Below, piece by piece: positions 1 to 50,252 of a stretch of 50,252 nucleotides of DNA. Made by a program: the position numbers and the translations under genes. Where the stretch lies: positions 1 through 50,252 of the forward strand of contig JACUUX010000017.1 of NCBI GenBank assembly GCA_014859105.1, read 5' to 3'. The notes below the pieces were generated by a model that searched no databases, was not told the origin of the DNA, and saw only the letters and a list, made by a program, of their open reading frames with translations. Each line of letters starts with the position of its first letter. Position 1 is the first letter of the stretch. The stretch is from Nitrospirota bacterium. GTDB lineage: Bacteria; Nitrospirota; Thermodesulfovibrionia; Thermodesulfovibrionales; SM23-35.

Positions 1-43
1 GTCAAAATTCTTTTTTATTCTCTGCCACATAATTACCTCTCTA

Positions 44-111
44 AGTCATTAGTCAATAGTCATTGGTCATTGAGTTTTTTACTAATGACCAATGACTATT
101 GACTAATGACT
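44..111. terminator. 28-bp perfect palindrome downstream of recG
   Basis: Positions 44-71 and 84-111 are perfect inverted complements (28 bp each) around a 12-nt T-rich loop. The arms are built from short GTCATT/GTCAATA units. The palindrome sits five bases past the recG stop codon, where a transcription terminator would be expected, but there is no clear U-tract. A looser relative lies at 19731-19785 between acsC and acsB, so it may be a dispersed repeat that doubles as a 3' end. Confidence 0.6.
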
Positions 112-115
112 ATTA

Positions 116-2218
116 TTAGCCTGTTTTAAATAACTCCATCTTTCCCTTCCAGAAAGTTTCAAGAGATTTTCTCAACACAGGTAATCCTTTTAGCTCAGGA
201 TCTTTATCAATAAGTGCAAATGCTTCCTTCCTCGCTACATTAAGCAGTTTTGCATCTCTTGCAATATTTGCTATTTTCAGATCCGGCATACCCGATTGAC
301 GCGTGCCAAAAAATTCTCCCGGCCCTCTGATATTCAAATCTTCCTCGGCTATTTGAAAACCGTCGTTGCTCTTTACCATTATATCAAGTCTGCTTCTTGC
401 TTCTTCACCATAAGGTTCATATGCTATCAGGATACAATATGATTCATATGTGCCTCTGCCAATCCTTCCCCTCAGTTGATGTAGCTGTGATAGTCCGAAT
501 CTTTCAGCATGTATTATAATCATAAGTGTTGCATTTGGGACATCTACGCCCACTTCTATAACAGTTGTACTGACCAGTATATCTATCTCTCCCTGTTTAA
601 AGGAAGCCATTATCTGCTCCCTTTCCTGTGCTTTCATCCTGCCATGGAGCAGCCCGATCCGGAATTCGGGGAAAACCTTTTCAAATGCATTTTTGCCAAC
701 TATTGCAGACCTGAGATCGGTCTTCTCTGACTCCTCTATTATCGGATAAACAACATATGCCTGCCGTCCTTTTTTTATTTCTTCTTTTATAATGCTGTAT
801 ATGTGTTCTTTCCGGGTTGATTTAAATAAAAGAGTTTTTATCGGTCTTCTGTCCGGAGGCATTTCATCAATGATTGAATAATCCAGATCACCGTAGAGTG
901 TGAGGGAAAGTGTTCTCGGTATCGGTGTTGCTGTCATAACAAGAACATCGGGGTTTAATGCCTTTTTCCTGAGCAGTGCCCTCTGCATAACACCGAATCT
1001 GTGTTGTTCATCTATAACAACGAGCCCGAGGTTTTTGAAAATTACGCCTTCCTGTATTAGTGCATGTGTGCCTGCAATAATGTCAAACTCTCCTGAAGCA
1101 ATCCTGTCTATAGGTCTGTCTTTTTTGCTTCCTGTAAGAAGACATATTTTCAGGCCAAGGTCTTCTATTAATCTGTATATATTTATATAGTGCTGCTCCG
1201 CAAGTATTTCTGTCGGTGCCATCAGGGCTGACTGATATCCGCATTCAACCGCAACAAGCATGGCCATTAAGGCAATAACGGTCTTTCCGCACCCAACATC
1301 TCCCTGTATAAGTCTGTTCATGGGATGGGGTTTTTTCATATCATTGATTATCTCATTGAAAACCCTTTCCTGTGCCGCTGTCAGCCTGAACGGGAGCAAA
1401 TCAGGAAGTCTTCTTAGAAGTCTGCCTTCAGGTTTGAAAGCTGTTCCCTTTTCAAGTACTGAACCTTTTTTTATGACAGCAAGACCAAGTTCGAACATGA
1501 AGAGTTCATCAAAAGACAATCTTCTGTGAAAATCGCTCGCTCCCCTGTTAAGCAGGTTTATATTTGCAGAAGTATCAGGGAAGTGAACATTATAAAGACT
1601 TTCAGTCAGAGCCGGTAATGCATTCCTTTTAAAAATTTCTTCCGGTACAGGGTCAATTATATCCTTGATGCAGGTGTTTGTGATATTAAATATTACTGAT
1701 CTTACCTGCCGCACACTGAGGCCGCTTGTAACCCTGTATACAGGGACAATCCTGTTCATGTGGACTGATGAAATATCATCATCGATTATTTCATATTCAG
1801 GATTATCCATCTCAAAGCCGATTCCCCAATATGAATTCCTCTTTACTGTACCGTACAAAAGGACTTCGTCTCCGGCCCTCAAATTCTTCTTCATAAAAGG
1901 CTGGTTGAACCATCTGGCTTTTAAAAGGCCGCTGCCATCGTTGATAACAAGTTCGAATATTTTCAGATTTCTGCCCGGAAGATTTATTACTTCAGCAGAG
2001 GTTACCTTCCCGGAAACGGTCTCAGAACTTCCGTAGCTGATATTGCTTATCTTTCTGATACTACTTCTGTCTTCATATCTGTAGGGTAGATAATATAGTG
2101 CGTCTTTAACTGATTTTATTCCGAGGCGATTAAAAAGTTTGGCCCTTTTAGGGCCTACACCCTTTATATACTGGATCTGAAAATCATGAAGGTCTTTACC
2201 CCGTTGTTGCAAAACCAT
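116..2218 (-). CDS. recG: ATP-dependent DNA helicase RecG
   Basis: RecG is a branched-DNA helicase that remodels stalled replication forks and Holliday junctions in the cytoplasm. The 700-residue product is typical for the family. An N-terminal helix-hairpin-helix-like stretch (IKGVGPKRAKLFNRLG, about 18-33) leads into the OB-fold wedge domain (about 60-150). The helicase core has Walker A GDVGCGKT at 306-313 and the DEQH box at 403-406. Further on are the TATPIPRTL motif, the QLRGRIGR motif of the second RecA-like domain, and a RecG-type C-terminal end. The start is the ATG at 2218. It is a single gene on the minus strand, followed downstream by a 28-bp palindrome. Nothing looks broken. Confidence 0.97.
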   Translation of the reverse strand: MVLQQRGKDLHDFQIQYIKGVGPKRAKLFNRLGIKSVKDALYYLPYRYEDRSSIRKISNISYGSSETVSGKVTSAEVINLPGRNLKIFELVINDGSGLLKARWFNQPFMKKNLRAGDEVLLYGTVKRNSYWGIGFEMDNPEYEIIDDDISSVHMNRIVPVYRVTSGLSVRQVRSVIFNITNTCIKDIIDPVPEEIFKRNALPALTESLYNVHFPDTSANINLLNRGASDFHRRLSFDELFMFELGLAVIKKGSVLEKGTAFKPEGRLLRRLPDLLPFRLTAAQERVFNEIINDMKKPHPMNRLIQGDVGCGKTVIALMAMLVAVECGYQSALMAPTEILAEQHYINIYRLIEDLGLKICLLTGSKKDRPIDRIASGEFDIIAGTHALIQEGVIFKNLGLVVIDEQHRFGVMQRALLRKKALNPDVLVMTATPIPRTLSLTLYGDLDYSIIDEMPPDRRPIKTLLFKSTRKEHIYSIIKEEIKKGRQAYVVYPIIEESEKTDLRSAIVGKNAFEKVFPEFRIGLLHGRMKAQEREQIMASFKQGEIDILVSTTVIEVGVDVPNATLMIIIHAERFGLSQLHQLRGRIGRGTYESYCILIAYEPYGEEARSRLDIMVKSNDGFQIAEEDLNIRGPGEFFGTRQSGMPDLKIANIARDAKLLNVARKEAFALIDKDPELKGLPVLRKSLETFWKGKMELFKTG

Positions 2219-2261
2219 CTCAATAGTTTAAATAATACAAACGCATTATATAAATAGTGAC

Positions 2262-2398
2262 TGTCCATAAACTGCTGTTTGCCGAAAAAGACGTCATTCC
2301 CGCGAAGGCGGGAATCCAGTGTCTTCAATCCCGAAAGTTTTCGGGACTGGATCCCCCCGGTCAAGCCGGAGGATGACAAAAATAGGACTTTATGGACA
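2262..2398. repeat. Two-hairpin palindromic element with 10-bp terminal inverted repeat
   Basis: The core at 2293-2377 has two adjacent hairpins: GTCATTCCCGCGAAGGCGGG then AATCCAG, and CTGGATCC then CCGGTCAAGCCGG and ATGAC. The core is bracketed by TGTCCATAAA at 2262-2271 and its exact inverted complement at 2389-2398. Related elements lie at 8669-8695, 13218-13370, 24176-24243, 30154-30222, 46692-46757 and 49117-49238. The family resembles a non-autonomous MITE or REP-type repeat; no transposase gene is present in the window. Confidence 0.75.
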
Positions 2399-2408
2399 GA
2401 CTCTAAAT

Positions 2409-2470
2409 AGATGCTGAAACGAGTTCAGCATGACAAAATAGGGTGTCATTCCGAACTTGTTTCGGAATCT
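2409..2470. repeat. Additional palindromic repeat unit
   Basis: ATGCTGAAACGAGTTCAGCAT forms one hairpin and ATTCCGAACTTGTTTCGGAAT a second. Together with the element just upstream, this accounts for most of the 352-base gap between recG and nusA. The remaining 100 bases before nusA are AT-rich with no feature I can support. Confidence 0.6.
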
Positions 2471-2570
2471 CATGGTTCCAATGTAAAGACATAAATTGCA
2501 TTTGTATCAGTAGTATCTAAAATGCATAGTTAAATTATATTTTAATACAAATTTAATGCGACTACGGGGT

Positions 2571-3656
2571 TTATCCATCAGAAGGAGGGGAGAATGTCCT
2601 GTTTGCTTCTTCCAATCGTATCTTGGAATACTCGCTTTCACTCAGAATATCAATATCCCAGCCTGTAAGTTTCATAGCCAGTCTGACATTTTGACCTCTT
2701 TTGCCGATAGCGAGCGAGAGTTGCTGGTCACCCACAACAACCATGGCTGTTTTGGTTTCCTCATTGATTCCTATCCTGTCAACAACTGCCGGGCTCAATG
2801 CCCTTGCAACAAGCTCTCTCGGATCATCTGTCCATGGGATTATGTCGATTCTCTCACCCCTTAACTCCCGAACTATTGATTGTACCCTTGTTCCTTTCAT
2901 ACCTACACAGGCACCTACAGGATCAATAGAAGGATTTTTTGAATAGACTGTTAACTTTGTTCTTTCGCCGGGTTCCCTTACGACGTCTTTGATGATAACA
3001 AGTCCTTCATTAATTTCCGGGACTTCCATTTTGAATAAAGCGCCAACGAATTGAGGACTTGTCCTTGTAACCATAATTACAGGACCTTTTGATGTAATTC
3101 TCACATCTTCAATGTAAGCCCTGATGGTATCTCCTCTTTTCAGGTTTTCATTCGGGAGGGTTTCCTTAAAAGGAAGCACTGCTTCCGTTTTCCCGATGTT
3201 AAGGAAATATATTCCTTTCTCTTTCCTCATTATCGTTCCGCTGACCACCTGTCCAATTTTATCCTTGAACTCATTATAGATAACATCCCTTTCAGCTTCC
3301 CTCACTCTCTGGAAAATAACCTGTTTTGCTGTCTGTGCAGCAATCCTGCTGAAGTCATGTAAATCAAGAGGCATATTGACCGTATCACCTTCTTTTGCAT
3401 CAGGATATATCTTAATGGCCTCTTCAATGGAAATTTCTTCGTCCATGTTTGATACTTTTGATACGATTTTTTTTGTTTCAAATGCGGATATATTGCATGT
3501 CTTGGGATCTATTGTCAGGTCTATATTGGGGCCGCCACCAAACTTTTTTCTTGCGGCTGAAAGCAGGGCAGAGCGTAAGGTTTCGATCAAAACATCTCTC
3601 GGAATACCCTTTTCTCTGCTTATCTGATCTATTACATAGCAAAGTTCTTTTGACAT
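2571..3656 (-). CDS. nusA: Transcription termination/antitermination factor NusA
   Basis: NusA binds RNA polymerase and nascent RNA to control pausing, termination and antitermination. The 361-residue product has the N-terminal polymerase-binding domain (begins SKELCYVIDQISREKGIP), an S1 domain near 135-200 (IGQVVSGTIMRKEKGIYFLNIG) and two KH domains. The KH region carries the conserved GACVGMKGTRVQSIVRELRG and LAIGKRGQNVRLAMKLTGW stretches. It lacks the C-terminal acidic repeats of E. coli NusA, as in many other bacteria. Its ATG (3654-3656) shares one base with the rimP stop (TAATG), so the two genes are translationally coupled. The usual infB partner is not downstream; nusA ends at an intergenic stretch full of repeats. 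Confidence 0.97.
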   Translation of the reverse strand: MSKELCYVIDQISREKGIPRDVLIETLRSALLSAARKKFGGGPNIDLTIDPKTCNISAFETKKIVSKVSNMDEEISIEEAIKIYPDAKEGDTVNMPLDLHDFSRIAAQTAKQVIFQRVREAERDVIYNEFKDKIGQVVSGTIMRKEKGIYFLNIGKTEAVLPFKETLPNENLKRGDTIRAYIEDVRITSKGPVIMVTRTSPQFVGALFKMEVPEINEGLVIIKDVVREPGERTKLTVYSKNPSIDPVGACVGMKGTRVQSIVRELRGERIDIIPWTDDPRELVARALSPAVVDRIGINEETKTAMVVVGDQQLSLAIGKRGQNVRLAMKLTGWDIDILSESEYSKIRLEEANRTFSPPSDG

Positions 3657-4108
3657 TAAAGTTCTATCTCCAGCCTTGCCCTGGATATTTTATTAAAAGG
3701 TATATTTATTTCACGCCTGTTTACTAATAATTTTAGAAAATTGTCTTCTATCTCCAAAATACGGCCAATGAAAAAATTCTGGTTTTCTATTTTTTCTGAC
3801 GTAACTACCCGGACAAGTTTCCCCTTGTTCTTCTCGTAGTCCTCTAAACTTTTCAGTGGTCTGTCAAGTCCCGGCGAAGAAACTTCAAGAGTGTATGAAC
3901 CGGGTACAGGATCTTCAACATCAAAGACAGCACCGAGGCTTTTGCTGAACCTTTCGCAGTCGTCGAGTGTAACCCCGCCTTCTTTGTCAATAGTAACCCT
4001 TATTAATAATTTGCCCGTTCCTATTAACTCAACATCAAACAACTCGACTCCCTGCACATCAGCAATCTGTCCTGCTAACTGTGAAACCTTCTGTTTTATA
4101 TCATTCAT
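3656..4108 (-). CDS. rimP: Ribosome maturation factor RimP
   Basis: RimP assists maturation of the 30S ribosomal subunit. The product is 150 residues, the usual size. The N-terminal alpha/beta domain holds the conserved GVELFDVELIGTGKLLIRVTID stretch (about 19-40), followed by DDCERFSKSLGAVFD and the YTLEVSSPGLDRPL signature near 92-105. The C-terminal part is an SH3-like Sm-fold domain (about 110-150). It is the first gene of the rimP-nusA pair, the standard bacterial order, with a one-base overlap into nusA. A hairpin just upstream (4135-4156) probably separates it from the lipoprotein gene. Confidence 0.95.
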   Translation of the reverse strand: MNDIKQKVSQLAGQIADVQGVELFDVELIGTGKLLIRVTIDKEGGVTLDDCERFSKSLGAVFDVEDPVPGSYTLEVSSPGLDRPLKSLEDYEKNKGKLVRVVTSEKIENQNFFIGRILEIEDNFLKLLVNRREINIPFNKISRARLEIEL

Positions 4109-4131
4109 AGCGAACTCTGTTCCATATAAAA

Positions 4132-4159
4132 CAAAAGAGTGGGTTAACCCACTCTCTTG
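4132..4159 (-). terminator. Hairpin with T-run between lipoprotein gene and rimP
   Basis: The stem AGAGTGGGTTAACCCACTCT is perfectly palindromic. On the minus strand it is followed by a TTTTGTTTT tract, the layout of a rho-independent terminator for the lipoprotein gene. Confidence 0.6.
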
Positions 4160-4211
4160 TTAGAAAATAGAATAAATTAAAATAACAATTTTCGGGATAA
4201 AAATGCAACTT

Positions 4212-4241
4212 CAGAGACGGGCAGTTAACTGCCCGTCTCTG
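4212..4241 (-). terminator. Strong hairpin after the small lipoprotein gene
   Basis: CAGAGACGGGCAGTTAACTGCCCGTCTCTG is a near-perfect 15-bp stem immediately 3' of the lipoprotein stop codon on the minus strand. Only a weak T-run follows (TTGCATTTTT). Confidence 0.6.
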
Positions 4242-4249
4242 AAAATCTA

Positions 4250-4435
4250 CTATTTTGCTGGCTCTTCAACTGGCTTTTCAGGAACTATGGGCTCCTCAGG
4301 AACTGGCGTCGGGGCAGGAGTTGGTTCCTCCACCGGCATAGGCTCCTCTGGAATCGGGGTTTCAGCTGGCTTACAGCCAACAGTAAAAGCTAGCATTAAC
4401 AATAATGATAAGAATAATGCTATAAATTTTTTCAT
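4250..4435 (-). CDS. Small Pro/Glu-rich lipoprotein
   Basis: The product is 61 residues when started at the ATG at 4435, which is preceded by a strong GGAGG at a good distance. A longer in-frame start at 4456 has no such site. The sequence opens MKKFIALFLSLLLMLAF and reaches a lipobox ending in GC (Cys21), so it should be exported and lipid-anchored by signal peptidase II. The mature part is low-complexity, made of repeated E-P-T-P-x-P units, like short spacer or wall-associated lipoproteins. I recognise no domain. Hairpins follow it on the minus strand, so it is probably a monocistronic unit. The function is unknown. Confidence 0.75.
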   Translation of the reverse strand: MKKFIALFLSLLLMLAFTVGCKPAETPIPEEPMPVEEPTPAPTPVPEEPIVPEKPVEEPAK

Positions 4436-4563
4436 TAAGTTCTCACCTCCTTCCAATAATTTATCTTATCAAAGATATAATAAACAGAAATCTATGTCAA
4501 CATTAATTTATGGGGAGTTAGTAACTCTTCAGTGAGGGGTTACACAGAATTTATTAATTTTTA

Positions 4564-4592
4564 TTGACTTATGCTTTATAAATACTTAGAAT
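4564..4592 (+). promoter_or_regulatory. Sigma70-like promoter for hydBGDA
   Basis: TTGACT at 4564-4569 and TAGAAT at 4587-4592 are separated by 17 bases. This lies 88 bases upstream of the hydB start in an AT-rich gap, and it is the best promoter match in the region. Confidence 0.6.
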
Positions 4593-4679
4593 AGACATCC
4601 GGCAGATGCTTGCCGTGTATTGAGCAGAACTTTTTGAAATTATTCGCAGAAATAAAAAGCAAAACAACAAGAGGATGAT

Positions 4680-5738
4680 ATGCAATACGCGATACTGAGG
4701 AAGGAAAGATTTAACGATTTTATCGCAAGACTCTCTGAGATTCAAAAGCTTGTCGCGCCTGTGTCTAAAGGTTACAATAATTTTGCATTTGAGGAAGTCA
4801 CCACAGGCGATGAAATTGCACTTAAATATATACCCACCATACTACCTGCCAAGAAATTCTTTCTGCCCAGGCGCGAAACCCTTCTGGAATTTAACGATGC
4901 TAAGGGTGCAAATGCCGAAGCCTCAGTTGAATATGAACCTGTAACACTCTTCGGGCTTCATACCTGCGACCTATCAGGAATCCAGTGCCTGAACATGGTA
5001 TTTTCGGAACGCCCGAAAGATTACAATTATATCACGCGTAAAAACAAGATCATTCTCATTGGTCTTGAGTGCAATGAATACTGTGATGAATATGCAAGCT
5101 GTCACCTCGTAAACGCAAGCTTTCCGAGCGGCGGTTATGACCTTTTTTTTACAGATTTGGGGGACTATTATGTTGTCCATGTAAATACACCGGCAGGTGA
5201 TGAAATTATCGATAAAACCGAATCCTTTGAAAAAGCTGAAGTATATCAAATGAATGAACTCAAAAACCTGCGAGATCATAAGAGAAAGATATTTATCAAT
5301 GAAGTCCCCATAGATCGCAGTCGTATACCCGAACTGTTCGACTTGTCTTTCAGTGCGCGGGTATGGAAAGAACTTGAAGAACGGTGTCTGGCTTGCGGAA
5401 ACTGCACGAATGTATGCCCTACCTGTTACTGTTTCGATATAATAGACGAGATCGGCCTGAACATGAAGCAGGGGGTAAGATACCGCGTCTGGGACTCATG
5501 CCAGCTTGAGCCGTTCGCCAAAGTCGCCGGTGGTATAAACTTCAGAAAGGAGCGATCCGCAAGACAGCGGCATAGGTATTACAGGAAGTTCAGCTATCCC
5601 GTTGAGAGATTTTCTCGCTTCTTCTGCACAGGGTGTGGCAGGTGTACCCGTACCTGTATGGCCGGTATAAGCCTGAAAGAGACCCTCAATGAACTGATAA
5701 AAGAGAGTGAGGACAGGGTATGGAGAAGGTGGTTATAA
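4680..5738 (+). CDS. hydB: Sulfhydrogenase beta subunit (iron-sulfur electron transfer)
   Basis: This is the beta subunit of a group 3b cytosolic [NiFe] hydrogenase, passing electrons between the small subunit and the flavin subunit. The 352-residue product has an N-terminal alpha/beta region with several conserved Cys (LHTCDL, LECNEYCDEYASC). Two [4Fe-4S] ferredoxin-type motifs follow: C236-x2-C239-x2-C242-x3-C, continued by CYCFD, and C316, C319, C322, C326. It opens the hydB-hydG-hydD-hydA cluster, the same order as the Pyrococcus soluble hydrogenases, and its end overlaps hydG by 19 bases. A promoter lies at 4564-4592. In group 3b enzymes this subunit also underlies the reported polysulfide-reducing side activity. 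Confidence 0.9.
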   Translation: MQYAILRKERFNDFIARLSEIQKLVAPVSKGYNNFAFEEVTTGDEIALKYIPTILPAKKFFLPRRETLLEFNDAKGANAEASVEYEPVTLFGLHTCDLSGIQCLNMVFSERPKDYNYITRKNKIILIGLECNEYCDEYASCHLVNASFPSGGYDLFFTDLGDYYVVHVNTPAGDEIIDKTESFEKAEVYQMNELKNLRDHKRKIFINEVPIDRSRIPELFDLSFSARVWKELEERCLACGNCTNVCPTCYCFDIIDEIGLNMKQGVRYRVWDSCQLEPFAKVAGGINFRKERSARQRHRYYRKFSYPVERFSRFFCTGCGRCTRTCMAGISLKETLNELIKESEDRVWRRWL

Positions 5739-6556
5739 TAAATTCGAGCTATAGATTAAAAAAGGCGAAAATACTCAGCACCAAGAAGCTGACAGAGAAA
5801 GAAAAATTTTTTGAGATCGCGCTTTCAGACGGGGAGAGAATTGATCATGAACCAGGACAGTTTGTAATGATTTCCCTCCTTGGCATCGGAGAAGTCCCTA
5901 TTTCGGTTTGTTCCTCACCGTTAATTCGTGACTCTTTCGATATCTGCGTTAGGGCAGTCGGTAAGGTGACTAACTCACTGCACAAATTAAAACGGGGAAG
6001 TGAAATAGGAATAAGGGGTCCCTATGGAAAAGGTTTCCCAATAAGGATGCTTGAAGGAAATGATCTGTTGATAATAGCAGGCGGGTTGGGTCTGGCTCCA
6101 TTAAGGTCTCTGATTACCTATGTCCTTGACAGCCGCCGGGACTTCGGAAGGGTGCATATTTTATTCGGCTGCAAAGAGCCAAAAGAACTGCTCTTCAGGG
6201 ACGAACTCGAACAATGGAGCGAACGCACAGACCTCCATTATGCCTGTACTGTTGACAGGGCTGACGCTGACTGGGCCGGTAATGTCGGGGTAATAACCAC
6301 CCTCATCCCCGGCGTTGATATCGAGCCGGCAAGGACGTTCGCCGCAATAGTTGGCCCTCCTGTTATGTATAACTTTGTGATAAAGGAACTCCTTAACAAA
6401 GGAATTCCGGAGAATCAGATTTATTTGTCCTTCGAACGTCATATGAAATGCGGCAACGGTAAATGTGGCCGCTGCCAGATTCAGAATCTCTATTGCTGTC
6501 AGGATGGCCCGGTTTTCAATTATGAAAAAATCAAAAATATGAGCGAGGCTTTCTAA
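5720..6556 (+). CDS. hydG: Sulfhydrogenase gamma subunit, FAD/NAD(P)-binding reductase
   Basis: This is the flavin subunit of the group 3b hydrogenase, where NAD(P) would be reduced or oxidised. The 278-residue product follows the ferredoxin-NADP reductase plan. The FAD domain includes EPGQFVMISL, PISVCSSP and the GSEIGIRGPYG turn. The nucleotide-binding domain starts at IIAGGLGLAPLRSLI, and FGCKEPKELLFRDEL follows. At the C-terminus CGNGKCGRCQI plus a later Cys pair forms the [2Fe-2S] site of the dihydroorotate dehydrogenase electron-transfer (PyrK) type. The start overlaps hydB, and the stop lies one base before hydD. Sequence alone does not tell NADH from NADPH preference. Confidence 0.92.
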   Translation: MEKVVIINSSYRLKKAKILSTKKLTEKEKFFEIALSDGERIDHEPGQFVMISLLGIGEVPISVCSSPLIRDSFDICVRAVGKVTNSLHKLKRGSEIGIRGPYGKGFPIRMLEGNDLLIIAGGLGLAPLRSLITYVLDSRRDFGRVHILFGCKEPKELLFRDELEQWSERTDLHYACTVDRADADWAGNVGVITTLIPGVDIEPARTFAAIVGPPVMYNFVIKELLNKGIPENQIYLSFERHMKCGNGKCGRCQIQNLYCCQDGPVFNYEKIKNMSEAF

Positions 6557-6557
6557 T

Positions 6558-7298
6558 ATGAAAAAACCCAGGGTTGCTTTTTTTGATTTCGCATGTTGCG
6601 AAGGATGCCAGCTGCAGGTTGCAAACATGGGAGAAGCCGTACTGGATATTATCGGCTTGATAGATGTAGTTGAATGGAGAGAGGTTATGTCCGAAAAATG
6701 GAACGGAAAGCTCGACGTTGCAATTGTTGAAGGCAGCATTACTGATCCACATGCAGTTGAAAGGATAAAGCAAATCCGCAAAAGGTCGAAAATCGTGGTC
6801 GCTCTCGGTTCCTGTGCAACTATCGGCGGAGTGAACGGTATGAAGAACAATTATGTTCTTGACGAAATCAGGCAGTATGTATACGGCAACAGTTATCAAT
6901 TCTTCCCGACGGAAGCCACTAAGGCAGTTCACCAGGTGGTGAAGGTCGACTATTTTGTAAATGGCTGCCCGGTTTATATCCCTGAATTAGTAGCCGTGCT
7001 GAAAGCGGTTCTCCATGGTATACCTTACGATGTACCGGATTATCCGGTCTGTGTGGAATGCAAGCTGAACGAAAACGTATGCATGTATGACAGAAAAGTT
7101 GCCTGCCTTGGCCCTGTGACAAGAGCCGGATGTAATTCATGGTGTATTAATAATGGCAATATCTGTTACGGATGCCGCGGCATGGTGAGTAACCCGAATG
7201 AGAAGGGTGCTCAGGACGTGATTGCAAAATATAACATTTCAATGGATCTGATTGTAAATAAAATGAACATGTACAACAAATGCAGGGAGATTGGCTAA
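6558..7298 (+). CDS. hydD: Sulfhydrogenase delta subunit ([NiFe] hydrogenase small subunit)
   Basis: The small subunit carries the iron-sulfur relay next to the NiFe site. The 246-residue product has the N-terminal proximal-cluster motif FDFACCEGCQL (C13, C14, C17), then ALGSCATIGGV and NGCPVYIPEL, which supply the remaining cluster ligands. The C-terminal third is Cys-rich (CVECKLNENVC, ACLGPVTRAGCNSWC, CYGCRG) and should bind the medial and distal clusters. There is no twin-arginine signal, consistent with a cytosolic enzyme. It ends one base before the likely hydA start. Confidence 0.93.
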   Translation: MKKPRVAFFDFACCEGCQLQVANMGEAVLDIIGLIDVVEWREVMSEKWNGKLDVAIVEGSITDPHAVERIKQIRKRSKIVVALGSCATIGGVNGMKNNYVLDEIRQYVYGNSYQFFPTEATKAVHQVVKVDYFVNGCPVYIPELVAVLKAVLHGIPYDVPDYPVCVECKLNENVCMYDRKVACLGPVTRAGCNSWCINNGNICYGCRGMVSNPNEKGAQDVIAKYNISMDLIVNKMNMYNKCREIG

Positions 7299-7299
7299 G

Positions 7300-8628
7300 A
7301 TGAGCAAGAAGAATATCAATATAAATGTTGAATACTTAACGCGGGTCGAAGGACATGGAAATATTGTTGTCAATGTACATGATGGCAGATTGGATACATG
7401 CAGGCTGGAGATTGTTGAGGCAGCGCGCTTTTTTGAAGGGATGCTGCGAGGCCGGTCAATATTTGAGGCACAGCATATTACAAGCAGGATCTGCGGTATC
7501 TGTGCATGCGTCCATACACTCGCCTCGATACAGGCTGCTGAAGATGCCCTCGGTATCAAACCAACGGAACAGACAATAAAACTCAGAAAACTCCTTCTTG
7601 ACCTTGAAATGCTTGACAGTCATATTTTACATATATATTTGCTGGTAGCTCCCGATCTTTTAGGTGTCAGGAGTTTCGTCCCACTTATCCGGAGCCATCA
7701 AGATGTCGTAAGAAGGGCTTTGCGGATGAAGAAGACCTGCAATGATGTCTGTGATATTCTCGTGGGACGCCACGTCCATCCAATATCAGCAATTGTCGGA
7801 GGTTTCACAAAACTGCCGCGGGCAAAAGATATGGACGCCATGCTTGACCTGTTGAAAGGGATGAGGCCGGATATGGATGCATCGGTTGAACTGGCGACTA
7901 ATCTAAAATTTCCTGAATTTGAAAGAGATACCGAATATGTTGGGCTGGTGAGTGATGAAGATGAATATCCATTGTTAACGGGAGATATAGGTTCGACTGA
8001 CGGAATCAGGATGAATAAAAAAGATTACATGCACATCTCAAATGAGTTCATAGTACCTCACTCTACAGCCAAACGTACAAAGCTCAACAGAGAATCATAC
8101 GCAGTGGGAGCGCTTGCACGATTCAACCTTAATTCCGAAAAGCTTTTTCCTAAGGCAAAAGAAGCAGCGTCTGTATTGGGATTGAAACCCAAGTGCATCA
8201 ATCCCTATCTGAATACGGTCGCACAGTTGGTCGAATGTGTTCATTGTCTTGAACATGCCATATCAGCCGTGGAAGACCTGAAGAATACCCGGCTGAATTA
8301 TGAAGAAGAAATTGTAGTTGGTTTAAACGAGCAGAGAAGGATTCCGGTAAGGGCAGGCAACGGTGTCGCGGCTGTCGAGGCTCCGAGGGGAATCCTTTTC
8401 CATAACTATCAGACCGATGAGAACGGCATTATAATAAACGCCAATTGTGTGATTCCCACAAACCAGAATACCGGCAACATAGAATATGATATGATGAAAC
8501 TGGTCCCCGAGGTCCTAAACAGAAATGAAGAAGAGATAACACTTGCCCTCGAAATGCTGGTACGTTCTTATGACCCCTGTATTTCCTGTTCAGCACATCT
8601 TCTGGATATCAGATTCATAAATAAATAA
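7300..8628 (+). CDS. hydA: Sulfhydrogenase alpha subunit ([NiFe] hydrogenase large subunit)
   Basis: This is the catalytic NiFe subunit, performing reversible H2 oxidation coupled to NAD(P) through hydG. I prefer the ATG at 7300 (442 residues) because GGGAG at 7284-7288 is well spaced from it; an upstream TTG at 7291 is possible. The N-terminal nickel motif RICGICACVH gives C65, C68 and H72. The C-terminal motif DPCISCSAH gives C427, C430 and H433. Nine residues (LLDIRFINK) follow H433 and are probably removed by a maturation endopeptidase. No protease gene and no hyp maturation genes are in this window. A half-copy of the palindromic element lies about 40 bases downstream. Confidence 0.95.
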   Translation: MSKKNININVEYLTRVEGHGNIVVNVHDGRLDTCRLEIVEAARFFEGMLRGRSIFEAQHITSRICGICACVHTLASIQAAEDALGIKPTEQTIKLRKLLLDLEMLDSHILHIYLLVAPDLLGVRSFVPLIRSHQDVVRRALRMKKTCNDVCDILVGRHVHPISAIVGGFTKLPRAKDMDAMLDLLKGMRPDMDASVELATNLKFPEFERDTEYVGLVSDEDEYPLLTGDIGSTDGIRMNKKDYMHISNEFIVPHSTAKRTKLNRESYAVGALARFNLNSEKLFPKAKEAASVLGLKPKCINPYLNTVAQLVECVHCLEHAISAVEDLKNTRLNYEEEIVVGLNEQRRIPVRAGNGVAAVEAPRGILFHNYQTDENGIIINANCVIPTNQNTGNIEYDMMKLVPEVLNRNEEEITLALEMLVRSYDPCISCSAHLLDIRFINK

Positions 8629-8668
8629 AAATCGGTTCATTCGTAAAACAGTTGAAAATCATAAACGA

Positions 8669-8756
8669 CTGGATTCCTGCCTTCGCGGGAATGACAAAAC
8701 CCAATTGTGACACAGTCTCTTGACCGGATAATGACGACCATTGGAACAGAGTTCGC
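8669..8756. repeat. Partial palindromic element after hydA
   Basis: One hairpin half (CTGGATTCCTGCC to GGGAATGAC, 8669-8695) is followed at 8737-8756 by ACCATTGGAACAGAGTTCGC. That string is the exact inverted complement of 13218-13237, an end of the element that splits a gene there. The 218-base hydA to TPR gap holds nothing else I can support. Confidence 0.6.
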
Positions 8757-8846
8757 TATGGATTAAAAGGGTTAAATTTAATATTCCTTGGTGATATACT
8801 TCTTTTTTTTTGGACAATGTAAATAAATTATTCTAATATTATTCAT

Positions 8847-9290
8847 ATGCCGGATACCGAGTTAGAAAGTCTTTTAAATAGGGGACTGGAAGCTCTGAAT
8901 AGTGGAGATACACTGTCAGCACTTGTATTTTTTGAAAAGGCGTTGAAAATGGAAAACAGCCCGGCAATCTGTTCTTATTTTGCCCTCTGCATATCAAAAG
9001 AAAGAGGACAGTTCAGTAAGGCAATTTCATTATGCGAAGAGGAAATAAAAAGGGAGCCGGAAAATACTGATGTTTATCTGAATCTCGGGAGGATATATCT
9101 TTTTCAAAATAAAAGAGAGGAAGCCGTAAAAGTTTTCAGAGATGGCCTGAGCCATGGAATAAATCAGCAGATTATCGACGAATTGAATAAGCTCGGAACA
9201 AGAAAGCCTCCTGTTATCTCTTTTTTGAAGAGGAGCAACCCCATAAATAAATATCTTGGAATTATATTGAAACGCCTGGGACTCAGATAA
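8847..9290 (+). CDS. TPR-repeat protein
   Basis: The 147-residue product consists of about three tetratricopeptide helix pairs, for example residues 5-38 (LNRGLEALNSGDTLSALVFF) and 75-108 (VYLNLGRIYLFQNKREEAVK). TPRs form protein-binding superhelices. A basic C-terminal tail (FLKRSNPINKYLGIILKRLG) might touch membrane or nucleic acid. There is no signal peptide. It ends 18 bases before the M23 peptidase gene, so the two are probably co-transcribed. The binding partner cannot be told from the sequence. Confidence 0.8.
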   Translation: MPDTELESLLNRGLEALNSGDTLSALVFFEKALKMENSPAICSYFALCISKERGQFSKAISLCEEEIKREPENTDVYLNLGRIYLFQNKREEAVKVFRDGLSHGINQQIIDELNKLGTRKPPVISFLKRSNPINKYLGIILKRLGLR

Positions 9291-9308
9291 CCTGGACAGG
9301 CATATGAC

Positions 9309-10256
9309 ATGAAGTTATATTTTCAATCACATAGCATCCTCAAAGGCAGGCAGGCTTTCACAGACATGAATGCCCGCTATGAAACCTGTTACACTGTGCA
9401 ATGTTTTATTTTATTTTTTTTAATTGTCTGTTTTTCTGTGTTTCCCGCATGTGCCTATGCCAGAGTTTTTAAGGCTGAAATCGTACCTGATGAAGTAACT
9501 CAGGGAGGAGTTTTTATAATCAGAGTGACGGATTTAAAGACTGAAAAATTATTGACAGCCTCTCTGGCAGAAAAATCTTTTCAGTTCACCGGATGCGGGG
9601 AAGGATGTTTTCTTGCAATCGGAGCAGTCGACATCAATACAAAACCGGGCATTTACGATGTGGGGCTGAAGGTCGAAGAAAAAAAGATAGCATTGAAGCT
9701 TACGGTGAAAGATACTATTTTCCCAACACAGAAACTCACTCTTCCCGACGAGAAGGTCTTTTTGAGCGAAGATAACCTGAAGAGGGTGGAACGTGAAAAC
9801 CTTACCCTTAAGAGTATATTTCAGCAGGTATCTGAAAGGTTATGGGAAGGGGACTTTGTCATGCCGCTGGAAAACGAAATCTCCACAGTATTCGGGGTAA
9901 AAAGGATAATCAACAGGGAAAAGATCAGTGTGCACAAAGGGCTGGATATAAGGGGAAAAGAAGGCGAAAAGATAAGGGCGTCAAACAGCGGGAAGGTTGT
10001 TTTTGCAGGAGAGCTCTTTTTTGGCGGCAATACACTGATTCTCGATCACGGGCAGGGAATCTACACATTATATATGCATTTATCTGATTTCAAGGTGAAC
10101 AATGAGGAAGTTGTATCTAAAGGTGAGGTCATTGGCTCTGTCGGATCGACTGGAAGGGCGACCGGTCCGCATCTTCATTTCGGAGTGAAAGTGATGGATA
10201 TCAGCGTAAGCCCCCTGTCCCTGATCGAACTGAAACTTTTAACGGAAAGCATCTGA
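9309..10256 (+). CDS. Secreted M23 (LytM-type) metallopeptidase
   Basis: This is a predicted periplasmic peptidoglycan endopeptidase or regulatory LytM protein. It has 315 residues from the ATG at 9309; a second ATG at 9366 would give 296 residues with a more standard signal peptide. A hydrophobic segment (FILFFLIVCFSVFPACAYA, about 32-50) looks like a signal peptide cleaved after AYA. After a beta-rich domain and a short helical linker comes the peptidase M23 domain. Its zinc ligands are H209 and D213 (HKGLD) and the HLH motif at 288-290, with YMHLSDF in between. All metal ligands are present, so it should be active. Confidence 0.85.
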   Translation: MKLYFQSHSILKGRQAFTDMNARYETCYTVQCFILFFLIVCFSVFPACAYARVFKAEIVPDEVTQGGVFIIRVTDLKTEKLLTASLAEKSFQFTGCGEGCFLAIGAVDINTKPGIYDVGLKVEEKKIALKLTVKDTIFPTQKLTLPDEKVFLSEDNLKRVERENLTLKSIFQQVSERLWEGDFVMPLENEISTVFGVKRIINREKISVHKGLDIRGKEGEKIRASNSGKVVFAGELFFGGNTLILDHGQGIYTLYMHLSDFKVNNEEVVSKGEVIGSVGSTGRATGPHLHFGVKVMDISVSPLSLIELKLLTESI

Positions 10257-10366
10257 CATCAAAAATTAGCCCGATTTATTCGTAGCCGGCTCTGGTCCCG
10301 AAAGGTTTTTCTGTGCACAGCCTGATATCAAGCCAGATAATGCAGATATTACTTAAAAATTTATTT

Positions 10367-10423
10367 ACCCCCGTTAGAAAGCCACGCTGCTTGTTGCTCA
10401 GATGAAGATTTTCTAACGGGGGT
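10367..10423. repeat. 14-bp perfect inverted repeat upstream of tyrS
   Basis: ACCCCCGTTAGAAA at 10367-10380 and its exact complement at 10410-10423 enclose a 29-nt loop. It lies in the 273-base gap between the M23 gene and tyrS, about 110 bases before the tyrS start. There is no terminator-like U-run directly after the second arm. It could be a dispersed palindromic repeat or a leader structure. I see no T-box signature, and nothing else in the gap. Confidence 0.6.
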
Positions 10424-10529
10424 AGCCCGATGAGATTATTAAATTCTCTCTCTTTGTTTTATGCATAAAAATATTCGCAGAACCGTCAGTAATTGACGTA
10501 TATTCCATCCAAATTTTATTATAAAGTCC

Positions 10530-11771
10530 ATGCTCGAACAGGATAAACAACTTGAGATAATAAAGAGAGGCACTGTAGAGGTCATAACAGAGAAAGAGCT
10601 TCTTCAGAAGCTTGAAAAATCCTGTACGGCAAACAGGCCGCTTAAGATTAAGGCCGGCTTTGACCCTACAGCTCCTGACATACATCTTGGACACACGGTT
10701 CTGCTCGAAAAAATGAGGCAATTTCAGGAACTCGGGCATGAAGTGATATTTCTTATTGGCGACTTTACTGGAATGATAGGTGACCCGAGTGGTAAGAGCG
10801 AGATGCGAAAACCCCTTACAAAAAAAGAAGTGTTGAAGAATTCTGAAACTTATAAAAAACAGGTGTTCAAAATATTGGATCCTGAAAGGACACAAATCAG
10901 GTTTAACAGTGAATGGCTTTCGGATATGAATGTAATGGAACTGATAAGACTTGGTTCAATGCAAACGGTTGCAAGAATGCTCGAAAGAGAAGATTTCAAG
11001 AAACGGTTCAAAAGTCAGCAGGACATAACCATCCTTGAGTTTTATTATCCATTATTTCAGGCATACGACTCTGTTCATCTCAAAGCAGACGTGGAACTCG
11101 GAGGTACAGACCAGAAATTCAATATACTTATGGGAAGAACCATGCAGAGGAAGATGGGTTTAGATGAGCAGGTCGTTCTGTTAATGCCTTTGTTAGAAGG
11201 TCTTGACGGCGTAAATAAAATGAGCAAAAGTCTTGGTAATTATATTGGAATAACCGAATCTCCTTTTGAATATACCAAAGGAGAAGTGACAGGCATGTTC
11301 CCGAAAATCATGAGATTACCGGATAGATTGATAATCCGTTATTATGAACTCCTCAGCCATATTTCCAATGAAGAACTTAATATACTTAAGAAAAAAGAAG
11401 AGGAAGGCACGCTTGATTACTTAAAGGCGAAAGAAGATTTTGCAATAGAGATTGTAGAAAGATATCACGGTCGGGAATCTGCACAAGAGGCAAGGGATAA
11501 ATACATGAGTGTGCAGACGAAGAGTACTGGTGCATTGACTTTGCCTTCTTTAAAGGTAAAAGCTACCGGTGAAGCAAATGTTAACTGGCTCCCGCAGATT
11601 ATGAAAGACACCGGACTCGCCAAAAGCACCAGCGAGGCTATAAGACTTATAAAACAAGGGGGGGTTAAAGTAAATGACAGTACAGTAAGTGATCCCAATA
11701 CAATGTTGCAGAAAGGTGAACATATCATCAAAGTTGGCAAGAGGAGATTCTATAAGGTAATAGTGGAATAA
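10530..11771 (+). CDS. tyrS: Tyrosyl-tRNA synthetase
   Basis: A class I aminoacyl-tRNA synthetase that charges tRNA-Tyr in the cytoplasm. The 413-residue product has the HIGH-type motif as HLGH at 52-55. The tyrosine-binding and dimer region includes [13 protein letters not shown], and the KMSKS loop is at 230-234. The C-terminal S4 RNA-binding domain is at about 345-410 ([17 protein letters not shown]). The start ATG at 10530 gives the usual length. The gene stands alone on the plus strand. The 174 bases after it, up to the convergent restriction-enzyme remnant, hold nothing I can support. Confidence 0.96.
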
Positions 11772-11945
11772 ACCTTTAGGATGCCTTAAACAACTCTCCC
11801 CCTTTTTTACCTTGAGGTGCATGAAAAACGCAGAATTTATTTTCTTCCACGGCCTTATAATCAACAACGGGAAGGTTGCTACACCATACATATTTTTCAG
11901 CCATGCAGCAGGGCAATCAAATACCTCCAGGACTGCACATCTTCA

Positions 11946-12876
11946 TCAGGTTTTGCTAGTACCAAATTCAATTATTTCTTTCTCAATGTCTGGATATATT
12001 CTATCTATTTCCTCTTGAACTTCTATAGTTTTTTTCAAAGCAGTAACAACCATACAGTAATGTTTTATCTCATCAAGCGATAAAACTCGTTCTTTTCTGT
12101 CCTTGAGCCATTTTTCACAGACCTGATAACCCCCGATTTGGTATTCCCGGATTTCAGGAGCTATGCCCTCGAAATACTGTGCAATATTTATGAACACTTT
12201 GTCTTTTTCATATCCAACTTTTTCGACCTTATAATCTCCTTTACCCTGAAATTTTGCAATTGGATACTCAGAGACAGATGATTTAAACAGATGCAAATCA
12301 ACAAGTCTTTCGCCGTATTCACCCAGCTTTTTAAAGAGCTTGTAATCTTTACTAAAAGGAATCCTTGGAAAATCTATTTTGAGGAACTCTGCATATTTTG
12401 TTCGATAAATGTTTGAATAGATGATTGAGTAAATATAAAAGAAGATTTGCTCAGGTGTCGGTGTTTTCTTATATTCCTTTGTTAATTTCTCGACTAATGC
12501 TTGAGATAAGTTTGACCTTTTTACACCATAATCTGCCTGTGGTTCAAAAAGCATCATAAGACTATTTAACGACCGCTTTTTAGGGTTACTTTTTTCTTGT
12601 TGTTGCCAATCCAAGATTTTCCTTGAAAAAGTTTTTCATAAGATCCCATCTGTCACACGCTATTTTTATTTTCCAGTCTCTCGTATCTTTCAAATGCAAT
12701 CCATCTCGTTCAAGGAGGTTGTAAAACTCCTGTTCTTTTTCGATGGGTGGGATTGTGCCGAGCTTATGTATTACATATGGCCTCGCAATCTGGACTTTAT
12801 CTATCAAATGCCCATCACGGTAAAGGCGAAATTCAAAGAAGTTTGTGAGGATAAGGATTTCAAGATAGACGTGGAT
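11946..12876 (-). pseudogene. Remnant of a type ISP/IIG restriction-modification enzyme
   Basis: Two pieces in different frames look like parts of one large ISP-type enzyme. The upstream piece (12586-12876) begins inside the protein with LILTNFFEFRLYRDG and VQIARPYVIHK, stretches I associate with the region before the methyltransferase. It then jumps to DTRDWKIK and RWDLMKNFFKENLGL, which belong to the C-terminal target-recognition region. The downstream piece (11946-12614) resumes as FEPQADYG, then TPTPEQIFFYIYSIIYSNIYRTKYAEF and LKIDFPRIPF, typical of the C-terminal domain. No methyltransferase NPPY motif or nuclease core remains. At least one frameshift (near 12600) and several internal deletions make it non-functional. 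Family assignment is from recognition, not search. Confidence 0.7.
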
Positions 12877-12934
12877 TTAAAAATAGGAGGGTTTTTCGGT
12901 TAGCTTGGTTTTCTTCATTCAAACACTATTTTGT

Positions 12935-13132
12935 TCATGCAAGAGAGAGTTCAAGGGGATGGCCTTTGATTGAGCTTACTTTCAGTATCGAAAATCCTAT
13001 GACTTTACCTTCCATATCAACCTTTTCCATTATCTGGTCTGATTCTGTTTCTCTGAAATACCCTTCTTTTTTCTCAAACATAACCTCAAGGTAGTCACCT
13101 TCAGGATCATACCAGACTCTTACTTTTTCCAT
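12935..13132 (-). CDS. DUF2283 domain protein
   Basis: A 65-residue protein beginning MEKVRVWYDPEGDYLEVMF, the typical opening of DUF2283. These small beta-rich proteins are often encoded next to small toxin-like genes and are suspected antitoxins, though a function is not established. The start is preceded by AAGGAG. Its ATG lies inside the end of the split upstream gene (stop at 13120-13122), an out-of-frame overlap that suggests the pair was once co-translated. With the partner broken, this gene may be an orphan antitoxin. Confidence 0.75.
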   Translation of the reverse strand: MEKVRVWYDPEGDYLEVMFEKKEGYFRETESDQIMEKVDMEGKVIGFSILKVSSIKGHPLELSLA

Positions 13133-13585
13133 ATTAATTCTCCTTTTTTGATGCTATCGGTAAAATATGTTGTTATAACAAAAGCATCTTTCTCCTTAAA
13201 TTTTACCACAATACCTGGCGAACTCTGTTCCAATGGTTGTATGTCATTCCCTGGCTTGACCAGGGAATCCAGAAGTACGACTTATACGAAAGATTCTGGA
13301 TTGCCCGATCGGAGTCGGGCAATGACAGAATTGAAAAACTTAAACAACTTTTAAGATCTTTGAGCATTAATAGCATAGATATTTATTCCCTATAGAAAGA
13401 CCCTCATAAAACCTGTAATAAAGTCTTACTTCCTCATCAATTTTTGATTTAATAACAATGTCCGGATTTATAAGAGTCTCGTTGATCTTCTCACTATTAT
13501 TACTCATTTCAGGGTGCTCTTTTATATGGTTTAGCCTTTCATCAGTAAGTCGAATCGAATTCCCTGCATAATCAACGAGGTTCAT
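13120..13585 (-). pseudogene. Toxin-like gene split by a palindromic element
   Basis: The N-terminal part (13585 down to about 13375) reads MNLVDYAGNSIRLTDERLNH and later SKIDEEVRLYYRFYEG and GNKYLC, then stops. After the repeat element, the minus strand at about 13120-13213 reads IVVKFKEKDAFVITTYFTD then SIKKGELIW and a stop. This is what the family's C-terminus should look like, in another frame. Joined, they would make a protein of about 100 residues resembling DUF4258-like or barnase/EndoU-fold small nucleases that pair with DUF2283. It overlaps the NUDIX gene end by 4 bases, so the unit was NUDIX-toxin-DUF2283. The family name is tentative. Confidence 0.65.
13218..13370. repeat. Palindromic element inserted in the toxin-like gene
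   Basis: The element starts with GCGAACTCTGTTCCAATGGT and contains the two hairpins (CATTCCCTGG to CCAGGGAATCCAG, and CTGGATTGCCCGA to TCGGGCAATGAC). It ends with AACAACTTTTAAGATCTTTGA. The same right end, with small differences, follows the element at 30154. Because it lies between two halves of one reading frame, it gives direct evidence that these elements insert or inserted. Exact junctions and a target duplication could not be fixed by eye. Confidence 0.7.
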
Positions 13586-14172
13586 TCCTCTTTTTCCTTC
13601 ACTTCAACACCTGATTCACAATCCTTCTTTGCAAGCTCAATGAGTCCGTAAATCTTGAGATCAACATAATTCCCATTTGTCCGCAGTTCATATAGTTTCG
13701 AATCAAGCTCGTTCAATGGAATTCTAAGGACTTCAATGTCTTCTGTCTCATCCCTTTCACCAATGCCTTTAAAATTCAGCCCCTTTGCAAGAAAGGCTGT
13801 AAGTATTTCACCAGAAGCCCCTGACGACATAGGCCCTTCTGTTAAGTAAATCATCTCCTCTGCTGAATATCCTGTTTCCTCAAGAAGTTCTCTTCTTGCA
13901 GCTTTTTCGAGAGAATCACCCCTGTCATTAAGTCCTGCAGGAAATTCTATAACATATCCGTTTACAGGCGGTCTGAACTGCCTTATCAGAAGTGTTTCTC
14001 CCTTATCTGTCAAAGGCACTATGACAACGATCCCTTTACAATTAACCCTTTCAAAAGATTCCCATTCCCTGGTTATACCTGATGAGTCAATGTAAGTAGT
14101 GAGGATAAACCGGAGGAAATTACCTTCCAGTAAAGTTTTTTTCCCGGTTATCTTAACAGTATTTCTGTCCAT
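13582..14172 (-). CDS. NUDIX hydrolase, ADP-ribose pyrophosphatase-like
   Basis: A 196-residue enzyme likely to hydrolyse ADP-ribose or similar nucleoside diphosphate sugars. The NUDIX box runs from G80 through R94-E95-L-L-E98-E99-T-G101. The usual acidic residue after G-x5 is Asp86 instead of Glu, which is tolerated in ADP-ribose pyrophosphatases. Upstream, LLIRQFRPPVNGYVIEFPAG is the typical substrate-side strand of this subfamily. The C-terminal stretch after the fold is rich in Glu and Lys. Its end overlaps the toxin-like gene by 4 bases (ATGA). Confidence 0.88.
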   Translation of the reverse strand: MDRNTVKITGKKTLLEGNFLRFILTTYIDSSGITREWESFERVNCKGIVVIVPLTDKGETLLIRQFRPPVNGYVIEFPAGLNDRGDSLEKAARRELLEETGYSAEEMIYLTEGPMSSGASGEILTAFLAKGLNFKGIGERDETEDIEVLRIPLNELDSKLYELRTNGNYVDLKIYGLIELAKKDCESGVEVKEKEE

Positions 14173-14193
14173 TTGAATTTAAATGAAATCAGC

Positions 14194-15999
14194 CTATTGG
14201 GAGTGGAGGGGGAGCATAGCACGGAAGGTTGTAGAATTATCATCTGTGAAGACCTCGAGTTTACCGCGAATGGCCTGTATAAAACGGTATATAATATTTA
14301 AACCACGGCCTTTGACCTCACCCTTTCTGATCTGCTCAATGTTTTCCTCAAGGATTCTCCCGGTATTGCGAATTTCAAAACATGCCATATCTCCTTTTCG
14401 ATAACTCTTTATTGATAACTCACCTCCGTCTTCAGGTATAGCCTTTGTAGCATTATCAAGGAGATTGTCTAAAACCCTTTCCAATCCAAAAGGTGAGCAA
14501 TATATATATAAACAGGGTTCAAGATATTCCTGTACTAACTTAATTTTAGTTTTTTTCATTTCCTTCATAGCTTCTTTGTTGATCCTGAAGCGGTTTTTAA
14601 GAACTTCGGTAAGGTCTACGACACGTTCACGGCCTTCGATATCAGGATAAATTGCAAGTTCCTGCATCCGTATTGTTTCTTTAACGATGATGTCAAGATA
14701 TTCAATTATTTTATTTTTAAAGCTCTCGATATCCTCTTTTTCGAGGAGTTTTCTTGCCCTCCTGGCAAAGCCGGCGATAGCGATACCAGGATTTTTAAAG
14801 TCATGCAGGACGTCATCAAGTTTTTCGATCCTTAAAGCCTTCATGATTTCTTTTCCAAAGAAGCTCAGCAATTCAATCTCGTGTTCTGTGAAAGAATCTC
14901 GACGGTCAATTGCATAAAAAACTAAGAAGTAATTGATTTCATCATTTGCCTTGAGAGGGATCAAAAGCACTGAATTTACATTATGCCTGGAAGCGTATTT
15001 TTTTAATTCACCGTTTGACAGCGTGCTCTTAAGGGGGTCCTTAACAAGGATATAGGATGAGTTAATCATCTCATGTTCGTAATCACCGGGTTTTTCTGTG
15101 GCATTGATTAATGCGTCAATGTAAGGGTGATCTTTGATTGTAAACATGCAACTAATTTCGTGGCTTTCCTGTCCAACAGGATATTCGAGTTCAGTTTTGA
15201 AATACTTCCTGTCAAATGAAACCGAAAAAAGTGAACAACTCTGAATCTGCAAAATATCAACCAGTTCAGGAATCATTATCCTGAAAACATCCTTCATCTT
15301 GATTCCTTCCCGGTGGCTTAGTTTTATAAATATCTTCTCTACAATTTTTTCCTTCTGTTGATTAAGTTTTTGAAGATCCAGTATTCGCTTTCTTGCTAAA
15401 ACATAACTGATCCTTCTGGCCAGCATTTCTGCATTTGATACTTCAATAGGATTGAATTCCTTGTTTATTTCTCTGTAGTAGATCTGAATAGTACCCTGTA
15501 TGTCCGGATAACTCTTAATGAAGCTGGGAATATTTATAGGGATAGCCATGAGGGAATTGAAACCATATATTTTTACTATATCTTTGTGGACATAATCAGG
15601 TTCTAACATGATATTGGGTACGAGATAACTTTTGCCGCTTTTTATGACCTTTCCGGCAACAGACTTCTCTAAAGGTATGCTTTGTAATCTATTGCTTTCT
15701 GAATACAGATAGGAACCGAATGCTGCAAGTTTGTCTGTTTCGGGGTCAAAAATCCTTATAGATGCAGCATCTGCATGAAGAAATTCAACGATCTTTTTTG
15801 TAGCAGTTTCAAGTATTTCCTTCCACTCAAGGGTTGGATCGATACTTATCACATTTTCAACTGTCCTTATTATCTCTTCTACATGCTCTGATATGTTTTT
15901 TCTAAGATAATCTGCAAGCTCGATAATCTCTTGTTCGGACAGGTTATATTTAACGAGAGATTGACTGGATTTGAGGTATTGTATTAATTTGTCTTTCAT
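14194..15999 (-). CDS. GAF-domain sensor histidine kinase
   Basis: A 601-residue soluble kinase with no membrane segments. An N-terminal helical region (1-55) is followed by GAF domain 1 (about 60-205) and GAF domain 2 (about 225-395), then the kinase core. The phospho-acceptor is H399 in VLHDFKNPG, which resembles an HDxKNP-type H-box. The N-box DNLLDNATKA is at 511-520 and the G-box GRGLNIIYRF at 564-573. No response regulator is encoded nearby, so it is an orphan. The GAF domains suggest a small-molecule or redox signal. The gene is divergent from acsE across 250 bases, so a link to Wood-Ljungdahl regulation is possible but unsupported. Confidence 0.88.
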   Translation of the reverse strand: MKDKLIQYLKSSQSLVKYNLSEQEIIELADYLRKNISEHVEEIIRTVENVISIDPTLEWKEILETATKKIVEFLHADAASIRIFDPETDKLAAFGSYLYSESNRLQSIPLEKSVAGKVIKSGKSYLVPNIMLEPDYVHKDIVKIYGFNSLMAIPINIPSFIKSYPDIQGTIQIYYREINKEFNPIEVSNAEMLARRISYVLARKRILDLQKLNQQKEKIVEKIFIKLSHREGIKMKDVFRIMIPELVDILQIQSCSLFSVSFDRKYFKTELEYPVGQESHEISCMFTIKDHPYIDALINATEKPGDYEHEMINSSYILVKDPLKSTLSNGELKKYASRHNVNSVLLIPLKANDEINYFLVFYAIDRRDSFTEHEIELLSFFGKEIMKALRIEKLDDVLHDFKNPGIAIAGFARRARKLLEKEDIESFKNKIIEYLDIIVKETIRMQELAIYPDIEGRERVVDLTEVLKNRFRINKEAMKEMKKTKIKLVQEYLEPCLYIYCSPFGLERVLDNLLDNATKAIPEDGGELSIKSYRKGDMACFEIRNTGRILEENIEQIRKGEVKGRGLNIIYRFIQAIRGKLEVFTDDNSTTFRAMLPLHSQ

Positions 16000-16197
16000 T
16001 TTATGATTTTTGTGTTAAAAAACTATTTTCAGTTAAACTATATCAAAAAAAGAGGTTTTCTTCAATATTAAGGAATCGAAGCTTTTTTATTTAAAGTTTA
16101 AAAAAACTCTTTACCTGATAAATACTTTTATGTTATTGTTGTAATCCATAAAAAAGATAAAACTAAATTGATTTCGAGTTTTTCATAAGATAAATTT

Positions 16198-16224
16198 TTA
16201 GGGGCGATATAGGAATCGCCCCTA
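16198..16224 (+). promoter_or_regulatory. Hairpin in the acsE 5' region
   Basis: TTAGGGGCGAT and ATCGCCCCTAA pair around ATAGGA, ending 25 bases before the acsE start and just before its AAAGGAG ribosome site. It could stabilise the mRNA or act as an attenuator. The preceding 180 bases, between it and the divergent kinase gene, are AT-rich and hold no clear consensus promoter. Confidence 0.45.
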
Positions 16225-16249
16225 ATAGTCAGAAAGGAGTACTCATAGG

Positions 16250-17035
16250 ATGTTAATTATAGGTGAAAAACTCAGCATAATGTCCAAAAGAGTGAGAGAG
16301 GCTATGACGAAAAAAGACAAAGGCCCCATTCAAGATATCGCTGTTTCACAGTGGAATGACGGTGCAGGAATGATAGACGCAAATATAGGGCCGGCAGAAG
16401 ACGGCGGAGAGGATTTAATGGAATGGATGGTCACTACAATACAGGAAGCAGTTCAGCTTCCTGTATGTCTTGACACAACAAACTATAGTGCAATCGAAGC
16501 TGGCCTCAAGATTCATAACAACCGGTGGGGAAAACCTCTGATAAACTCCACATCAAATGATCCCGATAGGTTCTCGATGCTCGAACTTGCTTCAAAGTAC
16601 AATGCCCGGATAATTGGTCTAACAGTGGGCAAGGGCGGATTACCAGCAGATGCCGAGGAGAGGGCCGGTATAGCAGCAGAGATTATGGCAAGGGCTTCCG
16701 AGTACGGGGTTCAGCTTGATGACCTGTATCTGGACCCGCTTGTATTGCAGATATCAACTTCACAGGACCATGCTATAAAGGTAATACAGGCAATAAAAAT
16801 GTTTCAGGAATTGAATGACCCACCTATGAAAACAGTAGTGGGACTCAGCAATGTATCGAATGGGTGCCCAAAACTTTTAAGGCCGGTTATCAATAATCAT
16901 TTTCTCTCTTTGCTGATGTATGAGGGACTGACTGCTGCTATAGCTGATCCGGTTGAAGTAATTCCAACAGTGAAGACAATAAATGTTATTTTAGGCAAAA
17001 CACTCTATGCCCATTCTTATTTAGAGATATCTTAA
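16250..17035 (+). CDS. acsE: Methyltetrahydrofolate:corrinoid/iron-sulfur protein methyltransferase
   Basis: AcsE moves the methyl group from methyl-tetrahydrofolate to the cobalt of the corrinoid iron-sulfur protein, the link between the methyl and carbonyl branches of the Wood-Ljungdahl pathway. The 261-residue product matches the family length and the pterin-binding TIM-barrel pattern: GAGMIDANIGP (about 39-49), VCLDTTN, INSTSNDPDR, DDLYLDPLVL and VVGLSNVSNGCP. The ATG at 16250 follows AAAGGAG. It is the first gene of the acsE-D-C-B-cooS cluster. Confidence 0.95.
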   Translation: MLIIGEKLSIMSKRVREAMTKKDKGPIQDIAVSQWNDGAGMIDANIGPAEDGGEDLMEWMVTTIQEAVQLPVCLDTTNYSAIEAGLKIHNNRWGKPLINSTSNDPDRFSMLELASKYNARIIGLTVGKGGLPADAEERAGIAAEIMARASEYGVQLDDLYLDPLVLQISTSQDHAIKVIQAIKMFQELNDPPMKTVVGLSNVSNGCPKLLRPVINNHFLSLLMYEGLTAAIADPVEVIPTVKTINVILGKTLYAHSYLEIS

Positions 17036-17204
17036 AGAATATTTTTAGTTTATATTTTTTATAAATTAGTTAATAAAATATATATAATATATATTATAAT
17101 ATAAAAAAGTGAAAGAAACCTCGAAGCTCAGCTTCAAGGTGTGATGTTTCTGTGACCTGCTACGATGCAGTTCGTTAATTTAATTGACTTATTAAACATC
17201 GGAG
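17036..17204 (+). promoter_or_regulatory. AT-rich, structured acsE-acsD intergenic region
   Basis: A very AT-rich block (17040-17105, with TATATATAATATATATTATA) is followed at about 17117-17150 by a hairpin-forming stretch, ACCTCGAAGCTCAGCTTCAAGGT. A small CTGC/GCAG stem (17158-17171) follows before the acsD ribosome site. The AT block could hold a second promoter for acsD-cooS. I see no known riboswitch consensus. Confidence 0.35.
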
Positions 17205-17210
17205 GTGAAG

Positions 17211-18152
17211 ATGGCTTTTACTCCACCCAAAGAGACTTACACAGGAAAAGTTTATACTTTAGAAATCGGCGTGCCACCTGATACAGTTAGATTTGGAGGA
17301 GAGAATGTGCTGCCATTGCACGGTTTTGAAGGAATAGTGCCAAGTCGACCTGTTATAGCTTACGAAATACAGGATATCCCGCCGGATGATTGGCCGGATA
17401 CTGTAAAAAAGCCTTTCAAAGATGTTTCAGATGACCCTGTGTCATGGGCAAAATTCTGCAGGGATGCTTTAAAGGCAAGGGCTATCGCACTGAGGCTTAT
17501 AGGTACCCATCCTGACAGGGAAAATCGTTCGCCCGAGGATGCAGCAAAGACAGTAAGGGATATTCTCTCTGCTATAGACGTTCCTCTGATTATCCTTGGT
17601 AGTAATCATACTGAAAAGGATGCGTCTGTTTTGATTGCTGCGGCAGAGGCTGCAAAAGACAAAAATTGCATTATTGGTAAAGCACAGGAGGCTAATTATA
17701 AGACGGTTGCTGCTGCTGCAATGGCGAACAACCATAAATTAATTGCTATGTCAGAGCTCGATATTAATCTATCGAAACAATTGAATATACTCATCACACA
17801 GATGGGCTTTGATAAGGAAAGAATCATTACAGACCCGATGTGTTCAGCCCTCGGTTATGGTATTGAATATACCTATTCGGTCATGGAAAGGATAAGACTT
17901 GCCGCCCTTCTGCAGAATGATGCAACCATGCAGCAGCCTATGCTGGGTGACATAGGGATGTATGTCTGGAAGGCAAAAGAAACGCAGGCAAGACCAGAAG
18001 ATGTGCCGCCATGGGGTTCTCTGGAAGAAAGAGGTATCGCATGGGAGGCAGTTACAGCAATAGCCTTGATAATAGCAGGCGCTGAGCTTCTTGTAATGAG
18101 GCACCCTAAGGCTATAGAAGCTGTGGAAAAAGTTGTTGATGAATTGATATAG
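17211..18152 (+). CDS. acsD: Corrinoid iron-sulfur protein small subunit
   Basis: AcsD (CdhD family) forms the corrinoid iron-sulfur protein with AcsC and carries the methyl group to acetyl-CoA synthase. From the ATG at 17211, which GGAGG at 17201-17205 supports, the product has 313 residues; a GTG six bases earlier is less likely. The TIM-barrel sequence includes YTLEIGVPPDTVRFGGENVL, PLIILGSNHTEKD, DPMCSALGYGIEYTYSVMER and MLGDIGMYVWKAKE, all typical of the family. It lies between acsE and acsC, separated from acsC by a 222-base repeat-rich gap. Confidence 0.94.
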   Translation: MAFTPPKETYTGKVYTLEIGVPPDTVRFGGENVLPLHGFEGIVPSRPVIAYEIQDIPPDDWPDTVKKPFKDVSDDPVSWAKFCRDALKARAIALRLIGTHPDRENRSPEDAAKTVRDILSAIDVPLIILGSNHTEKDASVLIAAAEAAKDKNCIIGKAQEANYKTVAAAAMANNHKLIAMSELDINLSKQLNILITQMGFDKERIITDPMCSALGYGIEYTYSVMERIRLAALLQNDATMQQPMLGDIGMYVWKAKETQARPEDVPPWGSLEERGIAWEAVTAIALIIAGAELLVMRHPKAIEAVEKVVDELI

Positions 18153-18162
18153 TCAGTATTTT

Positions 18163-18348
18163 CGGTTACGGTGACGAAACCCGTATCGCAAAAGAGCGGT
18201 TAAAGGTAACGGCAACGAGGCTTGTATCGGTCACGTCAAACGGTAACGTGAAAATACGAAAGACGTAGCCGTCAGACGAAACGAGCATCGTAACCATAAC
18301 CGATTCACGAGATTGTTATAAACGAAACGGGCGTCATAGCCGTAACCG
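18163..18348. repeat. Degenerate inverted/direct repeat between acsD and acsC
   Basis: CGGTTACGGTGACGAAACCC (from 18163) is an imperfect inverted copy of 18323-18348 (CGAAACGGGCGTCATAGCCG then TAACCG). A direct copy of the latter lies at 18277-18302. The region between is filled with related GGTAACG/CGTTACC-type words. Base use is unlike the flanking genes, with many CpG. It is not coding in any frame I can support and leaves only a short acsC leader with GGAGG. Confidence 0.6.
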
Positions 18349-18374
18349 TTAAACGAATAATGGAGGTATAAAGG

Positions 18375-19727
18375 ATGGCGCTAACCGGTGTTGAAATATT
18401 TAAACTCCTTCCAAAAACAAACTGTAAGAAATGCGGGTTTCCCACATGTCTTGCCTTTGCAATGAAACTTGCCCAGAGGCAGGCATCTTTAGATTTATGC
18501 CCGGATGTCTCGGAAGAGGCAAAACAGAAACTGGGGGAGGCATCTGCTCCTCCTGTAAGACCCATTACATTCGGTGTCGGGAACAAGGCGATAAAGATGG
18601 GGGAGGAAACAGTGCTTTTCAGGCATGATAAAAAGTTTGTTAATCCGTGTGCCTTTGCACTGGAAATAAAAGATAGTCTTTCTGATGATGAAATAATCAC
18701 CAGGGTTGAGGAAATTCTCAATTCTGAAATAGAGAGAGTGGGACAGAAACTGAGGGTGGATGCAATTGCCCTTATAAACGATTCAAATGATGCAGCGAGA
18801 CTGGAGGCTGCTGCCAAACTTATAGTAGCAAAGGCCCATGAGATGCCTTTAATTATATGTGCATCAAGCCCTCAGGCCGCAGAGGCATCTCTCAGACTGT
18901 ATGCTGACAAAAAACCGATTATATGCGGAGCAAATTCAGAAAATGCAGAGTTGATGGCAGATATTGCCAAGACATATAATGCGATACTTGGCATCACAGC
19001 AACTGCTTCAGGTGGGCTTGATGAAATTTCTAATATTACGGAGAAAGTTAAAGCACTTGGCGTTACAGACATGGTAATTGATCCGGGTGCAAGAAAGGCA
19101 AAAGAAATTCTGGAGCAGAATACATTAATAAGAAGGGCTGCAATAAAGAAGAATTTCAAACCACTCGGTTATCCAATTATAACCTTTGCACAGAGAGAAG
19201 ACGGCCTTAAAGAAGCACTTATAGCAGCTATCGGGATTGCGAAATATTCTTCAATAATTGTTCTCAGCAGCATCGAGAAATGGAAGAACCTTGCTCTCTT
19301 TACATTAAGACAGAATATCTATACAGACCCGCAGGTTCCGATGCAGGTAGAGCAAAAGATTTATAAGCTTGGTGAGCCAACATCAGAATCACCACTGTTA
19401 ATTACAACGAACTTCTCTCTTACGTATTTCATTGTCTCTGGAGAGATTGAAAACAGCAAGGTTCCTGGTTATCTCGCTGTTATGGATTGCGAAGGACTTT
19501 CGGTGCTTACGGCATGGGCAGCAGGGAAATTTACAGCATCAAAGATTGCTCAATTTATTAAAGAAAGCGGAGTAGAGAACGAGATTAAACACAGAGAGCT
19601 TATAATCCCTGGTTATGTAGCAATACTGAGTGGCGCAATAGAGGATAAACTTGAAGGCTGGAAGATAACCGTTGGCCCGAGGGAGGCAAACGGGATACCG
19701 GCATTTTTGAAGTCAAGGGCAGCATAA
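18375..19727 (+). CDS. acsC: Corrinoid iron-sulfur protein large subunit
   Basis: AcsC (CdhE family) binds the cobamide that carries the methyl group and a [4Fe-4S] cluster that reactivates the cobalt. The 450-residue product has the N-terminal cluster motif C17-x2-C20-x4-C25-x16-C42. A TIM barrel follows (ADKKPIICGANSENAELM, GVTDMVIDPGARK). The C-terminal cobamide-binding domain contains PLLITTNFSLTYF and WAAGKFTASKIAQFI. The ATG follows GGAGG at a normal distance. It pairs with acsD just upstream. Confidence 0.95.
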   Translation: MALTGVEIFKLLPKTNCKKCGFPTCLAFAMKLAQRQASLDLCPDVSEEAKQKLGEASAPPVRPITFGVGNKAIKMGEETVLFRHDKKFVNPCAFALEIKDSLSDDEIITRVEEILNSEIERVGQKLRVDAIALINDSNDAARLEAAAKLIVAKAHEMPLIICASSPQAAEASLRLYADKKPIICGANSENAELMADIAKTYNAILGITATASGGLDEISNITEKVKALGVTDMVIDPGARKAKEILEQNTLIRRAAIKKNFKPLGYPIITFAQREDGLKEALIAAIGIAKYSSIIVLSSIEKWKNLALFTLRQNIYTDPQVPMQVEQKIYKLGEPTSESPLLITTNFSLTYFIVSGEIENSKVPGYLAVMDCEGLSVLTAWAAGKFTASKIAQFIKESGVENEIKHRELIIPGYVAILSGAIEDKLEGWKITVGPREANGIPAFLKSRAA

Positions 19728-19730
19728 AAT

Positions 19731-19785
19731 AGTCAATGGTCATTCGTCAACAGTCAATAAAACAAAATGACCAATGACTGATGAC
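19731..19785. repeat. GTCAATGGTCATT palindrome between acsC and acsB
   Basis: AGTCAATGGTCATTCGTCA and AATGACCAATGACTGATGAC are imperfect inverted copies around a short AT-rich loop. The sequence is related to the perfect palindrome at 44-111. It is probably the same repeat family, with possible effects on mRNA processing. Confidence 0.55.
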
Positions 19786-19812
19786 AATTGAAACAAAGTA
19801 GAGGAGGATAGA

Positions 19813-22011
19813 ATGTCCAGGTTAATCGCCTCGGCTGCAATAAGAGGAGCACACATACTTGTTCAAAAAGCAGAAGAAATGCTTGAAAAGACCATCACTG
19901 AAAAAGGTGAAAAATTCGACTTTGAGTTCCCTGACACCGCATATTATCTTCCAATGATATATGCAATGACAGGGTTCCCTGTAAAGACACTGGCAGATAT
20001 GAGAGTAGCACTCGGAATGGCAAAAGAAATGCTGCATGAAGAACCTTATGAAAATTTATGGAAGCCCTATCTCGGAGAAGCCCTTGATTCAGGCATGGCA
20101 ACATTATTCTGTGAGGAAATAATAATGGCGCTCCGTTACATCAGCGGCCTTGAGCCTGCAAAAGATCCTGAAACAGGTTATGTTTATAATGGATTCATTA
20201 CAGATACTATCCAGAGGAATTTAGGCATCCAGCTTGTTGATGGGACAATGCCAGGTTTTGCTGCTGTCATTGGCGCGGCCCCGGACGATGATACGGCAGT
20301 AAAGATAATAAGGGAGCTTCAGGAGAAAAATATCCTTACCTTCCTCTCAGGCCATGTAAATGGAAACAGTGTTACTAAACAGCTTCTCAGAAAGGATGTT
20401 GAGCTTGGATGGGAAACAAGAATAGTTCCGGTAGGTCCGGATACAGAACATACGATCTATCCTCTCGACTGGTCAGTAAGGGCATCATTGATCTTTGGGG
20501 GTAAAAAGCCGGGCGATTTTAAAGGTCATCTCAAATATACAAAAGACAGGGTATTTGCATTTGCTTTAGTATTAGGTGAACTTGATGATATAAAGTGGAC
20601 AACCGGTGCTGGAGCCATAAATATGGGCTATCCGGCAGTATGTGATACAGATGTCCCGGTTATACATCCAACAGGTGTGTGTATATATGAAGAGGTTGAT
20701 AGAGAGTTTGATCATGATAGGATTGTGCAGAAGGCGATTGAAGTAAGGGGATTAAAAATCGTTGTTGAAAAGCCCCCCATACCTGTCGCATACGGGCCTG
20801 CATTTGAGGGTGAAAGGATAAGGAAAGAGGATATGTTTATAGAATTCGGCGGTGCCCGTACTCCTTCTTTCGAATGGGTCAGGATGAGAGAGATGGAGGA
20901 GATAGAAGACGGTAAGGTTACCGTTGTTGGCAATAACTGGCAGGAAAGATATGAGAAGGGTGGTCAGATGCCACTTGGTATTGTCATAGATGTATCAGGA
21001 AGAAAGATGCAGAAAGATTTCGAATCCGTTATAGAGAGAAAGGTGCATCACAACATCAATGAGGCTCAGGGTGTCTGGCATATGGGCCAGCGGGATATCA
21101 ACTGGATAAGAATAAACCACAATGCAAAGAAAGAAGGCTTTACACTTGAACATCTTGGAATACTCAATGCTACCATGACACACAGCAGGTTCAGGGCTAT
21201 TGTGGATAAGGTTCAGGTGACGATTTATACCGAAGAGGACGATGTATTAAAACTTCAGGAAGAGGCGACAAAGGTATACAGGGAACGTGACCAGAGACTC
21301 GGTGGACTCGTTGATGAGGCAGTTGATATATTCTATTCATGTCTCCTCTGTCAGTCATTTGCACCCAGTCATGTATGCGTAATCAGCCCGGAAAGGCTTG
21401 GTCTATGTGGTGCTTACAACTGGCTTGATTGTAGGGCTGCATACGAAATAGACCCTACAGGAGGAAATCAGCCTATACAAAAGGGTGAACTTATAGATGC
21501 GAGATATGGTAGATATACAGGTATTGATGAATATTTAAAGAAGGCATCGGGTGGATCGGTACAGACACTCAACCTGTATACGATAATGGAAAATCCAATG
21601 ACGTCCTGCGGATGTTTCGAATGTATTGTTGCCATTATTCCTGAAGCAAACGGCGTAATGATTGTCCAAAGGGGTCATACCGGCATGACACCTGTTGGGA
21701 TGAAATTTTCAACATTAGCAGGTACTGTAGGTGGAGGAACTCAAAACCCCGGATTTATGGGAGTTGGCAGGAATTTCATCGTCAGTAAAAAGTTTCTTGC
21801 GGGTGACGGTGGAATCAAGCGAATTGTCTGGATGACGAAGAACCTTAAGGAAAGTATTAAGGAAGCGTTTGAAAAAAGGGCAGCAGAGGAAGGAGCACCT
21901 GATCTTCTCGATAAAATAGCTGACGAAACTGTTTGTGAGGATTCTGAAAAATTACTCGAGTTCCTTACAAGTGTTGGACATCCGGCACTTGTGATGGAAC
22001 CAATATTATAA
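19813..22011 (+). CDS. acsB: CO-methylating acetyl-CoA synthase (bacterial type)
   Basis: Acetyl-CoA synthase joins CO, a methyl group from the corrinoid protein and CoA at the nickel-iron A-cluster. The 732-residue product is the bacterial full-length form, with the N-terminal domain that docks CO dehydrogenase. The A-cluster ligands line up with the Moorella enzyme shifted by four: C510, C513, C522 and C532, plus the C599-G600-C601 motif in MTSCGCFEC for the distal nickel. MKFSTLAGTVGGGTQNPGF near the C-terminus is also characteristic. It is followed after 106 bases by cooS. All key ligands are present, so it should be active. Confidence 0.97.
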   Translation: MSRLIASAAIRGAHILVQKAEEMLEKTITEKGEKFDFEFPDTAYYLPMIYAMTGFPVKTLADMRVALGMAKEMLHEEPYENLWKPYLGEALDSGMATLFCEEIIMALRYISGLEPAKDPETGYVYNGFITDTIQRNLGIQLVDGTMPGFAAVIGAAPDDDTAVKIIRELQEKNILTFLSGHVNGNSVTKQLLRKDVELGWETRIVPVGPDTEHTIYPLDWSVRASLIFGGKKPGDFKGHLKYTKDRVFAFALVLGELDDIKWTTGAGAINMGYPAVCDTDVPVIHPTGVCIYEEVDREFDHDRIVQKAIEVRGLKIVVEKPPIPVAYGPAFEGERIRKEDMFIEFGGARTPSFEWVRMREMEEIEDGKVTVVGNNWQERYEKGGQMPLGIVIDVSGRKMQKDFESVIERKVHHNINEAQGVWHMGQRDINWIRINHNAKKEGFTLEHLGILNATMTHSRFRAIVDKVQVTIYTEEDDVLKLQEEATKVYRERDQRLGGLVDEAVDIFYSCLLCQSFAPSHVCVISPERLGLCGAYNWLDCRAAYEIDPTGGNQPIQKGELIDARYGRYTGIDEYLKKASGGSVQTLNLYTIMENPMTSCGCFECIVAIIPEANGVMIVQRGHTGMTPVGMKFSTLAGTVGGGTQNPGFMGVGRNFIVSKKFLAGDGGIKRIVWMTKNLKESIKEAFEKRAAEEGAPDLLDKIADETVCEDSEKLLEFLTSVGHPALVMEPIL

Positions 22012-22019
22012 ATATTAGA

Positions 22020-22100
22020 TAACCCTCCCCATACCCTTCCCGTTGATGGAGGGGATATTTCCATCTCCCCCGGCGGGAGAGGGTTAGGGTGAGGGGGATT
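22020..22100. repeat. C-rich/G-rich inverted repeat between acsB and cooS
   Basis: AACCCTCCCCATACCCTTCC on the left is mirrored by GAGAGGGTTAGGGTGAGGGG on the right, around a GGAGGGGATATTTCCATCTCC core. Similar C-run/G-run repeats occur at 44045-44180 and, in frame, inside cas6 and the downstream CARF gene. Confidence 0.6.
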
Positions 22101-22117
22101 ACAGATTTGGAGGATAT

Positions 22118-24103
22118 ATGGATAAAATTGTAAAAAGTGCAAACGAGGCTGCAGAGCAGATTATAGAGTGGAGTGAATCTCACGAGATAGATACATGCTT
22201 TGACAGGGCCAAAAAAATGAAACCTTGCCCTATCGGCTCCAGTGGGGCATGTTGCAGGATATGCCATGTTGGACCATGCAGGTTTGTTGGGCCGAATGCA
22301 GAGGAGGAGGCAAGGGGGGTATGTGGAGCCACGCTCCCGACAGTTGCTTCAAGAAATCTACTGAGAATGGCTATAGGAGGTGCAGCTGCCCATTCAGACC
22401 ATGCCCGGGACATGGCCTTTACATTACTTGCAGTTGCAAATGGAGAAACAAGTGACTTCAGCATAACCGATGTAAAAAAGCTATACAGGATCGCCGGAAT
22501 CCTTGAAATAGAGTTCGAAGGTCGTACAGTGAATGATGTTGCAAGAGATGTAGCAACGAAACTCATAGAGGATTTCGGACGCCAGAAAGGTGAACTTAAT
22601 TTTATAAAGAGAGCACCAAAAAAGACACAGGAGAGATGGAAAAAATGGGGCATTATACCAAGAGGAGTTGATCGAGAAATAACAGAGTCGATGCACCGTA
22701 CACATATAGGTGTTGACCATGATCCGGACAACATTCTTTTGAGCACCCTGAAGGTTTCTCTTGCAGATGGCTGGGGTGGTTCCATGATCTCAACAGATAT
22801 AACCGACATCCTTTTTGGTACGCCGAAGCCGGTAAAGGCAGAAGCAGGCTTCGGAATATTCAAAGAAGACGAAGTCAACCTTATTGTTCACGGACATGAA
22901 CCTTCACTCGCTGAGATTATCATCGATGTTGTCAATGAGAAGGAAATGAAAGAGTATGCAAAATCAAAGGGTGCTAACGGCATTAATCTCGGAGGAATGT
23001 GTTGTACTGCAAATGAGGTTTTGATGAGGCACGGCATTCCAACAGCAGGTGGGTTTACAAATCAGGAACTGGCAATTTTGACGGGACTTGTTGATGCAAT
23101 GACCGTAGATGTACAGTGTATAATGCCTGCATTGGCCGAGCTTTCGAAGAAGTTCCATACTAAATTAATCACCACTTCTTATAAAGCAAAAATTCCGGGT
23201 GCAATTCATATTCAATATGATGAGCATAGAGCAAAAGAAATAGCCCGGGAGATTGTCAATCTCGCTATCGAAAACTATGCCAATAGAAAAGCAGAAGGTA
23301 GCCATGTTTCAGATAAGTTTCCGGTAATAGCAGGGTTTTCGCATGAGTATATCGAATACATGCAGGGTGGTTCCTGGAGGGCATCTTTCAGGCCGCTCAA
23401 TGATGCGATTATGGCCGGAAGGATCCGCGGCGTTGTTGGCCTTGTAGGTTGTGATAATCCAAGGGTACCATCGCAGGGACTTCACCGTTTTCTTGCACTC
23501 GAATTGATCAAGCATGATGTACTGGTCGTTTCTACCGGCTGTGGCTCTGCTGCGTGCGGTACTGCCGGGTATCTGACACCTGAGATGGCTCTTGAGAATG
23601 CAGGGCCAGGATTAAGAGAAGTTTGTGAGGCAATAGGTATTCCTCCAATCCTTCATCTTGGCTCGTGTGTGGATAATTCAAGGATACTTACAATAGCTAC
23701 AGCTATGGCTGAAGAAGGGGGGCTTTCTGACGAGATAGGAGGGATGCCGGCTGTTGGAATCGCTCCTGAATGGATGAGTGAAAAAGCTATTGCTATCGGT
23801 TGCTATTTTGTAGCCTCAGGTGTTCCTGTCATATTCGGCGGTGAGTCCCCGGTTGGAGCAAGTGAACAAGTAACGAGGATCATAACAGAGGTATGGTTTG
23901 AAAGGTTCAAGGGAGCACTTCACTTTGAGCCGGATCCTGAAAAAATCCTCGATCTGACTCTTAAATATATAGATATGGCGAGGGAGGCACTGAAACTGAG
24001 AAAGTATGAACCCGGCAAATTCGGCGCCGAAAGGGTTCTCATGGATATGGCGGCAAGGCGTGAACTTGAAAGAGCTGCAAAGCCACATATCGGGATATAT
24101 TAG
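22118..24103 (+). CDS. cooS: Anaerobic Ni carbon monoxide dehydrogenase catalytic subunit
   Basis: This enzyme interconverts CO2 and CO at a Ni-Fe-S C-cluster and is the AcsA partner of acetyl-CoA synthase. The 661-residue product has D-cluster Cys C37 and C45 and B-cluster Cys C46, C49, C54 and C69 (PCPIGSSGACCRICHVGPC), matching the spacing of known CooS proteins. Downstream motifs for the C-cluster region include NLGGMCCTANEVLMRHG, GLVGCDNPR, STGCGSAACGTAG and LHLGSCVDNSR. No nickel-insertion gene (cooC/acsF) is in the window. Confidence 0.96.
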   Translation: MDKIVKSANEAAEQIIEWSESHEIDTCFDRAKKMKPCPIGSSGACCRICHVGPCRFVGPNAEEEARGVCGATLPTVASRNLLRMAIGGAAAHSDHARDMAFTLLAVANGETSDFSITDVKKLYRIAGILEIEFEGRTVNDVARDVATKLIEDFGRQKGELNFIKRAPKKTQERWKKWGIIPRGVDREITESMHRTHIGVDHDPDNILLSTLKVSLADGWGGSMISTDITDILFGTPKPVKAEAGFGIFKEDEVNLIVHGHEPSLAEIIIDVVNEKEMKEYAKSKGANGINLGGMCCTANEVLMRHGIPTAGGFTNQELAILTGLVDAMTVDVQCIMPALAELSKKFHTKLITTSYKAKIPGAIHIQYDEHRAKEIAREIVNLAIENYANRKAEGSHVSDKFPVIAGFSHEYIEYMQGGSWRASFRPLNDAIMAGRIRGVVGLVGCDNPRVPSQGLHRFLALELIKHDVLVVSTGCGSAACGTAGYLTPEMALENAGPGLREVCEAIGIPPILHLGSCVDNSRILTIATAMAEEGGLSDEIGGMPAVGIAPEWMSEKAIAIGCYFVASGVPVIFGGESPVGASEQVTRIITEVWFERFKGALHFEPDPEKILDLTLKYIDMAREALKLRKYEPGKFGAERVLMDMAARRELERAAKPHIGIY

Positions 24104-24175
24104 AAAAAATTCAAAATGCAAAAAACAAAATTCAAAAAGCTTTGCTTCGGGGTATAATTACCGTGTGTTTTGCTT

Positions 24176-24243
24176 GTCATTCCTGCGGAAGCAGGAATCC
24201 AGAACAAAAGACAACCTGGATTCCGCATCAAGTGCGGAATGAC
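24176..24243. repeat. Palindromic element between cooS and the NuoE-like gene
   Basis: Two hairpins: GTCATTCCTGCGGAAGCAGG then AATCCAG, and CTGGATTCCGCATCAAGTGC then GGAATGAC. This copy is nearly the same as the one at 46692-46757 before cas2. It fills much of the 232-base gap. Confidence 0.75.
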
Positions 24244-24335
24244 AGGCTTGTTACCATGTTTTCAATATTTGATCCCTCGCAGCTTGCTGCTGGATAGTTC
24301 ATTTTTAAATTTTGCATTGTATTTGGGAGGAGTCA

Positions 24336-24821
24336 ATGAAGGTAGAAGAGATCGACGTTGATGAACAGATAGGTGAGGTGGGACAAATCCTTAGTGAAGC
24401 CGAAAAGAAAAAGGGGATTCTGATACATGTCCTTCAGAAAATTCAGGAGGACAATGGGTATTTACCCGGGGATGTCTTAAGCAATCTTTCGAAGAAACTC
24501 TATTTCCCGCTCTCGGAAATTTACAGCGTAGCGAGTTTTTACAAACAGTTTCATTTCAAACCAAGGGGAAAAAAGATTGTTAAAATTTGTATGGGGACGG
24601 CATGTTATGTAAGGGGTGCTAAAGAGATATTGAACACGGTCGAGGAAAGGTTCAACGTAAAAGCAGGTGAAACAACCGAAGATCTTGCTGTGACCCTGGA
24701 AACAGTCGGCTGTATCGGGTGTTGTGGTCTTGCACCTGTTGCAACAGTGAATGATGAAGTGAAAGGTGAAATAAGTTCAAAGAAGCTGGACAGGTTAATA
24801 AAATTTATAAAAGAGGAATAA
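24336..24821 (+). CDS. NuoE-like [2Fe-2S] thioredoxin-fold subunit
   Basis: The 161-residue product (start ATG at 24336 after GGGAGG; an upstream TTG at 24312 is less likely) matches the 24-kDa subunit of NADH dehydrogenases and electron-bifurcating hydrogenases. The N-terminal helical part includes VLQKIQEDNGYLP and SEIYSVASFYKQF. The [2Fe-2S] ligands are the Cys of KICMGTACYVRGA and of CIGCCGLAPV. It should relay electrons from the flavin subunit encoded two bases downstream. The position right after cooS suggests a role in coupling NAD(P)H to the CODH/ACS electron pool; this is inference. Confidence 0.9.
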   Translation: MKVEEIDVDEQIGEVGQILSEAEKKKGILIHVLQKIQEDNGYLPGDVLSNLSKKLYFPLSEIYSVASFYKQFHFKPRGKKIVKICMGTACYVRGAKEILNTVEERFNVKAGETTEDLAVTLETVGCIGCCGLAPVATVNDEVKGEISSKKLDRLIKFIKEE

Positions 24822-24823
24822 AA

Positions 24824-27154
24824 ATGGAGAGGCTTCAAAGTATAGACAGTCTCAAAAACCTGAGATCAAGGTTGAGCAAAGAAGTATTCAACCCGAAAAA
24901 AGACAGATTGAGGGTCTGTTGCGGTCTTCCCTGTAGTGCCTTAGGTTCTCAAAAAATTATTAAAGCCTTAGAACAAGACATCTCCAAAAGTGGACTGGAT
25001 ATTGAAGTAGTAAAGACAGGGTGTCAGGGCCTCTGTCAAAGTGGCCCTGTTATGAGGGTTGAACCGCATGGTTATTTTTATCAGAGAGTCAGACAAAAAT
25101 ATGTAAAGGATATTGTTCCGACCACGTATAAGGCAGGCTATCCTGTAAGAGAGCTTCTCTATAAAGGCACTTTTCTTGAAAAACCTGTTGAGGTGATGGA
25201 AGAAGTCCCTTTTTATAAAAAGCAGTTGAAGATTGCACTTAGAAATACCGGCAACATAGATCCCTTTAATATCAATCATTATATTGCTGTAGGAGGTTAT
25301 GGCGCTGTTGAGAAGATATTTTCCTCCATGGGTCCTGAACAGGTGCTTGAAGAGGTAAAAAAGGCAAATCTCAGGGGACGGGGCGGTGCAGGCTTTCCTG
25401 CAGGAGTCAAGTGGGCGCATACGAGAAAGGCTCAAGGTACGGTCAAGATGGTCATTGCCAATGGTGATGAGGGTGACCCTGGTGCTTTTATGGACAGATC
25501 GATCATGGAAGGTGACCCTCACAGTTTGCTTGAAGGCATGCTGATCTGCGCATATGCAATTGACGCACATTATGGTTTTATCTATGTCCGTCACGAATAT
25601 CCTTTAGCCATTAAAACTCTGAACACAGCTATTAAACAAGCAGAGGAAATCGGTCTTTTAGGAAAAAATATCCTTGGAACAGGATTTGATTTTACCGTTG
25701 GTATCAGAGAAGGAGCTGGTGCGTTTGTCTGCGGTGAATCTACCGCACTGGTTGCATCTGTAGAGGGCGGCCGGGGATTCCCTAATCCAAGACCCCCGCG
25801 ACTTTCTGAAAGAGGCGGTGGAGCCTGGGGATACCCTTCGAATCTGAACAATATCGAAACGTATGCCTGTATCGCGCCCATTATAAAGAATGGCGCTGAC
25901 TGGTTCCTGAGTATCGGGACAGAGGGTTCACCCGGTACAAAGGTATTTTCACTCGCCGGCAAGGTTAAGAATACCGGACTTGTCGAGGTTCCCATGGGGA
26001 TAACCCTGAGAGAGATTATTTTTGATATCGGCGGAGGTATCATTAACTATAAAAAATTCAAGGCAGTGCAAACAGGTGGTCCTTCGGGAGGGTGTATCCC
26101 GGCGCAATATCTCGATCTGCCGGTAGATTTCGATTCACTCAGGAAGGTTGGTTCCATTATGGGTTCAGGCGGTATGGTTGTCATGGATGAAGATAACTGT
26201 ATGGTTGATGTTGCCAAATTCTTCCTTTCTTTCACACAGTCCGAATCCTGCGGGAAGTGTCCTCCCTGCAGAATAGGCACATACCAGATGCTGCAGATAC
26301 TCGAAAGGATAACAACAGGGAAGGGTGAGGAAGGGGATATAGAAAAACTCGAGAGGCTTGGAGAACTTGTCGTGGAAGGCTCTCTCTGCGGTCTTGGCCA
26401 GAGTGCACCGAATCCTGTTCTTACAACGATACGATATTTCCGTGACGAATATGAGGAGCATTTGAAGGATAAATACTGCAGGGCGAAGGTCTGCAGCGGC
26501 ATGGGCATTTTTGAGATCAATCAGGCTGAGTGTATCCAATGCGGACTCTGCAAGGAGGCATGTGCCTTTGATGCCATTATTGAAACAAAGGATAAATATT
26601 TCATCGCCCGAGATTACTGCACCAGATGTAAGGCATGTTACTATGCCTGTCCTGTCAAGGCAATCAAGCTTCTGAGCCCTAAATATATAAGGCTTGAGGA
26701 GGAATTTAAATTGCCACTCGAAAGCCTGGATATGATCGATCGAAGAAGCAAGATGACGTTGCAGAATATCATAAAATCGAAACCATTAATGGTAGTAACC
26801 GTCCGTGAGGATCAAAAGATTTCCGGTGTGGTAAAGGTTATGGGTGATAAGAATGTTAGTGGTGTATTCGTTGTTGATGAGAATGGTAAATTAGTGGGTA
26901 TATTTACCGAGAGGGATATTGTGCGTTGTGTAGAGAAAGGCATCTCTTTAGATGGAGAAGTCATACAGAATATCATGAGGACCGATCTTACAATATTTGA
27001 TCCCTCGATGGTGTTGAGTTCGGCAATAGCTCTTGCATTGAGAAAGAAAATCAGACATCTGCCTGTTGTTGAAAAGGAAACGATTGTGGGTATGATCACT
27101 TTTAGAGATTTGATCTTCTATCTATTACCTGAGATTCTCTACATGGCAAAATAA
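24824..27154 (+). CDS. NuoF/HydB-like flavoprotein with C-terminal CBS pair (copy 1)
   Basis: The 776-residue product has, in order, a thioredoxin-like [2Fe-2S] domain (about 25-95, with VCCGLPCSALGS and TGCQGLCQSGPV), a NuoF core with the FMN/NADH-binding GRGGAGFPAG (about 184-193) and GAGAFVCGESTAL, and the SLBB and [4Fe-4S] region ESCGKCPPCRIGT (about 473-485). Two ferredoxin clusters follow (CIQCGLCKEAC, CTRCKACYYAC; about 568-610), then a CBS pair (about 645-776, VSGVFVVDENGKLVGIFTERD and RHLPVVEKETIVGMITFRDL). The first parts are standard for the NAD(P)-binding subunit of bifurcating complexes. The CBS pair is unusual and suggests control by adenine nucleotides. Copy 2 is at 27774. Confidence 0.9.
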   Translation: MERLQSIDSLKNLRSRLSKEVFNPKKDRLRVCCGLPCSALGSQKIIKALEQDISKSGLDIEVVKTGCQGLCQSGPVMRVEPHGYFYQRVRQKYVKDIVPTTYKAGYPVRELLYKGTFLEKPVEVMEEVPFYKKQLKIALRNTGNIDPFNINHYIAVGGYGAVEKIFSSMGPEQVLEEVKKANLRGRGGAGFPAGVKWAHTRKAQGTVKMVIANGDEGDPGAFMDRSIMEGDPHSLLEGMLICAYAIDAHYGFIYVRHEYPLAIKTLNTAIKQAEEIGLLGKNILGTGFDFTVGIREGAGAFVCGESTALVASVEGGRGFPNPRPPRLSERGGGAWGYPSNLNNIETYACIAPIIKNGADWFLSIGTEGSPGTKVFSLAGKVKNTGLVEVPMGITLREIIFDIGGGIINYKKFKAVQTGGPSGGCIPAQYLDLPVDFDSLRKVGSIMGSGGMVVMDEDNCMVDVAKFFLSFTQSESCGKCPPCRIGTYQMLQILERITTGKGEEGDIEKLERLGELVVEGSLCGLGQSAPNPVLTTIRYFRDEYEEHLKDKYCRAKVCSGMGIFEINQAECIQCGLCKEACAFDAIIETKDKYFIARDYCTRCKACYYACPVKAIKLLSPKYIRLEEEFKLPLESLDMIDRRSKMTLQNIIKSKPLMVVTVREDQKISGVVKVMGDKNVSGVFVVDENGKLVGIFTERDIVRCVEKGISLDGEVIQNIMRTDLTIFDPSMVLSSAIALALRKKIRHLPVVEKETIVGMITFRDLIFYLLPEILYMAK

Positions 27155-27174
27155 ATTTAATGGAGAGAGAGGAT

Positions 27175-27762
27175 ATGTCAGAGCACAAAGAGGTAAAGCC
27201 GGAAGACATAAAAAATGAGGCGGAAGAGAAGCGTTGCCCCGTTCAGAAGGCAATGTATTATATAGAGCAGTTTCTTGCAGGTCCCATGTGTGGAAAGTGT
27301 TTTCCATGCTCGTTTGGCACCTACGAGGTAAAAATAAGGCTCAAAGAGATTCTGTCCGGTAGAGGTACTGAAGCTGATATTTTTGCTCTTAAGAGGATTG
27401 CGCATGAGATGATCGTAGCCTCCCGGTGCAAAAAAGGTAAAGACACGGCAAAGTTTATCCTTGAGTGGATGGATACGGGTGCCTTTCATGAGCATACAGA
27501 AGGTGTATGTCGTGAAAAGGAATGCCTTGACTTTATAGAGTACAGGATTGTTCCTGAAAAATGTATCATGTGCGGTGAATGTAAGGTTGTCTGTAAATAT
27601 GATGCGATTATCGGGGAAAACAGAAAACCGTACCTCAGCGGTTATCTGCCTTTTGAAATAAGACTGAAGAGATGTACAAAATGTGGTGAATGTATTAAGG
27701 TATGCCCGACCGGGGCAATTGAGATAGCAGATATAAAGGATTATATCAAGGTTAAAGTATAA
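27175..27762 (+). CDS. Ferredoxin-like protein resembling the NuoF C-terminus
   Basis: The 195-residue product starts at the ATG at 27175, supported by GGAGAGAGAGG; an in-frame ATG at 27160 would leave no ribosome site. It contains the NuoF-type [4Fe-4S] helical module (MCGKCFPCSFGTYEVK), with DTAKFILEW close to its end. Two ferredoxin clusters follow (CIMCGECKVVC and CTKCGECIKVC). There is no flavin or NAD site. It could be an extra electron-transfer subunit between the two NuoF-like copies. The reading is tight: 20 bases after copy 1 and 11 before copy 2. Confidence 0.8.
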   Translation: MSEHKEVKPEDIKNEAEEKRCPVQKAMYYIEQFLAGPMCGKCFPCSFGTYEVKIRLKEILSGRGTEADIFALKRIAHEMIVASRCKKGKDTAKFILEWMDTGAFHEHTEGVCREKECLDFIEYRIVPEKCIMCGECKVVCKYDAIIGENRKPYLSGYLPFEIRLKRCTKCGECIKVCPTGAIEIADIKDYIKVKV

Positions 27763-27773
27763 GTGAGGAATGC

Positions 27774-30122
27774 ATGACAAATAAGGAGAGGCTTAAGAAT
27801 TTAGATGATCTACAGAAGCTGAGGGCACGGCTAAGCAGCGAAATATTCGATCCGGGAAAAAACAGGGTGAGGATATGTTGCGGGACCGCCTGTACGGCTT
27901 CAGGCTCTGGAGATGTTGTTCATGTGCTTGAGGAAGAGATTGGAAAACATGGTCTTGATCTTGAAGTGGTAAAGACAGGTTGCCAGGGGATCTGCCAGAA
28001 AGGTCCGGTTATGAAGGTTGAGCCCCATGGTTATTTCTATCAGAGGGTAAACAGGGAAAACGTGAAGGGAGTTATTCCGATTACCTATAATGCAGGTTAC
28101 CCGGTAAGGAATTTACTCTATCGAGGCACTTTTCTTGAAAAGCCTGTTGAAGTGATGGATGGTATACCTTTTTACAAAAAACAGATGAGAATTGCTCTCA
28201 GGAACAATGGAAGAATAGATCCTTGCAATATCCATCATTACATAGCTGTAGGAGGTTATGGCGCTGTTGAGAAGATATTTTCCTCCATGGGTCCTGAACA
28301 GGTGCTTGAAGAGGTAAAAAAGGCAAATCTCAGGGGACGGGGCGGTGCAGGCTTTCCTGCAGGAGTCAAGTGGGCGCATACGAGAAAGGCTCAAGGTACG
28401 GTCAAGATGGTCATTGCCAATGGTGATGAGGGTGACCCTGGTGCTTTTATGGACAGATCGATCATGGAAGGTGACCCTCACAGTTTGCTTGAAGGCATGC
28501 TGATCTGCGCATATGCAATTGACGCACATTATGGTTTTATCTATGTCCGTCACGAATATCCTTTAGCCATTAAAACTCTGAACACAGCTATTAAACAAGC
28601 AGAGGAAATCGGTCTTTTAGGAAAAAATATCCTTGGAACAGGATTTGATTTTGTCATACATATCAGGGAAGGGGCAGGTGCGTTTGTCTGCGGTGAGGCT
28701 ACCGCACTTGTTGCATCTATCGAGGGCAACCGGGGATTTCCTCATGCAAGACCCCCGAGGGTTTCGGAACCTGGTGGCGGGCCATGGGGATATCCGGCAA
28801 ATCTGAATAATGTGGAGACGTATGCATGTGTGCCACCGATTATAGAGAACGGTGCTGAGTGGTTCAGGGGTATAGGAACTGAAGCCTCGCCTGGAACAAA
28901 AGTATTCGCCCTAACAGGCAAGGTTAAGAATACCGGACTTGTCGAGGTTCCCATGGGGATAACCCTGAGAGAGATTATTTTTGATATCGGCGGAGGTATC
29001 ATTAACTATAAAAAATTCAAGGCAGTGCAAACAGGTGGTCCTTCGGGAGGGTGTATCCCGGCGCAATATCTCGATCTGCCGGTAGATTTCGATTCACTCA
29101 GGAAGGTTGGTTCCATTATGGGTTCAGGCGGTATGGTTGTCATGGATGAAGATAACTGTATGGTTGATGTTGCCAAATTCTTCCTTTCTTTCACACAGTC
29201 CGAATCCTGCGGGAAGTGTCCTCCCTGCAGAATAGGCACATACCAGATGCTGCAGATACTCGAAAGGATAACAACAGGGAAGGGTGAGGAAGGGGATATA
29301 GAAAAACTCGAGAGGCTTGGAGAACTTGTCGTGGAAGGCTCTCTCTGCGGTCTTGGCCAGAGTGCACCGAATCCTGTTCTTACAACGATACGATATTTCC
29401 GTGACGAATATGAGGAGCATTTGAAGGATAAATACTGCAGGGCGGAGGTCTGCAGCGGCATGGGCATTTTCGAGATCAATCAGGAAGAATGCATCAAATG
29501 CGGACTCTGCAAGGAGGCATGTGCCATTGGTGCTGTTATTGAAACAAAGGATCAATACATCATCGCCAGCGATTACTGCACGAAATGTAAGGCATGCTAT
29601 CGTGCCTGTCCTGTAGACGCAGTCAAGCTTCTGAGCCCGATGCGGGTAAGGCTTAAAGAAGAACTGAAAATACCTCTTAAAAGCATAGATATGATAGAAA
29701 GGAGATTCAAGATGATATTAGGGAATATCATAAAATCGAAACCATTAATTGTAGTCACCGTCCGTAAGGATCAAAAGATTTCTGATGTGGTAAAGGTTAT
29801 GGGTGAGAAGAATGTTAGTGGCGTATTCGTTGTTGATGAGAATGATAAATTTGTGGGGATATTTACCGAGAGGGATATTGTGCGTTGTGTTGTGAAAGGC
29901 ATATCTTTAGAGGGAGAAGTCATACAGAATATCATGAGAACCGATCTCACAACCTTTGACCCTTCAACAGAAATAAGTTCGGCAATAGCTCTTGCATCAA
30001 GAAAGAATATTAGACATCTGCCTATTGTTGAAGGGGAAAAGATTATCGGGATGGTTACTTTCAGAGATTTAGTCTCATACCTTTTGCCGGAGATCTGCTA
30101 TATTGCAAAAGAAGTTTATTAA
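27774..30122 (+). CDS. NuoF/HydB-like flavoprotein with C-terminal CBS pair (copy 2)
   Basis: The 782-residue product has the same domain order as copy 1: thioredoxin-like [2Fe-2S], NuoF flavin/NAD core, [4Fe-4S], two ferredoxin clusters, CBS pair. The N-terminal 150 residues, the ferredoxins and the CBS pair have diverged from copy 1, while two long core blocks are nearly identical at the DNA level (28245-28652 and 28917-29483). Between those blocks (28653-28916) the copies differ clearly. All flavin and cluster motifs are kept. Having two flavin subunits could allow different partners or cofactors; alternatively it is a duplication kept uniform by gene conversion. Confidence 0.9.
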   Translation: MTNKERLKNLDDLQKLRARLSSEIFDPGKNRVRICCGTACTASGSGDVVHVLEEEIGKHGLDLEVVKTGCQGICQKGPVMKVEPHGYFYQRVNRENVKGVIPITYNAGYPVRNLLYRGTFLEKPVEVMDGIPFYKKQMRIALRNNGRIDPCNIHHYIAVGGYGAVEKIFSSMGPEQVLEEVKKANLRGRGGAGFPAGVKWAHTRKAQGTVKMVIANGDEGDPGAFMDRSIMEGDPHSLLEGMLICAYAIDAHYGFIYVRHEYPLAIKTLNTAIKQAEEIGLLGKNILGTGFDFVIHIREGAGAFVCGEATALVASIEGNRGFPHARPPRVSEPGGGPWGYPANLNNVETYACVPPIIENGAEWFRGIGTEASPGTKVFALTGKVKNTGLVEVPMGITLREIIFDIGGGIINYKKFKAVQTGGPSGGCIPAQYLDLPVDFDSLRKVGSIMGSGGMVVMDEDNCMVDVAKFFLSFTQSESCGKCPPCRIGTYQMLQILERITTGKGEEGDIEKLERLGELVVEGSLCGLGQSAPNPVLTTIRYFRDEYEEHLKDKYCRAEVCSGMGIFEINQEECIKCGLCKEACAIGAVIETKDQYIIASDYCTKCKACYRACPVDAVKLLSPMRVRLKEELKIPLKSIDMIERRFKMILGNIIKSKPLIVVTVRKDQKISDVVKVMGEKNVSGVFVVDENDKFVGIFTERDIVRCVVKGISLEGEVIQNIMRTDLTTFDPSTEISSAIALASRKNIRHLPIVEGEKIIGMVTFRDLVSYLLPEICYIAKEVY

Positions 30123-30153
30123 ACTAAATGTTACATGAAATTATCCAACAATC

Positions 30154-30255
30154 GTCATTGCCCGACTTGATCGGGCAATCCAGAGGAAGGAACTGGATTC
30201 TCCGGTCAAGCCGGAGAATGACAGAATTAAAAAACGTAACAACTTTTAAGATCTT
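30154..30255. repeat. Palindromic element before the NuoG-like gene
   Basis: Hairpins GTCATTGCCCGACTTGATCG then GGCAATCCAG and CTGGATTCTCCGGTCAAGCC then GGAGAATGAC at 30154-30222. A tail, AACAACTTTTAAGATCTTCGA, matches the tail of the element at 13218-13370. It occupies most of the 159-base gap. Confidence 0.75.
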
Positions 30256-30281
30256 CGATGATTTTATATATGGAGGGATAA

Positions 30282-32306
30282 ATGGAAAAGACAGTTAAGC
30301 TTACAATAGATGGCAAAGAAGTTCAGTCTCCCGAGGGCATGAATCTGATGGATGCAGCAGAACTTGCCGGCATTCATATACCGAATCTCTGTTATTTAAA
30401 AGGCATGAAGGGCATCGGCGCATGCAGGCTTTGCCTTATAGAGATAGAGGGGTTGAAAGCACCCATGATAGCATGCAATACAAAAGTCAGGGAGGGTATG
30501 GTTGTAAATACGAAAACTGAAAAAGTCCAGGAGATCAGGAAATTCATCATAGACCTTATTCTTTCCATGCACCCGCTCGACTGTATGACCTGTACAAAGG
30601 CAGGTATATGCAATTTACAGAAATATGCCTATGAATTCGATCTTAAAGAATCAAGTTTTACAAGGAAAAAGTTTGGTTATCCGGTGGATGAGGCAAATCC
30701 TTTTATCAAGAGAGACCCCGACTACTGCATACTGTGTGGCAGGTGTGTCAGGGTTTGTAAGGAACAGGGGACAAATGTGCTTGAATTCATGGGAAGAGGT
30801 ATTGGATCTAAAATCGTCACCGCAAATGACAAACCACTTCAGGAATCAGAATGTACATTCTGCGGAAGCTGTGTTGATTCATGTCCGGTAAACGCCTTAC
30901 TTGAGGCAGACAGATGGCGTAAAGGAAGAGAATGGGAGTATGAAAGAATAAATTCTGTATGTCTTTTATGTGGAAATGGCTGTGAAATCACAGTAAGCAC
31001 GAAAGATGGCAGGGTACAGAAGATTAGTTCAGGAGCGCCTGCTGGTTCTGCTGAAAAATATATCTGTGCCTATGGAAGATTTGGTTTCGATTGTATCGAA
31101 GCAGAAACACGGCTTACATCTCCCATGAAAAAAATAGATGGTGAACTCAGAGGAACAACATGGGAAGATGCCCTCAAAATAGTTGCTGATGAACTTAAGA
31201 AAGCAGGTAAAGACGCAGGCTTTATAAGTGCAGCAGGTATTCTGAATGAAGATGCATTGACTCTTAAAAAACTTGCCAGAGATGTTGTAAAGACAAGGAA
31301 CTTTGATACTACAGTAAGCCTGTATGCAGACAGCGATTCTCTGAAGAAATCCCAGCGTGCCGATATTGACAGATCTGACCTTATTTTTCTTCTTGGACTA
31401 AATCCTTCACAATGGGAAAGGGTTTTACCGGCTCTCGATGCCGCTGTCAGAAGGAGAATAAACAGAGGAGCAAAACTCGTTGTAATAAATTCTTCTGAAA
31501 CAAGGATAGCAGATGTTGCCACTGTGAGCCTTAAAGGAGATGAAATATCCAATATAAAAGGCATTATAAAAGTTGCTATAGAGAAAGGGCTCAAGGCAGA
31601 TAAAAAATTGGAATCTTCGGTAAAAGATATAGAGTCCACAGAAGAAATAGAGAAGGCTTCTGCCCTCTTTATTGAAGCTAAACAACCGATAATATTTTCT
31701 TCCCCGGCTCTTTTCGAAGCAGCATCTAATTTATCGCTGCTGAAGGGGAAGAAGGTTATCGCTATCCCACTGGAAAGCAATGCGAGGGGTGTTGTGCTGA
31801 TGGGATTGACAACTGAAGGGAAGACATACAGGGAAATGTTAACTGATAAAATGAAGGCACTTTATGTTGTAGGTGAAGTTCCACTCAATAAAAGACCGGA
31901 TACGGATTTCCTGATTGTACAGAATTCACATCTTACCGGGCTTGCCAGAGAAGCGGATGTTGTGCTGCCTTCGGCTACTTTTCTGGAATCAGCCGGCACA
32001 ATCACAGATTTCATGGGAAGGATGAAATATCTTCCAGAAGTAATTGAGCCTCAGGGTGAATCAAAAAGTCATAGAGATATATTCATTCTATTGGCAAAGA
32101 TTATGGGGTCGACGATAAAGCGACCTACAGAGGCTGAAGTTAAAAAGGCATCTAATATTAAGGTAAAATTATCACCAGTCCCCTTTGTCAAAAAAGAAGG
32201 TCTTGATATATCTCCACAGGAAATGATCGAATCCATTAATGCCTCTGTGATTAACGGTTCAAGGCTTTTGTGGCTGAAAGAAACCGAGAAGACAATAGCC
32301 GTTTAA
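30282..32306 (+). CDS. NuoG/formate dehydrogenase-like iron-sulfur subunit
   Basis: The 674-residue product starts with a [2Fe-2S] ferredoxin domain (IPNLCYLKGMKGIGACRLC, about 34-52), a His-Cys ligated [4Fe-4S] site (HPLDCMTCTKAGIC) and two ferredoxin clusters (CILCGRCVRVC, CTFCGSCVDSC). A fourth CxxCxxxC cluster (CLLCGNGC) then opens a molybdopterin oxidoreductase-type domain. I see no Sec or the Cys-His pair expected of a formate dehydrogenase active site, and the domain is short, so it looks like a NuoG-type electron relay rather than a molybdoenzyme. It is the last gene of the set with NuoE and the NuoF copies. No ATP or membrane subunits are nearby. Confidence 0.85.
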   Translation: MEKTVKLTIDGKEVQSPEGMNLMDAAELAGIHIPNLCYLKGMKGIGACRLCLIEIEGLKAPMIACNTKVREGMVVNTKTEKVQEIRKFIIDLILSMHPLDCMTCTKAGICNLQKYAYEFDLKESSFTRKKFGYPVDEANPFIKRDPDYCILCGRCVRVCKEQGTNVLEFMGRGIGSKIVTANDKPLQESECTFCGSCVDSCPVNALLEADRWRKGREWEYERINSVCLLCGNGCEITVSTKDGRVQKISSGAPAGSAEKYICAYGRFGFDCIEAETRLTSPMKKIDGELRGTTWEDALKIVADELKKAGKDAGFISAAGILNEDALTLKKLARDVVKTRNFDTTVSLYADSDSLKKSQRADIDRSDLIFLLGLNPSQWERVLPALDAAVRRRINRGAKLVVINSSETRIADVATVSLKGDEISNIKGIIKVAIEKGLKADKKLESSVKDIESTEEIEKASALFIEAKQPIIFSSPALFEAASNLSLLKGKKVIAIPLESNARGVVLMGLTTEGKTYREMLTDKMKALYVVGEVPLNKRPDTDFLIVQNSHLTGLAREADVVLPSATFLESAGTITDFMGRMKYLPEVIEPQGESKSHRDIFILLAKIMGSTIKRPTEAEVKKASNIKVKLSPVPFVKKEGLDISPQEMIESINASVINGSRLLWLKETEKTIAV

Positions 32307-32398
32307 GGTTGCATCGTTTATCGGGTTATACATTTTTTTTGGGTTAAAAAACTCAAGAAACTTAACAAACTCAATAGACTCAATGAACTGTTAACATT

Positions 32399-33178
32399 GT
32401 GGAAGAAATCTATAAAATAAAGATCCCGGTCTTTGAAGGACCGTTCGACCTTCTCCTGCATCTTATCCGGGAAAACAAGATAGATATCTACGACATACCA
32501 ATAGCCTTAATTACGGGTCAGTATCTTCAATATATCGTGATGATGAAAGAGCTTAACCTTGAAGTAGCAGGGGATTTTCTCGTTACGGCTGCTACCCTTA
32601 TCCATATAAAATCAAGGATGCTCCTTCCGCCTGATGAAGAAACACTTCCTGAAGAGCAGGGAGACCCGAGAGAAGAGCTTGTGCAGAGGCTACTGGAATA
32701 TCAAAAATTTAAAGAAGCGGCACACGGACTCAAGCAGAGAGAAGATGAATGGATGAAGGTATTTTACAGGGAACCTCTGTCAGATGACAAAGAAAAGGGA
32801 GAACTTTACCTTTTTGATGTAAGCATTTTCGACCTGCTCGACGCTTTTAAAAAGATACTCGATAAAGCTCCCCCTGAGTTAGTTTCGATCACGAGAGAGA
32901 CGCTCACTGTTAAAGATAAAATCTCACAGATAATGGAGGTGCTTGAAGGGCAGGAAGCAGTGAGGTTTGAGGATTTTTTCAAAAGAGAAATAACAAAGAT
33001 TCAGCTTATAATAACGTTCATTGCATTACTTGAACTTGTCAGGCTTGGTCTTGCCCGGGCCTACCAGGAAAAGGAATTCGGGAGTATCTGGGTTATAAAT
33101 CCTGCCAGACAGTCTGAAGAAGTAAAGTCTGGTACGACATCGTACCAATGTTCAAAAAACGTTGTAGATAAAACCTGA
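32399..33178 (+). CDS. scpA: Segregation and condensation protein A
   Basis: ScpA is the kleisin that bridges the heads of SMC in chromosome condensation. The 259-residue product begins MEEIYKIKIPVFEGPFDLLL, the canonical ScpA opening, followed by RENKIDIYDIPIALITGQYL and the AATLIHIKSRMLLPP stretch. The C-terminal winged-helix part includes ITFIALLELVRLG. The start is a GTG at 32399. Its usual partner scpB does not follow; instead there is a 411-base gap and the CRISPR island, so the island border may lie just after this gene. Confidence 0.93.
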   Translation: MEEIYKIKIPVFEGPFDLLLHLIRENKIDIYDIPIALITGQYLQYIVMMKELNLEVAGDFLVTAATLIHIKSRMLLPPDEETLPEEQGDPREELVQRLLEYQKFKEAAHGLKQREDEWMKVFYREPLSDDKEKGELYLFDVSIFDLLDAFKKILDKAPPELVSITRETLTVKDKISQIMEVLEGQEAVRFEDFFKREITKIQLIITFIALLELVRLGLARAYQEKEFGSIWVINPARQSEEVKSGTTSYQCSKNVVDKT

Positions 33179-33535
33179 ATAAGGCTAACGAAAAATAAAA
33201 GCGATAAGTGTTAAATGTCAGCGTTCATTCTTTACCTCTTATGTGAACACACCATAAAATTACGAACTACACCTTGACGTTTTCTAAGGTTCTGAGTTCT
33301 TATCGATTCCGAATAAGCGCACACCTCCTGTCCAATAATACAAACTGTTCGTTGTGTCCATCAAATCGGGGGAAGGTTGCCTGCAAGCGCACAACTTATG
33401 ACCACGAGGGGATATGATAATTAACATTAAAAACTTATACCTGTGATGTGTTAAGGCATATTCTTTAAGGTGGCTTTAGAAAAGTATCAATTACGTTTAA
33501 AAATACAACAGGATAAGCCACTTTATATTGTTCCT
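33179..33535. other. Gene-free stretch between scpA and the cas6 promoter
   Basis: About 350 bases with no supported reading frame on either strand. I see no tRNA, no long inverted repeat and no member of the palindromic element family. It marks the change from chromosome-maintenance genes to the CRISPR island. Confidence 0.5.
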
Positions 33536-33564
33536 TGACATAAAAAATTATCCCTGTTATTTTT
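33536..33564 (+). promoter_or_regulatory. Sigma70-like promoter upstream of cas6
   Basis: A consensus TTGACA at 33536-33541 and TATTTT at 33559-33564 have a 17-base spacer. They lie 25 bases before the cas6 start, which is preceded by AAAGGGGG. Confidence 0.55.
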
Positions 33565-33589
33565 AGCATACAGCTTAAAGGGGGCTCAG

Positions 33590-34591
33590 ATGAGCTGGAT
33601 GTCTCGAACAGATCCAAAGACTTTTTCAATAAAGGTTAATACGTTCCAATTTACCATAGTCCCGAATGAACCTCTTATCCTTCCTGCCTACAAAGGCTCG
33701 ACATTCAGAGGAGGGTTCGGCTATGCCTTTAAACGTGTAGTCTGTGCCATAAGAGATAAAGAATGTCCGGACTGCCTTCTTAAAGAAAAATGTATTTATT
33801 CTTATGTCTTTGAGACCCCGCCGCCTTCGGATTCGACAATAATGAGGAAATATAAAACAGCCCCTCACCCATTTGTCATCGAACCACCGCCAGAAAAAAA
33901 GAGAGGCTTTAAGCCGGGAGATGAGATAACCTTCGGGCTCACCTTAATTGGTAGGGCTATAGACTATCTCCCTTATTTTATTTATACCTTTGATGAACTC
34001 GGAAAGATAGGCATAGGAAAAGGCAAGACTGGTTATGAACTAAAAGAGGTCGGTTGCAATGGAAAGAAGATTTATGATTCCTCAACCAAAACCCTCAAGC
34101 CGTTTAAAACTGCTTCTTTGGATATTGGAAACCCCACTTTGGAAAACCCACAAAATAACCCCCCTTTGGGAAAGGGGGGTGAGGGGGGATTTATAAGTAA
34201 CCTATTAACACTTAATTTTATAACCCCCACCCGCATCCTCTACAACAGCCACCTCATCCTCGACCTTGAATTTCATATCTTAATAAGAAACCTTCTGAGA
34301 AGGCTTTCCCTTCTCTACTATTTCCACTGCAACGGCGACCCCTCAGAATGGGATTTCAAAGGCATGATAGAAAAGGCTAAAGAAGTTAAGGTCAAAAACA
34401 AAGATTTGAGATGGTATGACTGGGAGCGGTATTCAGGGAGGCAGGCGACAAGGTTAAAAATGGGAGGGTTTGTCGGGAGTATAACCTTTGAAGCGGGTAT
34501 AGACCCATTCATACCATTAATTAAAGCAGGTGAGGTTTTACATGTGGGCAAAGGGACCGGGTTTGGTCTGGGGAAGTACAGGATAACATAA
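33590..34591 (+). CDS. cas6: Cas6-family pre-crRNA endoribonuclease
   Basis: Cas6 cuts the repeat RNA to make crRNAs. The 333-residue product matches the RAMP-type Cas6 family (PF10040-like): an N-terminal PAYKGSTFRGGFGYAFKRVVC with a following Cys cluster (CPDCLLKEKC), a central HPFVIEPPP, and the glycine-rich C-terminal end HVGKGTGFGLGKY preceded by GGFVGSITFEA. Near 185-200 a low-complexity stretch NNPPLGKGGEGGF interrupts the normal sequence and is encoded by a C-run/G-run repeat (about 34150-34190). It is probably an insertion that stayed in frame in a loop. The catalytic residue cannot be assigned by eye. Confidence 0.88.
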   Translation: MSWMSRTDPKTFSIKVNTFQFTIVPNEPLILPAYKGSTFRGGFGYAFKRVVCAIRDKECPDCLLKEKCIYSYVFETPPPSDSTIMRKYKTAPHPFVIEPPPEKKRGFKPGDEITFGLTLIGRAIDYLPYFIYTFDELGKIGIGKGKTGYELKEVGCNGKKIYDSSTKTLKPFKTASLDIGNPTLENPQNNPPLGKGGEGGFISNLLTLNFITPTRILYNSHLILDLEFHILIRNLLRRLSLLYYFHCNGDPSEWDFKGMIEKAKEVKVKNKDLRWYDWERYSGRQATRLKMGGFVGSITFEAGIDPFIPLIKAGEVLHVGKGTGFGLGKYRIT

Positions 34592-34652
34592 GAAATATTG
34601 TCACAATGTTGTTTTTCTTGAAGGGGTAATGCAAAAGGTTTATGCTTGACTT

Positions 34653-35855
34653 ATGAATGAGTCAAAATTCAAGGAAATCCTTATATTCGTAGCGGGAACT
34701 ACACCACAGATAATCACAGAAACTATCTATGCCTTAATACATCAAGCCCCTCCGGTTTACCCTGATGAAATCCATGTAATCACAACAACACAAGGAAAAA
34801 ACCTCATTAAGGAAAATCTTATTGATTCGGGAAGGTTCAGAGAGTTTTGCAGGGAGTTTAACATGCAAGAGAATATTTTAGATGAGAATTCTATTTTAGT
34901 AGTCAAAGGGAAAAATGCTGATTATCTCGATGATATAAAAGAGGCAAAAGATAATGAATCACTAGGAGATTTTATTACCAATTTTATAAAAGACAAAACA
35001 TTTGATGGCAAAACAAGACTGCATTGTTCTCTTGCAGGCGGAAGAAAAACTATGAGCTTTTACATAGGATCCGCACTTCAGCTCTTCGGTAGACCATGGG
35101 ATAAACTTTACCATGTTTTAGTAACACCTGAATTTGAATCCAATCCTGATTTTTACTACAAGCCTAAGAAAAATAAAGTCCTAACCCCTCTTAATCCCCC
35201 CTTAAATAAGTCTCACCCCTTAAATCCCCCCTTAAATAAGGGGGGAAATGGGGGGTTAAAACCCCTCAATACTAAGGATGCAGAGATCTTTCTTGCTGAA
35301 CTACCGTTTATAAGACTCAGGGATAAGATACCCCTTAACGGTAAAAGTTTTAGAAAGCTTGTTGAAGAAGGGCAGAAGGAAATAGACACAGCACTAACCC
35401 AGCCTTTCTTAAAAATAAACCTGCGCGAAAGAACAGTTTATATAGGGGATGGTACTGTTGATATGGTACCACTTCAATTAATGATTTATACGGCTTATAT
35501 CAGACAGAAGATATACCACTGCAAATATCCTGAAAATGTTTATTGTCTTAAATGCACAGATTGTTTTCTACCCATAGTGGATCTTTTAAGCCGGCCAGCC
35601 CTTGAAAAGATGTCGAGAGACTACAGGACAATCTACAGTATACAACCTAACCGTGCGGACGACCTGCTTGATAAATGTAAGGAAGGGCTTCGTATGGAGA
35701 TTCTTAGATCGAACATAAGCAAGATTAACAGGACAATAAAGGAGCAATTGATGAATGATACCTTGCTGCCATATTACTCAATCACGGCTATAAAACAATA
35801 TGCCGGTAGCCGGTATGGGGTAAGGGTAGAAAAGGGAAAGATAAGGATAGAATGA
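34653..35855 (+). CDS. CARF-domain protein of the TIGR02584 (NE0113) family, annotated ring nuclease/Csm6-like
   Basis: The 400-residue product starts ILIFVAGTTPQIITETIYAL, the hallmark of this CARF family found in type III loci, followed by VITTTQGK and the LHCSLAGGRKTMSFYIGSAL ligand-loop motif. Members are usually annotated as ring nucleases or Csm6-like proteins. I see no clear HEPN R-x4-6-H motif, which favours a cyclic-oligoadenylate degrading or sensing role. At about 180-205 a low-complexity stretch with two NPPLNK units followed by GGNGG is encoded by a C-run/G-run repeat (about 35187-35265), apparently inserted between the CARF and C-terminal domains. It lies between cas6 and an antiparallel toxin-antitoxin pair. 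Confidence 0.8.
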   Translation: MNESKFKEILIFVAGTTPQIITETIYALIHQAPPVYPDEIHVITTTQGKNLIKENLIDSGRFREFCREFNMQENILDENSILVVKGKNADYLDDIKEAKDNESLGDFITNFIKDKTFDGKTRLHCSLAGGRKTMSFYIGSALQLFGRPWDKLYHVLVTPEFESNPDFYYKPKKNKVLTPLNPPLNKSHPLNPPLNKGGNGGLKPLNTKDAEIFLAELPFIRLRDKIPLNGKSFRKLVEEGQKEIDTALTQPFLKINLRERTVYIGDGTVDMVPLQLMIYTAYIRQKIYHCKYPENVYCLKCTDCFLPIVDLLSRPALEKMSRDYRTIYSIQPNRADDLLDKCKEGLRMEILRSNISKINRTIKEQLMNDTLLPYYSITAIKQYAGSRYGVRVEKGKIRIE

Positions 35856-35859
35856 GATG

Positions 35860-36279
35860 TCAGGGATAAACCGTCAACCCGAGTGTCTTGAAGTCCCGGT
35901 CAAAGGAAAAACAGGGGATATTATCGAGCATATGAGTTATTACAACAAAAGAAACGGCATCACAAAAGGATATTTTTTTATCTCTGGAGAGTTTCTTGAA
36001 AACCTCCTCAGCAGATGTTCTAACAGAATCATCAAAATGGACAATATAGAGAACAGGTTTAATTTTATCAAGAAACTCCAAAGCTGTTTTGTAGCTTGCC
36101 CGGTATCTGAGAAGGGTTATGGTTTCGCTTACGATATCCCATGTCGTATAGATCGCAAGTTTATGCTTTTTGCAATATTTGAGAAGTTCTATAGCTTTTT
36201 CATAGTTGGAATCGTCAGGGTATAAAGATGAAAAAAAGAACGATGTGTCACAAAAGACTTTGTTCTGAGGCAGAATCAA
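35860..36279 (-). CDS. PIN-domain toxin (VapC-like)
   Basis: A 139-residue PIN nuclease with the expected acidic residues: Asp in FCDTSFFF near the start, Glu in WDIVSETITLLRY, Asp in KISFCDAVSFVV and Asp in SFDRDF. It should cut RNA when not held by its antitoxin. It is on the minus strand against the cas genes, ends 4 bases after the plus-strand CARF gene, and overlaps the antitoxin gene by 4 bases (ATGA). Confidence 0.85.
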   Translation of the reverse strand: MILPQNKVFCDTSFFFSSLYPDDSNYEKAIELLKYCKKHKLAIYTTWDIVSETITLLRYRASYKTALEFLDKIKPVLYIVHFDDSVRTSAEEVFKKLSRDKKISFCDAVSFVVITHMLDNIPCFSFDRDFKTLGLTVYP

Positions 36280-36545
36280 TTTTTCTCCTCGGCTACATAC
36301 AGATGTTCTTTAATATTCTCGGATATCGGTATCTTATACCCTTTCTTACTTTTCCTGACTTTCCTGCTCAGCTCGAGAAGTTTTGCCGCGGCCTCGCCAG
36401 GCTTGATTTTAGGAGGCGTCCTGATCTCGGCAACTACCTCGTTATGAACGGTAATCTGATAAACAGTCTCAGGCGAAGCCTTCAGAGATTTTATAATCCC
36501 GGGGAGCCTCTTCCTCGCCTCGGAAATAGAGATGACATTTTTCAT
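36276..36545 (-). CDS. Phd/YefM-type antitoxin
   Basis: Started at the ATG at 36545, which is preceded by GAGG at a proper distance, the product has 89 residues: MKNVISISEARKRLPGIIKS then VYQITVHNEVVAEI, the fold typical of Phd-type antitoxins that bind their own promoter. The C-terminal Lys/Glu-rich tail would wrap the PIN toxin. A longer upstream start (36599) is unlikely. It transcribes away from cas10, which begins about 160 bases away on the other strand. Confidence 0.8.
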   Translation of the reverse strand: MKNVISISEARKRLPGIIKSLKASPETVYQITVHNEVVAEIRTPPKIKPGEAAAKLLELSRKVRKSKKGYKIPISENIKEHLYVAEEKN

Positions 36546-36634
36546 ATAAATAACCTCATAATGACATGTATTATCTGTACAGTATTGTACAATATTCATA
36601 AATATTTTTCAGGAATCAGAAAGCAGGTGGGAGA

Positions 36635-36697
36635 ATGATAGAATTTAATGAAAGAGAATATCAGACGGTGATACTGGCAGCATTGTTGCATGAATGA
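36635..36697 (+). pseudogene. Scrap of a cas10 N-terminus
   Basis: A 20-codon frame, MIEFNEREYQTVILAALLHE, sits directly upstream of the real cas10 and has its own GGGAG site. The EYQTVILAALLH part is what many Cas10/Csm1 proteins begin with just before the HD motif (LLHDIGKF), but here it ends with Glu and a stop. It looks like the first residues of another cas10 whose remainder is gone. The stop overlaps the intact gene's alternative start. Confidence 0.55.
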
Positions 36698-36708
36698 AAG
36701 GGGGCTAC

Positions 36709-39339
36709 ATGTTAGATGAAACAATTTATAAAGTTGCCATAGCAGCTTTTATGCATGATATAGGAAAATTTGCTAAGAGGGCCGGTTTTAATGTAAGCCC
36801 GGAGTTCTTAAATAATAATGCTGACCTTTATCAGCCCTATATTAAAGAGCAAAACAGACATACACATAAACATGTTGTTTATACTGCAGCTTTCATTGAT
36901 CATATTGAAAAGTTATTACCTAAACAATTTAACAAAGGTGAATGGGGACTTGGGGATTCATTTATGAATCTTGCCGCTGGACACCATAAGCCCCAAACAC
37001 CTATGCAATGGTTGATTGCTTTAGCTGACAGGGTTAGCAGCGGCTTCGACCGGAATGAATTTGAGAACTATAATCATGAGATTGGGGTTAAGGATTTTAA
37101 AAAGACAAGACTTTTCGCCATTTTTGAGAGTCTGTCACCTGATGAAGTGCCGAAAGGCGATAATTCTGAAGAATATTTTTTCAGGTATCCACTCAGGGAG
37201 CTATCCCCTGAAAGTATTTTTCCCGTTAAACGTGATGATTATCAACTACTCGACAGTAATGAACAAACTAAGGAATATAGCGATCTTTTCTTTAATTTTG
37301 TTGTTTCATTGGAAAAACTGTCACATAAAAATAATATCCCCCTATGGTTTGAACATTTTGACAGTCTCTTTATGATATATGCTTCATACATCCCTTCTGC
37401 AACAGTCGGCAGAATTATACCTGACTCATCTCTTTACGACCATTCAAAGATGACGGCAGCTCTCGCATCTGCATTGTATTTATATCATTCCGGAACGGAC
37501 ACCTTGAATACCGAAAAGATAAAGGCTTATCAGGACAAAAAATTCCTGATAGTGAATGGTAATTTCTATGGTATTCAGAACTTTATATTTTCAGAAGGCG
37601 GAAGCACAGGAAAAGCGGCAGCAAAGCTTTTAAGGGGCAGATCCTTTGCTGTCTCGCTTTTGAGCGAACTTGCTGCTGATATGCTTTGCAGAGAATTAGG
37701 TCTGACTCCTGCTTCGGTTATCTTGAATGCAGCAGGCAAATTTACCATTATTGCCCCTAACCTTCAGGAAACAAAAGATAAAATACTTGCAGTTGAAAAA
37801 GAAATCAATGACTGGCTCATTAGAATGTATCATGGGGAAGCATCTTTCGGCTTTTCATCAAACGAGGCATCCTGCGATGATTTCACGATAAACAGATTTG
37901 ATGAATTGTGGGAAAACCTTTCAAGAATATCAGAAAGAAGAAAATATAGAAAAATAGACATTGGAAAACATGGCGGAGCAGTAGCAGATTATCTGGATCA
38001 GTTCAATAATGATATGAATAAGAAATTATGTCCCTTCTGCGGCAGGAGACCATCAAGTCCGGATGCAGAGAATGATAGGCTTCTTGGCGATGAAAAGTCG
38101 GCATGCAACATCTGCCGCGACCATATTTACATTGGAACAAATCTTGTAAAAGCAAGAAGGCTGGCTGTTACCACACTAAGTGCAGATATTCACGGTGATA
38201 AGCTCAAGGAACCGATATTCGGATCATATCAGGTTTCTCTGGATATTTCCGGCAAATTGACCGAACTCTCCAGAGACGGAACACTTCTAAAATACTGGGA
38301 TATATCCGGCTCAGTGAATGGCACGATCTCAAAAGAGGTAACGGCAAAATTTATTAATGGCTATGTGCCTAAATATACTGATAAAGATGAAACCGAAGAT
38401 ATGTTGGAGAGGCTGTTACATGGAAGCAAATCAGAGAAAAAGAAAAATGAGTTATTTGATGACATTAAGGATGGTAATCCCAAAACATTACATCATATTG
38501 CGAAGATGGCGCTGAACAGAATTCAAAATTCAGAACTTGAAACAAAGCGAAAATATACAGGAATTGAGGCATTGGGAGTAATGAAGTCTGATATTGACAA
38601 CCTTGGCTTATTATTCGCATGCGGTATAAAACAAAATAATCTATCGAAAATGGCTACTTTAAGCAGGCAAACGAATCACTATTTTTCAATCTATCTTCCA
38701 TATGTTTTAAGCATAAAAGAGGAATTCAGGGATATTTATACCGTATTTGCGGGTGGAGACGACCTTTTCCTTATAGGGCCATGGAACCGAATTATTGATT
38801 TTGCATCAGACATAAACCAATCTTTCAGGGAATATGTGTGTGACAACAGCCATGTTTCCATCTCAACAGGGATATGCATAAACAAACCTGACGAACCTGT
38901 TCGTACAGTTTCAGAGAAAGCTGAATATGCTGTAAAAAAATCGAAGGCAAACCGGCGGGATTCGATTACCATTTTCGATGAGGCGATAAAGTGGAAAGAA
39001 TTCGGGGAACTGCGGGGCATAAAATCTGTTATTGAATCATGGTTATCAAAGAGCTATATAAATAATGCCATGCTTTTCAGAATGAATCATTTTTTAAATA
39101 TGGCAAAACAGGAAAAAGCACTTCTGGCAGGAAAAAGAGCAATTGATTTTGATGAGATGGAGTGCCTCAAATGGAAGTCAATGTTCAAATATAATTTGGC
39201 AAGAAATATCGGTAAGGGTTTAAAGGGAGATGAAAAAGAAAAGGCCATTAGAGAAGTTGAAAAAGCTGCCGATTGGCTGATCAACTATGGTGGGGCAATG
39301 AAAATACCGATATGGCAAATAATTTATAACCAAAGATAG
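36709..39339 (+). CDS. cas10: Cas10 (Csm1), type III-A large subunit
   Basis: Cas10 is the signalling and DNase subunit of the Csm complex. I choose the ATG at 36709 (876 residues), which follows AAGGGGG; the upstream ATG at 36694 is less likely. The N-terminal HD nuclease motif is H16-D17 (FMHDIGKF), with AGHHKP later. A zinc-finger region (CPFCGRRP then CNICRDH) lies near the middle. The second palm domain has an intact FAGGDDLF motif at 680-687 (GGDD at 682-685), so cyclic oligoadenylate synthesis is expected. Both activities look intact. It begins the cas10-csm2-csm3-csm4-csm5 operon. Confidence 0.95.
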   Translation: MLDETIYKVAIAAFMHDIGKFAKRAGFNVSPEFLNNNADLYQPYIKEQNRHTHKHVVYTAAFIDHIEKLLPKQFNKGEWGLGDSFMNLAAGHHKPQTPMQWLIALADRVSSGFDRNEFENYNHEIGVKDFKKTRLFAIFESLSPDEVPKGDNSEEYFFRYPLRELSPESIFPVKRDDYQLLDSNEQTKEYSDLFFNFVVSLEKLSHKNNIPLWFEHFDSLFMIYASYIPSATVGRIIPDSSLYDHSKMTAALASALYLYHSGTDTLNTEKIKAYQDKKFLIVNGNFYGIQNFIFSEGGSTGKAAAKLLRGRSFAVSLLSELAADMLCRELGLTPASVILNAAGKFTIIAPNLQETKDKILAVEKEINDWLIRMYHGEASFGFSSNEASCDDFTINRFDELWENLSRISERRKYRKIDIGKHGGAVADYLDQFNNDMNKKLCPFCGRRPSSPDAENDRLLGDEKSACNICRDHIYIGTNLVKARRLAVTTLSADIHGDKLKEPIFGSYQVSLDISGKLTELSRDGTLLKYWDISGSVNGTISKEVTAKFINGYVPKYTDKDETEDMLERLLHGSKSEKKKNELFDDIKDGNPKTLHHIAKMALNRIQNSELETKRKYTGIEALGVMKSDIDNLGLLFACGIKQNNLSKMATLSRQTNHYFSIYLPYVLSIKEEFRDIYTVFAGGDDLFLIGPWNRIIDFASDINQSFREYVCDNSHVSISTGICINKPDEPVRTVSEKAEYAVKKSKANRRDSITIFDEAIKWKEFGELRGIKSVIESWLSKSYINNAMLFRMNHFLNMAKQEKALLAGKRAIDFDEMECLKWKSMFKYNLARNIGKGLKGDEKEKAIREVEKAADWLINYGGAMKIPIWQIIYNQR

Positions 39340-39348
39340 GAGGGCCAT

Positions 39349-39774
39349 ATGAATGTAAACTTTTGGAAAGATAAGACCAAAAAAATCATCGAACCCGAAT
39401 TGTTTTCATCGAAGGCAGATGATTTGGCGAAAGAAGTATATCGGGGGCAACAGCAGAGCAGGGGCAAAGCTAATAAACCTACGCAAATAAGAAAATTCTA
39501 CGATGAGGTGACACGGTTCGGGAGTATCCTTAAAACGAACCCTGATGAGTTTGAAAACGTACTGCCCTACTTGAAAATGCTGAATGCCAAAGCTGCTTAT
39601 GCTATGGGGAGAGATCTTATATCAAAAGAATTCAAAGACTTTATTTCAAACTCTCTCGATCAGATTAAGGATAGAGATGATTTTGAGGCCTTCTCGGGTT
39701 ATTTTGAAGCTTTTATGGGATATTACAAATTTTATGATGAAAAAGGTGGGACTTTGCAAGGAGGTGCCAGATGA
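39349..39774 (+). CDS. csm2: Csm2, small subunit of the type III-A complex
   Basis: A 141-residue, mostly helical protein with the Csm2 pattern QSRGKANKPTQIRKFYDEVT followed by LPYLKMLNAKAAYAMGR. In the complex several Csm2 copies form the inner filament along the crRNA-target duplex. The start follows AGGAGG, and the end overlaps csm3 by 4 bases (ATGA), so it is translationally coupled. Confidence 0.9.
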   Translation: MNVNFWKDKTKKIIEPELFSSKADDLAKEVYRGQQQSRGKANKPTQIRKFYDEVTRFGSILKTNPDEFENVLPYLKMLNAKAAYAMGRDLISKEFKDFISNSLDQIKDRDDFEAFSGYFEAFMGYYKFYDEKGGTLQGGAR

Positions 39775-40505
39775 AACTTACTGAAATTAAAAAAATTGAA
39801 GGAAAAATAACCCTGAAAAGTGGTCTGCATATAGGTTCTGGTAATATGGAAATGCATATCGGAGGCACAGATAGCCCGGTAATTAAACATCCACATACTT
39901 TAGAACCCTATATCCCCGGGTCTTCCCTTAAAGGAAAAGTTAGATCTCTTCTTGAAATGGAAAGTGGGCTAATCCCTTTTGCTTCTGAAGAGGGCGGTTT
40001 AGTGTCGTCGAAAACAATAAGGGATATCCTTGGTAACAATGGTATTTCTCCGGAATTGAAAACTCAATTAGTTAAAAAAGCAGAATCGATATTGAAAATA
40101 TTCGGAAGTAGCGGAGCGGACAGGGAAGACGAAACAGGCTATGGACCAACAAGGGTATCTTTTAGCGATTGTTATCTCAACGATAACTGGACAAAGAAAG
40201 CAAAAGATAATCGCTGGCTTCTAACCGAGGAAAAGTCAGAGAACGTTATCAATAGGATCAAGGGTACCGCTGAACATCCAAGGTTTATAGAGCGAGTGCC
40301 TGAAGGAACACAGTTTGATTTTCGTGTTACATTTAAAATATTACAGGATGGCGATGATCAACTTTTTGATACGCTCCTGAAAGGTCTCAAACTTCTGGAA
40401 CAGGACACACTCGGCGGCAGTGGCAGCAGGGGTTATGGAAGGATTTCTTTTCAATTCAACGATGAAGCAATAGATAGAATGTTTCAAACCTTAAATCCAT
40501 TTTAG
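39771..40505 (+). CDS. csm3: Csm3, backbone RAMP and target-RNA nuclease
   Basis: A 244-residue RAMP protein that lines the crRNA and cuts the target RNA every six nucleotides. The opening LKSGLHIGSG, then MHIGGTDSPVIKHP, places D34 at the position of the catalytic Asp33 of characterised Csm3 proteins, so target cleavage should work. PYIPGSSLKGKVRSLLE is the RAMP glycine-rich motif. The C-terminal GGSGSRGYGRI is another. Confidence 0.93.
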   Translation: MKLTEIKKIEGKITLKSGLHIGSGNMEMHIGGTDSPVIKHPHTLEPYIPGSSLKGKVRSLLEMESGLIPFASEEGGLVSSKTIRDILGNNGISPELKTQLVKKAESILKIFGSSGADREDETGYGPTRVSFSDCYLNDNWTKKAKDNRWLLTEEKSENVINRIKGTAEHPRFIERVPEGTQFDFRVTFKILQDGDDQLFDTLLKGLKLLEQDTLGGSGSRGYGRISFQFNDEAIDRMFQTLNPF

Positions 40506-40518
40506 CAGGAGGATTGCC

Positions 40519-41556
40519 TTGAAACTATATGAAATAACACTTAAACCTTTAAGTGGATTTGGCACTCTTTTGAAAGGAGATACCCTCTTTGGGCACTTTT
40601 GCTGGCAAATTGCTGGCGATGATAGACTATGCGGCTGGCCACTTGGAGAACTGATTGATAATTATCAAATAAAGCCATTCATCGTGTTTTCGTCTGCTTT
40701 TCCAAAGTTTTATATTGAAAAGATCTATCATTATGCCTTTAAAACTCCAGATATTCCACCTGATATGTTATTCGACCTTCCAAAAGAAAAACGTGAGCGC
40801 ATTAGAAAACGTAAAGAATATAAAAGTAAAAAGTGGATGATTATACAGGAGAATAGAAAGTTTAGATCTTTTAAAGAACTCGAATTCCTTTCCGATGAAG
40901 AGGTGATAGGCAAAGCAAATCGAACTGTCAGCAGAGAAACACAAAAGCGTTTGAGATATGCAGGATCAAAACAGTTTATCAGTATGTTTGATCAGCCTCA
41001 CAATACTATAAACAGAATTACTGGTACGACAGGGGAGGGCCGTTTTGCCCCGTTTATCGAAGAACAACAAGTATATTATCCGGAAACAGAACTCGCGCTG
41101 TTCGTGGGATTTGATGAATCTTTCATTAATATTAAACAGGTACTCTCAGGGCTTGAGAGAATTGGCGAATGCGGTTTCGGTAAGGACGCTTCATCAGGCT
41201 TGGGCAAGTTCATGTTAGTCAAGGAAACTGAAAAATATATAAAAGACATGGGATCTGATTCGCCAAATGTCTGCTATACGCTCTCACCCTGCGTGCCGGA
41301 AAAGGATACCTATTCAGATATATTTTTTATGCCATTTACAAGGTATGGAAAACACGGTGATGTCCTTGCAAAATCGGGCAACCCAATCAAGAAGCCGGTT
41401 ATCATGGCTGATGAGGGAGCAGTTTTAATACCGAAAAACAAAGAGGTTTTTGATAAACCATATATAGGACAAGCAGTTACGAATGTATCTAAAGCCGAAC
41501 CAAAGACTGTTGTGCAGGGATACTCCCTCTATATTCCTGTAAGCGTGGAGGCATAA
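40519..41556 (+). CDS. csm4: Csm4, 5'-handle-binding RAMP
   Basis: A 345-residue RAMP that caps the crRNA 5' handle and contacts Cas10. The opening LYEITLKPLSGFGTLLKGDT then LFGHFCWQI is typical of Csm4, and GFGKDASSGLGKF is the late glycine-rich loop. The only plausible start is a TTG at 40519, with AGGAGG at 40507-40512; no nearby ATG fits. It directly abuts csm5. Confidence 0.92.
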   Translation: MKLYEITLKPLSGFGTLLKGDTLFGHFCWQIAGDDRLCGWPLGELIDNYQIKPFIVFSSAFPKFYIEKIYHYAFKTPDIPPDMLFDLPKEKRERIRKRKEYKSKKWMIIQENRKFRSFKELEFLSDEEVIGKANRTVSRETQKRLRYAGSKQFISMFDQPHNTINRITGTTGEGRFAPFIEEQQVYYPETELALFVGFDESFINIKQVLSGLERIGECGFGKDASSGLGKFMLVKETEKYIKDMGSDSPNVCYTLSPCVPEKDTYSDIFFMPFTRYGKHGDVLAKSGNPIKKPVIMADEGAVLIPKNKEVFDKPYIGQAVTNVSKAEPKTVVQGYSLYIPVSVEA

Positions 41557-42699
41557 ATGGACAAACCACTAAAAATAAGACTTCATGTGTTGTCACCAAT
41601 TCATATAGGCTGTGATGATGTTTATGAGCCGACAAGTTTTGTAATAGATACTGACAAGAAAAAGCTGGTTTCTTTTGACCCGCTCGCATTTATTCGTACA
41701 TTAACGGATAGAGAAAGGCAGGAATTAACAGCGATCGCACAGAAAGGAACCCTTCCATCAATTATTGAAATATACCGTTTCATTTTTAATAAAAGGTCAT
41801 CAATCAAAGGGAATGAGATAAGTATCTCACAAGGCATAATTGACAGATATATCTCAGTAAAATCGTTAGCTCTGAATGATAGGAACATAAAACAGGAACT
41901 GAATAATTTTATTATTCCCAGAACTGCCTATCATCCATATAATAACACTCCGTATATTCCCGGCAGTTCTCTGAAAGGCTCGGTAAGAACCGGTTTTCTT
42001 AGTATGTTAGCGCTTGGAGGGGGCACATATAAAGGGCTTGACTATATCCTTGCAGGAAACAAACCGAATAATTCAATTACCAACCGGAGAAATGCACGGG
42101 AGCTTGAACTACAGTTACTAGAGGGGTCATTTGCTGAAGACCCTTTCAGGATGTTGAAAGTATCGGACTTACTGCCGCATACTAATGTTAGGACAAGAGT
42201 ACTTTATGCAATCAACAGGAGAAAACTTGATGGCAGCAAACAGACACGAGGAATTCCCCAGATATTTGAAATAATTGAAGCAGGGTCTTCTTTTGAAGGT
42301 GTAATTAACTTACAGTCCCCTCCTAGCAGTGCAGGAATAAAAAAGCCTATCGATTCGTTAGGTATAAGGGCGTTTTTCAGGGCGGTTCATAAGCACTATG
42401 CGCGTAACTATGGTGTTGAATCAAAGATAGCTGAACAATTGCACTTTAAGATGCCGAGGCCATTGAAATCACATGGTGATATGAAAGAAACAGCCTTTCT
42501 GATACGTGTGGGTAAACATTCAGGAGCTGAGTCAGTAACAATTGAGGGTAACAGACAAATATTAGTAAGAGGACCGAGAGGGAGTAAAGAAATTAAAGAT
42601 CATGCAACAACCATATGGCTTGCCTCAGAACAAGCAAAGCCAGAGAATAATAATGGTCTTTTCCCCTTCGGCTGGGCGGTGATGGAGGTTTTGAATTGA
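41557..42699 (+). CDS. csm5: Csm5, 3'-end RAMP of the type III-A complex
   Basis: A 380-residue RAMP that caps the 3' side of the complex and helps recruit crRNA-trimming nucleases. RLHVLSPIHIGCDDVYEPTS near the start and PYIPGSSLKGSVRTGFLSML near 130-150 are the RAMP signatures. The C-terminal end is PFGWAVMEVLN. It begins immediately after the csm4 stop. A second, orphan copy of this C-terminal end is found at 43329-43382. Confidence 0.93.
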   Translation: MDKPLKIRLHVLSPIHIGCDDVYEPTSFVIDTDKKKLVSFDPLAFIRTLTDRERQELTAIAQKGTLPSIIEIYRFIFNKRSSIKGNEISISQGIIDRYISVKSLALNDRNIKQELNNFIIPRTAYHPYNNTPYIPGSSLKGSVRTGFLSMLALGGGTYKGLDYILAGNKPNNSITNRRNARELELQLLEGSFAEDPFRMLKVSDLLPHTNVRTRVLYAINRRKLDGSKQTRGIPQIFEIIEAGSSFEGVINLQSPPSSAGIKKPIDSLGIRAFFRAVHKHYARNYGVESKIAEQLHFKMPRPLKSHGDMKETAFLIRVGKHSGAESVTIEGNRQILVRGPRGSKEIKDHATTIWLASEQAKPENNNGLFPFGWAVMEVLN

Positions 42700-42742
42700 A
42701 TATTAATAGTTTTTTTTCAATGATAAAAGAAACAGAAAGTTG

Positions 42743-43003
42743 CTAAGGTTTTTTCAGGACATAATCGTGTGGACCGATACGTCGGAGAAAATAATGGTTA
42801 CGATGTATCTCAAAGGTAAACCGATAAAACATATCTATGCTTGCTTGCCAGCGGTTTTTGTGCCCTTTCATCTTTTTAACTCTGAGGGAAGGGTGACGTA
42901 TGTCATTGATAAAGAGTCTTATCTTGTCATCAAATTTTTTCTGTGCAGTCTTAGGAAGCCTCTTATAATCCTCCTTAAAAGCATCAGTGCGGAGGATTTT
43001 CAT
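42743..43003 (-). CDS. RelE/YoeB-like toxin
   Basis: An 86-residue protein with the RelE/ParE superfamily layout: MKILRTDAFKEDYKRLPKTA, then LKKMKGHKNRWQASIDM-like basic stretch and YRFTFEIHRNHYFLRRIGPHD at the end. It probably cleaves ribosome-bound mRNA. It overlaps the antitoxin gene by 4 bases and runs against the csm operon, ending 43 bases past csm5. Confidence 0.8.
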   Translation of the reverse strand: MKILRTDAFKEDYKRLPKTAQKKFDDKIRLFINDIRHPSLRVKKMKGHKNRWQASIDMFYRFTFEIHRNHYFLRRIGPHDYVLKKP

Positions 43004-43254
43004 TTTTTAAGGTCTGAAAGAAAGTCTTCTATGGAGTCAAATGATCTGGTTTTTCCTGCTGCGATTTCTTTGTCAGCTTCAGCCTCAGCCTTTTCCCAGT
43101 TAAATTCTCTGAAATATGGTGGGAGAGACAATGCATATTTGATTAATTCAGCAACAGCCGCTTCTGTATTTGGTTTATTTGCGGATTTCCTGTATCGCTC
43201 TATTTCATCAAAGACATCATCTGGAATTTTTATTGTTAATTCACGTCTTGCCAT
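43000..43254 (-). CDS. Antitoxin of the RelE-like pair
   Basis: An 84-residue protein. The N-terminal MARRELTIKIPDDVFDEIER looks like a ribbon-helix-helix DNA-binding segment. The acidic tail (about 50-84) should bind the toxin. It is encoded upstream of the toxin with a 4-base overlap, the usual order. It should repress its own promoter. Confidence 0.78.
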   Translation of the reverse strand: MARRELTIKIPDDVFDEIERYRKSANKPNTEAAVAELIKYALSLPPYFREFNWEKAEAEADKEIAAGKTRSFDSIEDFLSDLKK

Positions 43255-43328
43255 CTTTTTGTTCCTTTTACGTCAAGATAACACACCCTTAGTTTTTAAG
43301 TCAATTTATAGCATAGATTCTTTAAAGC

Positions 43329-43382
43329 ATGATAAAAATTCATCTCCCTCTTGGCTGGACAGTGATGGAGGTTGTGGATTGA
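43329..43382 (+). pseudogene. Scrap of a csm5 C-terminus
   Basis: The frame MIKIHLPLGWTVMEVVD and its stop match the end of csm5 (FPFGWAVMEVLN) in both protein and DNA: CTGGACAGTGATGGAGGTT here against CTGGGCGGTGATGGAGGTT at the end of csm5. Nothing of a Csm5 body precedes it. It appears to be the last codons of another csm5 copy left between two toxin-antitoxin pairs. Confidence 0.6.
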
Positions 43383-43387
43383 AAAAA

Positions 43388-43777
43388 TTATCCCTTATAA
43401 ACCCTCACGCCCGGAATCTGCTCGAAGTGGGTGTCGAGGGTGAAGATAGAGAGGTTGTGTTCGATGACGAGGGCTGCGATGGCAATATCAGTTAAAGGAA
43501 GATTTATGCCTTTTCTCCTCAAGGACAGGGAGAGTTTGCCTGCTTCTATCCATAAATCTGTAGTTATTTCAAGCACATTTACCGCTGTTATCAATTCAGT
43601 AAGATATTGTTCTTCTTTGAAATATTTAAGACCCTGTAAAAGTTCGGCGATTATTATGCCTGTGGAATATACACAATTCTTGTCCAGGAGTCTTGCAATT
43701 TTTTCCCCATATTGTTCATTGCCTTTTAGAAATTCAATAAGAACTGAAGTGTCAACGAGAACTCCATCTTCTGTCAT
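43388..43777 (-). CDS. vapC: VapC-type PIN toxin
   Basis: A 129-residue PIN nuclease. Acidic residues are in place: LVDTSVLIEFLKG at the start, IIIAELLQGL, LPLTDIAIAALV and FTLDTHF. It should act as a tRNA or rRNA-cutting toxin. It overlaps vapB and faces away from the csm operon strand. Confidence 0.88.
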   Translation of the reverse strand: MTEDGVLVDTSVLIEFLKGNEQYGEKIARLLDKNCVYSTGIIIAELLQGLKYFKEEQYLTELITAVNVLEITTDLWIEAGKLSLSLRRKGINLPLTDIAIAALVIEHNLSIFTLDTHFEQIPGVRVYKG

Positions 43778-43988
43778 TTTCTTCCATCTCCTTTATCTCC
43801 AGATTTTCAAGTTCTTCAGTAACATCTTCAATCTTGATCTTCCCTCTCAAGGCAAGAAGTTTCTTAATCTTCTTCTGCCGGACATATTCCTTCATGGCAA
43901 TGGTAATCGCCTTTGTCTTGGACTTTTCGCCGGTAATCTTCTGCACCTCAGAAAGGAGATCATCAGGTATGTTTAAAGTTGCACGCAT
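43752..43988 (-). CDS. vapB: VapB-type antitoxin
   Basis: Started at the ATG at 43988, supported by AAAGGAGG eight bases upstream, it has 78 residues beginning MRATLNIPDDLLSEVQKITG, a ribbon-helix-helix antitoxin start of the VapB type. The GTG nine bases earlier is inside the ribosome site. The C-terminal charged helix would bind VapC. It overlaps vapC by 26 bases. Confidence 0.85.
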   Translation of the reverse strand: MRATLNIPDDLLSEVQKITGEKSKTKAITIAMKEYVRQKKIKKLLALRGKIKIEDVTEELENLEIKEMEENDRRWSSR

Positions 43989-44044
43989 AATATGCACCTC
44001 CTTTATATGCCTTTATTGTATGCAAATGTTTCGAATAATACAAG

Positions 44045-44180
44045 CGGCTAACCCCTCCCAACCTCCCCTTAACCTAAGGGTAGGAGAATTCTTTGCCCTT
44101 AAGGTACGGGGAGTTATCCTTCATGGAGATGGAAGTAGGATATCTTTCCCCTCTTGGAGTAAGAGGGGGGAGGGGGAGTT
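44045..44180. repeat. C-run/G-run inverted repeat upstream of card1
   Basis: AACCCCTCCCAACCTCCCCT on the left is mirrored by AAGAGGGGGGAGGGGGAGTT on the right, with a GGTAGGAG/CTTTGCCCTT core. It is the same type as 22020-22100. It fills the gap of about 230 bases between vapB and the card1 start region. Confidence 0.6.
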
Positions 44181-44216
44181 ATAAAGAGTTATAAATAAGG
44201 TGCTAAGGAGAAAACA

Positions 44217-44267
44217 ATGAGCCATATTCATGTATGCCTTGTGGCAGCTTTTAGGAGAACATTATGA
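44217..44267 (+). pseudogene. Scrap of a Card1/Can2-like N-terminus
   Basis: A 16-codon frame, MSHIHVCLVAAFRRTL, has its own AAGGAG site and ends in a TGA that overlaps the card1 ATG. The MSHIHVCLV part resembles the first strand of DUF1887-type CARF nucleases, of which card1 itself (MKKILVSLVSEQTVPN) is one. It may be the start of a former or second copy, or a small leader peptide coupled to card1. Confidence 0.45.
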
Positions 44268-45415
44268 AAAAAATCCTTGTCTCTCTTGTCAGTGAACAGA
44301 CTGTTCCTAATGTTATTGTGACTGAGCATTTTAAGCCAGATATTTACTGGTTCATAAGTACAAAGCGAATGGAAAATGAAGGCAAAACAGGCTGTATCGA
44401 AAATACGCTAAGACTGATGAAGCACGAACTAACAGAGAAAAATGTGCGGACACTGATTGTCAATCAGGATTCATTGGTAGACTGCATTGAAAAGATGGAA
44501 GATATGACAAATTCTGTAGATGAAGAAGCAGGTTATGTAGTGAATCTCACAGGTGGGAATAAAATAATGGCAATTGCAGCCCTTGAGGTTTTTAGAGACA
44601 TTGGCCAAAAAGTAATCATTGGATATATGCCTCTTGGCAAAAATGAGTTTATTCAAATTTATCCAAAGAAGAGACCACTGAAGACTTATGAAATCCCGGA
44701 GCGGTTGGCCTTAGAAGAGTACTTATCCTGCTATGGCTTTGAAATAAAAAACAAAAAGAAATTATCTTCAGTTGTATCTGCCTCGCTATCAAGAGAGACC
44801 CTTACAGAATGGATAATGAATAATTTTAAGGAGCTAAAAGGATTGCTAGGATTTTTATATAAAAACACAGGTAACAAAAGAAAAGAAGCTCAGGTTGAAA
44901 TGTCAGATAAATTTAATAGGGAACCATCAAGAGTTGAAAAGGAATTTTTAGAGAAATTTGATTTTAAACTTAAAAATAGAGTAGTTGAGAAGAAGCTAAA
45001 GAAAGATGAGATTATTTACCTGACAGGTGGCTGGTTTGAGGAATACGTATTTAATGAAGTTTATAAAATGACGCAGGAGAAGTTTGTCAACGATGTAAAG
45101 ATGGGAATACAGATTAGCAGCGCTTCAGGTGCTGATAATGAATTGGATATAGCTTTTATGAAAGATAACACCTTTTACCACATAGAGTGTAAAACTCTCG
45201 GAGAGGAGGAAGAACAGTCCATCATCGGCGATGAAGTTTATAAAAAAGGGGCTATCCTACCATTGCTTGGTAAAGGTGGCAAGGCATTTATATGTACAAC
45301 ACATACCTCGATTAAACCGAGTCTTTCAAACAGGGCACGAGATTACAACATAGAAATTTTTAATCTTGCACAAATAAGGAATTTGCCAAAAGAATTATCT
45401 GAGAGGATAAGATGA
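44264..45415 (+). CDS. card1: Card1/Can2-type cyclic-oligoadenylate-activated nuclease
   Basis: The 383-residue product follows the Card1/Can2 (DUF1887) plan: a CARF domain (about 1-140; ILVSLVSEQTVPN, VVNLTGGNKIMAIAAL), a linker, and a PD-(D/E)xK nuclease domain (about 240-383; YLTGGWFEEYVFNEV, NELDIAFMKD and HIECKT). Characterised members bind cA4 and then nick DNA and/or cut RNA. The nuclease residues are present, so an active effector is expected. It has its own AGGAG site, and its end overlaps the next small gene by 4 bases. Confidence 0.9.
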   Translation: MKKILVSLVSEQTVPNVIVTEHFKPDIYWFISTKRMENEGKTGCIENTLRLMKHELTEKNVRTLIVNQDSLVDCIEKMEDMTNSVDEEAGYVVNLTGGNKIMAIAALEVFRDIGQKVIIGYMPLGKNEFIQIYPKKRPLKTYEIPERLALEEYLSCYGFEIKNKKKLSSVVSASLSRETLTEWIMNNFKELKGLLGFLYKNTGNKRKEAQVEMSDKFNREPSRVEKEFLEKFDFKLKNRVVEKKLKKDEIIYLTGGWFEEYVFNEVYKMTQEKFVNDVKMGIQISSASGADNELDIAFMKDNTFYHIECKTLGEEEEQSIIGDEVYKKGAILPLLGKGGKAFICTTHTSIKPSLSNRARDYNIEIFNLAQIRNLPKELSERIR

Positions 45416-45633
45416 AGAAATCACTCAATCCTGCCGAAGTCCAAGAACGCCTCAAGGCGTGGGCGGACATTACGATGCTGTCTCTTGAGTTGAAAAAGGC
45501 TTTTCTCAGAAAAAGATATCCAGAACTTACTGAAACAGAAATCAGTGAATTGATACGGAAAGAACATGAAATAGCTGAGGGGTTCAGGATACATCATGAT
45601 GGTATGGAATTAAGCGGAAAGGAGCGGCGATAA
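45412..45633 (+). CDS. Small helical protein of unknown function, coupled to card1
   Basis: A 73-residue protein overlapping card1 by 4 bases (ATGA), beginning MKKSLNPAEVQERLKAW then ITMLSLELKKAFLRKRYPEL and ISELIRKEHEIAEG. It is rich in Lys, Glu and Leu, predicted helical, with no Cys clusters, signal or membrane segment. I do not recognise it. The tight coupling between a Card1 nuclease and a Csx3-like gene suggests a role with one of them, for example as a regulator, but nothing in the sequence shows which. Confidence 0.65.
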   Translation: MKKSLNPAEVQERLKAWADITMLSLELKKAFLRKRYPELTETEISELIRKEHEIAEGFRIHHDGMELSGKERR

Positions 45634-45635
45634 AG

Positions 45636-45881
45636 TTGGAAAACGTTACCATTGATCTCTCAACTTTTTACACATCAAATGCTAAACTTTATGACCTTGA
45701 TTCTTACATCCAGAAAGCCCAATCCATTGCAGGTGAAGGAAATGATATTGTTCTTACCGGTCAGGCTCCTGTCTGGCTTTATCTGAAAATCGCCCATGCA
45801 TTACATGGAAAGGCAAGAAAATTGATCTACAAAAGTCCGGTGACAGGGGACATAGTTATTTTTGATCATTCACCAGATTGA
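45636..45881 (+). CDS. csx3: Csx3-like putative cyclic-oligoadenylate ring nuclease
   Basis: An 81-residue protein. The stretch IVLTGQAPVWLYLKIAHALH followed by YKSPVTGDIVIFDHSPD resembles the Csx3 (Crn3) fold, where SGRGPIWL-type and late beta strands with His/Asp residues form the cA4-cleaving site. It is shorter than the archaeal protein (about 110 residues). The start is a TTG at 45636 with GGAG about 10 bases upstream. It follows the 73-residue gene by two bases, so card1, the unknown and csx3 form one translational unit: an effector and its off-switch. The assignment is from recognition only. Confidence 0.65.
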   Translation: MENVTIDLSTFYTSNAKLYDLDSYIQKAQSIAGEGNDIVLTGQAPVWLYLKIAHALHGKARKLIYKSPVTGDIVIFDHSPD

Positions 45882-45896
45882 TTTTATAGAGACATT

Positions 45897-45914
45897 TCTA
45901 TATTATAATATAGA
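45897..45914. promoter_or_regulatory. 18-bp perfect palindrome upstream of vapB2, likely operator
   Basis: TCTATATTATAATATAGA is a perfect palindrome that also contains a TATAAT -10-like hexamer. It lies 22 bases before the antitoxin start, where autoregulating VapB proteins bind. Confidence 0.6.
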
Positions 45915-45936
45915 CAATAATATAGGGAGGATAGAT

Positions 45937-46197
45937 ATGGGTAACTCAACAAAACAGGCAAACTTTCTTCTACCTGAAGATTTGCTTGATGAACTTAAGA
46001 TGACAGTCTCCAGAAGACAACAGAGTAAAGTTGTAGCGGATGCGTTGAGGAAGGAACTTAAACGATTAAAATTGGAAAAAGTTCTTCAGACAAGCTTCGG
46101 AGCATGGAAGGATAAGCACCATCCTGAATTAAAAGAAGGCACTGAGGCATTTGTCAGAAAATTAAGAAAATCAACAAGATCGAGCCGCTCTAAATGA
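45937..46197 (+). CDS. vapB: VapB-like antitoxin (plus-strand pair)
   Basis: Started at the ATG at 45937 after GGGAGG, the product has 86 residues: an N-terminal ribbon-helix-helix-type stretch (QANFLLPEDLLDELKMTVSR then QQSKVVADALRKELKRL) and a basic C-terminal tail. An in-frame start at 45862 lies inside the Csx3-like gene and is unlikely. It overlaps vapC by 4 bases. A palindromic operator candidate lies upstream. Confidence 0.83.
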   Translation: MGNSTKQANFLLPEDLLDELKMTVSRRQQSKVVADALRKELKRLKLEKVLQTSFGAWKDKHHPELKEGTEAFVRKLRKSTRSSRSK

Positions 46198-46574
46198 AAA
46201 GTGTCCTTGTTGATACAGACATCCTTATAAACTTTTTGAGAGGCAGAGAAAAAGCCAAAGACTTCCTATTGTCACTTCTTGAAGAATCAACAATTTATTG
46301 TTCTGTAATATCGATTGCAGAGATACACGCCGGCATGAAAGAACATGAAAGGGAAAAGACAATTGAATTCATAGATAGTCTGAATATCGTTGATGTAACA
46401 CGCGATATTGCTGAAAAGGCCGGAAAATATAAGAGAGAAGAAAAAAAACGAATTCTTGAACTGGATGATTGTTTTGTTGCAGCGACTGCCTTTATCAAAG
46501 GAGCTATTCTTGCCACGGGAAATGGAAAACATTATCCAATGGTAGATATAAAAAAAGAAATTTTTACCTTATAA
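46194..46574 (+). CDS. vapC: VapC-type PIN toxin (plus-strand pair)
   Basis: A 126-residue PIN nuclease with the full acidic set: LVDTDILINFLRG, SIAEIHAG, LDDCFVAATA, and a late TGNGKHYP loop. It is translated with the antitoxin just upstream. An AATATTG-TCG-CAATATT hairpin followed by TCTTTT (46605-46626) may end this transcript. Confidence 0.88.
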   Translation: MKSVLVDTDILINFLRGREKAKDFLLSLLEESTIYCSVISIAEIHAGMKEHEREKTIEFIDSLNIVDVTRDIAEKAGKYKREEKKRILELDDCFVAATAFIKGAILATGNGKHYPMVDIKKEIFTL

Positions 46575-46604
46575 TTTTTACCGCTCTTTGACAACTGAAT
46601 AAAA

Positions 46605-46626
46605 ATATTGTCGCAATATTTCTTTT
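46605..46626 (+). terminator. Possible terminator after vapBC
   Basis: AATATTG and CAATATT form a 7-bp stem with a TCG loop, followed by TCTTTT. A similar but weaker structure follows cas6 (34596-34616, AATATTGTCACAATGTT then GTTTTTC). Confidence 0.4.
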
Positions 46627-46691
46627 GCTGACAACTGCCTGCAATCCCGTTTATTCTGTATTCAGGATATGAATTCTAATGTTAAAAAACC

Positions 46692-46757
46692 GTCATTCCT
46701 GCGGAAGCAGGAATCCAGAGAAAAAGGGACTGGATTCCGCATCAAGTGCGGAATGAC
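46692..46757. repeat. Palindromic element immediately upstream of cas2
   Basis: Two hairpins: GTCATTCCTGCGGAAGCAGG then AATCCAG, and CTGGATTCCGCATCAAGTGC then GGAATGAC. It ends 17 bases before the cas2 start and leaves no clear ribosome site, so cas2 may depend on expression from this element's far side. Confidence 0.75.
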
Positions 46758-46774
46758 AAATTCGACAAAAGACT

Positions 46775-47056
46775 ATGGAGAGGACTCTTTATCTTATAGC
46801 TTATGACATCACAAACGACCGCAGGCTGAATCGTGTGCGCCACTTTCTCAAAGGGTACAGCACAGGTGGTCAGAAGTCTGTTTATGAGTGCTTCCTGACA
46901 GACGGAGAACTCAAATATGTTAAGAGGAAGTTGGAGAGATTAATAGACGAGGATGAAGATAGGGTTCATATCTTAACTATTGACGGTAGAAGCAGAACAC
47001 ATACACTCGGAGTTGCTGTTCAACCAAAGGATCCGGAATATTTCTACATAGGATAA
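46775..47056 (+). CDS. cas2: Cas2 (first copy)
   Basis: A 93-residue ferredoxin-fold protein that bridges Cas1 dimers in spacer integration. LYLIAYDITNDRRLNRVRHF is the typical Cas2 opening, with the conserved Asp in YDI. GGQKSVYECFLTDGEL follows in the usual place. A weak ribosome site precedes it. It is followed after 6 bases by cas1. Confidence 0.93.
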   Translation: MERTLYLIAYDITNDRRLNRVRHFLKGYSTGGQKSVYECFLTDGELKYVKRKLERLIDEDEDRVHILTIDGRSRTHTLGVAVQPKDPEYFYIG

Positions 47057-47062
47057 AGGAAT

Positions 47063-48022
47063 ATGGGAACACTTTATATTGACAGAAAAGACCTTCATAT
47101 CAAGCACGATGGCAATGCCCTCGCATTTTACTCAAATGAAAAAAGGGAGGGCATTGTTCCGATGAATCCTCTAAAAAGGGTAATCATGGTAGGGAATATT
47201 TCAATTGAGACTTCTGTCCTGCATAGGCTTTCTAATGAAGGTATAAGTGTCCTTTTTCTATCCGGGAAAAGGTTGAGGTTTTGCGGAATGATACATGGAA
47301 GACTACATAACAACGGCTTCTTGAGAGTCAAACAATATGAAAAGTCCCTATCTGATTTTTCTGTGAAGATAGCAAAGGATATTATAAAAAGGAAAGTAGA
47401 AGGACAAAGAGAGTTTCTTATGGATGTAATAGAGAGTAGACCTGATTTGCGTTTTCCAATGACAAATGCAGCAGGCGTTCTTGGAAAAATACTTAAAAAA
47501 ATGCTGAGTCAAGAACTTGAGATGGAAACCCTCAGAGGACTTGAAGGCGGCGCATCATCAAGATATTTTCAAGCATTTACCAAAATATTTCCTGAATCTC
47601 TCAAATTCAAGAAAAGAAATAGGCGGCCTCCTGAAGACCCGGTAAATGCCATGCTGTCGCTCTGCTATACCCTGCTTCATTATGAGTTAGTAAGGGAGAT
47701 AGAGGTTATCGGTCTTGATCCCACAATCGGTTTTTATCATCAGTTTGAGTATGGAAGGGAGTCTCTGGCATGTGACCTTGTTGAACTCTACAGGACAGAT
47801 GTTGACAGATTTGTGCGGGAACTTTTCAGGGATAGGACTTTTGCTGCGCGAGATTTTGCTCAAAAAGATGAGAGACCAGGCTGCTATCTCAAGAAAGGAA
47901 GCAGGGGAAGATTTTATCCCATTTACGAAGAATGGGCAAAAAGTATGAGGCCCCAATTTATAAGCGAGGTAAGAACCTTAGCCGTGAGGATAATGGATGG
48001 ACAGGACATTATACCTGAATGA
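47063..48022 (+). CDS. cas1: Cas1 integrase (catalytically intact)
   Basis: Cas1 is the integrase that inserts new spacers. The 319-residue product has an N-terminal beta domain (LYIDRKDLHIKHDGNALAFY) and the helical catalytic domain. The metal ligands are present: E161 in RGLEGGASSRYF, H226 in IGFYHQF and D238 in SLACDLVE. It overlaps cas1' by 26 bases at its 3' end. Confidence 0.95.
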   Translation: MGTLYIDRKDLHIKHDGNALAFYSNEKREGIVPMNPLKRVIMVGNISIETSVLHRLSNEGISVLFLSGKRLRFCGMIHGRLHNNGFLRVKQYEKSLSDFSVKIAKDIIKRKVEGQREFLMDVIESRPDLRFPMTNAAGVLGKILKKMLSQELEMETLRGLEGGASSRYFQAFTKIFPESLKFKKRNRRPPEDPVNAMLSLCYTLLHYELVREIEVIGLDPTIGFYHQFEYGRESLACDLVELYRTDVDRFVRELFRDRTFAARDFAQKDERPGCYLKKGSRGRFYPIYEEWAKSMRPQFISEVRTLAVRIMDGQDIIPE

Positions 48023-48827
48023 AAATAAGGGGTTGACAGTCTTCAGAGACGGTCCTTCCATATGGATTAAAGAAGAAGGGAGGGCTGGAAGAAGAATACC
48101 TGCAAGACTCATAGGCAGAGTTGTAATTATAGGAAACCTGCGATTCGAGGCTGGAGTTATTACGCTTTTTACAGATAATGATATCCCAGTTACTTTTATC
48201 AACCACAGAGGAGATGCTGCCGCCGTTGCTATGCCGTACAATCATCATTTACCAAGGCATTATGAAGAACAGAAGGTGTTCCTCGAGACAGAAGAAAATA
48301 CTGATAGATTCAAAAGGTGGGTTTATGCAAAGCGAAGAGAAGCTCAGATAAGGGTTGTGAATCGTCTCTCAAAAGGGGTTGCAAGGTCATTTGCATATAA
48401 AGGTTTCCGGGAAAAAGATTATCAGAAGTTCATCGAGGAGTTTAAGCCTGCTGGAGCAGTCAGGGGTGAATATTGGCGGGTTGCATCAGGAATAGCAAGT
48501 AATCTTTTTAGAGAGATGACGATTGCTTGTATTGTTAAGGCTGACCTTGACCCCCATCCTGGAATTATATACAGGAGACACAATTTTGGTTTTGCACTTG
48601 ATCTATGCCGTGCGCTCGAAGCAGAGATTGATCTTCAATGTATCCAGTTTTTGAAAAATGCAAGGGGAAAAGATTTTCTTGTAAATAGTTCTGCTGGATG
48701 GGTCATATCAAAAGAAGGCATGAGAGACATTATCCACAGGTATGAAAACAGGAGAAAGCAATTACACGAGATGGTAGAAAGGTTGATAGATGATATCTTC
48801 GAGCTGATGAGGGAATTAAGAAGATGA
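47997..48827 (+). CDS. Cas1-like paralog with altered active site (cas1')
   Basis: A 276-residue Cas1 homolog, shown by LYLNENKGLTVFRDGPSIWI, RIPARLIGRVVIIGN and the LDPHPG motif. At the catalytic Glu position the sequence reads PAGAVRGEYW, with Ala152 in place of Glu. At the His position it reads GIIY, with Tyr192 (a His lies three residues later at 195). The Asp position appears kept as D202 in FALDL. It is also about 40 residues shorter than the neighbour. It is probably not an active integrase by itself. It starts 26 bases inside cas1 and overlaps the second cas2 by 4 bases, so all four genes are co-translated. Confidence 0.85.
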   Translation: MDRTLYLNENKGLTVFRDGPSIWIKEEGRAGRRIPARLIGRVVIIGNLRFEAGVITLFTDNDIPVTFINHRGDAAAVAMPYNHHLPRHYEEQKVFLETEENTDRFKRWVYAKRREAQIRVVNRLSKGVARSFAYKGFREKDYQKFIEEFKPAGAVRGEYWRVASGIASNLFREMTIACIVKADLDPHPGIIYRRHNFGFALDLCRALEAEIDLQCIQFLKNARGKDFLVNSSAGWVISKEGMRDIIHRYENRRKQLHEMVERLIDDIFELMRELRR

Positions 48828-49102
48828 AGGCTAATTATCTCGTTTGCTACGACATAAGCGATCCTCGACGTCTGACAAGGGTTTTTAAACTCATGAAGGG
48901 TAATGGGATTCATCTTCAGTATTCCGTATTCCATTGTTCTTTCACATGGCCGAGGCTCTTAGAAGTTAAGGATAAATTAAGATTGATTATTGATAAAAGG
49001 AAGGATGATGTAAGAATTTATCCTCTGCCTTCAGAGGAGAAGGTAATTATAATGGGTTGTGGAGACAGGGTGCCGGACGGTGTTGATATTTTTATTGAAT
49101 AA
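48824..49102 (+). CDS. cas2: Cas2 (second copy, cas2')
   Basis: A 92-residue Cas2: NYLVCYDISDPRRLTRVFKL, then LQYSVFHCSFTWPRLLEVKD. The conserved Asp and the fold pattern are present. It differs clearly from the first copy, so it is not a recent duplicate. It overlaps cas1' by 4 bases and lies directly before the CRISPR leader. Confidence 0.93.
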   Translation: MKANYLVCYDISDPRRLTRVFKLMKGNGIHLQYSVFHCSFTWPRLLEVKDKLRLIIDKRKDDVRIYPLPSEEKVIIMGCGDRVPDGVDIFIE

Positions 49103-49262
49103 GACCTCTTCCCTGTGTCATTGCGCATCGAGTGCGGAATCCAGGTGTTTTCTATACTAATTCGAAAAAGAAGGTGGATTTAGGTTGCTTAATAAATTCG
49201 ATGAAAACTGCACAACCAATGACAGAAGATTCTGGATTTACACAAAATATTTAGGGGGTGCA
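49103..49262 (+). promoter_or_regulatory. CRISPR leader region containing a palindromic element
   Basis: The 160 bases between cas2' and the first repeat are where an array promoter and integration signals should be. They hold hairpin halves of the dispersed element: GTCATTGCGCATCGAGTGCG then GAATCCAG at 49117-49144, and CAATGACAGAAGATTCTGG at about 49217-49235. The last 30 bases before the first repeat are AT-rich (ACACAAAATATTTAGGGGGT). Confidence 0.55.
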
Positions 49263-50252
49263 GAAGAAACTAAGACCTGAATAAAAAGGGATTGCGACTC
49301 CACGCCGTTATACAGATTCCCTCTCTGCTCATTAGGAAGAAACTAAGACCTGAATAAAAAGGGATTGCGACACATCGCTTGCATCGAATATTTCATCGAT
49401 GAAAGCTGAAGAAACTAAGACCTGAATAAAAAGGGATTGCGACTAATTTAATTAATTCCTGTTCTGCCTCAATTATCGAAGAAACTAAGACCTGAATAAA
49501 AAGGGATTGCGACGTCAATTTTTCAGCACTGATAAGTTTTTTTAGACTGAAGAAACTAAGACCTGAATAAAAAGGGATTGCGACTTCTCCTTATCTTAAA
49601 AGGTTTATAATTTTTGACAAAGAAGAAACTAAGACCTGAATAAAAAGGGATTGCGACCCATAAAAAAAACAGTGAGCTTCTCGGCGGTGAGCAAGAAGAA
49701 ACTAAGACCTGAATAAAAAGGGATTGCGACCAAAAACCCCCTGTCCAGCTTTGATTGCGATGTTTGTGAAGAAACTAAGACCTGAATAAAAAGGGATTGC
49801 GACCCAGTCGGTCGGGAGACCGTCCCCGATTTTTATCCCGCGAAGAAACTAAGACCTGAATAAAAAGGGATTGCGACCGCTTTCATCTGAGAATTTTGAG
49901 AGCTGCACGGAAAAGAAGAAACTAAGACCTGAATAAAAAGGGATTGCGACACCAGAACTGTCAACAAAATAAGTTTCCATAAGAAGAAGAAACTAAGACC
50001 TGAATAAAAAGGGATTGCGACTTTTTCCAGCGGAATCATCGCTGGAAGGCAAGAGAAGAAACTAAGACCTGAATAAAAAGGGATTGCGACTCAAGGTGAC
50101 CAGGCTGATCTTTCTTCTGTAATTATGAAGAAACTAAGACCTGAATAAAAAGGGATTGCGACCTGATCTTTCTTCTGTAATTATTCCCCCATCGCTGGAA
50201 GAAACTAAGACCTGAATAAAAAGGGATTGCGACGATCGTCAGCAGAAACGGT
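49263..50252 (+). CRISPR. CRISPR array, 14 identical 36-bp repeats in window (runs off the end)
   Basis: The repeat is 36 bp, beginning GAAGAAACTAAGACC and ending AAAAAGGGATTGCGAC. Copies start at 49263, 49336, 49408, 49478, 49549, 49622, 49695, 49768, 49842, 49915, 49986, 50055, 50127 and 50198, all identical by eye. The 13 complete spacers are 33-38 bp; a fourteenth is cut at the window end. Reading rightward, the repeat's last eight bases, ATTGCGAC, resemble the ATTGAAAC-type 5' handles of type III crRNAs, which supports transcription on the plus strand from the leader at 49103-49262. Spacers 12 and 13 share 22 bases. Confidence 0.98.

Follow-up and report, generated by a model that had tools for sequence, protein, structure and literature searches.

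A frame of about 20 codons directly upstream of csm1/cas10 in a 50,252-nt stretch of Nitrospirota DNA (the window) is probably the retained 5′ end of a former cas10 of another lineage, lineage A, left behind when the effector module was replaced in situ and kept as a coupled leader. The frame derives from cas10, the same flank runs into different 3′ modules in different genomes, the cut recurs at one point, and the stop and start codons at the junctions are placed as in an operon. The locus in the window reads as follows.

33590..34591, + strand: cas6, in the fixed 5′ portion of this locus (NCBIfam TIGR01877, E=6.8e-13, below the curated cut-off)
34653..35855, + strand: gene of the CRISPR ring nuclease/Csm6 family, likewise in the fixed 5′ portion (TIGR02584, E=6.9e-59)
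35860-36279, − strand: divergent PIN toxin, in the interval between ring nuclease and stub (PF01850, E=4.3e-7)
36276-36599, − strand: Phd/YefM-like antitoxin, in the same interval (PF02604, E=0.0056, below cut-off)
36635-36697, + strand: cas10 stub, ATG plus 19 codons plus TGA, reading MIEFNEREYQTVILAALLHE and then the stop, directly 5′ of csm1/cas10
36697..36704, + strand: AAAGGGGG, probable Shine-Dalgarno sequence of the present cas10, at the stop of the stub (read from the sequence)
36709..39339, + strand: present cas10/csm1, lineage A′ (TIGR02578, E=1.5e-189; start given by the ORF caller, 36694)
39349..42699, + strand: csm2, csm3, csm4 and csm5, the rest of the putatively exchanged module (TIGR01870, TIGR02582, TIGR01903, TIGR01899)

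The stub has a Shine-Dalgarno-like sequence of its own upstream (GGTGGGAG), and what lies downstream is a complete type III-A set, csm1/cas10 with csm2-5. The stub TGA overlaps the ATG at 36694 that the ORF caller takes as the cas10 start. A start at 36709 (MLDETIYK...) is likelier, because it lies a few nucleotides after AAAGGGGG and matches the starts of relatives (the MxDETVYK position); the distance from stub stop to cas10 start is −4 with the former and +11 with the latter. The same kind of purine run is found at the end of the stub in relatives. Homologues of cas6 stand 5′ of many of the relatives' stubs, and the ring nuclease gene is directly 5′ of the stub in G016, G013, G162 and G114 and directly 5′ of an intact lineage-A cas10 in G122, G168, G339 and G401. 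In G302, a related PIN gene (66%), part of a related pair, occupies the corresponding interval, so stub and toxin-antitoxin block may move as a unit. Elsewhere in the window, downstream of csm5, a Card1-type CARF nuclease (PF23400, PF09002) lies at 44264-45415, next to additional genes for PIN toxins (43388-43777 and 46194-46574). Positions 46775-49102 have the order cas2-cas1-cas1-cas2 (two cas2 and two cas1-like genes), a quartet also present in G062, G126, G143, G339 and G088.

What is the origin of the stub? It corresponds to the first 19-20 codons of lineage-A csm1/cas10, up to the HD motif, followed by TGA. A single-query search with its 20 residues finds the cas10 N-terminus of G064 (80% identity; frame of 879 aa; E=7.9e-6 per genome) and that of G062 (74% identity; frame of 818 aa), the matches spanning 19-20 residues. 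In G122, a full-length protein that begins in the same way is a Csm1 (NCBIfam TIGR02578, E=1e-186), and in other Nitrospirota the intact lineage-A cas10 follows cas6 and the ring nuclease gene, in the same place as the stub. By sequence, then, the window frame is the N-terminus of another Csm1-type Cas10 lineage. The preliminary description had recognised the frame at 36635-36697 as the start of a cas10; its coordinates are exact and its matches are the N-termini of full-length cas10 frames. The search that it proposed, of the 20 residues against Cas10 N-termini, gives close matches outside the genome (G064 and G062), placing the lineage intact in relatives. Compared with the N-terminal HD domain of Csm1/Cas10 (TIGR02578), the 20-mer covers a Csm1 lineage from its first residue to the HD motif but ends at or just after the first H and contains no catalytic domain; the HD and palm (cyclase) domains of a working Cas10 are absent, since the frame stops at codon 20. 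The 20-mer alone retrieved no NCBIfam or Pfam model at E<=1, as expected for a query of only 20 residues, and had no tblastn match among plasmids. Among PDB sequences, profile A1 (below) matched nothing beyond the generic LLHD motif that HD phosphohydrolases share (E 0.72-0.86).

Lineage-A stubs are common in the order. Profile A1, built from ten lineage-A cas10 starts and searched in 176 genomes of the order, has 30 matches in 28 of them: 17 stop-terminated stubs in 16 genomes (G000, G004, G005, G012, G013, G016, G018, G026, G046, G051, G068, G074, G114, G124, G127 and, twice, G162), 10 cas10 frames that are long or, in some cases, split or cut by a contig end (G009, G062, G064, G074, G122, G126, G142, G143, G157 and G168), and 3 that were left unclassed. 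G097 and G113 (contig ends) and G174 (weak and without cas genes) were kept out of the stub count. A second set, 395 genomes sampled from the phylum and partly shared with the first, adds four stubs (G199, G302, G335 and G377) and four cas10 frames (G199, G213, G339 and G401), bringing the lineage-A total to 21 stop-terminated stubs in 20 genomes. Many of the sampled genomes are fragmented assemblies. A control profile of csm3 starts placed none of its 37 matches in short frames, and a profile of ring nuclease starts placed 5 of 45 in frames below 200 aa, one of the five at a contig edge. Set against these, the proportion of lineage-A stubs, 17 of 27 classed matches, gives Fisher p=6e-9 (csm3) and p=8e-6 (ring nuclease), values that are indicative only because the matches are related to one another. 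Several candidates were discarded: G038 is a frameshifted cas10-B, the contigs end at G049:C32 and G083, and a leader beginning M[DE]YQVREYQ... before the A′ cas10 of G090 and G037 scores 4.7 and 3.0 bits with nhmmer, within the range of shuffled sequence. The last of these (L090, L101) is a frame of 34-35 codons with a −4 stop/start overlap, conserved in both genomes. Some stubs are broken, with two stops in G068, one stop and loss of frame in G005, and a cut at about codon 14 in G127; in G041, of the same genus as G068, the stub is gone. Thus, no stub is indispensable. The short frame stands in 20 genomes, and so is a recurrent element, possibly a retained leader, rather than a private fossil. 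Its conservation before cas10 in relatives, an outcome that the preliminary description had counted as refuting, leaves its cas10 origin standing.

Where the contig permits, a stub is usually found after cas6 and/or the ring nuclease gene and directly before the first effector gene, the site of the intact lineage-A cas10 in G122, G168, G339 and G401. At least four kinds of effector module lie 3′ of lineage-A stubs, namely Csm with two other cas10 lineages, Cmr, and a Csx11-type module. The next gene is a lineage A′ csm1 in G000, G016, G026, G051, G127 and G068, a lineage B csm1 in G012 and G335, the cmr1 of a Cmr2 module in, for example, G013, a cmr1 with Csx11 in G018 and, by similarity, G124, another cmr1-like gene in G114 and G162, and a 641-aa gene without family assignment in G004. 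In G074 the stub is followed by an apparent cmr1 start and then by an intact cas10. The two lineage-A stubs of G162 flank a short stretch that, read by eye, holds an apparent toxin start and an antitoxin; the 86-aa frame between them has no significant Pfam match. In G013, cmr1 (L081:2489-3817) encodes an MntA-like antitoxin domain at its C-terminus (NF047752, E=1.9e-11, below cut-off), and its homologue in G005 has a similar length and C-terminus. The preliminary description had proposed that an older cas10 was replaced at its 5′ end by the present one. Replacement of an older cas10 agrees with the origin of the stub and with the intact lineage at the same locus position in relatives. Its scale was larger than the 5′ end of one gene: the entire downstream effector module was exchanged, with the same stub standing before Csm, Cmr and Csx11-type modules.

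Lineage A is not the only source of stubs. G037 has MIDETVYKIALAGLLHDIGKFAER- before a lineage-B cas10, 96% identical to the cas10 of G090 over 24 residues. G130 has MSDTVYKIALAGLMHDVGK- before a gene called cmr1-like from its resemblance to that of G114, with no significant NCBIfam match, and a similar stub precedes a lineage-A cas10 in G126. G025 has, by eye only, a probable decayed stub of another lineage. All of these other-lineage stubs stop within a few codons past the HD motif. Stubs are stacked in G005 and G074, and from such stacks the order of replacements can be read. For example, G005 has a decayed lineage-A stub, then a lineage-B cas10 stub, then cmr1, giving the order A, B, Cmr. 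When full cas10 proteins were compared with 34 loci by tblastn, the only matches outside the main genes were N-terminal leftovers of ~20-30 residues, apart from contig-cut or masked cas10 genes (G068 and G009) and a few weak matches. Insertion into cas10 was considered and rejected, no 3′ piece of an old cas10 being found downstream in the examined stretches; only G199, where Cmr separates a stub from an intact csm set of lineage A, looks like an insertion or a tandem arrangement. There (L181), stub, Cmr module and csm set lie on one strand, 12.7 kb apart, possibly as an exchange intermediate.

In several cases the exchange is visible at the flanks. G051, G124 and G401 share the 60-nt region before the start, with local scores of 45-49 against a largest score of 16 among 325 shuffled pairs, and 47-49 of the 57 bases of their stub sequences are common. 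Beyond the shared part lie an A′ cas10 (csm) in G051, a cmr1 (cmr1b) in G124, and an intact lineage-A cas10 in G401. G016 and G013 are 96.4% and 93.8% identical through the ring nuclease gene and thereafter have csm and cmr1, respectively. Identity between their stubs is lower than upstream (44/57); since it drops already at the stub, crossovers can fall at either stub edge. Similarly, the second stub of G162 and that of G335 have their upstream region in common and are followed by cmr1 and cas10-B. Both identities and synteny in G051/G124/G401 and G016/G013 thus have the pattern of in situ module exchange, the same flank with different effector modules, and closely similar 5′ flanks that run into different modules mark the stub as the scar left where whole modules were replaced, at a junction that recurs near the HD codons. 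How many independent events there were is uncertain, because stubs do not group by downstream module (similarity 0.742 within and 0.738 between modules, p=0.40). Five loci (L077, L080, L081, L183 and L184) have a ~24-nt hairpin-like insert (GATCCCGATTCGTCGGGGAT type) in the stub, located at one and the same nucleotide between its H and D codons. The genomes concerned, G004, G013, G162, G335 and G377, belong to several families and have different downstream genes; G074 has a variant, and the pattern has only a few looser matches elsewhere in 0.7 Mb. The insert was rejected as a sign of a single ancestor, hairpin-bearing stubs being no more alike than others (0.72 vs 0.74).

A translationally coupled leader ORF, or bicistronic leader, is a short ORF 5′ of a gene, with its stop overlapping or adjoining the start of that gene and with the gene's Shine-Dalgarno sequence inside the ORF or next to it. 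The stubs resemble such leaders in the layout of stop, start and Shine-Dalgarno sequence and differ in deriving from a replaced gene; judged from this layout, the stub may now serve as a translation-coupled leader. With an imperfect control (the other non-gene frame) and hand-chosen starts of the next genes, the stub stop lies within −8 to +3 nt of the next start at 13 of 20 junctions, compared with 3 of 20 in the other frame (Fisher p=0.003), and overlaps it by the −4/−1 arrangement at 7 junctions vs 0 (p=0.008). Taking the window cas10 to start at 36709 leaves 12 of 20 within the interval (p=0.008). These 20 junctions are what remained of 22 after the rows for G090 and G037 were dropped, and they omit G074 (a cmr1 without a start) and the broken frames of G068, G005 and G377. 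The VGK/IGR codons run into the next Shine-Dalgarno sequence in G016, G026, G046 (as GATGTGGGGAGGGAGGGGTAGATG), G018, G124 and G162.

The stubs are also constrained in sequence. Differences by codon position are 0.21/0.08/0.46 among 17 stubs and 0.23/0.09/0.43 among 11 intact lineage-A starts, and four hairpin-bearing stubs have minimum changes of 7:2:14 by codon position. Pooled within module classes, pN/pS is 0.136 for stubs, close to the 0.153 of intact lineage-A cas10 N-termini and below the 0.24-0.45 of downstream genes. These values are what would be expected of a functional leader micropeptide, in which the cas10-derived 20-mer (a helix plus LLHD) is itself selected, for example in a regulatory or partner role towards the effector encoded downstream, and only what lies downstream is swapped. 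However, a low pN/pS implies strong selection on the peptide only if each module class arose once. With synonymous sites near saturation and stubs not grouped by class, constraint from before truncation, or refreshment from intact genes, can explain the low ratio; profile detection also favors conserved stubs, and G068, G005, G127 and G041 have broken or lost theirs. A micropeptide is an unlikely explanation. The same decay and loss suit a passive scar, whereby the stubs have no role, are all recent, and reflect frequent exchange near the cas10 start, perhaps through GTGGGGAAG microhomology between HD codons and Shine-Dalgarno sequence. The run of VGK/IGR codons into the new Shine-Dalgarno sequence at many junctions is in keeping with this, but stop/start coupling above that of the other frame and stubs as constrained as intact genes are not, making a scar without a role rather doubtful.

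Two further explanations concern the origin of the stub. A stub made from the present cas10 itself, by tandem duplication or slippage at its 5′ end, would account for two frames that both open as a Cas10 does, and in G199 one locus contains a stub together with an intact gene of its lineage. Yet the window stub resembles lineage A rather than the A′ N-terminus that follows it, and many stubs precede cmr1, which has no such N-terminus, so that duplication is very improbable. Chance resemblance, or a fragment of another HD-domain protein, is scarcely credible: the LLHD motif is indeed present in many HD phosphohydrolases, but the full-length matches, which extend over 19-20 residues, are Csm1 genes located in cas loci, and of the short matches with readable context all but the weak one in G174 lie in cas loci.

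How could a retained lineage-A 5′ end have come to lead a different module? The resident type III effector module would have been swapped in situ for the present A′ Csm module, with cas6, the ring nuclease gene and the first codons of the old cas10 staying and everything downstream being exchanged. The same exchange would have recurred in Nitrospirota, bringing in various modules and displacing, besides lineage A, at least two further cas10 lineages. The junction repeatedly falls just past the HD codons (..LLHD-V/I-G-K, often GATGTGGGGAAG), and the purine-rich end of these codons often enters the Shine-Dalgarno sequence of the incoming first gene. We infer that the stub is read by ribosomes and links the translation of the new first gene to the start signals of the old one, which would be why it is kept. 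In addition, the shared ~60 nt may aid further exchange as a short homology for all modules. Tentatively, the cas10 5′ end could even be a docking site, a short, selected leader of cas10 origin that supplies start signals and 60 nt of homology, such that Csm, Cmr and Csx11 modules would be swapped like cartridges beside an unchanged cas6 and ring nuclease gene, and stacked stubs would record successive immune systems.

It is established that effector modules are exchanged in situ, and loci of type III are described as especially prone to this (PMC6452270, PMC5704561, PMC4390879). Modules are exchanged beside fixed “attractor” genes, such as cas6 and adaptation genes (PMC6452270), with a primary example in PMC5704561. 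The stub loci share with these accounts a fixed cas6 side and effector genes replaced by other variants, subtypes or types. Where these sources treat exchange, it is at the level of genes and is inferred from trees and synteny; the stub loci, by contrast, show the junction to the nucleotide, have it repeatedly at the HD codons of cas10, and retain a short, putatively coupled frame there, in some cases several in a stack. A search of titles and abstract openings, with subscription papers mostly outside its scope, found no description of cas10 stubs or of a fixed junction.

Effector-module exchange is a known driver of CRISPR diversity, and here its junction can be read at the nucleotide level. 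The junction recurs at one point of one gene, where a fossil of the replaced system is preserved. The mechanism of exchange thereby becomes testable, whether it is shared 5′ homology, Shine-Dalgarno microhomology, or selection for a coupled leader. For annotators, a short frame before cas10 or cmr1 is not random.

Follow-up and report, generated by a model that had tools for sequence, protein, structure and literature searches.

In the Cas1-Cas2 integrases of known structure, a Cas2 dimer lies between two Cas1 dimers; a 3' end is accepted by only one of the two subunits of each Cas1 dimer, the Cas2 dimer being placed next to the other (PMC6395717). In Escherichia coli, the 3' overhangs go into Cas1a and the Cas2 dimer adjoins Cas1b (PMC6395717). 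The Cas1-2/3 integrase, a C2-symmetric heterohexamer, has channel walls formed by inactive Cas1 subunits, and how a symmetric integrase sets the orientation of integration is a stated problem (PMC12259127). In the integrases of these papers, the different roles are played by identical Cas1 copies. A diverged second Cas1 has already been noticed: the PADLOC profile PDLC01185 carries the one-line label "Cas1, diverged variant, second in the loci", and the paralog described here is likewise a diverged second Cas1.

The window, i.e. the whole stretch of 50,252 nucleotides that was analysed from a Nitrospirota contig, contains four intact, co-directional cas ORFs (46775-49102), with a type III-A csm/CARF locus on one side and the CRISPR array of that locus on the other (Table 1). 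The first-pass annotation had read them as a single unit with two Cas1 and two Cas2 proteins, which their matches to PF01867 and PF09827 confirmed; both Cas2 proteins score above the PF09827 cut-off and keep the Asp of the YDI motif. The description of the unit as fully overlapping did not hold, since cas2 and cas1 are separated by a 6-nt gap, and overlaps exist only between cas1 and cas1' (26 nt) and between cas1' and cas2' (4 nt, ATGA).

Table 1 Features of the type III-A locus and its four-gene adaptation module (positions in the window)
Feature	Position	Strand	Description
csm1-csm5, type III-A	36694..42699	+	TIGR02578, TIGR01870, TIGR02582, TIGR01903, TIGR01899
Card1/Can2-like CARF nuclease	44264..45415	+	PF23400 and PF09002
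Csx3-like protein	45636..45881	+	PF09620, 31.6 bits; frequent neighbour of the four-gene module
cas2	46775..47056	+	93 aa; family motif STGGQKSVYECFL; YDI Asp kept; PF09827, 69 bits; alignment
cas1, catalytic paralog	47063..48022	+	319 aa; PF01867, 252 bits, full length; AF2 pLDDT 85.5
Cas1 triad codons	E161 47543-47545, H226 47738-47740, D238 47774-47776	+	
cas1', putative non-catalytic paralog	47997..48827	+	276 aa; PF01867, 51.5 bits, N-terminal half; AF2 pLDDT 84.7
Cas1' R138	48408..48410	+	pairs with catalytic Glu E161 of Cas1 (hhalign, including global mode)
Cas1' Y192	48570..48572	+	pairs with catalytic His H226 of Cas1 (hhalign)
Cas1' D202	48600..48602	+	pairs with catalytic Asp D238 of Cas1 (hhalign)
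cas2'	48824..49102	+	92 aa; motifs HxQYSVFxC and DDVRIYPL; PF09827, 67 bits; alignment
CRISPR array	49263..50233	+	14 identical 36-nt repeats; spacers of 33-38 nt

The locus as a whole spans positions 36694-50252. Its effector part is an ordinary type III-A set comprising csm1-5 with Cas10/Csm1, and the HD and GGDD motifs of Csm1 could be read in its translation. Toxin-antitoxin-like genes occur within the locus, as two opposite-strand pairs (42743-43997), the second of them VapBC, and as a VapBC-like pair that runs in the direction of the cas genes (45862-46574). The array begins 160 nt past cas2' and extends to the end of the contig. It probably continues on contig C54 of the same genome (G000), since its repeat recurs there at positions 1-36. 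Two adjacent spacers (50091-50126 and 50163-50197) have 22 nt in common (CTGATCTTTCTTCTGTAATTAT) in the same orientation and hence probably originate from overlapping protospacers.

The predicted AF2 model of Cas1' displays a complete Cas1 fold. Its top match in Foldseek was Cas1 of Thermotoga maritima (TM1797, 4xtk; E 2.3e-11), with which VIA-align aligned 270 residues (Z 25.3, rmsd 3.1). Together with a PF01867 score of 51.5 bits against a cut-off of 22.3, this match places the protein within the Cas1 fold family. In Cas1, the Glu helix is followed by a loop (residues about 174-200) that contains the RRPPxDPVNAMLS motif; most of this loop has no counterpart in Cas1', whose chain is 43 aa shorter.

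Cas1 retains the Glu-His-Asp metal site, as the first-pass annotation had proposed: codons and alignment agree on E161, H226 and D238, the three residues are invariant in two Cas1 alignments (A3 and A5), and no partner Cas1 that includes the segment has lost the triad. For Cas1', the earlier assignment of Y192 to the His position and D202 to the Asp position stood, whereas A152 as the Glu position was ruled out by the profile alignment, in which it lies outside the G136-F-R138-E motif. The segment G159-L-E161-G-G-A-S-S-R-Y-F of Cas1 was instead paired with G136-F-R138-E-(gap)-K-D-Y of Cas1', with a deletion of 3-4 residues after R138. Two profile alignments gave the pairing of R138 with E161, one of 21 versus 22 sequences and one of 60 versus 59 sequences in global mode; a local run of the larger alignment left the Glu segment unaligned. 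Replacement of the catalytic Glu by R138 is hence well supported but not certain. None of the profile alignments gave Cas1' both a His and an acidic residue at the active site, an arrangement that would have spoken against the original reading. With R138, Y192 and D202 at the three positions of the window protein, Cas1' is predicted to be unable to form a Cas1 active site.

Among 60 Cas1' sequences, the Glu column held Arg in 27, Gly in 15, Lys in 10 and Gln in 2, with a few single residues; Arg, Gly or Lys thus account for 52 of the 60, and the single Glu is alignment-ambiguous. The His column was more permissive (33 His, 13 Asn, 5 Tyr, 4 Asp, 3 Arg, 1 Gln, 1 Lys) and the Asp column was nearly uniform (55 Asp, 5 Glu). 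The search proposed in the first-pass annotation, for the same gene order with the same residue losses in other genomes, came out in its favour, with the Glu lost in essentially every member; the His is kept in 33 of the 60. The lesions common to the family are the loss of the Glu and of the segment, and the loss of the His is not family-wide.

Cas1' was found in approximately 63 genomes, a number counted by hand from searches of relatives, of the phylum, of public genome contigs and of the phylum of a Syntrophorhabdaceae genome (G404); many are Nitrospirota and some belong to the Syntrophorhabdaceae phylum. The public contigs were labelled Thermodesulfovibrionales, Nitrospirae, Syntrophorhabdaceae, Deltaproteobacteria, Deferribacteres and, in one case, Archaeoglobi. 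Since this last contig (Archaeoglobi archaeon JdFR-42, L102) was the sole carrier of the module among 100 genomes of that phylum, an archaeal spread was dismissed, and misbinning or a recent transfer possibly accounts for it. Cargo of mobile elements or viruses was likewise rejected as a reading of the module, with no match obtained in IMG/VR or plasmids.

In all loci where the four genes were found (53/53), they are arranged on one strand in the order cas2-cas1-cas1'-cas2'. The genes cas1 and cas1' overlap in 43 of these loci (mode -26 nt) and cas1' and cas2' in 39 (mode -4). Order and lesions thus recur in tens of genomes, beyond chance. Two divergent loci have an insert of 3.4-3.7 kb separating cas1 from cas1'; that of L140 (7001-10296) encodes two CARF proteins, one of them NE0113 and the other joined to an adenosine deaminase domain, which are type III ancillaries only and were rejected as a clue to the function of Cas1'. 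Natural Cas1-Cas1' or Cas1'-Cas2' fusions, which would have been proof of contact, were not seen at module loci, and the long ORFs in high-GC module loci are overlapping frames. The first cas2 is absent from four loci (L057, L061, L062 and L063), which retain cas1-cas1'-cas2'; no CRISPR array was detected near them, and hence they may be less active. An array lies at most 1.5 kb downstream of cas2' in 30 of the 54 loci examined, a number of the others being limited by contig ends.

The co-occurrence of Cas1' with one clade of Cas1 is exact. Within the order, a Cas1 of the module type (>400 bits) occurs in 34 genomes, every one of which has Cas1'; the next-best Cas1 (226 bits) belongs to a genome without it. 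Among the genomes of the phylum to which G404 belongs, the ten that carry Cas1' are exactly those with the ten top Cas1 matches (281-517 bits). No genome carrying the module Cas1 clade and lacking Cas1' was thus found in the order or in that phylum. The proteins also diverge together: pairwise-distance correlations among the four ranged between 0.82 and 0.91 (51-56 loci). In the 17 loci also containing csm genes, correlations were 0.89-0.96 within the quartet and 0.87 between Csm1 and Csm3, but only 0.35-0.47 between the quartet and Csm1 or Csm3. This pattern suggests that the quartet moves as a unit and is passed from one effector set to another. Obligate co-occurrence and co-divergence apply to Cas1 and Cas1', but not to the first cas2, given its absence from the four loci mentioned. 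Partial correlations were 0.55 for Cas1-Cas1', 0.38 for Cas2-Cas2' and 0.10 for Cas1'-Cas2', values that are only suggestive because longer proteins give less noisy distances and protein length is thus a confounder. They weakly favour a pairing of Cas1 with Cas1' and of Cas2 with Cas2' over one of Cas1' with Cas2'.

In a phylogenetic tree, Cas1' and the module Cas1 were each monophyletic (SH-aLRT 100), and several subclades were mirrored between them (L063+L145; L140+L142+L144; L055+L057+L058; L078+L080; L079+L083+L085). Subject to the caveats of rooting and of long branches (L094 and L145), the monophyly and the matching subclades fit a single ancient duplication, after which Cas1 and Cas1' descended together. 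The dN/dS of Cas1' was 0.04-0.23 in 17 of 18 pairs, values like those of Cas1; the eighteenth value (0.41) is uninformative, as it comes from two nearly identical sequences (dS 0.06). About 60 of the 63 copies of cas1' are intact, those of G011, G576 and G076 being broken or truncated, so that a mostly broken gene, the other finding that would have contradicted the first-pass annotation, was not encountered. Its claim that Cas1' is not a product of simple decay was borne out by strong purifying selection, by recurrence and by the obligate co-occurrence with one Cas1 clade. A functional Cas1' is therefore supported.

The best explanation, to which we attach about even confidence, is that Cas1' is the obligate non-catalytic subunit of a hetero-integrase. 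The four genes would encode one CRISPR adaptation machine, each component of which comes in two unlike halves. Cas1 would be the sole subunit with an integrase active site and Cas1' a dedicated non-catalytic Cas1, which would pair with Cas1 and occupy the position of the non-catalytic monomer of ordinary Cas1 homodimers. There it would line the prespacer/repeat channel and contact Cas2, and Cas1 would take the 3' ends and perform the transesterification. Cas2 and Cas2' would together build an asymmetric central bridge, which might favour one orientation when spacers are integrated into the neighbouring type III array. We infer the heteromeric pairing, the placement of the subunits and any role in orientation; a split of the two Cas1 roles between genes in this lineage would be the simplest reading. 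The basic charge of Cas1' and the change from Glu to Arg or Lys would suit a site that holds DNA without cutting it, and the existence of two Cas2 families, each with its own conserved motifs, suggests an asymmetric bridge. In the loci without the first cas2, Cas1 has no cas2 but cas2' beside it, which was counted in favour of a shared complex. It is possible, though rather doubtful, that the complex is a true heteromer (Cas1-Cas1', Cas2-Cas2') whose own asymmetry sets the polarity of integration, with no need for Cas4, for a trimming exonuclease or for PAM-driven asymmetry.

Some features sit less easily with a hetero-integrase. By itself, a non-catalytic Cas1 subunit needs no second Cas2, and the mirrored order cas2-cas1/cas1'-cas2' would also suit two separate Cas1-Cas2 pairs. 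Likewise, a simply dead site leaves unexplained why the His is kept in about half and the Asp in nearly all of the Cas1' proteins. The main rival explanation, which we consider rather unlikely, is that Cas1'-Cas2' is a separate, non-integrating accessory in the manner of Cas4 or Csn2, used for the capture, measurement or protection of prespacers or for handing them over to Cas1-Cas2. The mirrored order, the presence of an own Cas2 next to Cas1' and the ATGA overlap of the two genes would all agree with such an accessory, as would the charge of Cas1', the most basic of the four proteins (median pI 9.6, net charge +9), and its faster divergence (mean distance 0.66 versus 0.48 for Cas1). No cas4 happened to be noticed at the module loci, which would also fit. 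Nevertheless, partial co-divergence is lowest for precisely this pair and highest for Cas1-Cas1', a weak argument, and in the four loci without the first cas2 an accessory Cas1'-Cas2' would leave Cas1 lacking any Cas2 in its locus.

Catalytically dead paralogs are often dominant-negative partners, and Cas1' could be a negative regulator that poisons Cas1 oligomers and so restrains type III spacer acquisition, at a dose fixed by the translational coupling that the gene junctions would provide. We regard this as improbable, since a dispensable brake would be expected to be lost occasionally, yet no genome with the module Cas1 was found lacking Cas1', and since Cas1' has its own Cas2. An equally small probability is given to a Cas1' that keeps or has regained a metal-dependent activity by means of a rearranged site, with E139 beside R138 joining the His and the Asp where these are present. 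Position 139 is indeed Glu in 38 of 60 sequences, and 33 of the 60 have kept the catalytic His; however, the alignment pairs R138 and not E139 with the Glu, the His was lost on many branches and Cas1' lacks most of the loop behind the Glu helix. As position 139 is Pro, Gly, Thr or Arg in the divergent branches (L055-L062 and L140-L144), E139 was rejected as a substitute catalytic Glu. It is very improbable that cas1' is a duplicate in decay which has persisted only by chance: its high divergence, its lost active site and the three defective copies would fit, but this is contradicted by a dN/dS as low as that of Cas1, the single old origin, the large majority of intact copies and the exact co-occurrence with Cas1.

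The long-term togetherness of the unlike pairs suggests that the crippled Cas1 copy is a working structural part rather than a broken gene. With the roles on separate genes, a hetero-integrase of this kind would be a natural separation-of-function system, in which the catalytic or the structural subunit can be mutated alone. If the complex is asymmetric, the choice of spacer orientation in type III systems becomes directly testable. A built-in answer to the orientation of spacers by an otherwise symmetric integrase would, if true, be useful to type III systems, which need transcript-complementary spacers.

A widespread, old and constrained module is thus covered by a short profile label in a defence database. 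In 297 genomes, PDLC01185 matched solely Cas1' proteins of this module, and the position stated in its label agrees with the diverged Cas1 being encoded after the active cas1. No other PADLOC profile scores higher with the divergent members L145 (59.8 bits), L063 and L142, but PDLC01185 misses most of the Cas1' members found here, and with the Cas1' of the window the profile gave a weak 37 bits over the N-terminal half only, below the generic Cas1 profiles. In the literature searched, no paper was found on a non-catalytic Cas1 paralog, on the module, its lesions, the obligate pairing or its function; papers from which the PADLOC label may stem possibly lie outside that literature.

Among the known systems, the type III-A Csm loci with Card1 and Csx3 have the same effector part as the locus in the window; the adaptation module described here differs in being common to diverse type III loci, without co-divergence with their effectors. 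RT-Cas1 modules also serve as adaptation modules of type III systems. One is encoded in the same genome on contig C115 (L001, 406-3051), where an RT-Cas1 fusion is followed by two cas2 genes; this copy shares the doubled cas2, but its single Cas1 is fused to a reverse transcriptase and it has no inactive Cas1 paralog. The canonical type I-E integrase of E. coli, composed of four Cas1 and two Cas2, is built from the same folds and already contains catalytic and non-catalytic Cas1 positions (PMC6395717, PMC12259127). In E. coli, however, one gene provides for both Cas1 roles and one for both Cas2 positions, whereas in the module described here there would be two genes for each.
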